Origin: Gammaproteobacteria bacterium
Lineage (GTDB): Bacteria > Pseudomonadota > Gammaproteobacteria > Pseudomonadales > Pseudohongiellaceae
Assembly (NCBI GenBank): GCA_028825335.1
Contig: JAPKAI010000023.1
Location: 1 to 34,025 of the forward strand
Direction: 5' to 3'
DNA: 34,025 nucleotides
Shown: positions 1-34,025 of the stretch, one piece after another
Position numbering within the stretch: position 1 is the first letter of the stretch
Layout of the letters: each line of letters begins with the position of its first letter
Translations under genes and position numbers: made by a program
Notes under the pieces: model-generated
What the model saw: only the letters and a program-made list of their open reading frames with translations
Told to the model about the DNA's origin: nothing
The model's database searches: none

Positions 1-1094
1 TCAGGATTGCTACTTCCTAGCGCTCTTCGCTGACCGACTTCTTCAGGAAAGCTCAGAGAGTTGATAGTGTGATGCAGCACTGTGCGATCACCCGGGATGT
101 ACTCGCTGCCACGTATCCAGCGGTCTTTACCGTCAAGATCGATATGCACTGCAACATCTCTGTACTCCAAGACGCCAGTCGCAGGAACCTGTTGCGAAGG
201 CACTTTGAGTACCAAGTCGGGCGTATCACTCAGGCTCCACTTAGAGGTAGACCAAGATAATTCTGTTAGTGGGTCGGTATCACCGTCTTTAGGTGCGCCT
301 GCGTCGGCCCAAGCGATTACGTTTCTAACTTCTTCATCTGTGATCAGTCGATCATTGATGAACTCGCCGATATGGCCATCGATCTGACCCGGTGGCATAC
401 GCTTAGTCATCAAGACTTCGCGAATCATAGGTGACCAACCCTGAACCATTGTATGGCTGTCCATCGCGAAAGGAGCGATGCCGCCCTCGCGGTGACAGGT
501 CGCACAGTTGTCTGCCAGTATCGGTGCAATATCTGCTATGTAGGAAGGCACTGCAGTAGCAGCATAACTAATTGCCGGGCCGCTTGTTGCAACCAAGGCT
601 ACACCTACGTCCTCACCCGCCAGAATCTCTTGAATGGCTTTCTCTGATAGCTCGACGCTACCTCGGTACTCAACCATGAAGGAGCGCGGGTTATAAAGAA
701 GTACCTCACCTGCTCGCTCGATACCTAGAGCTTCGGAGATTACACGGGCATCATCCATCAGGATGGGGATGTCTACTCCGTATTCTGCCGATTTGGCTTG
801 TACAGCGCTGCGATTGTGTTTTCCCATAGGGTTGATCATCAAGAACTCAACGCCTTGGCCGTCGTACTTTGCCTTCAAGGCATCGAACACCGGCAATGCA
901 TCTGCTGCTGCCTGGCTGTCGTTGGCCTGTACAAGTAGAGCTATCATTTTATGGTCGTCGTACCAGCTCATGCTGTGGTGATAGCCATCTTGGTCAAGGA
1001 GTGAAAAATCTCCCACCCTGTCCGCCGCGCTGCTGATTGCAGGCATCAATAGAAGCAATGCAACTGCTGCCTTTAATAGATTGACGTTCTTCAC
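1..1094 (-). CDS. Secreted redoxin / cytochrome c / copper-monooxygenase-like protein (partial, C-terminus off window)
   Basis: The frame is open for 364 codons from a GTG at 1092-1094 to the left edge; GAGGAG lies just upstream of the GTG. Residues 1-23 form a signal peptide (KNVNLLKAA then a hydrophobic run ending SSAA), so the protein is exported. Residues 25-160 look like a thioredoxin/redoxin fold (VEFLMINPMG, GVDIPILMDD, VEYRGSVE). Residues 197-201 are a c-type haem site, CATCH, followed by REGGIAPF and an RMPPG methionine segment. The last part (IRGSEYIPGDRTVLHH, His340-His341) resembles the start of the copper type II ascorbate-dependent monooxygenase fold, whose first copper site uses paired histidines. 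This order is known in large proteins of marine and soil bacteria, often labelled thiol-disulfide isomerase; function is not established. The redoxin part lacks the usual cysteines. The missing C-terminus prevents checking the second copper site. Confidence 0.85.
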   Translation of the reverse strand, partial: MKNVNLLKAAVALLLLMPAISSAADRVGDFSLLDQDGYHHSMSWYDDHKMIALLVQANDSQAAADALPVFDALKAKYDGQGVEFLMINPMGKHNRSAVQAKSAEYGVDIPILMDDARVISEALGIERAGEVLLYNPRSFMVEYRGSVELSEKAIQEILAGEDVGVALVATSGPAISYAATAVPSYIADIAPILADNCATCHREGGIAPFAMDSHTMVQGWSPMIREVLMTKRMPPGQIDGHIGEFINDRLITDEEVRNVIAWADAGAPKDGDTDPLTELSWSTSKWSLSDTPDLVLKVPSQQVPATGVLEYRDVAVHIDLDGKDRWIRGSEYIPGDRTVLHHTINSLSFPEEVGQRRALGSSNP

Positions 1095-1205
1095 TTGTTT
1101 TTCTCCTCAACTTTCACTTATCAGTTATCTCTGAAGGCCTTGTAGCATAAGGGATTTGGGCTTAGAGATGGCGCGGCGGGAACAATAAAGCCGAATCTTA
1201 GCTCT

Positions 1206-1234
1206 ACTCTACGAATTTAGGTGATTTCAGTCAA
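1206..1234 (-). promoter_or_regulatory. Candidate sigma70 promoter for the redoxin/cytochrome gene
   Basis: On the minus strand TTGACT (1234-1229) and TAGAGT (1211-1206) are separated by 17 bases, five of six and four of six matches to the sigma70 hexamers. It lies about 110 bases upstream of the GTG start at 1094 in an otherwise empty gap of 201 bases. Sequence match only. Confidence 0.35.
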
Positions 1235-1295
1235 TGAAAACCAATTCGCTTCATCGAGTAAATTGATAGGTTTATCAAGCACTTTATGCGCCGGT

Positions 1296-2099
1296 TCAGG
1301 CGTTATCTACCTCTTGCAAAAGCACTCTAAGCAGTGGGTAGATAGTGGGGTTGGCTATTAAGATGTCGCGATCATAGAACTGTGGATGGATGCCAGGCGG
1401 CACCTCGCTGAAATGACCGCATTCGGCACCAGCCTCGATAGCTATCAAACGCGCGGCGGCAAAGTCCCAAATGCTGAGGCTTTCGTAGTAGCCCTCTAGC
1501 CTGCCCATAGCCAAGAAACAGATATCTAATGCCGCTGACCCGATGCGGCGGATGTCGGCACAGTTGACCAGTACCGCATGCAAACGCGGGATCATTGGAG
1601 CTAGAGTTGACTTGTCATAGGGAAAACCAGTAGCGATCAAAGAGCGCTTGAGCTCTGCCTCACTCGATACAGAAATTGGATTACCGTTGAGAAAGGCTCC
1701 CTTGCCCGATTCTGCATAGAATAGCTCTTCGCTGAATGGGTTATACACTACACCCACCTTAGTCTGGGCATCTTCCACATAGGCTATGGAGATTGCCGAA
1801 TGATTGTGCCCGTGCGCAAAATTTACCGTGCCGTCGATTGGGTCGATGATCCACAAAGGGGTCGTGATTTTCTGAACCGCACCCAAATCTGGCGACGATT
1901 CTTCCGAAAGAATTTGATGGTCTGGAAACTGCCGGGCAATAGCCGCGCAGATGAATTGATCTGCTTTGATATCCGCGTTGGTAACTAGTTCGTCACCGTT
2001 CTTATACTCGTGAGTCAACGCTGCAGCGGCGCGCTCTTCGGCAATCAGCTTACCGGCATCTCGAGCGAGAGCTTGCGTAAAAAGTAGAATATCTGACAT
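1296..2099 (-). CDS. Inositol monophosphatase family protein
   Basis: The protein is 267 residues, normal for the family. The metal-dependent phosphatase motifs are all present: EES at 66-68, WIIDPIDGT at 83-91 with Asp86 and Asp89 as metal ligands, then NFAHG, and WDFAAARLIAIEAG with Asp212 near the C-terminus. Such enzymes remove a phosphate from inositol-1-phosphate or related small phosphates in the cytoplasm; the exact substrate (inositol-P, PAP or a sugar phosphate) cannot be told. The ATG at 2099 is chosen because AGAAGG sits six bases upstream; the TTG at 2132 would overlap a TATAAT box and so probably lies before the transcript start. The gene is divergent from the GtrA-DprE cluster, so a role as a sugar-phosphate phosphatase for that pathway is possible but only inferred. 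Confidence 0.9.
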   Translation of the reverse strand: MSDILLFTQALARDAGKLIAEERAAAALTHEYKNGDELVTNADIKADQFICAAIARQFPDHQILSEESSPDLGAVQKITTPLWIIDPIDGTVNFAHGHNHSAISIAYVEDAQTKVGVVYNPFSEELFYAESGKGAFLNGNPISVSSEAELKRSLIATGFPYDKSTLAPMIPRLHAVLVNCADIRRIGSAALDICFLAMGRLEGYYESLSIWDFAAARLIAIEAGAECGHFSEVPPGIHPQFYDRDILIANPTIYPLLRVLLQEVDNA

Positions 2100-2131
2100 A
2101 GAACCTTCTGGACGAGTTTCATAAAACAACA

Positions 2132-2137
2132 ATTATA
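2132..2137 (-). promoter_or_regulatory. Candidate -10 box for the inositol monophosphatase gene
   Basis: A perfect TATAAT is read on the minus strand (2137 to 2132), about 33 bases upstream of the chosen ATG at 2099. No good -35 hexamer is visible at 16-18 bases, so it is a partial match. Confidence 0.3.
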
Positions 2138-2233
2138 AGTGTAACGTGCACTTCGAGCATAACAGTCTTTCCATTCAGGCCGATAACCTCAGGTAGACAG
2201 CGACGAAGAACCTTACTTACTGCAACCCAACCA

Positions 2234-2632
2234 ATGACAATTGCCTTCAAATATAGCCTGCTCGCCGTTCTTGCCACGCTGCTCAATCTGTCTACACAGG
2301 AAGTAGTGGTTCGAACCTACGATGGCAGTTTCGCCATCTATCTGGCGATGGCGCTTGGCACTCTCGCGGGGCTAGTGAGCAAGTATCTGCTCGATAAGAA
2401 AACTATCTTCCAGTTCATCACCACATCGCATCGCGAAGACTTTATAAAGTTTACTTTGTACGGACTTACTGGCGTTGCGACTACGGCAATATTCTGGAGC
2501 TTCGAGCTCGGCTTCGACTGGCTCATAGGCGGCAAGATCGCCCGGTATATAGGTGCCATCATCGGATTGTCCATCGGATATGGTGTAAAGTATCAGCTTG
2601 ATAAGCGCTATGTATTTGCGCGGCAGGCCTGA
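2234..2632 (+). CDS. GtrA-family small membrane protein
   Basis: The protein has 132 residues with four hydrophobic segments (about 6-25, 34-52, 75-95, 102-122), the size and topology of GtrA proteins. Typical GtrA features are the basic KYLLDKKTIFQF after the second segment and the ending YQLDKRYVF. GtrA proteins sit in the inner membrane and are linked to moving polyprenyl-phosphate-linked sugars across it or to supporting their use. In Mycobacterium tuberculosis the GtrA protein Rv3789 lies directly before dprE1 and dprE2, and the same order is seen here. The next gene starts 20 bases after the stop. No strong ribosome binding site is visible before the ATG. A role in handling polyprenyl-phosphoryl-arabinose is inferred from this neighbourhood. 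Confidence 0.85.
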   Translation: MTIAFKYSLLAVLATLLNLSTQEVVVRTYDGSFAIYLAMALGTLAGLVSKYLLDKKTIFQFITTSHREDFIKFTLYGLTGVATTAIFWSFELGFDWLIGGKIARYIGAIIGLSIGYGVKYQLDKRYVFARQA

Positions 2633-2651
2633 GGGCGACAGGATAAGTTTA

Positions 2652-3977
2652 ATGGAAGCCATGGGCTGGGGGCGTTACCCTAAGACGACAGCAAAATTGA
2701 TTCAGCCTGCGGACTCGCAGGCGCTGCAGAAGTTTATCTCGTCGCAGAAGAAATCGGCTTCGTGCATTAGCCGTGGTTCCGGTCGCAGCTACGGCGATAG
2801 CGCGCTCTCTGAGCAGTTAGTCAGTAGCCGATTCTTAGATAACTTCCTCGAACTCGATGAACAGCAGAAGGTCCTTCGCTGTGGCGCGGGCGTAAAGCTA
2901 GGCGACATACTCAGTGTCTGTATCCCTCGAGGCCTTTTTCTTCCCGTACTGCCTGGGACAAATGCCGTAAGCGTAGGTGGTGCCATAGCTGCCGATGTCC
3001 ACGGAAAGAATCACCACCTAGACGGCAGCTTCTGCACTCACGTTAAGAAAATCAACCTCGTGCTGGCATCGGGGGAATTGGTGACTTGTAGTGAGCAGGA
3101 GAACGCCGAGCTATTTCGCGCGACTTGCGGAGGCATGGGACTCACCGGAGTAATAGTCGACGCGAGCCTGTCTCTCGACTCTATCTCTAGTAGCTACATC
3201 GACCAACGAAGCCTTGTTGCCAACAACCTCAGAGAATGCTTCGAACACATAGAAGACAACGCAAACAGCAAATACTCTGTCGCCTGGCTGGATTGCCTAG
3301 CCACTGATAAGAATTTGGGCCGGTCCGTCTTGTATTTAGGTGAGCACTCCGCATCGAAGAATAGAAAAACTGACACCATGTATCGCGAAAGATCCGGCCT
3401 AGGCATTCCCTTCTATACTCCATCATTTCTCCTCAACAAAACGACAATGTCTCTCTTTAATGCGAGTTACTTTGGCGTACAGAAAAGAAAGAAGAGTGCC
3501 GCTACTCTAGATTGTGACAATTACTTCTTCCCGCTCGACAGTATCCCGAATTGGAATCGCCTGTATGGGTCGAAAGGCTTTCTACAATATCAGTTTGTTA
3601 TTCCCAGCGATGGCGCGTTTGAGGGTATAACATCTGTTTTAGAAAAAATATCTGAGAAGGGAAAAGGCTCTTTCCTCACCGTATTAAAGAAATTTGGTGA
3701 GGCGAATGAGAACCTATTGTCATTTCCCAAATCCGGCTATACGCTGACCCTAGACTTCAAGAATGAACTTGCTTTGTTTCCATTATTAGAAGAACTGGAT
3801 CGGATCGTATTGGCTCACGATGGTAGACTCTATCTCGCTAAAGATGCCCGCATGAGTGAGGAAGTGTTTAAGGCGAGCTATCCGAACTGGGAAAGGTTTA
3901 TGACTATCAAGAACAAATATGACCCAGGCAATTGTTTTGCGTCGTTACAATCAAACAGACTGGGATTGACCCAATGA
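2652..3977 (+). CDS. dprE1: DprE1-like FAD-dependent decaprenylphosphoryl-ribose 2'-oxidase
   Basis: The product has 441 residues, close to mycobacterial DprE1. It starts with an FAD-binding PCMH domain: SRGSGRSYGDSAL near residue 40, then VSVGGAIAADVHGKNHH, which carries the histidine matching the FAD-linked His132 of DprE1. The C-terminal substrate domain ends RLYLAKDARM, with Lys397 matching catalytic Lys418, then KYDPGNCFASL. DprE1 oxidises the 2'-hydroxyl of polyprenylphosphoryl-ribose, the first half of the epimerisation that gives arabinose. The ATG at 2652 is preferred because AGGA lies 8-9 bases upstream; an upstream TTG at 2598 would overlap the GtrA gene and adds residues not seen in the family. 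The stop overlaps the next start as ATGA. Position 366 is Thr where M. tuberculosis has Cys387. Confidence 0.9.
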   Translation: MEAMGWGRYPKTTAKLIQPADSQALQKFISSQKKSASCISRGSGRSYGDSALSEQLVSSRFLDNFLELDEQQKVLRCGAGVKLGDILSVCIPRGLFLPVLPGTNAVSVGGAIAADVHGKNHHLDGSFCTHVKKINLVLASGELVTCSEQENAELFRATCGGMGLTGVIVDASLSLDSISSSYIDQRSLVANNLRECFEHIEDNANSKYSVAWLDCLATDKNLGRSVLYLGEHSASKNRKTDTMYRERSGLGIPFYTPSFLLNKTTMSLFNASYFGVQKRKKSAATLDCDNYFFPLDSIPNWNRLYGSKGFLQYQFVIPSDGAFEGITSVLEKISEKGKGSFLTVLKKFGEANENLLSFPKSGYTLTLDFKNELALFPLLEELDRIVLAHDGRLYLAKDARMSEEVFKASYPNWERFMTIKNKYDPGNCFASLQSNRLGLTQ

Positions 3978-4708
3978 GAGTTCTTATCATCGGTGCGACG
4001 TCGGCAATCGCAAAAGCCTCCGCAAGGATTTACGCGGAACTAGGTTGCTCGCTGCATCTGATTGCACGCAGAGAAGATCAGTTAGAGTTGCTGGCCAGCG
4101 ACTTACTCGTGCGCGGAGCATCAAAGGTAAGTTACAGCGTGCTTGATCTCAATAATTTTGCAGAACACGAAAAAACGTTGGACACCGCATTTACTGAACT
4201 AGGGGACGTAGATATAGCGCTCATCTGTCATGGCTCCCTGCCCGATCAAGAAAAGGTTGAAAAAAACTTCAAGCAGGCGCAAAAAGAAATCAACACAAAC
4301 GGAATCAGCATTATCTCATTGCTAACCGAACTCGCAACTAAATTTATCGAACAGCAGCAGGGCACGATCGCTGTCATTACCTCCGTCGCGGGTGACAGAG
4401 GCCGACAGCCCAACTTCGTCTATGGTGCCGCGAAATCCCTTGTTTCAACCTACCTGCAGGGCTTGCGTGGCAAGATGCTGACACACAACGTAAATATAGT
4501 AGACATAAGACCGGGTCTTGTAGATTCGCCTATGACGGCGCAGTTCCCGAAAGGCCCACTGTGGTCTAGCCCAGAACGCATCGCGCAGAAGATTGTGAAA
4601 AGCATCCGCCGTGGCAGTCACACCGTGTACGCACCCGGCTACTGGCGAGTTATCATGTTCGTAGTCAGCGTGATCCCCGAATTTGTTTTCAAACGGCTAA
4701 ATTTCTAA
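3974..4708 (+). CDS. dprE2: DprE2-like short-chain dehydrogenase (decaprenylphosphoryl-2-keto-ribose reductase)
   Basis: A 244-residue classical short-chain dehydrogenase. It has the nucleotide-binding GATSAIAKA at 7-15 and the catalytic triad Ser137 (ITSVAGDRGRQPN), Tyr150 and Lys154 (YGAAK). The run RPGLVDSPMT follows, and the C-terminus is hydrophobic (VIMFVVSVIPEFVF), as expected for an enzyme working on a lipid-linked substrate at the membrane. DprE2 reduces the 2-keto intermediate made by DprE1 to polyprenylphosphoryl-arabinose with NAD(P)H. The ATG at 3974 overlaps the dprE1 stop (ATGA), indicating translational coupling; a TTG further upstream (3932) is rejected. The assignment rests on both sequence and position directly after DprE1; short-chain dehydrogenases alone are hard to assign. 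Confidence 0.85.
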   Translation: MRVLIIGATSAIAKASARIYAELGCSLHLIARREDQLELLASDLLVRGASKVSYSVLDLNNFAEHEKTLDTAFTELGDVDIALICHGSLPDQEKVEKNFKQAQKEINTNGISIISLLTELATKFIEQQQGTIAVITSVAGDRGRQPNFVYGAAKSLVSTYLQGLRGKMLTHNVNIVDIRPGLVDSPMTAQFPKGPLWSSPERIAQKIVKSIRRGSHTVYAPGYWRVIMFVVSVIPEFVFKRLNF

Positions 4709-4732
4709 ACAGAGAAGTCCCTCAGACTCAAC

Positions 4733-6163
4733 GTGCCAAACTCACTCAACCAATCAACGCTCTACGTCGACCTCGACGGCACCGTAATCAAAACGGACCT
4801 CCTGTACGAGTCGATTTTGTTATTGCTCAAGAAAAGTATTTTCCAAGCGCTGTTGATTCCTATTTGGCTAATTAAAGGAAAAGCGAATCTAAAGCATCAA
4901 TTATCCAAACGCGTTCACATTCCCGTAGAGTTACTGCCGCTGAATACTGAATTCAACGACTATCTGAAAAACGAAGTAGAACGTGGACGCAACATCGTAC
5001 TTATTTCGGCATCAAGTCAACTAGCGGTAAGACAGGTGAGTGATCACTTAGGGTTGTTCATCGACGCCATGGGTAGCGACGAAGATCACAACCTGAAATC
5101 GAAGAACAAGGTGACGCGGATACTGCAGCTAGACCCGGGAGGCGATTTCATCTACGCAGGAAACTCGAAAGACGATATCGCCGTGTGGTCTGAAGCTAGC
5201 GAAGTTATTCTCGTCAACTGCAAAAAGTCGCTCGCTACAAATCTGCAACACGCGAGCGAGAAAATTCAGCATTTCGACGCACCCCAATCGACGCTGAAGA
5301 AATTTTGGCAGTCGATACGACCGCACCAGTGGTTGAAGAACACACTGATATTTCTGCCACTGGCTCTTTCTCACCAATTGAATCAACCGAATCTACTGCT
5401 GCAGGCTTGTGTCGCATTTTTGAGCTTTAGCTTCGTTGCGTCCAGCGTGTACCTACTGAACGATATGCTCGACCTAAATAGCGATCGACAGCATCAGTCG
5501 AAATCGCGGCGACCCTTCGCCTCTGGCGACCTGTCTTTAATCTATGGCTATCTAGGCGCGCCGTTGTTGCTAATTCTCGGTTTCCTAATCGCGTTGTGGC
5601 TACCCACTGAATTTGTATTCGTATTGCTCACCTATTGGTTAATGACAACCGCGTATAGCTTGTTACTGAAAAGCCTGTTTCTAATCGACGTGCTGACCCT
5701 TGCTTCTCTATATACCTGGAGAATCATCGCAGGCTCGGCGGCAATCTCAGTAGTCACCACCTACTATTTGCTCGCCTTCGCGTTCTTCCTATTTTTGGGG
5801 CTCGCGATGGTGAAGCGCTATACGGAATTCCTGAACCTACAGAATCAGGGCAAGTCTTCTATCGAAGGGAGGGGCTACGGCGTGGAGAATCTGCATACCC
5901 TAGCCACCATCGGCAGCGGCTCTGGCCTAATAGCTGTGGCTGTATTCGCGTTCTACATCAACGCACCCGCGACAACCGAGCTCTACAGCAATCCTCTACT
6001 GCTGTGGGCCATCTGCCCTCTTCTTCTCTTCTTGCTATGGCATATCTGGGCGCTCGCGCGGCGCGGAGAACTAGATGAAGACCCCGTTTTGTTCGCACTA
6101 ACAGATCGCCGCAGCCAAATCACTGCTGCTGTGTGTGGCCTAGTTATCTTGCTCGCAATTTAA
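4733..6163 (+). CDS. HAD phosphatase-like / UbiA prenyltransferase fusion (candidate DPPR synthase)
   Basis: The product is 476 residues from a GTG start. Residues 8-180 form a HAD domain: DLDGT at 13-17 (nucleophile Asp13), LISASS near 90 and YAGNSKDDIAVW near 141. Residues 195-476 form a multi-span UbiA domain starting RPHQWLKNTLIFLPL, with the Mg-binding NDMLDLNSD at 243-251 and HQSKSRRPFASG after it. The RPxQWxKN and NDxxDxxxD pattern fits the branch that includes Rv3806c, which joins PRPP to decaprenyl phosphate (decaprenylphosphoryl-5-phosphoribose synthase). The fused HAD domain could supply the 5'-dephosphorylation done by a separate protein in mycobacteria; this is inference. The gene follows DprE2 by 24 bases and is the last of the cluster. 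No good ribosome binding site is visible. Confidence 0.85.
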   Translation: MPNSLNQSTLYVDLDGTVIKTDLLYESILLLLKKSIFQALLIPIWLIKGKANLKHQLSKRVHIPVELLPLNTEFNDYLKNEVERGRNIVLISASSQLAVRQVSDHLGLFIDAMGSDEDHNLKSKNKVTRILQLDPGGDFIYAGNSKDDIAVWSEASEVILVNCKKSLATNLQHASEKIQHFDAPQSTLKKFWQSIRPHQWLKNTLIFLPLALSHQLNQPNLLLQACVAFLSFSFVASSVYLLNDMLDLNSDRQHQSKSRRPFASGDLSLIYGYLGAPLLLILGFLIALWLPTEFVFVLLTYWLMTTAYSLLLKSLFLIDVLTLASLYTWRIIAGSAAISVVTTYYLLAFAFFLFLGLAMVKRYTEFLNLQNQGKSSIEGRGYGVENLHTLATIGSGSGLIAVAVFAFYINAPATTELYSNPLLLWAICPLLLFLLWHIWALARRGELDEDPVLFALTDRRSQITAAVCGLVILLAI

Positions 6164-6182
6164 ACCTACTATTTACCCAGGA

Positions 6183-7022
6183 CTATGCTCTTAGAATCTT
6201 CTCGTGAAAGCGTAGGTGCTCTTCTATGAAACTGGCAATAAAGAAGTAGCTGTGGTCGTAGCCTTCTCTCACAATGAACTGTAACGGGTAGCCTGCTTTC
6301 TCGGCCGCCTCTAGCAGAAGCTCGGGCTTGAGTTGATTCTCGAGGAATTCATCTGCTGTGCCTTGATCTACTAACATAGGTAGGTGGGTTGTAGCCTTGG
6401 CTATTAAAGCGGCGGAGTCATATTCTTGCCATGTAGAAACGTCTTCGCCTAGGTAATTCTTAAAAGCTTTGCATCCCCAAGGACAATTGATAGGAGATAC
6501 TATCGGCGCGAAGGCAGAGACCGATTTGTATTTGTCCGGATTCTTCAGCGCTATGCTTAACGCGCCATGGCCGCCCATAGAGTGGCCGAATATTGATTGG
6601 CGTGATGGATCTACGGGAAAATTATCATTGATCAGGTCCGGCAACTCCTGAGTGACGTAGTCATACATTTTGTAGTGTTTGTTCCACGGGGCCTCGGTAG
6701 CGTTGAGATAGAATCCTGCGCCAAGACCGAGGTCATACCCCTGATCTGGATCGTCGGGCACGTCATCTCCTCTTGGACTTGTGTCTCCCATAACGACGGC
6801 GAGCCCAAGCTCCGATACGACACGCTGTGCGCCGGCCTTTATCACGAAATTCTCGTCAGTCCCTGTTAACCCCGACAACCAATACAGAACCGGTACCGGC
6901 CCTTCGCTCACCTGCGGCGGCAGGTAGACAGAAAAATGCATATCGCAGGACAGCGTTTCTGACTTGTGTTTATAACGGCGTTGCTCACCACCGAACATTT
7001 TGTTGCTTGCAATGCTTTCCAT
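6183..7022 (-). CDS. fghA: S-formylglutathione hydrolase
   Basis: 279 residues, the full length for the esterase D / S-formylglutathione hydrolase family. The alpha/beta-hydrolase triad is visible: Ser148 in GHSMGGHGAL, Asp224 in VDQGTADEFL and His257 in GYDHSYFFIASF. The family-specific stretches LYWLSGLTGTDENF and GDTSPRGDDVP are present. It hydrolyses S-formylglutathione to formate and glutathione in the cytoplasm, the last step of glutathione-dependent formaldehyde removal. The partner dehydrogenase (adhC/frmA type) is not in the window. It is 39 bases downstream of the SRAP gene on the same strand and may be co-transcribed. It converges with the DPA cluster with a gap of only 19 bases. 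Confidence 0.93.
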   Translation of the reverse strand: MESIASNKMFGGEQRRYKHKSETLSCDMHFSVYLPPQVSEGPVPVLYWLSGLTGTDENFVIKAGAQRVVSELGLAVVMGDTSPRGDDVPDDPDQGYDLGLGAGFYLNATEAPWNKHYKMYDYVTQELPDLINDNFPVDPSRQSIFGHSMGGHGALSIALKNPDKYKSVSAFAPIVSPINCPWGCKAFKNYLGEDVSTWQEYDSAALIAKATTHLPMLVDQGTADEFLENQLKPELLLEAAEKAGYPLQFIVREGYDHSYFFIASFIEEHLRFHEKILRA

Positions 7023-7061
7023 AAATCAACTCGGTTATTTTATTCAGACTGGGTTTTGTGG

Positions 7062-7739
7062 CTACTTCATAATCATGAAGCTTTCTGCAATTGGGTTCCA
7101 GCGGCTAGGCTTGTCGATTTTCGTTATCTTCATCGGCTTTAGAACTGTCGGTTCTAACAAGGCTTCGAACCGCTCTACATCCTGATTGCTAGGGTCTAAC
7201 CATCTTGAGACTAAGTCTTCATCTTCGAAATCTATCATCAACGGCAGTGACTTGGGATGAATCTCGTCCCACTGCGGGCTCAGGGGCGGCAGTGTAATGA
7301 TAGACACGGAATAGATTACCTCGCCGCTTTCCTTGTTTAGATACTCTTTAAACAAACCACCGAACGCGATGGCTGAATCTTCTAACTCGATCATATGGTA
7401 GGTCTTTTTATCACCCAAGCCTTCTATGAAGGCGCTGGCAGGAATCAGGCACCTCGACTCTCGAAAGGGCTTGTAGGCAAGGGCGCGCTTGCTAGAGAGC
7501 TTGTCTGAACGCGAGTTGAAGCTGGCGTATTTGTAGTTGGGTTTTAGCGTCTCATTGTCCAGAAACAGCCACCACGTGGCTGTAGAAACCACCCGCTCTC
7601 CAGAGCGCTCATGAACTATCGCGATGTCGCTACCTGGCGCAATGTCGCGACTGGCATGTTCATCATAGAGTTCTATGCCCAGAGCCTTGCAGAGCCACTG
7701 CACTTGGGGACTATCGATCAGATTAAATCTTCCACACAC
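7062..7739 (-). CDS. SRAP / YedK (HMCES) family abasic-site processing protein
   Basis: 225 residues from a GTG start, beginning MCGRF so that Cys2 is exposed after methionine removal. The catalytic set of YedK is present at nearly the same positions: Cys2, Asn75 and Arg77 (SFNSRSD), Glu106 (ASAFIEG) and His161 (EIHPKSLPLMI). The family forms a stable thiazolidine crosslink between Cys2 and abasic sites in single-stranded DNA, shielding them. The usual GFYEW is replaced here by AFIEGL and HDRMP by HPKSLP, so this is a divergent member. It is divergent from the tannase-family gene and 39 bases ahead of fghA on the same strand. Confidence 0.88.
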   Translation of the reverse strand: MCGRFNLIDSPQVQWLCKALGIELYDEHASRDIAPGSDIAIVHERSGERVVSTATWWLFLDNETLKPNYKYASFNSRSDKLSSKRALAYKPFRESRCLIPASAFIEGLGDKKTYHMIELEDSAIAFGGLFKEYLNKESGEVIYSVSIITLPPLSPQWDEIHPKSLPLMIDFEDEDLVSRWLDPSNQDVERFEALLEPTVLKPMKITKIDKPSRWNPIAESFMIMK

Positions 7740-7832
7740 GGCTTTTACTCATTAGTGCTTAAAATGGTAGAGTCGAATCAATGCTCGAAAACAACCTACT
7801 ACTATCTAGTTAAGAATAAGAAAGGTACTACC

Positions 7833-9533
7833 ATGGCTAAGATCGAGACTTCCGCTTTCACTTACCACTCCCTTTTAACCGGGTTAAAGCCCAGCTATCT
7901 ATCTGCACTGTGCCTAGTTGCTAGTGTAACGGCCTTGCCCAGCAGTAGCTTGGCCCAGGCAGCTTCTTTAGAGCAAAACCTGGCTTGTGAGGCGCTGCAA
8001 CAAGTACGCAATCTTACCATCACTGAAGCAACCGTGAGAGAAAACGATCAATCGAGTTCTCCCTATTGCTATGTGCGCGGCATCATCTCTCCAGCCATTC
8101 ACTTCCACGCACAGCTGCCACTGATCGGCAATTGGAATGGACGCTTTCTACAATGGGGCGATGGCGGCAAGGACGGCGATCTGGATTTTGCCAATCACAG
8201 AGTAGCCGAAGGCTATGCAGTGACGAACAGCAACACCGGTCACGATAGTGGCACCGAACCCGGCTCGGCTTTCGGCTATAACAACCGTCAGGCGGAGATC
8301 GACTTCGGCTACCGCGCGGTGCATCTAACGGTCATGGCCGGCAAGACTTTGGTAAACAGCTATTACAATAGAGCACCTGCCTACTCCTACTTCGAAGGCT
8401 GCTCCACCGGTGGACGCCAGGGCCTTATGGAGGCACAGAGATACCCAAACGATTTCGACGGCATCGTCGCTGGCGCGCCGGTTAATTACTATCAGGCGAT
8501 GAATGCGGCGGGCATCTGGAATCTGCAGCGCATGTTCAAGGACGACTTCGCTGGAAATCTCGCGATCGATAGCAACGGTGACGGACAGCGAGATAGCGTA
8601 GAGCTCGTTCAAATACTAAATGATGCAGTTCTACAGAAATGCGATGCCAACGATGGCATACGCGACGGCGTGCTGAACAATCCTCTGGCATGTGACTTCA
8701 ACCCAAGCTCAGACCTATCCGACTTCATGTGCCCCTCATCATTCAACGGCGGCGCCTGTTTCAACCAAGCACAAATCCAGACCATCACAGACTTCTATAG
8801 CGGCCCCTACGATAGCAATGGAACCATCATTTATCCTGGCAAGACAAAGGGCTCGGAACTCGATTGGATCGGCCTGTTCGTTCCTAGTCAAAGCAACGGC
8901 ATGGCGCCCGGGATGCTAAGAGGCCCCGCCGGTGACCACGTTAACTACCTCTTCTATGAACAAGACCCCGGTGTAACGATACCGAATCTAAACGATCCTA
9001 ATTACTCAGCGCGAACCGGTGGCATGAACCCCGAATTTCACTGGCTAGATTTCAGCGTAGATGACTTCACCAACGGTGACGCTGAATTAATGAGCTCGAT
9101 CATGGACGCAACCGACCCAGATCTTTCCAGCTTCCTAAAAAGCCGCGGCGGCAAGCTCATTGTCTACCACGGACTCAGCGACGCTCTCTCTGTCGCTACC
9201 GCAACAGTTAACTACTTCAACGATATGGTAGACACGACCTTCGGCGGCAGCTTTAACGACGCCAACAATTCCTCGCGCCTTTTCCTAGCACCCGGCATGG
9301 GCCACTGCGGCGGCGGCCTCGGTCCAAACAGCTGGGACAAACTCGTTCCACTAGTAGACTGGGTAGAGAATGGCGTAGCACCAGAGTCACTCACTGCGAC
9401 GCATAGCACCGAGGGCAACATCGACGATGAAAGACTGCTCTGCACATTCCCGCAGCAAGCTACTTTCAGCGGCCCAGCTGGCACAGCGAACAATCCAGAA
9501 AATTGGATTGCAGCAAATTTTAGCTGTCAGTGA
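7833..9533 (+). CDS. Secreted tannase / feruloyl esterase family protein
   Basis: 566 residues from the ATG at 7833, preceded by AAAGG at a good distance. A long signal peptide ends near ALPSSSLAQA (about residue 43), so the enzyme is periplasmic or secreted. The tannase-family CS-D-HC arrangement is clear: Cys190-Ser191 in FEGCSTGGRQG, Asp450 in VYHGLSDALS, and His491-Cys492 in GMGHCGGG. The usual NTGHD, GYRAVH and DFDGIVAGAP runs are also present. Members hydrolyse ester bonds of phenolic acids (gallate, ferulate, MHET); the substrate cannot be told from sequence. It stands alone between a divergent SRAP gene and the convergent thiamine operon. A reading frame that begins further upstream (7611) would overlap the SRAP gene and is not used. 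Confidence 0.9.
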   Translation: MAKIETSAFTYHSLLTGLKPSYLSALCLVASVTALPSSSLAQAASLEQNLACEALQQVRNLTITEATVRENDQSSSPYCYVRGIISPAIHFHAQLPLIGNWNGRFLQWGDGGKDGDLDFANHRVAEGYAVTNSNTGHDSGTEPGSAFGYNNRQAEIDFGYRAVHLTVMAGKTLVNSYYNRAPAYSYFEGCSTGGRQGLMEAQRYPNDFDGIVAGAPVNYYQAMNAAGIWNLQRMFKDDFAGNLAIDSNGDGQRDSVELVQILNDAVLQKCDANDGIRDGVLNNPLACDFNPSSDLSDFMCPSSFNGGACFNQAQIQTITDFYSGPYDSNGTIIYPGKTKGSELDWIGLFVPSQSNGMAPGMLRGPAGDHVNYLFYEQDPGVTIPNLNDPNYSARTGGMNPEFHWLDFSVDDFTNGDAELMSSIMDATDPDLSSFLKSRGGKLIVYHGLSDALSVATATVNYFNDMVDTTFGGSFNDANNSSRLFLAPGMGHCGGGLGPNSWDKLVPLVDWVENGVAPESLTATHSTEGNIDDERLLCTFPQQATFSGPAGTANNPENWIAANFSCQ

Positions 9534-9754
9534 GCCACGTCATTCTCGCTTGTATTTTAGCGAGAAATTAACAAAAGAAAAATGCCATATCAAATTTTAC
9601 AAAACGAGAACCATTCTGGAATATTTGTTTTGTTTTAGTCAATTAGAAGCCAGGGTCGGAGGCATAAGAAAATCGCGAAGATGCTAGCCCATCTCTCACA
9701 ACGAATGGAAAATTACTTTCATCGCCAAGTCTAGTAATAAGCTCTCATAGCCGA

Positions 9755-9777
9755 CTGGCAATGGGCCGCCAGCTTTT
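9755..9777 (+). terminator. Possible weak terminator between tannase and permease genes
   Basis: CTGGC and GCCAG form a five-base stem with an eight-base loop, followed on the plus strand by CTTTTC. It is about 220 bases after the tannase stop, between convergent genes. An eight-base hairpin closer to the stop (9543-9566, TTCTCGCT/AGCGAGAA) has no T run. Both are weak. Confidence 0.25.
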
Positions 9778-9797
9778 CTAGAAGCCTAGTGCTTGCT

Positions 9798-10412
9798 TTA
9801 AACGGATCTCATATTCGGCTGATATTTTTTTGACCATGAGAACCAGCCAAAGAAGGTAATGGCTATATATACAACAAACAGCATTGCGGTGAAATAGAGC
9901 TCACGATCGATATAGAGATAGATTGAAATGGAATCGATCACCAGCCAGTAGATCCAGTTTTCCAATATCTTCCGTGTCACCATGTAGGTAGTAACAACGC
10001 TTCCCCATGTAGTAAATGAATCTAAATACGGCAGCTGGGCATCGGTTCCAGAATTCAGCAGATACCCTGATATAAAGGTAAGCAGTGCGATAAGAGCTAG
10101 GGCTATTAAATGCTGCTGCATGCGCCACATCGAAACCTGCAAGCTCGTCGAGCCATCATTGGCACGTCGCCACTGATACCAGCCGAAGACTGCCATGGCA
10201 AGATAGTAGACTTGCAGGCCAGACTCCATGTAGAGCTTCACATCCCAGAAGATGTATAGAAAAATGAATGTAGAAACGCCAGCTGCGAACCAGCAAAGGA
10301 TATTTTCTCTGACCGCAAGAACTAGGTAGGCAATCGCGAACACTACTGCTGTTAATTCCAGCAATGAATTCCGCTGGAGTTGCTCGCCGACAGTGTTAAG
10401 AAATTCAATCAC
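9798..10412 (-). CDS. pnuT: PnuC-family vitamin transporter, probably thiamine (PnuT)
   Basis: 204 residues, with about seven hydrophobic segments, the layout of PnuC-type facilitators. Family marks are the YYLAMAVFGWYQWRR run after the third segment, NWIYWLVID near residue 155 and the final FFGWFSWSKKY. PnuC proteins move nicotinamide riboside and PnuT proteins move thiamine across the inner membrane. The choice of thiamine rests on context: this is the third gene of an operon that begins with a TPP riboswitch. The start overlaps the preceding YkoF-like gene by eight bases, so the two are translationally coupled. Sequence alone does not separate PnuC from PnuT. Confidence 0.85.
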   Translation of the reverse strand: MIEFLNTVGEQLQRNSLLELTAVVFAIAYLVLAVRENILCWFAAGVSTFIFLYIFWDVKLYMESGLQVYYLAMAVFGWYQWRRANDGSTSLQVSMWRMQQHLIALALIALLTFISGYLLNSGTDAQLPYLDSFTTWGSVVTTYMVTRKILENWIYWLVIDSISIYLYIDRELYFTAMLFVVYIAITFFGWFSWSKKYQPNMRSV

Positions 10413-10665
10413 TAGAGAGACCCCGGAGATCGTCTCTCAATAGCTTGATAACAAAAATACTCTTCCCGTATTTTTCCCAGCTTAGCCTGACCTCGACCTT
10501 CAAAAGATCCATTATCAATTCATAGTTGCCATAGAGCTGCGTCGAGAGATCATTGCGTACTACCGCGACCTCGGGATATTTCTCCACTCTCCCGATAAAT
10601 TCCTTGATGGCTGGAATATATTCATCTGCCAATAGATAGAGGCTAATATCAACTGAAGCTTTCAT
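10405..10665 (-). CDS. YkoF-like / MTH1187-type thiamine-binding protein
   Basis: 86 residues. The sequence pattern VDISLYLLADEYIPAIKEFI, then NDLSTQLYGNYELIMDLL, then GKSIFVIKLL matches small ferredoxin-like proteins of the YkoF family, which bind thiamine or its pyrimidine part. No signal peptide is present, so it should be cytoplasmic. Its start overlaps the receptor stop by four bases and its end overlaps the permease start by eight, placing it inside a tightly coupled TPP-riboswitch operon. A role in handing over or buffering incoming thiamine is inferred from that position. Confidence 0.75.
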   Translation of the reverse strand: MKASVDISLYLLADEYIPAIKEFIGRVEKYPEVAVVRNDLSTQLYGNYELIMDLLKVEVRLSWEKYGKSIFVIKLLRDDLRGLSSD

Positions 10666-12746
10666 AACTGGACCTCATAACTAACTCCAACCATTCGGGG
10701 TTCGCCGTATTGAACATAGGGTTCGGGCGCGTATCCTTTTCTTGGGTCATTGCCGAACTCCCCAAAGAAGAATCCCCTAACAGCGTAATCTTGGTTAGTA
10801 AGATTACGCCCCCAAAAAATCAGGCTCCATCGTTCGCCAGAATAGCTGAGGTTCAAATTCAACAGCTCATAGGGATCGCTTTGTACGTTATGACTGTCGG
10901 AAAAATAGAAATCGTCTTTCGCGTCCAAAGAAACGGAAAGGGACCAGGCGCCTAGATTATAATTAGCTGCCAAATGTGCCATATATCCCGGCGCATGCGC
11001 CTGATCACGCCCTGATAGATCCTGATTTTCAGAATTTACAAAAGAATCAAAGGTCGCATCCAGCAGCCCTAAACTGGCTGTTAGACCCAGTTGCTGTGAT
11101 GGATACCAAACCGCTTCCAATTCCATACCGTTGTTCGAACCCTCGGCCGCGTTGCCTACGAAATCGACGAATTCTGTACTCCCGTTGACACGAATTCTAC
11201 CCTCGGAACTCTTGACCTGCTGGTCTTGCCTGTCATCGTGAAACACAGCAGCTTTTAAGTGCAATTTGTTTTCAAGTAAGCTCGATTTAATTCCCAGCTC
11301 ATATTCAATCAGGAACTCTTCGCCGAACTCTCGTAAATCTGCATCCAATGTACCATCAGTGTTAAAGCCGCCCGCCTTATAGCCCCGGGCAATGCTCGCG
11401 TAGGCCATGGTATTCGAATTCAGAAGGTACTTGGCAGCGACTCTGCCGCCCCAAAGGGTTTCCATGGGCGAGAAGCCAAGCAGTTCTGAGTCTCTATAAA
11501 TCGTATCGCGTCTCTCAACTCTTAAGCCAGTTTCCAGAGTCAGTTTTTCACTAAGCGATGAATCCAATTGGAAGAAGGCGGCAGCAGTATCAAAATCGTA
11601 ATCGCTGCGGAAGTCAGAAGCTAGGAAGGTGTACTCTCGCTTCAATGACTCGCTGCTCTTAAGTGTGTACACACCAAACAGCCAGTCGGTTGAATCGGAA
11701 AACAGTCTGCTACTATCGTTCGATAAAAATCTCAACTCCAGACTCTGGGTTTCTCGATTACGGATATAATTGTCTCGTGACATATAGCCATCTGGATGTA
11801 TTCCTGCAAAGGTCCAGTCCTCGTCGTAGCCATATTCCATATCGGAATCGGCGAGACCCACGATGAGCTTTAAATCAAAATTATCGAGCTGCCAGCTACT
11901 GTCGATTGCCAATGCGAGAGATTCTTGTTGGTCCTGTCCCGGCTCGTCAGAAAGCGTCGTGCGCGAATTATCCAGAGTAAATGAATCGTAACCGTTGTCG
12001 ATATCTACGTGGGACAGAGAAAGATCCAACTGCCAGTTGGCGGAAATTTCTGCGCTTAATTTTCCTCGAATAGATTGTTCGTCTTGTGCATTATTTCTCT
12101 TTGTTCGCAGAAATAAGTTTTCATAGTATCCATCGGATCGATGGCTCCCCACGGCCAATCGAGCGCTAACGGTCTCGGTCATCGGTCCCGTTACCATTGC
12201 CGTAATCGTTTGTGTATTGTAATCCGCCGCGCCGAGTTTCAAACTCGCTGCAAACTGATCCTCTGGATCGTGAGTTTTGACGTTGATCAGGCCAGCTAGC
12301 GCATTGGCGCCGTATCTCGTTCCCTGAGGTCCTCGTAGTACTTCAACTTGCTTAACATCCATCATAGTGGCAATAGTGGCCGCCCCGCTGAAATCTACAT
12401 TGTCTACGAGAAAACCAACCGAAGGATTAATGGGCGCGACAAATTGACTGCGCTCACCGATACCCCGAATCTGGAAAAAGCGCGCACGGTTGGAACCAGA
12501 AGCATAGTTAACATTGGGAATGGCATTCGCCAGTTCCTCAAAATGTTGAGCCGACCTAGATTTTATGGCCGCTTCTGTCATCACCGTGACGCTAGTCGCC
12601 ATATCCAACTCGCTTCTAGCTCTAAAATCTGCGGTAACGACGATTTCTTCGATGGTGTTTTCTGCGGCCGCAGCAAGACCCACCGTAAAGCTCAGGAAGG
12701 CAGATAACAGTAAGGTGATAGCAGGTTTGTAACAAACATTAGACAT
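10662..12746 (-). CDS. TonB-dependent outer-membrane receptor for thiamine
   Basis: 694 residues. A signal peptide (residues 1-28, ending GLAAAA) is followed by the TonB box region IEEIVVTA and a plug domain with FQIRGIGERSQ and QVEVLRGPQGTRYGANALAGLINV. The remainder is a beta-barrel with typical late motifs AYASIARGYKAGGFN, YELGIKSSLL and WGRNLTNQDYAVRGF. Such receptors import scarce nutrients with TonB energy. The TPP riboswitch in the leader makes thiamine the likely cargo. The ATG at 12746 is chosen because GGAG lies eight bases upstream; an in-frame TTG at 12758 overlaps that site. The last residue is Leu, not the Phe usual for outer-membrane barrels. Confidence 0.9.
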   Translation of the reverse strand: MSNVCYKPAITLLLSAFLSFTVGLAAAAENTIEEIVVTADFRARSELDMATSVTVMTEAAIKSRSAQHFEELANAIPNVNYASGSNRARFFQIRGIGERSQFVAPINPSVGFLVDNVDFSGAATIATMMDVKQVEVLRGPQGTRYGANALAGLINVKTHDPEDQFAASLKLGAADYNTQTITAMVTGPMTETVSARLAVGSHRSDGYYENLFLRTKRNNAQDEQSIRGKLSAEISANWQLDLSLSHVDIDNGYDSFTLDNSRTTLSDEPGQDQQESLALAIDSSWQLDNFDLKLIVGLADSDMEYGYDEDWTFAGIHPDGYMSRDNYIRNRETQSLELRFLSNDSSRLFSDSTDWLFGVYTLKSSESLKREYTFLASDFRSDYDFDTAAAFFQLDSSLSEKLTLETGLRVERRDTIYRDSELLGFSPMETLWGGRVAAKYLLNSNTMAYASIARGYKAGGFNTDGTLDADLREFGEEFLIEYELGIKSSLLENKLHLKAAVFHDDRQDQQVKSSEGRIRVNGSTEFVDFVGNAAEGSNNGMELEAVWYPSQQLGLTASLGLLDATFDSFVNSENQDLSGRDQAHAPGYMAHLAANYNLGAWSLSVSLDAKDDFYFSDSHNVQSDPYELLNLNLSYSGERWSLIFWGRNLTNQDYAVRGFFFGEFGNDPRKGYAPEPYVQYGEPRMVGVSYEVQL

Positions 12747-12777
12747 GAGTCTCTCCAAAAATTAATTTAAGAGACCC
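12747..12777 (-). promoter_or_regulatory. Possible ribosome-binding-site hairpin of the TPP riboswitch operon
   Basis: On the minus strand GTCTCT (12775-12770) can pair with AGAGAC (12754-12749), closing a loop that holds part of the GGAG ribosome binding site of the receptor gene. This would let the upstream TPP aptamer control translation. Only a six-base stem is seen. Confidence 0.35.
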
Positions 12778-12809
12778 GGTATTATTTGGACGTGTGATGA
12801 GATGTGGTA

Positions 12810-12906
12810 TGCATCCTTTTCCTACGCCGGTATTAACCGGATCAGGTTCTAGGGTTGACTGGCTCTCACCAGAATCTCAGATCAATTGACCACCCCTAAG
12901 GAACAA
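12810..12906 (-). promoter_or_regulatory. TPP (THI-element) riboswitch
   Basis: Read on the minus strand, the conserved TPP aptamer parts appear in order: GGGGTGGTC, CTGAGAT, GTGAGAGCCAG, ACCCT then GAACCTGATCCGG and TTAATACCGGCGTAGGA. The outer stem P1 can form between TTCCT near 12903 and AGGAA near 12818. The aptamer ends about 65 bases before the TonB receptor start. It binds thiamine pyrophosphate and normally turns genes off when TPP is plentiful. The likely output is translational, given the hairpin over the ribosome binding site and no T-rich terminator. Confidence 0.95.
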
Positions 12907-12911
12907 GGCGC

Positions 12912-12920
12912 AGTATAGCA
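12912..12920 (-). promoter_or_regulatory. Extended -10 promoter of the thiamine operon
   Basis: TGCTATACT is read on the minus strand (12920 to 12912), an extended -10 element. The predicted start of transcription, near 12905, falls at the first base of the TPP aptamer. No convincing -35 box is present, as often with extended -10 promoters. The rest of 12921-13168, the gap to the divergent kinase gene, holds a small hairpin (ATTTCC/GGAAAT, 12944-12958) and the inverted repeat at 13079-13099. Confidence 0.5.
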
Positions 12921-13078
12921 CTACTTAAGCAATAGTTAGAAAGATTTCCACCGGAAATACTAGATGGCATGATTGGGCAAGCTGGTGACTAGTTAACCAT
13001 GATAGTCGTCACCCGAGGAAAATATGTTGTGAGTTATCTTGGTTGCCAATCGACATTCTTGCAACTGGCTGTTATTTT

Positions 13079-13099
13079 TGTAAACAGATAGTTTTTACA
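13079..13099. promoter_or_regulatory. Inverted repeat, possible operator before the NadR-like kinase gene
   Basis: TGTAAAC and TTTTACA are separated by seven bases, a near-perfect dyad with one mismatched pair, 69 bases before the ATG of the kinase gene. Size and position suit a dimeric regulator's operator. The regulator is not identified. Confidence 0.3.
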
Positions 13100-13168
13100 G
13101 TTTTTTAGTTATCATCACTACATAAATAGCCTTCATGGAAACTATAGCGGCACACAAGAGTTATTATA

Positions 13169-13690
13169 ATGAGCACTGAAATACTAGTTACTACGGGCCC
13201 TGAATCTTCAGGGAAAACTACTCTCGCAAGCCAGCTTGCTGATTACTGGAAAACGCCTCTTGTTTCAGAAGCTTCCAGAGATTATCTCAAAGAAGAAGGT
13301 TCTTACCAGCAACATGACTTATTGGAAATTGCCAAGCAGCAACACAAACAGGAACAAACAGTTCTTTCTCATTTTCCAGAAAGAATTATTTGCGACACTG
13401 ATTTGCTGGTTATCATGATCTGGAGCGAAGTGAAGTATGGGCACTGCGACCCGTGGATTTATAGTACTTTTGAAAATAGCATCAATCAGCGAACTTCTAG
13501 TAGGCATTATTATTTATGTGACTCAAATATCCCTTGGCAAGCTGATCCACTGCGACAAAATCCGCTCAACCGCGATAAATTATTCAGCATATATCTTCAA
13601 AAGCTTAACGAGTATGAATTGGAATATAGAATAGTGAAAGGTGAGCCGCGAGAACGTTTACAACAAGTTCTGGATAGTTCAGATTCGTAG
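13169..13690 (+). CDS. NadR-like P-loop kinase (stand-alone ribosylnicotinamide-kinase-type ATPase)
   Basis: 173 residues. The Walker A motif GPESSGKTT is at 10-18. SEASRDYL follows, matching the WEYGRDYV region of the kinase domain of NadR. ERIICDTDLLVIMIW carries the Walker-B-like Asp, IPWQADPLRQNPLNRD matches the PWVADGLR lid region, and RIVKGEPRERL closes the domain. It therefore looks like the C-terminal nicotinamide riboside kinase domain of NadR without the regulator and adenylyltransferase parts. It is divergent from the TPP-controlled thiamine uptake operon, so it may phosphorylate thiamine rather than nicotinamide riboside; this is inference. It converges on purE with a gap of 28 bases. 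The sequence is more A/T-rich than the DPA and quinoprotein regions. Confidence 0.75.
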   Translation: MSTEILVTTGPESSGKTTLASQLADYWKTPLVSEASRDYLKEEGSYQQHDLLEIAKQQHKQEQTVLSHFPERIICDTDLLVIMIWSEVKYGHCDPWIYSTFENSINQRTSSRHYYLCDSNIPWQADPLRQNPLNRDKLFSIYLQKLNEYELEYRIVKGEPRERLQQVLDSSDS

Positions 13691-13718
13691 TGATGATTGG
13701 TGATAAAACTAGTTTCTA

Positions 13719-14207
13719 CTATATCTTCAATTCCTGAACTTTAGTTTTCAGTGCGCTTTTATGTTGCTCCAGTTTACCGGCAACTGACTCATCAAATGTC
13801 CCAATGATTTCAGCCGCTAAAATTCCTGCATTCTTGGCACCATCCAAGGCAACTGTTGCCACTGGAACTCCTGCTGGCATCTGCAATATAGACAAAACAG
13901 AATCCCAGCCATCGATTGAATTCGTAGATTTAATCGGAACGCCAATCACAGGTAGAGTGCTTACAGCGGCAACCATACCAGGCAGGTGAGCAGCACCGCC
14001 GGCACCGGCAATAATCACAGTGAAGCCAGAAGCTCGCGCATTTTTTGCATATTCCATCATCGCTTCTGGCGTTCGATGAGCAGACACCACTGACATTTCA
14101 TGCTCAATATCAAATTCTTTGAGGATTTCGGCCGCCGCTTTCATGACCTTAAGATCGGAATTACTGCCCATGATAATGCCAACTTTTGAATTCTGTAAAT
14201 TTGTCAT
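13719..14207 (-). CDS. purE: 5-(carboxyamino)imidazole ribonucleotide mutase
   Basis: 162 residues, the length of class I PurE. The substrate loops are conserved: GSNSDLKVM near residue 14, [10 protein letters not shown] near 42, and [15 protein letters not shown] near 70, which includes the catalytic His of the AHLPG segment. GVPIKS follows. The enzyme converts N5-CAIR to CAIR in purine synthesis. The start overlaps the stop of purK by four bases, the usual purK-purE arrangement for coupled synthesis of the two-step module. Confidence 0.97.
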
Positions 14208-15343
14208 GCTAGTACTTTGATCGCCTTTTTAACCAATTGAACTTTCTCTTTCAGTGCGTCCATATCATCATCAAGAATCGTAATATGGCCCATCTTTCGA
14301 TGAGGTTTAGTAAATTTCTTGCCGTATAGAATTATATTTGAACCTTCGATTTCCAGTAGCTTTTCCAGCCCTTCATATATTGCTGGTCCAGTATAACCTT
14401 CTTCACCTAAAAGATTAACCATCGCTGAAGGCTTAATGATCGCAGTTGCACCTAGGGGCAAACCAAGAATAGCGCGAAGATGTTGTTCATACTGAGAAGT
14501 GTCATTCGCACTAATTGTTTGATGGCCGCTATTATGAGGCCTTGGCGCCACTTCATTTACTAGTACTTCACCCGCCTTAGTGACGAACATTTCTACCGCT
14601 AAGAGCCCTACAATATCAAGATTTGTGATGACTTTTCTAGCCAGCTCTTCGGCAGTTTGCTGAATCTCTTTTGACAACGAGCTTGGAGCAATCAGGTAGT
14701 CTACCAAATTATACTCAGGATGAAATACACATTCTACTGCAGGGAAAACTGCTATTTCTCCCAGTAGGTTCCTGGCTGCGATAACAGAAATTTCAGTTTC
14801 AAAATCAATAGTTTTTTCTAGCAGCCCATAATCATCGAAAGCCTTATCTATATCCGCTACACACTCCAAACTTAATACACCGCCCCCATCATAGCCGCCC
14901 TTGCCCAGCTTGTTAAAAGCAGGCAGAAATTCAGCATGGGCTCTTATATCTTCGCGATTACTCACCAAGATAAATTCAGCTGTAGGTATATTGTGATCAA
15001 GGTAAAATTGCTTCTGAACACGCTTATCCTGAATAATTTCTATCACACGGGGTTGAGGATAAACAGGAATGCCTTTACGCTCCAGTTGGTAGAGCGCATC
15101 AATATTAACGTTTTCAATCTCAATAGTGAGCAAATCTACCTGCTTTCCAAAAGCATAGACAGTTTCATAGTCTAGTAGAGACCCCTGTGTGTATTCGTTC
15201 GCCAAACCACTGCAAGGACCATCTTCGCTAGGGTCAAGAACACAGGTATGCACATTGAAATTAGGACAGGCCTGCAGCAACATTCGACCAAGCTGTCCGC
15301 CACCAATAATGCCTAGTTTGAAGTCTTGATAAAACGCTTTCAT
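14204..15343 (-). CDS. purK: N5-carboxyaminoimidazole ribonucleotide synthase
   Basis: 379 residues, normal for PurK. An N-terminal nucleotide-fold glycine motif ([13 protein letters not shown], residues 10-22) is followed by an ATP-grasp domain with [37 protein letters not shown] and the family ending [10 protein letters not shown]. It uses ATP and bicarbonate to carboxylate AIR, giving N5-CAIR for PurE. The ATG at 15343 has no clear ribosome binding site; an AGG lies about 14 bases upstream. Confidence 0.97.
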
Positions 15344-15379
15344 GCTTGATAAAAGACCTGTTTAAGGAGGAAGCAGCGC

Positions 15380-15388
15380 ATCATAGCA
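15380..15388 (-). promoter_or_regulatory. Extended -10 promoter of purK-purE
   Basis: TGCTATGAT is read on the minus strand (15388 to 15380), giving a predicted start near 15373 and a leader of about 30 bases. The leader contains TTCCTCCTTA, which equals the anti-Shine-Dalgarno end of 16S rRNA. No good -35 box is seen. Confidence 0.4.
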
Positions 15389-16416
15389 AAAATCATCGCT
15401 GCAGACCCAACTGCAATAGATATTAATCTGGATCACATGATTTCTAAAGGACAGGGTAAGAATTGATTATTGCTAGCTCATTCGATGGCTGACTATCTCC
15501 ATTTCCCTATTAGCATTACCGTCTTACCAAATACTCTGCATAAGATACTCGTATTTCATGACATATAGACCTAAATTAGCCAATTGAATACCGCCCTAGA
15601 AGGACTCTTATCTGTTGTCAAAGCTCTCGAATGACACAATCCTGATCTGACTGAAAAACTGCCTGCCAACCACATTACCAATACATGACGGATGAAGGCA
15701 CGGGCTCTAATTTACTTCGCTTTTATTCTTTTTATACCCACATTCTATGCTACCTTTTCTTTGTTGCTCATTTTTAGAGCATCCAATTGGGACCTACTTT
15801 CATATCTCGTCATGATGCGTCAGTGCGCACATACAAATTACGAGTTTTTTGGTTTCCAGCAGAAGCTAAGTGCACATCGGCAGCTGTTTATGTTGGCTAG
15901 TTAAGTATGAAGTTGAAGACGACCTGAATGTTGTCGTTAATTGCCACTGTCAATAATACCGATTGGCGCACGGAGCTGAATTTGCCCCTATTGCAATGCT
16001 GCTAGCAGACAAACTCAGGATGTTAGAAGGTGAAGAGCTCTTATCAAGATATGAAGTGGTAAATGTTGCTGCCTTTAGGTGTTTTTCTCTAAATGCGGCA
16101 CGCGTCTATTCAACCATTCTCCGAGCTTCATTCCTGTTAGTTTCGTGACCGTCACACTTTCAGATTCGACGAGATTGTAGCCCGTAGCTAGCGTAAAGAT
16201 GGAATCTAGAAACTTGGGACTCCAACAGAACAATGATCTACCAAATTTTGATAAAATATCCAGCACTGAAGAATGACGAAAATTGAAGTAAAATAGAAAC
16301 AAGACAACCAAATTACTAGGAACAGGTTTATTTTTTAGAGTTGGAAGCGCTTGAAAGCAGTTCTGTATTCATTAAATTCTATCAGAGGCCAAAAAAAACA
16401 TGAAGAGACAGAAAAT
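15389..16416. other. Gene-poor A/T-rich stretch
   Basis: About one kilobase with no gene I can support. The open frames here are short (60-80 codons). One at 15692-15904 (+) would give a 70-residue protein with a hydrophobic N-terminus (ALIYFAFILFIPTFYATFSLLLIF), but it lacks a ribosome binding site and family likeness. Frames at 15963-16148 (+) and 16075-16311 (-) overlap each other and start with TTG. The stretch may hold decayed genes or small RNAs. No repeat or intrinsic terminator was identified. Confidence 0.5.
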
Positions 16417-16839
16417 ATGAAATACGTTTATTGGGTTTTGGGATTATTAGTGGGAATATCAGTCCTACTCATTGGAATTCCTATTGTCGTTTCTGAGCTC
16501 GGAGGAGAAGTAGTGACTTTAGAGAGGGCCGAAGAAGATGGCGAGTCGAGCCGGATTCGAATTTGGATTGTTGATAACGATGAAGCATCGTGGATAGAGC
16601 ATGGAGATTCTGAATCCTATTGGATGGATCACCTGCAGACCTCAAACGGAATAGTTCTAGATCGCGAGGGTCAAACCCAAATTTATGAAGGCACTCTAGA
16701 TCCTGATTCCCATAACCTCTACCATGACCTACGTAGACAAAAGTATAGCTGGGCTGATCAGGTGATAGAGATGTTGAGTGGCAGACGGGAAAGCTGTGAT
16801 GGGATCCCGGTTCGACTTCACTTATCCACTGACGCTTAG
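16417..16839 (+). CDS. Small membrane-anchored protein, nitroreductase/deazaflavin split-barrel-like
   Basis: 140 residues from the ATG at 16417. One N-terminal membrane segment (YVYWVLGLLVGISVLLIGIPIVV) is followed by a soluble part. The run GEVVTLERAEEDGESSRIRIWIVD, then SYWMDHLQTSNGIVLDREGQTQIYEG, then RQKYSWADQVIEML, resembles in layout the small beta-barrel proteins of the nitroreductase / F420-type family, many of which also have a single anchor. This likeness is from pattern memory and is tentative; no cofactor residue can be assigned. The chosen start lacks a strong ribosome binding site, but an upstream in-frame start (16351) would place a charged, unlikely extension before the membrane segment. 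Confidence 0.6.
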   Translation: MKYVYWVLGLLVGISVLLIGIPIVVSELGGEVVTLERAEEDGESSRIRIWIVDNDEASWIEHGDSESYWMDHLQTSNGIVLDREGQTQIYEGTLDPDSHNLYHDLRRQKYSWADQVIEMLSGRRESCDGIPVRLHLSTDA

Positions 16840-16860
16840 CATTCAGTTGGATTGATGGCG

Positions 16861-16893
16861 GCGCATGCGCGTTGCCCGCGTATTAATACGGGC
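16861..16893. repeat. Two adjacent palindromes, possible terminator
   Basis: GCGCATGCGC (16861-16870) is a perfect ten-base palindrome. GCCC-GC-GTATTAATAC-GGGC (16874-16893) is a near-perfect 20-base dyad followed by TTTG. They lie between two genes and could end transcription of the upstream membrane-protein gene. Confidence 0.35.
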
Positions 16894-16918
16894 TTTGTAC
16901 CCGATAAAGAAACTAATT

Positions 16919-17209
16919 ATGAATTTGGAGAAATCTAAAAAGAGAATAGTTAAGAAGGCGAAAATGGGGTTTCAGGGCTATCCAACGATTGAAATCGCCT
17001 ATTTAGGGCCAAATGCTAACTTGGCAAATGAGGTTCTCCTTGAACTCATTGCTGAAGAAGGGGCGCAGCCACAAACCGAAAGATTTACCACTGCAACTGA
17101 CATACGAGAGGATGAAACTATCCAATCTGCAATAGTAAAAATGATAGAAAGATCTGGCGCGAAATCAGTTATTCTGAACGAAGGCGTGAAATCTAGCGGC
17201 GCAGATTAA
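16919..17209 (+). CDS. Small conserved-type hypothetical protein (KKR-MGFQGYP)
   Basis: 96 residues from the ATG at 16919. The sequence begins with a basic segment (EKSKKRIVKKAKMGFQGYPT), then a two-layer domain: IEIAYLGPNANLANEVLLELIAEEG, ATDIREDETIQSAIVKMIERSG and KSVILNEGVK. I recall this pattern from short uncharacterised bacterial proteins that usually continue with a cysteine-containing GCPHEEGIDYP-type tail; here the tail is missing and the protein ends SSGAD. An in-frame start at 16865 falls inside the palindrome pair and is less likely. The frame stays open for about 57 codons after the stop but shows no family likeness. No function is known to me. Confidence 0.6.
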   Translation: MNLEKSKKRIVKKAKMGFQGYPTIEIAYLGPNANLANEVLLELIAEEGAQPQTERFTTATDIREDETIQSAIVKMIERSGAKSVILNEGVKSSGAD

Positions 17210-17370
17210 GGATATAAAGGATCAGAGAAACTTGATCCAAAATCAAAGTACATGGACCCCTTTGGTCATGCTTTTTCATTGTTCAGACGTTCTGTGTCTT
17301 GGGATGCATGCTTGTCTATGGCCTTAATCTATGAGATTTGAGCTTGTACTAAAAGCCGTACTTACTAGGC

Positions 17371-17691
17371 ATGATTTCTACATCTATCGCTGCGGCTCCT
17401 GATTCAACTACAATGCCCGCGTTCTATGAAATTAGCGCTAAGGTCAATGGAAGTTCGAGCCTTATTCGAACTTCGAAATCCATAGAATTTGGGAAGCCAA
17501 TAACTCATGAATTTGGGGAATACCAGCTCTCTATGCTATTCGAGCCTACAGAGACTGACGAATTCACGCTAGCGGCCTCTCTCAACCCGATAGCACCTTC
17601 GACTAACGCAATCGTAGCTACGATGCTAAGTGAGTCTTTTATAGGGGAAATCAGTATTTCTATAGTACTTAGGTTATCGGTAATTGAGTAG
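17371..17691 (+). CDS. Hypothetical protein
   Basis: 106 residues from an ATG without a clear ribosome binding site. The N-terminus (ISTSIAAAP) may be the end of a lost signal peptide. The rest alternates polar and hydrophobic residues (EISAKVNGSSSLIRTSKSI, HEFGEYQLSMLFEP, DEFTLAASLNPI, GEISISIVLRLSV), which suggests a beta-sandwich, perhaps periplasmic. It is not recognised as any named family and may be a truncated gene. Neighbours are equally small and unknown. Confidence 0.4.
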   Translation: MISTSIAAAPDSTTMPAFYEISAKVNGSSSLIRTSKSIEFGKPITHEFGEYQLSMLFEPTETDEFTLAASLNPIAPSTNAIVATMLSESFIGEISISIVLRLSVIE

Positions 17692-17745
17692 AATACAACA
17701 CATAATCAACACACAAGTGCTGCGTGCGCATAATGAGTATTAGAA

Positions 17746-18003
17746 ATGGCTGAGTGTATTAGTTGTAATATTGAAGTTGAGAGCAAAGAAATGGATGCAG
17801 GAAATCGACTGCTTCTGAGCTGCAAAAAATGTGGAACTTATGACATTTCTCGGCCTGCAATTAGCAGAGTGAAAAGAAATCGAGCCGATATGCGAAGATT
17901 TGTTACCGCGCTCAGCCGGGCGCGCAAAAACAGCAAAATTCTATCGGTAGTGGTGGTGCCTCGACTTGGGATAAAGTTTGACGTTGTTGGCGAAGCTCCA
18001 TAA
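17746..18003 (+). CDS. Small zinc-ribbon hypothetical protein
   Basis: 85 residues. Two cysteine pairs, CISC at 4-7 and CKKC near 26-29, make a probable zinc ribbon. They are followed by a basic helix (RVKRNRADMRRFVTALSRARKN) and a short beta-rich tail (ILSVVVVPRLGIKFDVV). Such a layout suits a nucleic-acid-binding or regulatory role, which remains inference. The ribosome binding site is poor. The stop is 26 bases before the start of the SGNH hydrolase, which has its own strong ribosome binding site. Confidence 0.55.
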   Translation: MAECISCNIEVESKEMDAGNRLLLSCKKCGTYDISRPAISRVKRNRADMRRFVTALSRARKNSKILSVVVVPRLGIKFDVVGEAP

Positions 18004-18029
18004 CAATCAAGTCTATCTAGGAGAGTTTC

Positions 18030-18869
18030 ATGAGAAAGTTAATTGCCTCTATCGCACCATGTATAGCACTAAGCTTTTCACTATTGACTGCTACTGCAGC
18101 CTTCTCTCAGGATGCACCCGCTCCCGGAGCAAAGTATGTCGCGCTTGGCAGCTCGTTCGCAGCAGGACCAGGCGTTGCCACTCAATTAGGCACCTGTGGA
18201 CGCTCGGATCACAATTACTCGCACCTCGTCGCGGCCGAACTGGGCCTCACGCTCACTGATGTGAGCTGCGGCGGTGCGACTATTCCTAATATTGTTAACT
18301 CTACTCAACGGGATGCTGCCCCACAGATCGACGCCGTCAGCCGCGATACGGCGCTGGTGACTGTCACTATTGGCGGCAATGATATTCGCTTCACTTCATC
18401 GACTTTCGCCTGCGCTGGAAAAGCGCCAGCAGATAACTGTACTGCCAATCTCGACCAGGCAGCCATCAGCGCGTCCGTAAAACAACTTCCCGCTCGACTC
18501 GAAGCGATGCTCGATGCTATTCACGCTAAGGCGCCACAGGCCATCGTAGTACTGGTGGCCTATCCTCGAGTCTTCCCGACAGACGCAATAAACTGTCGCG
18601 AACTTGAATTGAGTTCCAACGACACTGCCTATCTGGCTGCCCTTGGTCAGAAACTCGAGGCTGCCTTCGTGAGTGCCACATCAGGCCAGCGGAACCTTAT
18701 AGCTGATGCTTATGTACTAGCCGAAGGCCATGGGCCCTGTGCTACGTCTGAACGTTGGGTCAATGGCGCCCAAGTTGCAAACACAGGCGTTCGCTACCAC
18801 CCTACGGCCGAGGGACATATTGAGATGGCGCGATTAGTATTGGCGGCTCTAGGAAATAACTCCGAGTAA
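18030..18869 (+). CDS. Secreted SGNH/GDSL-type hydrolase
   Basis: 279 residues, preceded by AGGAGA. A signal peptide ends near ATAAFSQ (residue 27). SGNH blocks are visible: ALGSSFAAGPG (block I, Ser nucleophile, with GSS in place of GDS), SCGGAT (block II Gly), TIGGNDIRF (block III Asn) and RYHPTAEGH (block V His). Several cysteines (GTCGRS, FACAG, DNCTA, INCREL, GPCATS) suggest disulfides in the periplasm or outside. The family cleaves esters of lipids or sugars; the substrate is not clear. The next gene region downstream is decayed. Confidence 0.88.
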   Translation: MRKLIASIAPCIALSFSLLTATAAFSQDAPAPGAKYVALGSSFAAGPGVATQLGTCGRSDHNYSHLVAAELGLTLTDVSCGGATIPNIVNSTQRDAAPQIDAVSRDTALVTVTIGGNDIRFTSSTFACAGKAPADNCTANLDQAAISASVKQLPARLEAMLDAIHAKAPQAIVVLVAYPRVFPTDAINCRELELSSNDTAYLAALGQKLEAAFVSATSGQRNLIADAYVLAEGHGPCATSERWVNGAQVANTGVRYHPTAEGHIEMARLVLAALGNNSE

Positions 18870-18962
18870 AAAGACAGGCGACTAGGCGGGTTCCTAATAG
18901 TGTAGAAGCGTTACATGTCTCGAGATTTTGATACTAAATTAATGAGAAAATTTTCAATACTA

Positions 18963-19167
18963 TGAACGAAATTATGCCCTCCTATGAGATCGCCGAGCTA
19001 ATTATCAACGTAACCGGTCAGATGGACTCGCTGTTAACGATAGGGTTCAATTCCACGGCGAGTATGAATGGAATTCCCAGAGCGGCGTGGTGCACTGGAC
19101 GCATAACGACCCCAATGACCGACATATTAGCGGTTCGCTAAGAAGCAAAAGTCGCAGTTATCAATAA
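18963..19167 (+). pseudogene. Remnant of a DUF3465-type gene
   Basis: The frame ending at the TAA 19165-19167 reads GLAVNDRVQFHGEYEWNSQ then SGVVHWTHNDPNDRH and ends KSRSYQ. This matches the C-terminal half of DUF3465 proteins (GDxVxFxGEYEWNxxGGVxHWTHxDPxxRH). The same frame has a TGA at 18985-18987 and no start codon after it. The neighbouring frame from 18963 reads ELIINVTGQMDSLL, which could be the worn LIAHNIDLAPRI segment, implying a frameshift near 19030. The N-terminal signal part is not found. The rest of 18870-19399 holds nothing else I can support. Confidence 0.65.
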
Positions 19168-19399
19168 TATAGCGGCGATTATGATGTATCCGATACAAGG
19201 GCCTCGTTGCCCTCCCTTTGGACAGAGTGAACTTTAACCAGAAGCACGCTGCATACCTCAGTTGCAGACAGTCTCTGAGCACACTAGACAGGCTCATACG
19301 TTCCTATTTCCCTCAGTTAATGGTAATTTCTCTTCCTACTTTTAGTTAATCTAATTGCTAGCACTAACCCTATAAGAATAAACGCGCCAAGAGGTATCT

Positions 19400-19852
19400 A
19401 TGAAACTCGGCCACAAGACTTTTTCCAAACTTGTAACATCCATCGCCTGCACACTTACATTGGTTTTTTCTGTAAACGCAGTGGCACAGTCGGGAACCTT
19501 TAGAGCTAGGTTGTCGCCCATGCCTACCACCCCACAGACGGTTACTACGATAACCGGCGAAGGTGAGGTGATTCTGACACTAGAAGGCAATACACTTAAG
19601 GTCACTGGCGATTTCGTCGGCATGAACTCAGCCGCTACCATGGCCCATGTGCACAATGGGCCGCCAGCTCAGCCCGGCCCGGTCGTACATCAGCTCGAGG
19701 TGACAAAGATGACTGGAGGTGAGATCAGCGCGGTTCTGGAGCTCACTGACGAACAGGTAATGGCGCTCCATAATAATGAGCTATATATCCAAGTGCATAG
19801 CGAAACAAACCCTCCCGGGGAATTGCGTGGTTGGGTTTTTGCCAGAAATTAA
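19400..19852 (+). CDS. Secreted CHRD-domain protein
   Basis: 150 residues with AGAGG before the ATG. A signal peptide ends at NAVAQS (about residue 31). The rest is a CHRD domain: GTFRARLSP, GEGEVILTLEGNTLKVTGDFVG, MAHVHNGPPAQPGPVV, LYIQVHSETNPPGELRGWV. CHRD domains are found in secreted bacterial proteins and in chordin, and their biochemical role in bacteria is unclear. The gene is 12 bases before the first quinoprotein gene, so the two are likely co-transcribed and the CHRD protein may work with the quinoproteins in the periplasm. Confidence 0.9.
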   Translation: MKLGHKTFSKLVTSIACTLTLVFSVNAVAQSGTFRARLSPMPTTPQTVTTITGEGEVILTLEGNTLKVTGDFVGMNSAATMAHVHNGPPAQPGPVVHQLEVTKMTGGEISAVLELTDEQVMALHNNELYIQVHSETNPPGELRGWVFARN

Positions 19853-19864
19853 TCGAGGTTTAGC

Positions 19865-21973
19865 ATGAAAATAATCAATAAGAACACTACTCGCGCACTT
19901 TTCACGTCCGCCCTAGTTTTGCTACTCGCAGCCTGCAATGGAGAGAGCACTGTGCCTGCAGACTCTGTCGCTTCGGTGACTTTTAGCTCGCAGGCGGAAG
20001 AAGGAGCGACAGCATTCGCCAGCAACTGTGCTGCCTGCCATGGCGCGAGCCTAGAGGGCACTACACTGGGGCCACTACTCTCCGGCAATTCTTTCCTGCA
20101 GCGATGGGGCACACAGACTCCAGCCCTGCTATTAAACAATATTCAAGCAAATATGCCTCCAGGTGGCAACGACGGTATAAGCGATGAGGATTACACCAAT
20201 ATCGTCGCGCATATGTTGTCCTTCAACGGCGTTGACACGATTACCGAAGCGCTCACGGCGAGCACAAATTTTGAAATCGCCGACAATATCTCTCAGGTTG
20301 TTGCACGGCGCTCACGCCCTGAGCCAGAGCCTCCTCAAGGCATAACCGTCGCCGGCACCGTAGAAAAATTCACCCCGATTACCGATGCCATGCTGGAGAA
20401 TCCAGATCCAGCCGACTGGCCTATGCACCGCCGTAACTACTACGGCCACAGTTACAGCCCACTGAGCCAAATCAACACTGACAACGTTAAGGGCATGACC
20501 CTAGCATGGGTTTGGAACATGTATGAGGGCGATTCGGAACCTGCCCCGTTGGTCTATGGCGGCATCATGTATCTGATTAACCCAGGCAATGTCATCCAGG
20601 CTCTGGACGCTGCTACCGGCGAGTTGATCTGGGAGAACTGGGCAGGCCCGGCGAATCGTCAGGACATGCGCAATATCGCTATCTATAACGACAAGATCAT
20701 TCAAGCTACTACCGATGCACGCTTGATAGCACTCGATGCGCGCACTGGCGAGCAGATCTGGGAGACCGAGGTTGCCGATGCCAGTAAGGGCTTCTCTAAT
20801 TCCAGTGGACCCATCGTTGCAGACGGCAAGGTCATTCTTGGCCTCGCGGGTTGTGCACGCTACATACCCGAAGACTGCTATATAAGCGCTCACGACGCCA
20901 ACACTGGCGAGCTTGAGTGGCGCTTCAACACTATCGCCAAAGCGAATGAACCCGGCGGCGATACCTGGGGCGAGCTACCCGATTTATTTCGTGCTGGTGG
21001 CGAGACATGGATTACTGGCAGCTACGACCCCGACCTCAAGCTTACCTATTGGGGTACTGCGCAGCAGAAGCCTTGGGTACCTGTTAGTCGTCACCTGACG
21101 ATCGATGACGTAGGTCTGTTCACAAATTCGACGGTTGCAGTGAGCACCGACACGGGCGAGCTTGATTGGTTCTTCCAACACGTTCCAGCTGAAGCGCTAG
21201 ATCTAGATGAAGTGTTCGAGCGCATCCTGGTAAATCGTGGCGATGACAAATTAGTGTTCTCGCTAGGCAAGTACGGCATTCTGTGGAAGAACGATAGAGT
21301 CTCGGGTGAATTTCAGGACTACAAGGAAACTGTTTTTCAAAATGCCTTCACCGACATCGACGATAAGACTGGACTGGTTACCTATCGAGAAGATATTCAG
21401 AATGCGAAGCTAAACGAGTGGACATCAGCCTGTCCAAGCAGCGCTGGCGGCAAGGACTGGCATTCGATGACCTACCATCCGCCTACTGGAACCATGATCG
21501 CACCGCTTAGCCAGACCTGTCTGGAGAACGCGGCGCGGGAAGTGGCGTTAGTACAGGGTGGTGGTGGACTAGCTGCTAGCCGCAAATTCTTCGAGATGCC
21601 CGGAACGGATGGCAACCTTGGCAAGATCGGTGCCTATAACGTAGATACCATGGAAGAAGTGTGGAGCCATCAGCAACGCGCCTCTTTTCATACGGGCACG
21701 ATGTCTACCGGCGGCAATCTGGTATTCGTTGGCGATCTGGATCGACGCTTCAAGGCCTTCGATGTAACTACCGGCGAGATCGTTTGGGAAACTAGACTAG
21801 GAACGTCTGTGCAAGGCCACCCCGTTTCCTTCGCTGTAGATGGCAAGCAATATATCGCGGTAACGGCAGCGCTTGGTGGAACTAGCCCGCGCGCCGTGCC
21901 AGGTGTAATTCTTACTGAGATCAAGTATCCGCGCTCAGGAAATGCAGTCTATGTATTTGCTCTTCCTGACTAG
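19865..21973 (+). CDS. Cytochrome c / PQQ-type quinoprotein dehydrogenase, lipoprotein (copy 1)
   Basis: 702 residues with GAGG before the ATG. The lipobox LAAC (Cys24) makes it a lipoprotein. A class I cytochrome c domain follows: CAACH at 55-59 and axial Met97 (ANMPPGG). From about residue 180 an eight-blade PQQ propeller begins (NYYGHSYSPLSQINTDNV) with W-docking repeats such as ALDAATGELIWE and [12 protein letters not shown]. By comparison with methanol dehydrogenase, the PQQ-stacking Trp (W382, GGETW) and catalytic Asp (D446, HVPAEALD) are kept. The calcium-ligand Asn is Gln (Q400, GTAQQKPW) and the vicinal Cys-Cys pair is missing. It should oxidise an alcohol or similar compound in the periplasm and pass electrons to its own haem. 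An N-terminal haem domain is unusual; quinohaemoprotein alcohol dehydrogenases carry it at the C-terminus. Confidence 0.9.
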   Translation: MKIINKNTTRALFTSALVLLLAACNGESTVPADSVASVTFSSQAEEGATAFASNCAACHGASLEGTTLGPLLSGNSFLQRWGTQTPALLLNNIQANMPPGGNDGISDEDYTNIVAHMLSFNGVDTITEALTASTNFEIADNISQVVARRSRPEPEPPQGITVAGTVEKFTPITDAMLENPDPADWPMHRRNYYGHSYSPLSQINTDNVKGMTLAWVWNMYEGDSEPAPLVYGGIMYLINPGNVIQALDAATGELIWENWAGPANRQDMRNIAIYNDKIIQATTDARLIALDARTGEQIWETEVADASKGFSNSSGPIVADGKVILGLAGCARYIPEDCYISAHDANTGELEWRFNTIAKANEPGGDTWGELPDLFRAGGETWITGSYDPDLKLTYWGTAQQKPWVPVSRHLTIDDVGLFTNSTVAVSTDTGELDWFFQHVPAEALDLDEVFERILVNRGDDKLVFSLGKYGILWKNDRVSGEFQDYKETVFQNAFTDIDDKTGLVTYREDIQNAKLNEWTSACPSSAGGKDWHSMTYHPPTGTMIAPLSQTCLENAAREVALVQGGGGLAASRKFFEMPGTDGNLGKIGAYNVDTMEEVWSHQQRASFHTGTMSTGGNLVFVGDLDRRFKAFDVTTGEIVWETRLGTSVQGHPVSFAVDGKQYIAVTAALGGTSPRAVPGVILTEIKYPRSGNAVYVFALPD

Positions 21974-22033
21974 ACACGATTAGTCGCCATGAGCAGAGTT
22001 CAACGCCTATAACCACAAGGGGTATTGCTAAAA

Positions 22034-24139
22034 ATGAAATTAAGAAATCATGCATTAGGAATACTTGGGTTGGGCCTGCTCGTTGCCTGCGGCGGTGAGA
22101 ACGAGATTGAAGAAGAGAGTGCAGCCACTTCTGTTGCCAGCTTCAGCTCACAGGCGGAAACTGGAGTCCGGGCTTACTCCGCGAACTGCGCAGCCTGCCA
22201 TGGTGCTAGTCTCGAAGGCAGCGCGCTAGGCCCGATACTAAGCGGGCAAGCATTTCTTGCAAGTTGGGGGATGCAATCGCCGGGTGACTTCTATAACTAC
22301 ATCAAAGCGAACATGCCTCCGGGTGAGAATGCTGCTATTAGCGATGATGACTATATCAATATCGTTGCTCACGTCATGCGCAGAAGCGGAGTTGCCGACA
22401 GCAATCCCCTACTAACAGCAAGTTCTGATTACCCCTTAGCGATCAATATTCCCGGTGCAGCGAATTTGATTGCCCCACCTGAAAGCATTGCACCTACCGG
22501 TGTAATCCTTCCTGGCACTGTCGAAAATTTTCAGCCGATCTCCGATACGATGCTCACCAACCCGGCGCCTGGCGACTGGCCGATGTTGCGCCGCAACTAT
22601 CAGGCCTGGAGCTACAGTCCTCTCGATCAGATCAATGTGGACAACGTGGGTGACCTGCGACTGGAATGGGTCTGGAGTATGCACGATGGCGACTCGGAGC
22701 CTTCGCCGCTGGTGTACGACGGTACCATCTATCTGATCAATCCTAGCAACATAATTCAAGCATTGGATGGGAAGACTGGCGAGCTAATCTGGGAGCATCA
22801 CGCGGGCCCTAAGGATAGCGAGGACATGCGCAACATCGCCATCTATGAGGATAAAATTATTCACGCCACAACCGATGCTCGACTGTTGGCACTCGATGCG
22901 CGTACAGGCGAACCGGTATGGGAAACAGCAATCGCCGATGGCAGCAAGGGCTTCGGGAATTCCAGCGGACCTATAGTAGCCGACGGTAAAATCATTCAAG
23001 GCCTGTTAGGTTGCTCTCGCTACATCGAGGAAGACTGCTATATAAGCGCGGTAGATGCAGACAACGGTGAGGTGCTATGGCGCTTCAACACCATAGCCGA
23101 AAGTGGTGATTCTGGCGGTGATACTTGGGGCAACATAGATGACATATTTCGTGCGGGCGGCGAGACTTGGATTACAGGAAGTTACGATCCTGAGCTAAAA
23201 ATCACTTATTGGGGAACCGCACAGCAAAAACCTTGGATGCCGGCCAGTCGAAATCTCTCCATCTTCGATACCGGTCTATTCACCAATTCCACCGTAGCCA
23301 TCAATGTGGATGACGGCTCTCTCGATTGGTTTTTCCAGCACGTGCCCGCCGAGGCGCTGGATCTTGACGAGGTGTTCGAACGTGTCCTGATTGACCGTGA
23401 AGATGACAAACTCGTTTTCTCAATCGGCAAGCACGGCATTCTGTGGAAGCACGATAGAGTGAGTGGTGAGTTCATCTCCCATCTGGAGACTATCTTCCAG
23501 AACGCGTTCACCAACATAGACTCTGTGACTGGGGCTGTAACCTATCGTGATGACATTGCCAATGCGCAACTGGACGAATGGATAAGCGTTTGCCCGAGCA
23601 CAGCCGGTGGAAAAGACTGGCACTCTATGACCTATCACGAACCTAGCGCGAATCTGATTATTCCTCTGAGTCAGTCTTGCTTGGAAATATCGGCACGAGA
23701 AGTGCCGCTGGTGCAGGGCGCGGGTGGCACAGCGGCAAATCGCCGCTGGTTCGAAATGCCAGGTTCAGACGGTAATATGGGCAAACTCGCAGCATATAAC
23801 GTAGATTCTATGAAAGAAGTCTGGAGTTACGAACAGCGAGCGGCTTTCTTGACAGGAACTATATCCACAGCGGGAAACCTTGTGTTCGTCGGCGACCTCG
23901 ATCGGCGCTTCCGAGCCTTCGATGCACGTAATGGTGAGATACTCTGGGAGACACGGCTTGGCACATCAGTGCAGGGCCACCCTGTTAGCTTTGCCATAGA
24001 CGGCAAGCAGTATATTGCAGTGACTACCGCGATGGGTGCGCGCGGAGTTAGTCCACGAACTGTCCCACGAGTTGTCGCGCCGGATATCAGGCATCCAGGC
24101 AACGGCAACGCACTGTATGTTTTTAGTCTTTCGGACTAA
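22034..24139 (+). CDS. Cytochrome c / PQQ-type quinoprotein dehydrogenase, lipoprotein (copy 2)
   Basis: 701 residues from the ATG at 22034; an in-frame TTG at 22025 lies only three bases after the AAGGGG ribosome binding site and is less likely. It is a tandem paralogue of the previous gene along its whole length: lipobox LVAC (Cys19), [63 protein letters not shown] and [14 protein letters not shown]. The same active-site pattern (Trp and Asp kept, Asn replaced by Gln, no Cys pair) is present, so the change predates duplication. The region between the haem and propeller domains differs most. The two genes are 60 bases apart in the same direction. Confidence 0.9.
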
Positions 24140-24152
24140 GATCAGTTAGCAA

Positions 24153-24181
24153 TCAATTCGAGTAAGCCACGCTCAGATTGA
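24153..24181 (+). other. RNA hairpin after the quinoprotein pair
   Basis: TCAATTCGAG and CTCAGATTGA form a ten-base stem with one mismatch (and one G-U pair) and a nine-base loop, 13 bases after the stop of copy 2. No T run follows, so it may stabilise or partly end the transcript rather than be a full terminator. Confidence 0.3.
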
Positions 24182-24230
24182 ATTATCGCCCTACTAACTT
24201 TTTTACAATCCAGCAACAGGAAGTATCACT

Positions 24231-24818
24231 ATGAGTCGTCGTTACGATGAACTAGCAAAAGGACATATTGCCTTTATTAAGCAGCAGAAACTTTTCTTTG
24301 TTGGTACCGCGGCAAACGATGGCACCATCAATGTTTCGCCCAAGGGTTGGGACAGCCTGCAAGTGCTTTCATCTAACCGTATCGCGTGGCTAAACATCAC
24401 CGGAAGCGGGAACGAGACGGCTACTCATCTGGCACAGAATGAACGCATGACGATGATGTTCTGCGCCTTCGACGGCAACCCCAAGATTCTCCGGTTGTAC
24501 GGAAAAGCAGTCGCCGCTCACCCTCGAGATGAACAATGGGATGAACTGTCGAAACTTTTTGAACCTCATGCCACCGCCAGACAGTATGTTGATTTTACTA
24601 TTGAGCTAGTGCAAACATCCTGCGGCTTCGGTGTGCCATTCTATGAGTTTACTGGTGCGCGCGATAATATGGATAGATGGCTAGCCTCCCGAGGCGACGA
24701 AGGCATCGAAGGATACTGGCGCGAGAAAAACCTAGTTAGCCTAGACGGACTACCTACCCATATTCTAGATGAAAATTATCGATCACCCTCACACGTAGGA
24801 CACGAATCCAATGAATGA
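24231..24818 (+). CDS. Pyridoxamine 5'-phosphate oxidase family protein
   Basis: 195 residues, with AGGAAG before the ATG. The N-terminal part has the split-barrel flavin-binding pattern (IAFIKQQKLFFVGTAANDGTINVSPKGWDSL, then RIAWLNITGSGNETATHL and RMTMMFCAFDGNPKILRLYGKA). The C-terminal tail (DNMDRWLASRGDEGIEGYWREKN) is shared by a group of uncharacterised PNPOx-like proteins that are not pyridoxine enzymes. It probably binds FMN in the cytoplasm. The end overlaps the VOC gene by eight bases, so the two are translationally coupled. Confidence 0.85.
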   Translation: MSRRYDELAKGHIAFIKQQKLFFVGTAANDGTINVSPKGWDSLQVLSSNRIAWLNITGSGNETATHLAQNERMTMMFCAFDGNPKILRLYGKAVAAHPRDEQWDELSKLFEPHATARQYVDFTIELVQTSCGFGVPFYEFTGARDNMDRWLASRGDEGIEGYWREKNLVSLDGLPTHILDENYRSPSHVGHESNE

Positions 24819-25236
24819 TGAAACCGGAAACAGCAGTGAAGAATCAGAAGTAGTTCCCGAGGAAAAGCCTTCCAATATCGGTCGCATAGAGTGGATGGAC
24901 CTGACGGTTGACGATGCATCGAGCGTACGCAATTTTTATACCTCCGTGGTGGGCTGGTCCAGCAGCGAAGTGGATATGGGTTCCTACAGTGACTTCAATA
25001 TTAACTTACCAGACACTCAAGATACGATTGCCGGTGTGTGCCATTCTCGTGGCAGCAACGCCAATATTCCCAGCCAGTGGCTAATCTATGTTCGAGTAGA
25101 AAACGTTGCCGACAGTGCACAGACATGCAAGAGACTTGGCGGCGAAGTCTTGGACGGGCCTCGAAGAATGGGCGGCAGCAATTTCTGCGTGATCAAAGAC
25201 CCAGCTGGTGCTGTTATGGCTCTACTCTCGGACTAG
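24811..25236 (+). CDS. VOC (glyoxalase/bleomycin-resistance) family protein
   Basis: 141 residues. After an acidic N-terminal lead (about 20 residues), one pair of VOC modules is seen: RIEWMDLTVDDASSVRNFYTSVVGW, then QWLIYVRVENVADSAQTCKRLGGEVLDGPR and FCVIKDPAGAVMALL. A typical VOC first metal ligand is not clear; Glu, not His, stands at IEWMDL. The reaction is unknown. It is four bases before the GFA-type gene and overlaps the PNPOx-like gene, so it belongs to the same transcript. Confidence 0.88.
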   Translation: MNDETGNSSEESEVVPEEKPSNIGRIEWMDLTVDDASSVRNFYTSVVGWSSSEVDMGSYSDFNINLPDTQDTIAGVCHSRGSNANIPSQWLIYVRVENVADSAQTCKRLGGEVLDGPRRMGGSNFCVIKDPAGAVMALLSD

Positions 25237-25240
25237 CTAG

Positions 25241-25561
25241 ATGCAAACTCTGAAAGGCAAATTCCATTGCGGCGCGGTTGAATTCGAAGTACCCCGCGAG
25301 GCGGCCCCCGAAGGCCTCAAGCGCAGCGATTGCTCTCTCTGCACGCCCAAGGGCGCGATCATGGCAACTGCCCTGCTTGCTGAACTTACAGTTACCAAGG
25401 GAACCGATAAGTTAAGCCTTTATCAGTGGAGCACCCACATCGCGCGCCAATACTTCTGTAGCATCTATACTGATCATCAACGGCGAAAAAATTCAAACGA
25501 ATACGGCTACAACGTCGCCTGCATCGACGGCATCAGCATGAGTGTCGAGTTCAGCAACTAG
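25241..25561 (+). CDS. GFA-family protein with eroded zinc sites
   Basis: 106 residues. It is recognisable as a GFA (glutathione-dependent formaldehyde-activating-like / CENP-V) protein by FHCGAVEFEV, SDCSLCTPKGAIM, and RRKNSNEYGYNVACIDGI. The usual start CHCG is FHCG here, so one cysteine is missing. The usual FCxxCGIYTHHQRR appears as FCSIYTDHQRR, three residues shorter, so a CxxC zinc pair has lost one cysteine and a glycine. The frame is otherwise intact. The protein may be inactive or bind zinc at one site only. It is the third gene of the PNPOx-VOC-GFA string. Confidence 0.8.
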   Translation: MQTLKGKFHCGAVEFEVPREAAPEGLKRSDCSLCTPKGAIMATALLAELTVTKGTDKLSLYQWSTHIARQYFCSIYTDHQRRKNSNEYGYNVACIDGISMSVEFSN

Positions 25562-25595
25562 CATTTTTCAATTAGACAAAAGTGAAAGAATAAAC

Positions 25596-26069
25596 ATGAG
25601 CGGAACAGTAAAAAACATCTTTATAGCAAAAACTCGACGTGAGCAGCCACAACAAATAGAGTCCGCGAAGCTAGAAGCGGGAAAGGGCATCGTCGGCGAT
25701 CGCTACCACGAGCGTGCACTGGAAATTCTAGCGGTGGGAGACCAAGTGCCAGCGAATCACATAAGCTTGATCTCCAAGGAAGAGCTCACCGGTTTTCTAG
25801 AGCGCAACAACGCCGAGATAGACTATGCAGATTTTCGACGCAATGTATTGACCAGCGGTATTGATCTCCGTGGACTGATTGGTAGACAGTTTAAGTTAGG
25901 CAGCGCATTGTGTCAGGGCATTGAAGACTGCGATCCCTGCGCCTTTCTTGCCGCCGCCGTCCATCGTTCGGTTCTACCAGAACTAAAGGAAAAGGCCGGC
26001 CTGCGGGCTATCATTCTAGAAGAAGGCGATTTGAAAGTCGGCGACACAATCACATTAATTGGAGACTAA
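25596..26069 (+). CDS. MOSC-domain protein
   Basis: 157 residues from the ATG at 25596; an in-frame GTG at 25542 overlaps the previous gene. MOSC features are GKGIVGDRYHERA near residue 33, ISLISKEEL, FRRNVLTSGIDLRGLIGRQFKLGSAL, and CDPCAFLAAAVHRSVLPEL with the conserved cysteines of the family. MOSC domains bind sulfur for molybdenum-cofactor enzymes or similar sulfur transfer. The neighbour genes do not include a molybdoenzyme. It starts 34 bases after the GFA-type gene. Confidence 0.88.
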   Translation: MSGTVKNIFIAKTRREQPQQIESAKLEAGKGIVGDRYHERALEILAVGDQVPANHISLISKEELTGFLERNNAEIDYADFRRNVLTSGIDLRGLIGRQFKLGSALCQGIEDCDPCAFLAAAVHRSVLPELKEKAGLRAIILEEGDLKVGDTITLIGD

Positions 26070-26070
26070 T

Positions 26071-26517
26071 ATGCAACCCTTTAACTCCTTACTAGCCAAC
26101 CTGAAGACTCGCCCTCACTGGATGAATGCACTGATGCTGTTCTGTGCATATATGACGTTCATCTATTTACCCTGGGATGTTCTCTTAAAACCTCTCTCTG
26201 AAGATCAAGAGGTGTGGTTCGGTCTACTCTTTACCGGATGGGCTGCGAAGGCCGGCGGCTTGCTGCACTGGTACGTATATGGCGCCGGCTTCTGGGGATT
26301 CTGGAAAATGCGGACGTGGATGTTCCCATGGGCCGCTCTGTACACCGCACAGGTTGCGGTAGGCATGGCCGTTTGGAGCTTTCTCGATGCGCGCGGCGGC
26401 GGAGTAACAACTGGCCTGCTGGTTGCCATCCCCTTTCTTGCCTTAGCTGCTGCACTGTGGAGAACGAGCTATTTCAAGTCAGCAGAAGCAAGAGCTGAAA
26501 TCGTCGGATCACTATGA
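26071..26517 (+). CDS. Small integral membrane protein of unknown function
   Basis: 148 residues with about four membrane segments: MNALMLFCAYMTFIYLPWDV, WFGLLFTGWAAKAGGLLHW, MFPWAALYTAQVAVGMAVW and a hydrophobic stretch at VAIPFLALAAAL. It is rich in Trp. No named family is recognised. GGAG lies at the end of the MOSC gene, eight bases before the ATG, and the stop overlaps the start of the PqqB-like gene by four bases (ATGA), so it is coupled with both neighbours. Confidence 0.8.
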   Translation: MQPFNSLLANLKTRPHWMNALMLFCAYMTFIYLPWDVLLKPLSEDQEVWFGLLFTGWAAKAGGLLHWYVYGAGFWGFWKMRTWMFPWAALYTAQVAVGMAVWSFLDARGGGVTTGLLVAIPFLALAAALWRTSYFKSAEARAEIVGSL

Positions 26518-27446
26518 AACCTCTAGTCCGAATTATCGCTGTCTTCATCTCAATAGTTTTTGGCAGTGTTGCCATAGCACAGACTGATGAGCCTTACATC
26601 TACATACTCGGTGTTGCACAAGATGCCGGCTATCCACAGATAGGTTGTTATGCTGAACATTGCCTGGCTGGCTGGATTGACCCTAGCTTACGTAGAGGAG
26701 CAACTTCGATTGCAGTTATAAACCCAGACTCTGGAGAGAAATTTCTCTTCGAGGCTACTCCTAATCTTCCACCACAGTTGTACGCATTAGACCTAGAAGC
26801 ACCCAATGAACACTTTCAACTTGCCGGCGTTTTTCTCACCCATGCCCATATCGGACACTATGCTGGCTTGATGTTCTTCGGACACGAGGCGATGTCAGCT
26901 TCCAATCAACCTGTCTACGCCATGCCGCGCATGCGTGGCTTTCTAGAGAACAATGGTCCATGGAGCCAGTTAATAGAGTTCGAGAATATTCGGCTTGAGA
27001 CGCTACAGAACACACAGGCAGAGAGCTTTAGCGGAGTCGACGTTACCCCTTTTCTCGTTCCGCATAGAGACGAGTTTTCCGAGACGGTGGGCTATGAGAT
27101 ATCAGGACCGAATAAGAAAGCCGTATTCATTCCAGATATCAATAAGTGGTCGGAATGGGATACAGACCTCGCCGAACTCGTGAGATCTGTGGACTATGCT
27201 CTGATCGATGCGACTTTCTACGACGATTTTGAATTGCCCGGTCGCGACATGTCACAGGTTCCGCATCCCTTCGTTTCGGAAAGCATGCGTGCGCTCAGCG
27301 ATCTATCAAATGAGGACCGCGCGAAAGTTTGGTTCATACATTTTAATCATACGAACCCCCTGCTGAATGCCGAGAGTGACGAGAGTAAATTTGTTAGATC
27401 GCAGGGGTTCAATGTTGCAGCCGAAGGCGTGCGACTTCCGCTGTGA
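26514..27446 (+). CDS. Secreted PqqB-like MBL-fold metallo-hydrolase
   Basis: 310 residues. A signal peptide ends at SVAIAQ (residue 23), so it acts in the periplasm. The start ILGVAQDAGYPQIGCYAEHC resembles PqqB (VLGxAxGGGxPQWNCxCxxC). The metal motif is THAHIGHYAGL: His110, His112 and His115, with Gly114 where metallo-beta-lactamase enzymes have Asp. Further ligands are likely His in VPHRDEF, Asp in IPDIN and His in FIHFNHTNP. Secreted proteins with this motif form a PqqB-related group of unknown reaction. It lies in the same run of genes as two PQQ-type dehydrogenases. True PQQ synthesis genes (pqqA, C, D, E) are not in the window. Confidence 0.85.
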   Translation: MKPLVRIIAVFISIVFGSVAIAQTDEPYIYILGVAQDAGYPQIGCYAEHCLAGWIDPSLRRGATSIAVINPDSGEKFLFEATPNLPPQLYALDLEAPNEHFQLAGVFLTHAHIGHYAGLMFFGHEAMSASNQPVYAMPRMRGFLENNGPWSQLIEFENIRLETLQNTQAESFSGVDVTPFLVPHRDEFSETVGYEISGPNKKAVFIPDINKWSEWDTDLAELVRSVDYALIDATFYDDFELPGRDMSQVPHPFVSESMRALSDLSNEDRAKVWFIHFNHTNPLLNAESDESKFVRSQGFNVAAEGVRLPL

Positions 27447-27468
27447 CAGCAAATCTGCGGTGCGCCAC

Positions 27469-29379
27469 TTAGGAATTTCGCAGTTTCTCCAGCTCTTCCC
27501 AGCGTTCATAAGCTTTCTCTAGCTGGTTCTGCACATCCGCCACCTGCTTCAGTGTTTCCTCTACAGATTTTCCGCCGTCGTCCTGATTGTCGTAGAACTC
27601 AGGTTTCGACATGTGCTGCTCTAACTCTGACTGACTTATCTCAAACGCTTCTATCTTTGCAGGCAACGCCTCGAGTTCGCGTTGGTCCTTGTAGGAGAGT
27701 TTCTTGCTCGGCGCATTTTTCCCCTCGATAATTTGTTCTACTGATTTTGTTTTAGATTTTCCGCTTGCCTGCTCGCTGGACTCGAAACTAAACAAACTGT
27801 TCCCTTTACGCGCCCAGTCGCTGTAGCCGCCGACATATTCACCGATCTTCCCATCACCTTCGAACACCATGAGGCTAGTAACCACGTTGTCCATGAACTG
27901 CCTATCGTGACTGACAAGCAATACAGTTCCGTCGAACTTCAATAGTATGTCTTCTAGCAGCTCCAGAGTCTCGATATCTAGATCGTTGGTCGGTTCGTCT
28001 AATACCAGAATGTTAGCTGGTCGGCTAAACACCTTCGCGAGTATCGCCCGGTTCTGTTCACCACCGGAGAGTGCTTTGGCCGGTGTACGAATCCTGTCTG
28101 GTGCAAAGAGAAAGTCGCCGAGATAGCTGATCACATGCTTGTTTTGGCCATTGATCTCGATGTAGTCCGAACCGCCGCTCACGTTATCGATCAGGTTCTT
28201 TTCCATGTCGAGGTGTTCGCGTAACTGATCGAAGTAGGCGACTTCTAATTTTGATCCGAGTTTTACAGAGCCTTCCTGAGCAGTCAGTTTACCCAGCAGA
28301 ATCTTCAGCAGCGTCGACTTGCCCGCACCGTTCGCACCAACGATACCGATACGGTCGCCACGCATCACTGTAGTAGAAAAATTCTTGATAACAGGCCGCT
28401 CATCAAAACTGTGGCTGATGTCTTCCAACTCCGCCACTATCTTTCCTGAACTCTCAGTGGTGTTCAGCTTGAACTTCGCACTTCCCTCAAGCTCTCTGCG
28501 CGCGCCCCTCTCAAGTCGCAATGCCTCTAACGCACGAACCCTACCCTCGTTGCGCGTGCGTCTTGCCTTAATGCCTTGCCGGATCCAGACTTCTTCTTCA
28601 GCCAGTTTCTTATCGAATAATTTGTTCGCTCTCTCTTCGCTGGCAAGCTGCTGCTCGCGAAAATCTAGGAATTTCTGAAACGTTCCTTCGAATTCGTACA
28701 GGTGTCCTCTATCGATCTCTACAATCTTGTTAACAACATTCTGCAGGAAGGTTCTGTCGTGAGTAACGAGCAAGACCGCGCCGTTATATTCCTGCAGTTG
28801 CTTCTCTAGCCATTCTATCGCCGGCACGTCGAGGTGATTAGTCGGCTCATCGAGAAGCAAAAATTCTGGCTCTCTTACCAGTGCGCGCGCCAAGGCTACG
28901 CGCTTGCGCCAACCACCAGATAACTCCGACATGAGTTTGTCCGCAGGCAATTGAAGTTGCGTAATGACTGTGTCTACTTTTTGTCCTAGGCTCCAACCCT
29001 GCTTCGCTTCCAGCTCACCCTGGACGCGCTCGAGTTTTGCCATGTCGGCATTCTCGTAGTCGGCAATCATGTGATGGTACTGCTTTAGGAGCTCGCCCAC
29101 TTCAGAGAGGCCACCCGCTACCATGTCATAGACAGACTGCTCGTCAGCTTCGGGTAGTGACTGCTCTAGCCACGCGACCTCTACTCCGGGCCTAAGCCAG
29201 CGCTCGCCGCTGTCGGGCTGCATCGAACCGGCGATGACCTTCATGAAGGTGGTTTTGCCAGCGCCATTACGGCCTAACAATCCAATCTTACTGCCCTTCT
29301 TCAGCGTGAAATCGACTTCATCGAGAAGGATATGAGTACCAAAATTGAGAGCAACTTTATCGAGACGAACTAGAGGCAT
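27469..29379 (-). CDS. uup: ABC-F ATPase, Uup type
   Basis: 636 residues from the ATG at 29379. Two ABC domains are present: Walker A GRNGAGKTT near 36 and GANGAGKST in the second half, signatures LSGGWRKR and LSGGEQNR, Walker B LLLDEPTNHLD and LVLDEPTNDLD. A linker with KLFDKKLAEEEVWIRQGIKARRTRNEGRV joins them, and the C-terminus is a coiled coil (SYKDQRELEALPAKIEAFE to the end), typical of Uup. It acts on ribosomes or branched DNA and carries no membrane part. The start at 29379 places Walker A at the same distance as in E. coli Uup. An ATG at 29424 has a better ribosome binding site (AGGG) and would add 15 residues. It converges on the PqqB-like gene with 22 bases between. Confidence 0.92.
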   Translation of the reverse strand: MPLVRLDKVALNFGTHILLDEVDFTLKKGSKIGLLGRNGAGKTTFMKVIAGSMQPDSGERWLRPGVEVAWLEQSLPEADEQSVYDMVAGGLSEVGELLKQYHHMIADYENADMAKLERVQGELEAKQGWSLGQKVDTVITQLQLPADKLMSELSGGWRKRVALARALVREPEFLLLDEPTNHLDVPAIEWLEKQLQEYNGAVLLVTHDRTFLQNVVNKIVEIDRGHLYEFEGTFQKFLDFREQQLASEERANKLFDKKLAEEEVWIRQGIKARRTRNEGRVRALEALRLERGARRELEGSAKFKLNTTESSGKIVAELEDISHSFDERPVIKNFSTTVMRGDRIGIVGANGAGKSTLLKILLGKLTAQEGSVKLGSKLEVAYFDQLREHLDMEKNLIDNVSGGSDYIEINGQNKHVISYLGDFLFAPDRIRTPAKALSGGEQNRAILAKVFSRPANILVLDEPTNDLDIETLELLEDILLKFDGTVLLVSHDRQFMDNVVTSLMVFEGDGKIGEYVGGYSDWARKGNSLFSFESSEQASGKSKTKSVEQIIEGKNAPSKKLSYKDQRELEALPAKIEAFEISQSELEQHMSKPEFYDNQDDGGKSVEETLKQVADVQNQLEKAYERWEELEKLRNS

Positions 29380-29604
29380 GGAATAATTACTTAGGTGAAA
29401 TGCTGATGACTGCTGGGCCGTCATTCTACCCTAACGATCGTCGAAAAAGTGACCAATTACGAGTCCTTCTACGGCATTTAGAGAAACACGAAATAGTGTA
29501 AGTAATTAGTCAATTTCACCATCTAGTAATTGGATATCATCGAATGCAAGCTATTTTAGCTAGCTATTTCAATACCTTAACTATTGGTACGGATGCTGCC
29601 GTGA

Positions 29605-29976
29605 TTACAGAACAGCTGATAAAGAGTGATGGAAGAAATTTAGCTGCGGAGGTAGAGTCGTGTCCGTATTCAAAAAAATCGTAGAAAGCGCGCTGGTTTC
29701 AATATCTATTTCGTCACCCGCGTCGTTAAGGAAGCAGTGCGCCGCAGTAAGAATCCAAGTCGGAGATATAAGGCTAGCACCACAGTATTGCTCACCAGTG
29801 CCATAGGCAAGATAAGCAATCCAACGAAAGGTCGAAATCGAACTCTCAGCATCGCCAATAATGGCGGAAGTATCCGATGCTTTAAAATTGTTGCTACTAT
29901 CACCTGTTGCAAATGCCGTGCCCACTACAGAGATAAATAGCAGAGTCGGGAATAGGGGTTTGAGTGTTGATCTAAT
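29605..29976 (-). pseudogene. Trypsin-like serine protease, truncated remnant
   Basis: The readable frame gives a signal peptide (RSTLKPLFPTLLFISVVGTAFA) and the start of an S1 protease domain: FRWIAYLAYGTGEQYCGASL, then ISPTWILTAAHCF, with the catalytic His. It stops after about 124 residues, so the catalytic Asp and Ser are missing. The position where a start is expected, eight bases after AAGGGA, is ATT (29974-29976) instead of ATG; the first usable start (GTG, 29925) would cut the signal peptide. Loss of start and of the C-terminal half points to a dead gene. Nothing else is seen between 29425 and 30032. Confidence 0.7.
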
Positions 29977-30032
29977 GGCGGATTTCCCTTATTAACGATT
30001 CTTGTTAGTGTGCAGTGCATTCGCTGCAAGCC

Positions 30033-31199
30033 CTAACTCAGCTTCTGCCAAGTATTGCCTCCAGCATTCGAGCTAACTGCTTTCTCGATAAACTGCATGC
30101 CGCGTAAGCCATCGGCTACTCCGGGGACTAGCATTGCGTCGGAATCACACTCTAGGTTGTTCTTGCGCGCATTCAATTGCTCGGCGATATCTCGATAAAG
30201 TGTAGCAAAGGCTTCTAGGAAACCCTCTGGATGCCCTGCAGGTAGGCGCGTCAGATAGCCAGCTCCCCCAGGGATGCTAGCGCTAGCTCTAGATAGTATT
30301 TCCTTGTTACCACCGAGAGTTGTGAAGCTCAGGTAATTAGGGTTCTCCTGCGACCAGTCGATGCCAGCCTTGTCACCATAGAGTCGAATGCGTAGCGCGT
30401 TCTCGTTACCGGTTGCTATCTGGCTGGACCATAGGCTGCCTTTGGCGCCATTGTCGAAGCGTAGGAGGATATTGGCGTTGTCATCCAACTTACGCTGGCC
30501 CACGAATGAGTTCAGATCGGCAAGCAGTTCAGTTGTCTTCAAGCCGCTGACGAATTCCGCGAGATGAAACGCATGGGTTCCAATATCACCTATGCAGCCT
30601 CCCGCGCCTGCTTTCTCGGGATCGGTTCGCCATGCTGCCTGCTTTTGATCGTCGTCTTCGATGTTAGTAGCCAGCCAATCTTGCGGATACTCAACCTGCA
30701 CGATACGAAGATCGCCAAGCCTGCCTTGTGCTACGAGCTGCCGCGCCAATCTAACCATGGGATAGGCGCTGTAGTTATAGGTGACGGCGAACAAGAGCCC
30801 GCTAGCATTTGCCAATTCGGCCAACTCTTTGGCTTGAGCGAGGGTCGCCGTAAGAGGCTTATCGCAGATGACGTGAATTCCCGCACGCAACATCGCACTA
30901 GCAGCAGGGTAATGCAGATGATTAGGGGTGACGATGGTGGCGACTTCTATGCCGTCTTCTCTTGCGGCCTCGGCCACAGCCATGTCTTCGAAACTTTCGT
31001 AACTGCGATCGGCATCTATGCCTAATTCTATCGCCGATGCGACCGCTCTTGTCGAGTCGCTGCTGAGTGCGCCTGCTAGCAATTCGTATCTATCATCCAG
31101 CCTCGCGGCTATACGATGTACCTCGCCAATGAAGGCGCCCTGTCCGCCGCCCACCATACCGAGTTTAAGCTTAGGCTGAACTGAAGTATTGTCCGTCAT
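30033..31199 (-). CDS. Gfo/Idh/MocA family oxidoreductase
   Basis: 388 residues. The N-terminal Rossmann fold has GMVGGGQGAFIG near 14-25; CDKPLT is the family EKP-like motif with the catalytic Lys. The C-terminal domain has GAGGCIGDIGTHAFHLAEF, which carries the conserved Asp and His. Such enzymes oxidise a sugar or inositol hydroxyl with NAD(P). It is 20 bases after the TIM-barrel gene in the same direction. The substrate is unknown; 3-keto-sugar or inositol chemistry is possible in this pairing. Confidence 0.92.
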   Translation of the reverse strand: MTDNTSVQPKLKLGMVGGGQGAFIGEVHRIAARLDDRYELLAGALSSDSTRAVASAIELGIDADRSYESFEDMAVAEAAREDGIEVATIVTPNHLHYPAASAMLRAGIHVICDKPLTATLAQAKELAELANASGLLFAVTYNYSAYPMVRLARQLVAQGRLGDLRIVQVEYPQDWLATNIEDDDQKQAAWRTDPEKAGAGGCIGDIGTHAFHLAEFVSGLKTTELLADLNSFVGQRKLDDNANILLRFDNGAKGSLWSSQIATGNENALRIRLYGDKAGIDWSQENPNYLSFTTLGGNKEILSRASASIPGGAGYLTRLPAGHPEGFLEAFATLYRDIAEQLNARKNNLECDSDAMLVPGVADGLRGMQFIEKAVSSNAGGNTWQKLS

Positions 31200-31219
31200 G
31201 GTGTAATCCGTATTCAGGG

Positions 31220-32275
31220 CTAGTCGATTCCTAGAATTCTTTTATTAGCCGCATCATCGCTGCCGCCATCTGCAAAGTCATCAAAGGCCTTGTCGGTAAC
31301 GTGAATAATATGATCACGAATGAACTCGGCGCCCTCTGAAGCCCCGTCTTCGGGGTGCTTGAGGCAGCACTCCCATTCCAATACAGCCCAGCCTTCGAAA
31401 TCCATAGCAGCTAGTTTTGAGAACATGGCCTTGAAATCTACCTGACCATCACCGAGCGAGCGAAATCTTCCTGCGCGATCTACCCAACTCTGATATCCAC
31501 CATAGACTCCTTGTTTGGCAGTCGGGTTGAATTCCGCGTCCTTAATATGGACCATCTTTATCCGATCCTGATAAGCATCCATGAACCCTAGATAGTCCAA
31601 CTGCTGCAAGACCATGTGGCTTGGATCGTAGAGAATATTGCAGCGCGGATGATTATTCACTCTCTCGAGAAACATCTCGAAAGTGATGCCGTCGTGTAGA
31701 TCTTCGCCGGGGTGAATCTCATAACACACGTTTACGCCGGCATCGTCAAATGCATTCAGTATTGGGAGCCAGCGTTTGGCGAGCTCATCGAATGCAGTCT
31801 CGATCAAGCCAGCAGGCCGCTGCGGCCAAGGATAGAAGTAAGGCCAGGCGAGCGCACCAGGAAACGTAGCATGATCGGTGAGACCGAGATTCTTGGAAGC
31901 CTTTGCCGCCAATAGCATCTGCTCAGCTGCCCATTGCTGCCGCGCTTTTGGATTGCCTCTGACATGTTCGGCAGCGAAACCGTCGAACATTTCGTCGTAG
32001 GCTGGATGCACTGCTACCAACTGTCCTTGAAGGTGAGTGGATAACTCTGTGATCTCCACGCTGTGCGTGGCGAGAGTGCCCTTCACCTCGTCACAGTAAT
32101 CTACACTCTGGGCTGCAGTTGCCAAGTCGAATAGGCGTTCGTCCCAGCTGGGAATTTGCACTCCCTTGAATCCACAATCGGCTGCCCAGGAGCCAATTGC
32201 ATCAAGTGAGTTGAAAGGTGATTCATCGTCTGCGAATTGCGCCAGAAAAACGGCTGGGCCTTTTATCGTTTTCAT
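31220..32275 (-). CDS. Sugar phosphate isomerase/epimerase (xylose-isomerase-like TIM barrel)
   Basis: 351 residues. Features of the AP-endonuclease-2 / xylose-isomerase-like barrel are visible: FKGVQIPSW, VNVCYEIHPGEDLHD with a likely metal Glu, NILYDPSHMVLQQLD with Asp and His, KMVHIKDAEF, and WAVLEWECC with the last metal Glu. It likely isomerises, epimerises or cleaves a sugar derivative. It stands between the sugar-binding protein (60 bases upstream) and the Gfo/Idh/MocA enzyme (20 bases downstream), a common catabolic pair. Confidence 0.92.
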   Translation of the reverse strand: MKTIKGPAVFLAQFADDESPFNSLDAIGSWAADCGFKGVQIPSWDERLFDLATAAQSVDYCDEVKGTLATHSVEITELSTHLQGQLVAVHPAYDEMFDGFAAEHVRGNPKARQQWAAEQMLLAAKASKNLGLTDHATFPGALAWPYFYPWPQRPAGLIETAFDELAKRWLPILNAFDDAGVNVCYEIHPGEDLHDGITFEMFLERVNNHPRCNILYDPSHMVLQQLDYLGFMDAYQDRIKMVHIKDAEFNPTAKQGVYGGYQSWVDRAGRFRSLGDGQVDFKAMFSKLAAMDFEGWAVLEWECCLKHPEDGASEGAEFIRDHIIHVTDKAFDDFADGGSDDAANKRILGID

Positions 32276-32335
32276 AGGTTGCTTTCACTATCTCTTCACT
32301 AGTATTACAGAATTAAATCCGTAGGCCGCCTATCT

Positions 32336-33292
32336 TTAGAACGGCGAATCAGGAAAGTAATAATCGGCAGCATTCTCTTGAGTGATAAGAGGAGAGCCGA
32401 GAATGTATTCGCCGCTGACTGGAATCTGCGAGGTGAACTTCAATACTGTTAGCTCCATTGCAGTCTCGATCATGGCCGGCGGATACAGCACATCAACTGG
32501 AGTTAGTTCATCACCTTCCATAACACGCTTCACCATATCTTTCATGCCTCCGCCGCCAACGATAAAGAGATCGTCTTGACGCCTTGCCTGACGTACCGCC
32601 TGAATCACACCGATAGCAATATCGTCATCCTGCGCCCAGACCGCATCGATCTTCGGAAAGCGTGCAAGAAAGTCCTGCATTACGCTGAAGCCATCATCTC
32701 GGTTCCAGTTTGCGAATTTGTGGTCCAGTACGTTAATGTTACTGCCTTCTAGTTCCGCCATGAACCCGTCGAAGCGCTGAGTATCAATTACAGTAGGAAT
32801 CCCACGCAGCACGACGATTTCGCCAGTATTGTCCAGTGTTTCCTTTATGTACTGAGCAGACACACGGCCCATTTCTGCATTGTTGCCCGCCACATAGACG
32901 TCGGCGATACCCTCTTCGCTCAACCCTCTATCGACGACAGTTACGAATACACCGCGGCGCTTAACGTTGCGGACCGGCCCCGTGAGAGGCGCTGATTCGA
33001 AAGGTAGAATTACCAGGGCATCGATATTATGGATCGCTACCAAGTCTTCCAAATCGTTTGCCTGCTCGGAAGCGCTGTTTGCCGTTACGAGGACAATCTT
33101 CAGGTCGGGGTTTTTAGCTTCCAGACGTGCCTTGGATTGCTCTGCATGGAAATTCAGCCCCCCGGCCCAGCCATGAGTCGCCGAAGGTATCGAGACGCCG
33201 ATTGTAACGGATTGGGCAAATGAGCCCGACGCAATACTCAGCAGAAAGATTGCAAGCAAGATGCGGCTTTTAGATAACAAGTTGGATGACAT
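32336..33292 (-). CDS. Periplasmic sugar-binding protein (ribose/inositol type)
   Basis: 318 residues with AAGGA before the ATG. A signal peptide ends at ASGSFAQ (residue 27). The mature part follows the type I sugar-binding fold: VTIGVSIPSATHGWAGGLNFHAEQ, SASEQANDLEDLVAIHNIDALVILP, VVDRGLS, RGIPTVIDTQRFDGFMAEL, AVWAQDDDIAIGVIQAV and VGGGGMKDMV. It should deliver a sugar or polyol to an ABC transporter. No permease or ATPase gene adjoins it, so the partner must be elsewhere. It is the first gene of a likely three-gene operon. Confidence 0.92.
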   Translation of the reverse strand: MSSNLLSKSRILLAIFLLSIASGSFAQSVTIGVSIPSATHGWAGGLNFHAEQSKARLEAKNPDLKIVLVTANSASEQANDLEDLVAIHNIDALVILPFESAPLTGPVRNVKRRGVFVTVVDRGLSEEGIADVYVAGNNAEMGRVSAQYIKETLDNTGEIVVLRGIPTVIDTQRFDGFMAELEGSNINVLDHKFANWNRDDGFSVMQDFLARFPKIDAVWAQDDDIAIGVIQAVRQARRQDDLFIVGGGGMKDMVKRVMEGDELTPVDVLYPPAMIETAMELTVLKFTSQIPVSGEYILGSPLITQENAADYYFPDSPF

Positions 33293-33603
33293 GGATGCTT
33301 CCTTCTAATTCTTTGTAGAGTGCGAACCCCGGCCTCTAGCTGGCGCGCGGTACTCAGTATAGCGAATCATAGGATTTCTGCTACTCGGTTGAACTGCGAC
33401 AAACTGTCTACAAAAATATTTGTGCTTTTATGTCCCTATTTCCACTCGAAGCGCACGCGAACCCTTGATTTGGTGATACCCTTAGCGCCGTTTCAGAAAT
33501 GACAATCCTTGCTATTCAGAAGCCTCCGACGACAAGCCTGTTAGTAAGTGCAGATTCCAGGTTGCCATTTCTCCTCGACTACACCCTTTGAGAATCATGT
33601 CCT
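33293..33603. other. Divergent promoter region between sugar operon and MATE gene
   Basis: 311 bases without a gene. On the minus strand TATACT (33361-33356) is a good -10 box about 64 bases before the binding-protein ATG; no clear -35 box. No riboswitch or long repeat was recognised. Confidence 0.4.
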
Positions 33604-34025
33604 ATGAAAGATCTCACCCAAGGTTCACCAACCAAGACAATTCTAGCTATGGCTACTCCGGTAGCTGCGGGAATGATTTTTCAGACACTGTATTTACTCG
33701 TAGACCTCTACTTCGTCGCAGCACTGGGAGAGGACTCGGTTGCCGGGGTTGGTACAGCGGGCACACTATTATTCATGATCATGGCATTGACGCAGGTTTT
33801 AGGCGTCAGCGCGGTTGCCCTAATTTCTCAGGCGGTAGGTCGCAAAGATCAGGAGCATGCGAATCTGGTTTTCAATCAATCCTTAGTTCTATCTGCAGTC
33901 TGTGCCGTGATTACTCTCCTGGGCGGCTATTTACTAGCCGAGTCTTATCTCAGTAGCATTACCGCAGACAATGCAGCACTGCGTGAAGGCCTGATATTTC
34001 TTTACTGGTTCCTGCCCGGCATGGC
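33604..34025 (+). CDS. MATE-family multidrug efflux transporter (partial, C-terminus off window)
   Basis: The first 140 residues are present. The start KDLTQGSPTKTILAMATPVAAGMIFQTLYLLVDLYFV is the classic MATE beginning, with the first helix and the DLYFV segment. AGVGTAGTLLFMIMALTQVLGVSAVALISQAVGRKD follows, the second helix pair and the conserved GR(KR)D-type loop. It exports drugs or metabolites with a sodium or proton gradient in the inner membrane. The ATG at 33604 has only a weak GAGA upstream. It is divergent from the sugar operon. Confidence 0.9.
   Translation, partial: MKDLTQGSPTKTILAMATPVAAGMIFQTLYLLVDLYFVAALGEDSVAGVGTAGTLLFMIMALTQVLGVSAVALISQAVGRKDQEHANLVFNQSLVLSAVCAVITLLGGYLLAESYLSSITADNAALREGLIFLYWFLPGM

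Follow-up and report, generated by a model that had tools for sequence, protein, structure and literature searches.

Four genes, encoding a GtrA-family protein, a DprE1-like oxidase, a DprE2-like reductase and a HAD-UbiA fusion, form a single run on the + strand at positions 2234-6163 of the window (the whole stretch of DNA analysed, 34,025 nucleotides). Their features are as follows:

2234-2632, + strand: GtrA-family small membrane protein, a proposed polyprenyl-phospho-pentose flippase (132 aa; NCBIfam and Pfam)
2652-3977, + strand, ATG start: DprE1-like FAD oxidase, a polyprenyl-phospho-ribose 2'-oxidase by likeness (441 aa; solved-structure match, NCBIfam and tree)
3974-4708, + strand: DprE2-like SDR reductase, predicted to convert the 2'-keto to the arabino form (244 aa; solved-structure match and NCBIfam)
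4733-6163, + strand, GTG start: HAD-UbiA fusion of the ORF15 type, a predicted N-terminal phosphoribose phosphatase plus polyprenyl-phosphate phosphoribosyltransferase (476 aa)

The tight run and the gene order described in an earlier note on this DNA agree with these coordinates and the common strand. The oxidase and reductase genes overlap as ATGA, as the note had read, at 3974-3977. The spacers are 19 bases between GtrA and DprE1 (counted from the ATG at 2652) and 24 bases between DprE2 and UbiA. An alternative longer TTG frame of the DprE1-like gene is present from 2598. The parallel that had been drawn between GtrA-DprE1-DprE2 and Rv3789-Rv3790-Rv3791 holds, with the order read from the Rv numbers and the names taken from PMC7502851. 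Profile searches, which the note had proposed, place the homology of all four proteins far above chance.

The GtrA protein scores 156.8 bits with NCBIfam gtrA_1 (NF037976, cut-off 50) and 35.1 bits with Pfam PF04138 (cut-off 26.1), and it is the single PF04138 match in its own genome at E 0.001. The best solved-structure match of the oxidase is DprE1 (4aut, E 1.3e-81), the next family following at 1e-11; its NCBIfam DprE1 score of 407.6 bits does not reach the equivalog cut-off of 500. A position of the oxidase outside the DprE1 clade, the outcome that the earlier note had named against itself, did not come true, and in a tree with four outgroup oxidases the window protein is found inside the DprE1 group. 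The M. smegmatis row of this tree is long-branched. Also inside the group, with a branch length of 10, is L297_out_3, whose frame is cut by the edge of its stretch; it was taken as an artefact and not as a true member, and its row was retained.

The reductase likewise has DprE2 as its best solved-structure match (21gq_C, E 1.9e-28; next 2e-13). Its best NCBIfam model is PRK07102 (282.9 bits, above the cut-off of 267), while the DprE2 model gives 178.8 bits, under the equivalog cut-off of 250. PRK07102 also outscores DprE2 in all eight further cassette reductases that were scanned, and is the top model for all nine. The cassette reductases fall into two deep groups in a tree with few outgroups, of which both distant ones are identical in sequence, and without a mycobacterial DprE2 row.

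The HAD-UbiA protein matches NCBIfam PRK08238 over residues 5-476 (577.5 bits, cut-off 351). Its only solved-structure matches at E 0.001 are 8j8j and 8j8k, decaprenyl-phosphate phosphoribosyltransferase, which is a UbiA protein of the Rv3806c type. The motifs RPxQWxKN and NDxxDxxxD reported earlier are indeed present in the UbiA half, as RPHQWLKN and NDMLDLNSD, and the HAD half holds DLDGT. Taken alone, the HAD half reaches 23.2 bits in Pfam, below the cut-off of 27. In 15 aligned rows, the window protein and 14 relatives, residues D13, D15, T17, K126 and D148 of the HAD half and N243, D244, D247, D251, R362 and E365 of the UbiA half are invariant. The spacing of the UbiA catalytic residues equals that given for ORF15 in PMC11127046, a likeness by published spacing.

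Very probably, the four genes form a cassette that makes and exports polyprenyl-phospho-D-arabinofuranose, for a GT-C enzyme encoded elsewhere to add the sugar to an envelope glycan or protein. Gene identity, gene order, catalytic residues and conservation are established by the analysis; we infer the reaction chemistry, the identity of the sugar, the role of the flippase and the acceptor. In this pathway, the UbiA half would transfer 5-phosphoribose from PRPP to polyprenyl phosphate (undecaprenyl is expected), and the HAD half would remove the 5-phosphate from the lipid-linked phosphoribose. DprE1 would then oxidise the 2'-OH with FAD and DprE2 reduce the ketone to the arabino form. The lipid-sugar would be flipped to the periplasm by GtrA, where the membrane GT-C enzyme would pass D-arabinofuranose to the envelope glycan or protein.

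The earlier note had called this a mycobacterial-type DPA pathway. The supply of polyprenyl-phospho-arabinose via DprE1 and DprE2 is supported as the probable reading. The mycobacterial pathway (Rv3806c, Rv3807c, DprE1 Rv3790, DprE2 Rv3791 and GtrA Rv3789, as named in PMC7502851) shares with the window the DprE1, DprE2 and UbiA homologues, a GtrA-family protein and their GtrA-DprE1-DprE2 order. The label is too strict, however, because the phosphatase is fused as a HAD domain, as in the Citrobacter ORF15 described in PMC11127046 and unlike Rv3807c, and because the reductases are nearer PRK07102; the genome also has no match of the EmbABC type (PF04602) at E 1. According to the same paper, the system of Citrobacter youngae O1/O2 for pentofuranose has three components, the PPPRS ORF15, a MATE flippase and GT136, and lipid-phospho-ribose synthesis was shown biochemically for ORF15, which has the same HAD-UbiA build. 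The HAD phosphatase N-terminal to the UbiA phosphoribosyltransferase and the UbiA catalytic-residue spacing are common to both, whereas the window has DprE1 and DprE2 for arabinose, GtrA in place of MATE and no GT-C seen in the cluster. The cassette is grouped with the pentofuranose donor systems of PMC11127046.

Among the published Gram-negative precedents are Nod-factor, pilin and O-antigen systems. The pilin D-Araf cluster PSPA7_6245-6251 of Pseudomonas paraeruginosa (with TfpW) is likewise a D-Araf donor pathway in a gammaproteobacterium, but PMC11127046 describes its PPPRS as lacking a fused phosphatase. In Azorhizobium caulinodans noeCHOP, also Gram-negative, noeC, noeH and noeO are orthologous to mycobacterial DPA genes, as stated in PMC5080398; there a Nod factor is the acceptor, and noeP, the transferase proposed for it, is linked. 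Comparable gene sets are present in many bacteria and already described, and the kind of system is known. The surprise expressed earlier at finding it in a Gram-negative genome was not borne out, since a scan of public genomes gave at least 588 DprE1-related stretches and, among the matches listed, 57 of 80 loci carry DprE1, DprE2 and UbiA together (35 of 80 with GtrA too). Of the 61 public loci with UbiA among these matches, 34 have a UbiA ORF that lacks the length for a HAD fusion. The cassette makes no long-standing question newly testable. It adds a lineage where the supply of lipid-linked D-arabinose looks near a core trait. A DprE1 match (E below 1e-80) and the HAD-UbiA protein each occur in 32 of the 36 genomes from the same genus. 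Better names also suggest themselves for two NCBI families of unnamed function, PRK07102, from the nine cassette reductases, and PRK08238, from the window fusion, the single one scanned.

The cassette could instead yield another pentofuranose, unchanged ribose or another epimer, if the oxidase and reductase acted on a different carbon or lipid-linked sugar. The affinity of the window reductase to PRK07102 rather than DprE2 and the two deep reductase groups would fit this, as would the xylofuranose of Citrobacter O2, made with one SDR enzyme according to PMC11127046. In that same text, however, candidate Araf systems are reported to have DprE1/DprE2 homologues, and Xylf systems a single SDR of the ORF13 type. 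Among solved structures, DprE1 is ahead of the next family by 70 orders of magnitude in E for the oxidase, and the PRK07102 type is common to the eight other cassette reductases scanned, so we consider this alternative improbable. That the four genes are unrelated neighbours without a single pathway is hardly credible. Some members of the genus (G018, G022, G030 and G033) do have a split cassette, but in an order sample of 76 genomes, own included, DprE1 (E up to 1e-40) is found in 19 and UbiA (E up to 1e-5) in 20, with both in 18, and this co-occurrence in 18 of 19 DprE1 genomes, G067 being the one without a UbiA match, comes close to refuting it, as does the joint presence in the public loci.

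Pfam was run on 18 window proteins (6+2+10), a subset of the ORFs, and no glycosyltransferase family was matched among them, in line with the note's statement that the window holds no arabinosyltransferase. The best candidate found is a 643-aa GT-C membrane glycosyltransferase beside feoB (G000:C134:72243-74171), encoded immediately behind that gene and unlinked to the cassette. Tentatively, it may be the arabinosyltransferase that moves D-Araf to LPS or another envelope glycan. It is the sole PMT_2 match in its own genome at E 0.01 and occurs in 34 of the 36 genomes from the same genus. A GtrB-type synthase could not be recognised in its own genome: the three GT2 matches all lack the GtrB/ArnC C-terminal membrane part, and GtrB gave no match at 1e-5. 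Twenty genomes of the genus, the own one among them, are at least 90% complete and carry both this GT-C and UbiA; of these, 15 are without a full-length GtrB match (8 with no match, 7 with partial ones of about 110 to 206 residues, class not assigned), but the other 5 have one. This link between GT-C and cassette, by genus co-occurrence and GtrB absence, is circumstantial. G063 has a relative of the GT-C (425 bits) but no DprE1 or UbiA match, and in G080 cassette and GT-C are at separate places. BLAST at 1e-5 ties the candidate to four cassette-linked proteins; the sequence tie was nevertheless rejected as not specific, because several PMT_2 proteins from outside cassette loci score higher on the GT-C profile than cassette-linked ones. 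E. coli ArnT and YfdI are absent from the match list of this profile.

Other transferases were also considered. In 36 of the 80 loci among the matches listed, a membrane ORF of 400-950 aa with at least six spans (counted by simple hydropathy) lies no more than 1.5 kb from a cassette gene. Since many of the membrane proteins linked to cassettes belong to no Pfam family, a transferase of that sort could escape notice. In some members of the genus, UbiA is paired with another GT-C-like protein. One such second protein (L032:6913-8373), with UbiA in G018, G022 and G033, has 23.3 bits with PMT_2 (cut-off 26.1); it gave no own-genome match at E 0.1, in a search without a positive-control genome, and was set aside. 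The search for an EmbA-like enzyme proposed in the note gave no PF04602 match at E 1 in the own genome, with Corynebacterium glutamicum positive as control. Type IV pilin as acceptor, as in Pseudomonas paraeruginosa, is unlikely: a donor pathway of this sort is known to serve pilin there (PMC12369383), but none of the 18 window proteins run through Pfam is a pilin, a weak argument limited to the window. A bolder form of the feoB proposal, a little more doubtful than the proposal itself, is that this genus-wide, unlinked GT-C with its C-terminal Ig-like (Big_7) part represents a new arabinosyltransferase subfamily, adding D-Araf from the cassette to a core envelope glycan. If true, it would decorate the envelope of a poorly known gammaproteobacterial genus with D-arabinofuranose.

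The presumed flippase varies beside the same enzymes. Of the 30 genus loci examined, own included, 19 have a GtrA match immediately upstream of DprE1. The other 11 have none there (one is cut by a contig end), so a GtrA neighbour is not essential. In G047 an LPG_synthase_TM protein (L042, 140.8 bits) takes the place that GtrA has in the window, and in G039 a weak EamA-like match (23 bits, under the cut-off) is found there.

The four genes adjoin on the + strand within 2234-6163 of the window, and the tight run described in the earlier note is borne out, including an ATGA overlap of the DprE1-like and DprE2-like genes at 3974-3977.

Genes of the cassette, with their NCBIfam matches
2234-2632, + strand, GtrA (NF037976, 157 bits)
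2652 (ATG) to 3977, + strand, DprE1-like oxidase (DprE1, 408 bits)
3974-4708, + strand, DprE2-like reductase (PRK07102, 283 bits)
4733 (GTG)-6163, + strand, HAD-UbiA fusion (PRK08238, 577 bits)

Identities were examined with Pfam, NCBIfam and comparison to solved structures. DprE1 is the best NCBIfam model for the oxidase, under its cut-off of 500 bits but far from the runner-up at 80 bits; among solved structures DprE1 (4aut) is matched with an E value of 1.3e-81 and the next family with 1e-11. The reductase exceeds the PRK07102 cut-off of 267 bits, while its DprE2 match of 179 bits is under the cut-off of 250; its closest solved structure is DprE2 (21gq_C, E 1.9e-28; next 2.4e-13). The fusion is well above the PRK08238 cut-off of 351 bits, and among solved structures its UbiA half matches only decaprenyl-phosphate phosphoribosyltransferase (8j8j/8j8k). 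Where DprE1 has the cysteine that benzothiazinones bind covalently, alignment to solved DprE1 places a threonine in the window protein (2652-3977).

Of the 27 public loci whose UbiA is long enough for the fusion, 14 were aligned with the window protein. In all 15 sequences D13, D15, T17, K126 and D148 of the HAD half and N243, D244, D247, D251, R362 and E365 of the UbiA half are invariant. The latter six have the same spacing, by published positions rather than by alignment, as N247, D248, D251, D255, R366 and E369 of the Citrobacter phosphoribosyltransferase ORF15, which passages of PMC11127046 describe as probed by mutation.

The oxidase tree contains 104 rows, namely 100 DprE1 rows, among them the long-branched M. 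smegmatis enzyme, and four outgroup oxidases. The window oxidase is found among the DprE1 rows, and the placement outside the DprE1 clade that the earlier note had named as contrary to its proposal did not occur. Three outgroup oxidases are separate from the DprE1 rows (98). The fourth, a frame truncated where the retrieved sequence ends and placed on a long branch, falls inside the DprE1 group, which we regard as an artefact. The genus oxidases group with those of Pseudomonas, Thiothrix, Burkholderiales and Campylobacterota (99), outside which lie those of the order's other families and of the same-family genome G080; this placement hints at horizontal transfer. The cassette reductases form two deep groups. 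PRK07102 (NF005489, without a named function) is the best model in 9/9 scanned cassette reductases, the window's included, with DprE2 second in the 8/8 scanned from both groups, so that PRK07102 looks like the non-mycobacterial DprE2 partner.

Taken as sequence evidence, the cassette very likely encodes a polyprenyl-phospho-arabinose pathway. This much of the mycobacterial-type DPA pathway claimed earlier stands; the surprise of meeting it in a Gram-negative does not, since this kind of donor is already described there. Passages of PMC11127046 report HAD-UbiA with a MATE flippase and a GT-C for ribofuranose, mention DprE1/DprE2 homologues in candidate Araf systems and term the strategy widespread. 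Parts of other papers describe the pilin D-Araf genes PSPA7_6245-6251 with homologous systems in P. syringae (PMC12369383), Nod factors arabinosylated via noeCHOP (PMC5080398, PMC2443382), a D-Araf polysaccharide in marine Devosia (PMC8707391) and the mycobacterial genes Rv3806c, Rv3807c, Rv3789, Rv3790 (DprE1) and Rv3791 (DprE2) (PMC7502851).

HAD-UbiA and DprE1 (E below 1e-80) are each found in 32/36 same-genus genomes and 6/21 other genomes of the order. HAD-UbiA is missing from G006, G008, G019 and G031 and DprE1 from G001, G008, G019 and G031, all 65 to 85% complete. Among the 76 genomes of the order sample, own included, 19 have DprE1, 20 UbiA and 18 both; G067 has DprE1 alone, G070 and G083 UbiA alone; in G069 and G071 UbiA is matched weakly or only in part. 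In G068 a DprE1 match (G068:C55:14917-16206) has one internal TGA. A public-genome scan gave at least 591 pattern matches, at least 588 encoding a DprE1 relative. The best 80 of these were examined, many of which end early at contig ends; they come from Proteobacteria, Bacteroidota, Campylobacterota, Nitrospirota, Cyanobacteriota, Actinomycetota and others. DprE1, DprE2 and UbiA occur together in 57 of the 80, with GtrA too in 35. A UbiA of fusion size (≥420 aa) is present in 27 loci and a shorter one in 34; none was found in the other 19. Within 1.5 kb, on either strand, 36 loci have an ORF of 400-950 aa for which a simple hydropathy count gives at least six membrane spans. The top five DprE1 relatives among the matches listed are labelled Gammaproteobacteria or Pseudomonadales. 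Two records titled Klebsiella pneumoniae MAG encode DprE1 52% (L141) and 44% (L182) identical to the window's; the former clusters with a Pseudomonadales MAG in the oxidase tree, so its label is probably wrong.

The EmbA-like search that had been proposed for the whole genome, a 2.97 Mb draft (93.14% complete), returned no EmbABC-type match. The genome's single PMT_2 match (67.8 bits) is a 643-aa protein directly after feoB, with a C-terminal Big_7-like stretch barely under cut-off, and is found in 34/36 same-genus genomes and, weakly, in 1/21 others. That it is the cassette's missing transferase is possible but rather doubtful. Besides its being the sole PMT_2 candidate, the donor side favours it. 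GtrB is not matched in the own genome at 1e-5, and the three GT2 matches there all lack the GtrB/ArnC membrane part. Twenty genus genomes, the own one among them, carry both this protein and UbiA and are at least 90% complete; the GtrB match is full-length in 5 of them, partial (about 110 to 206 residues) in 7 and absent in 8, so in at least those eight HAD-UbiA is the only predicted polyprenyl-phospho-sugar synthase recognised by the searches run. However, G063 has a relative of the protein but neither DprE1 nor UbiA, several non-cassette PMT_2 proteins outscore cassette-linked ones against its profile, and cassette-linked membrane proteins without a Pfam family exist.

Where longer stretches of genus loci were inspected, an inositol-phosphatase-like gene adjoins the cassette on one side; the other side mostly has either a putative esterase gene or a relative of window 7062-7739, which putatively encodes an SRAP protein. 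Of 30 genus loci, counting the own one, 19 have a GtrA match upstream of DprE1; of the other 11, one is cut by a contig end. In G035 of the same genus, GtrA and DprE1, separate in the window, form a single 585-aa open frame (L041:6629-8386), which may be a genuine gene fusion or an error in the sequence. In G018, G022, G030 and G033, DprE1-DprE2 adjoin the inositol-phosphatase gene and HAD-UbiA lies elsewhere, next to a second GT-C-like gene (only a short piece is seen in G030); in G021 DprE1-DprE2 and UbiA are on separate contigs. An LPG_synthase_TM protein precedes UbiA in G047, with membrane ORFs alike in size at this place in G049, G053, G054 and G057, and G039 has a weak EamA-like match after DprE2. 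G070 lacks a DprE1 match; there a small membrane ORF and a PMT_2 protein (64 bits) come after UbiA, an arrangement that might fit a ribose-type system. Elsewhere in the window, 19865-21973 and 22025-24139 are adjacent, similar-looking ORFs; by Pfam the former combines a PQQ beta-propeller with a cytochrome c part.
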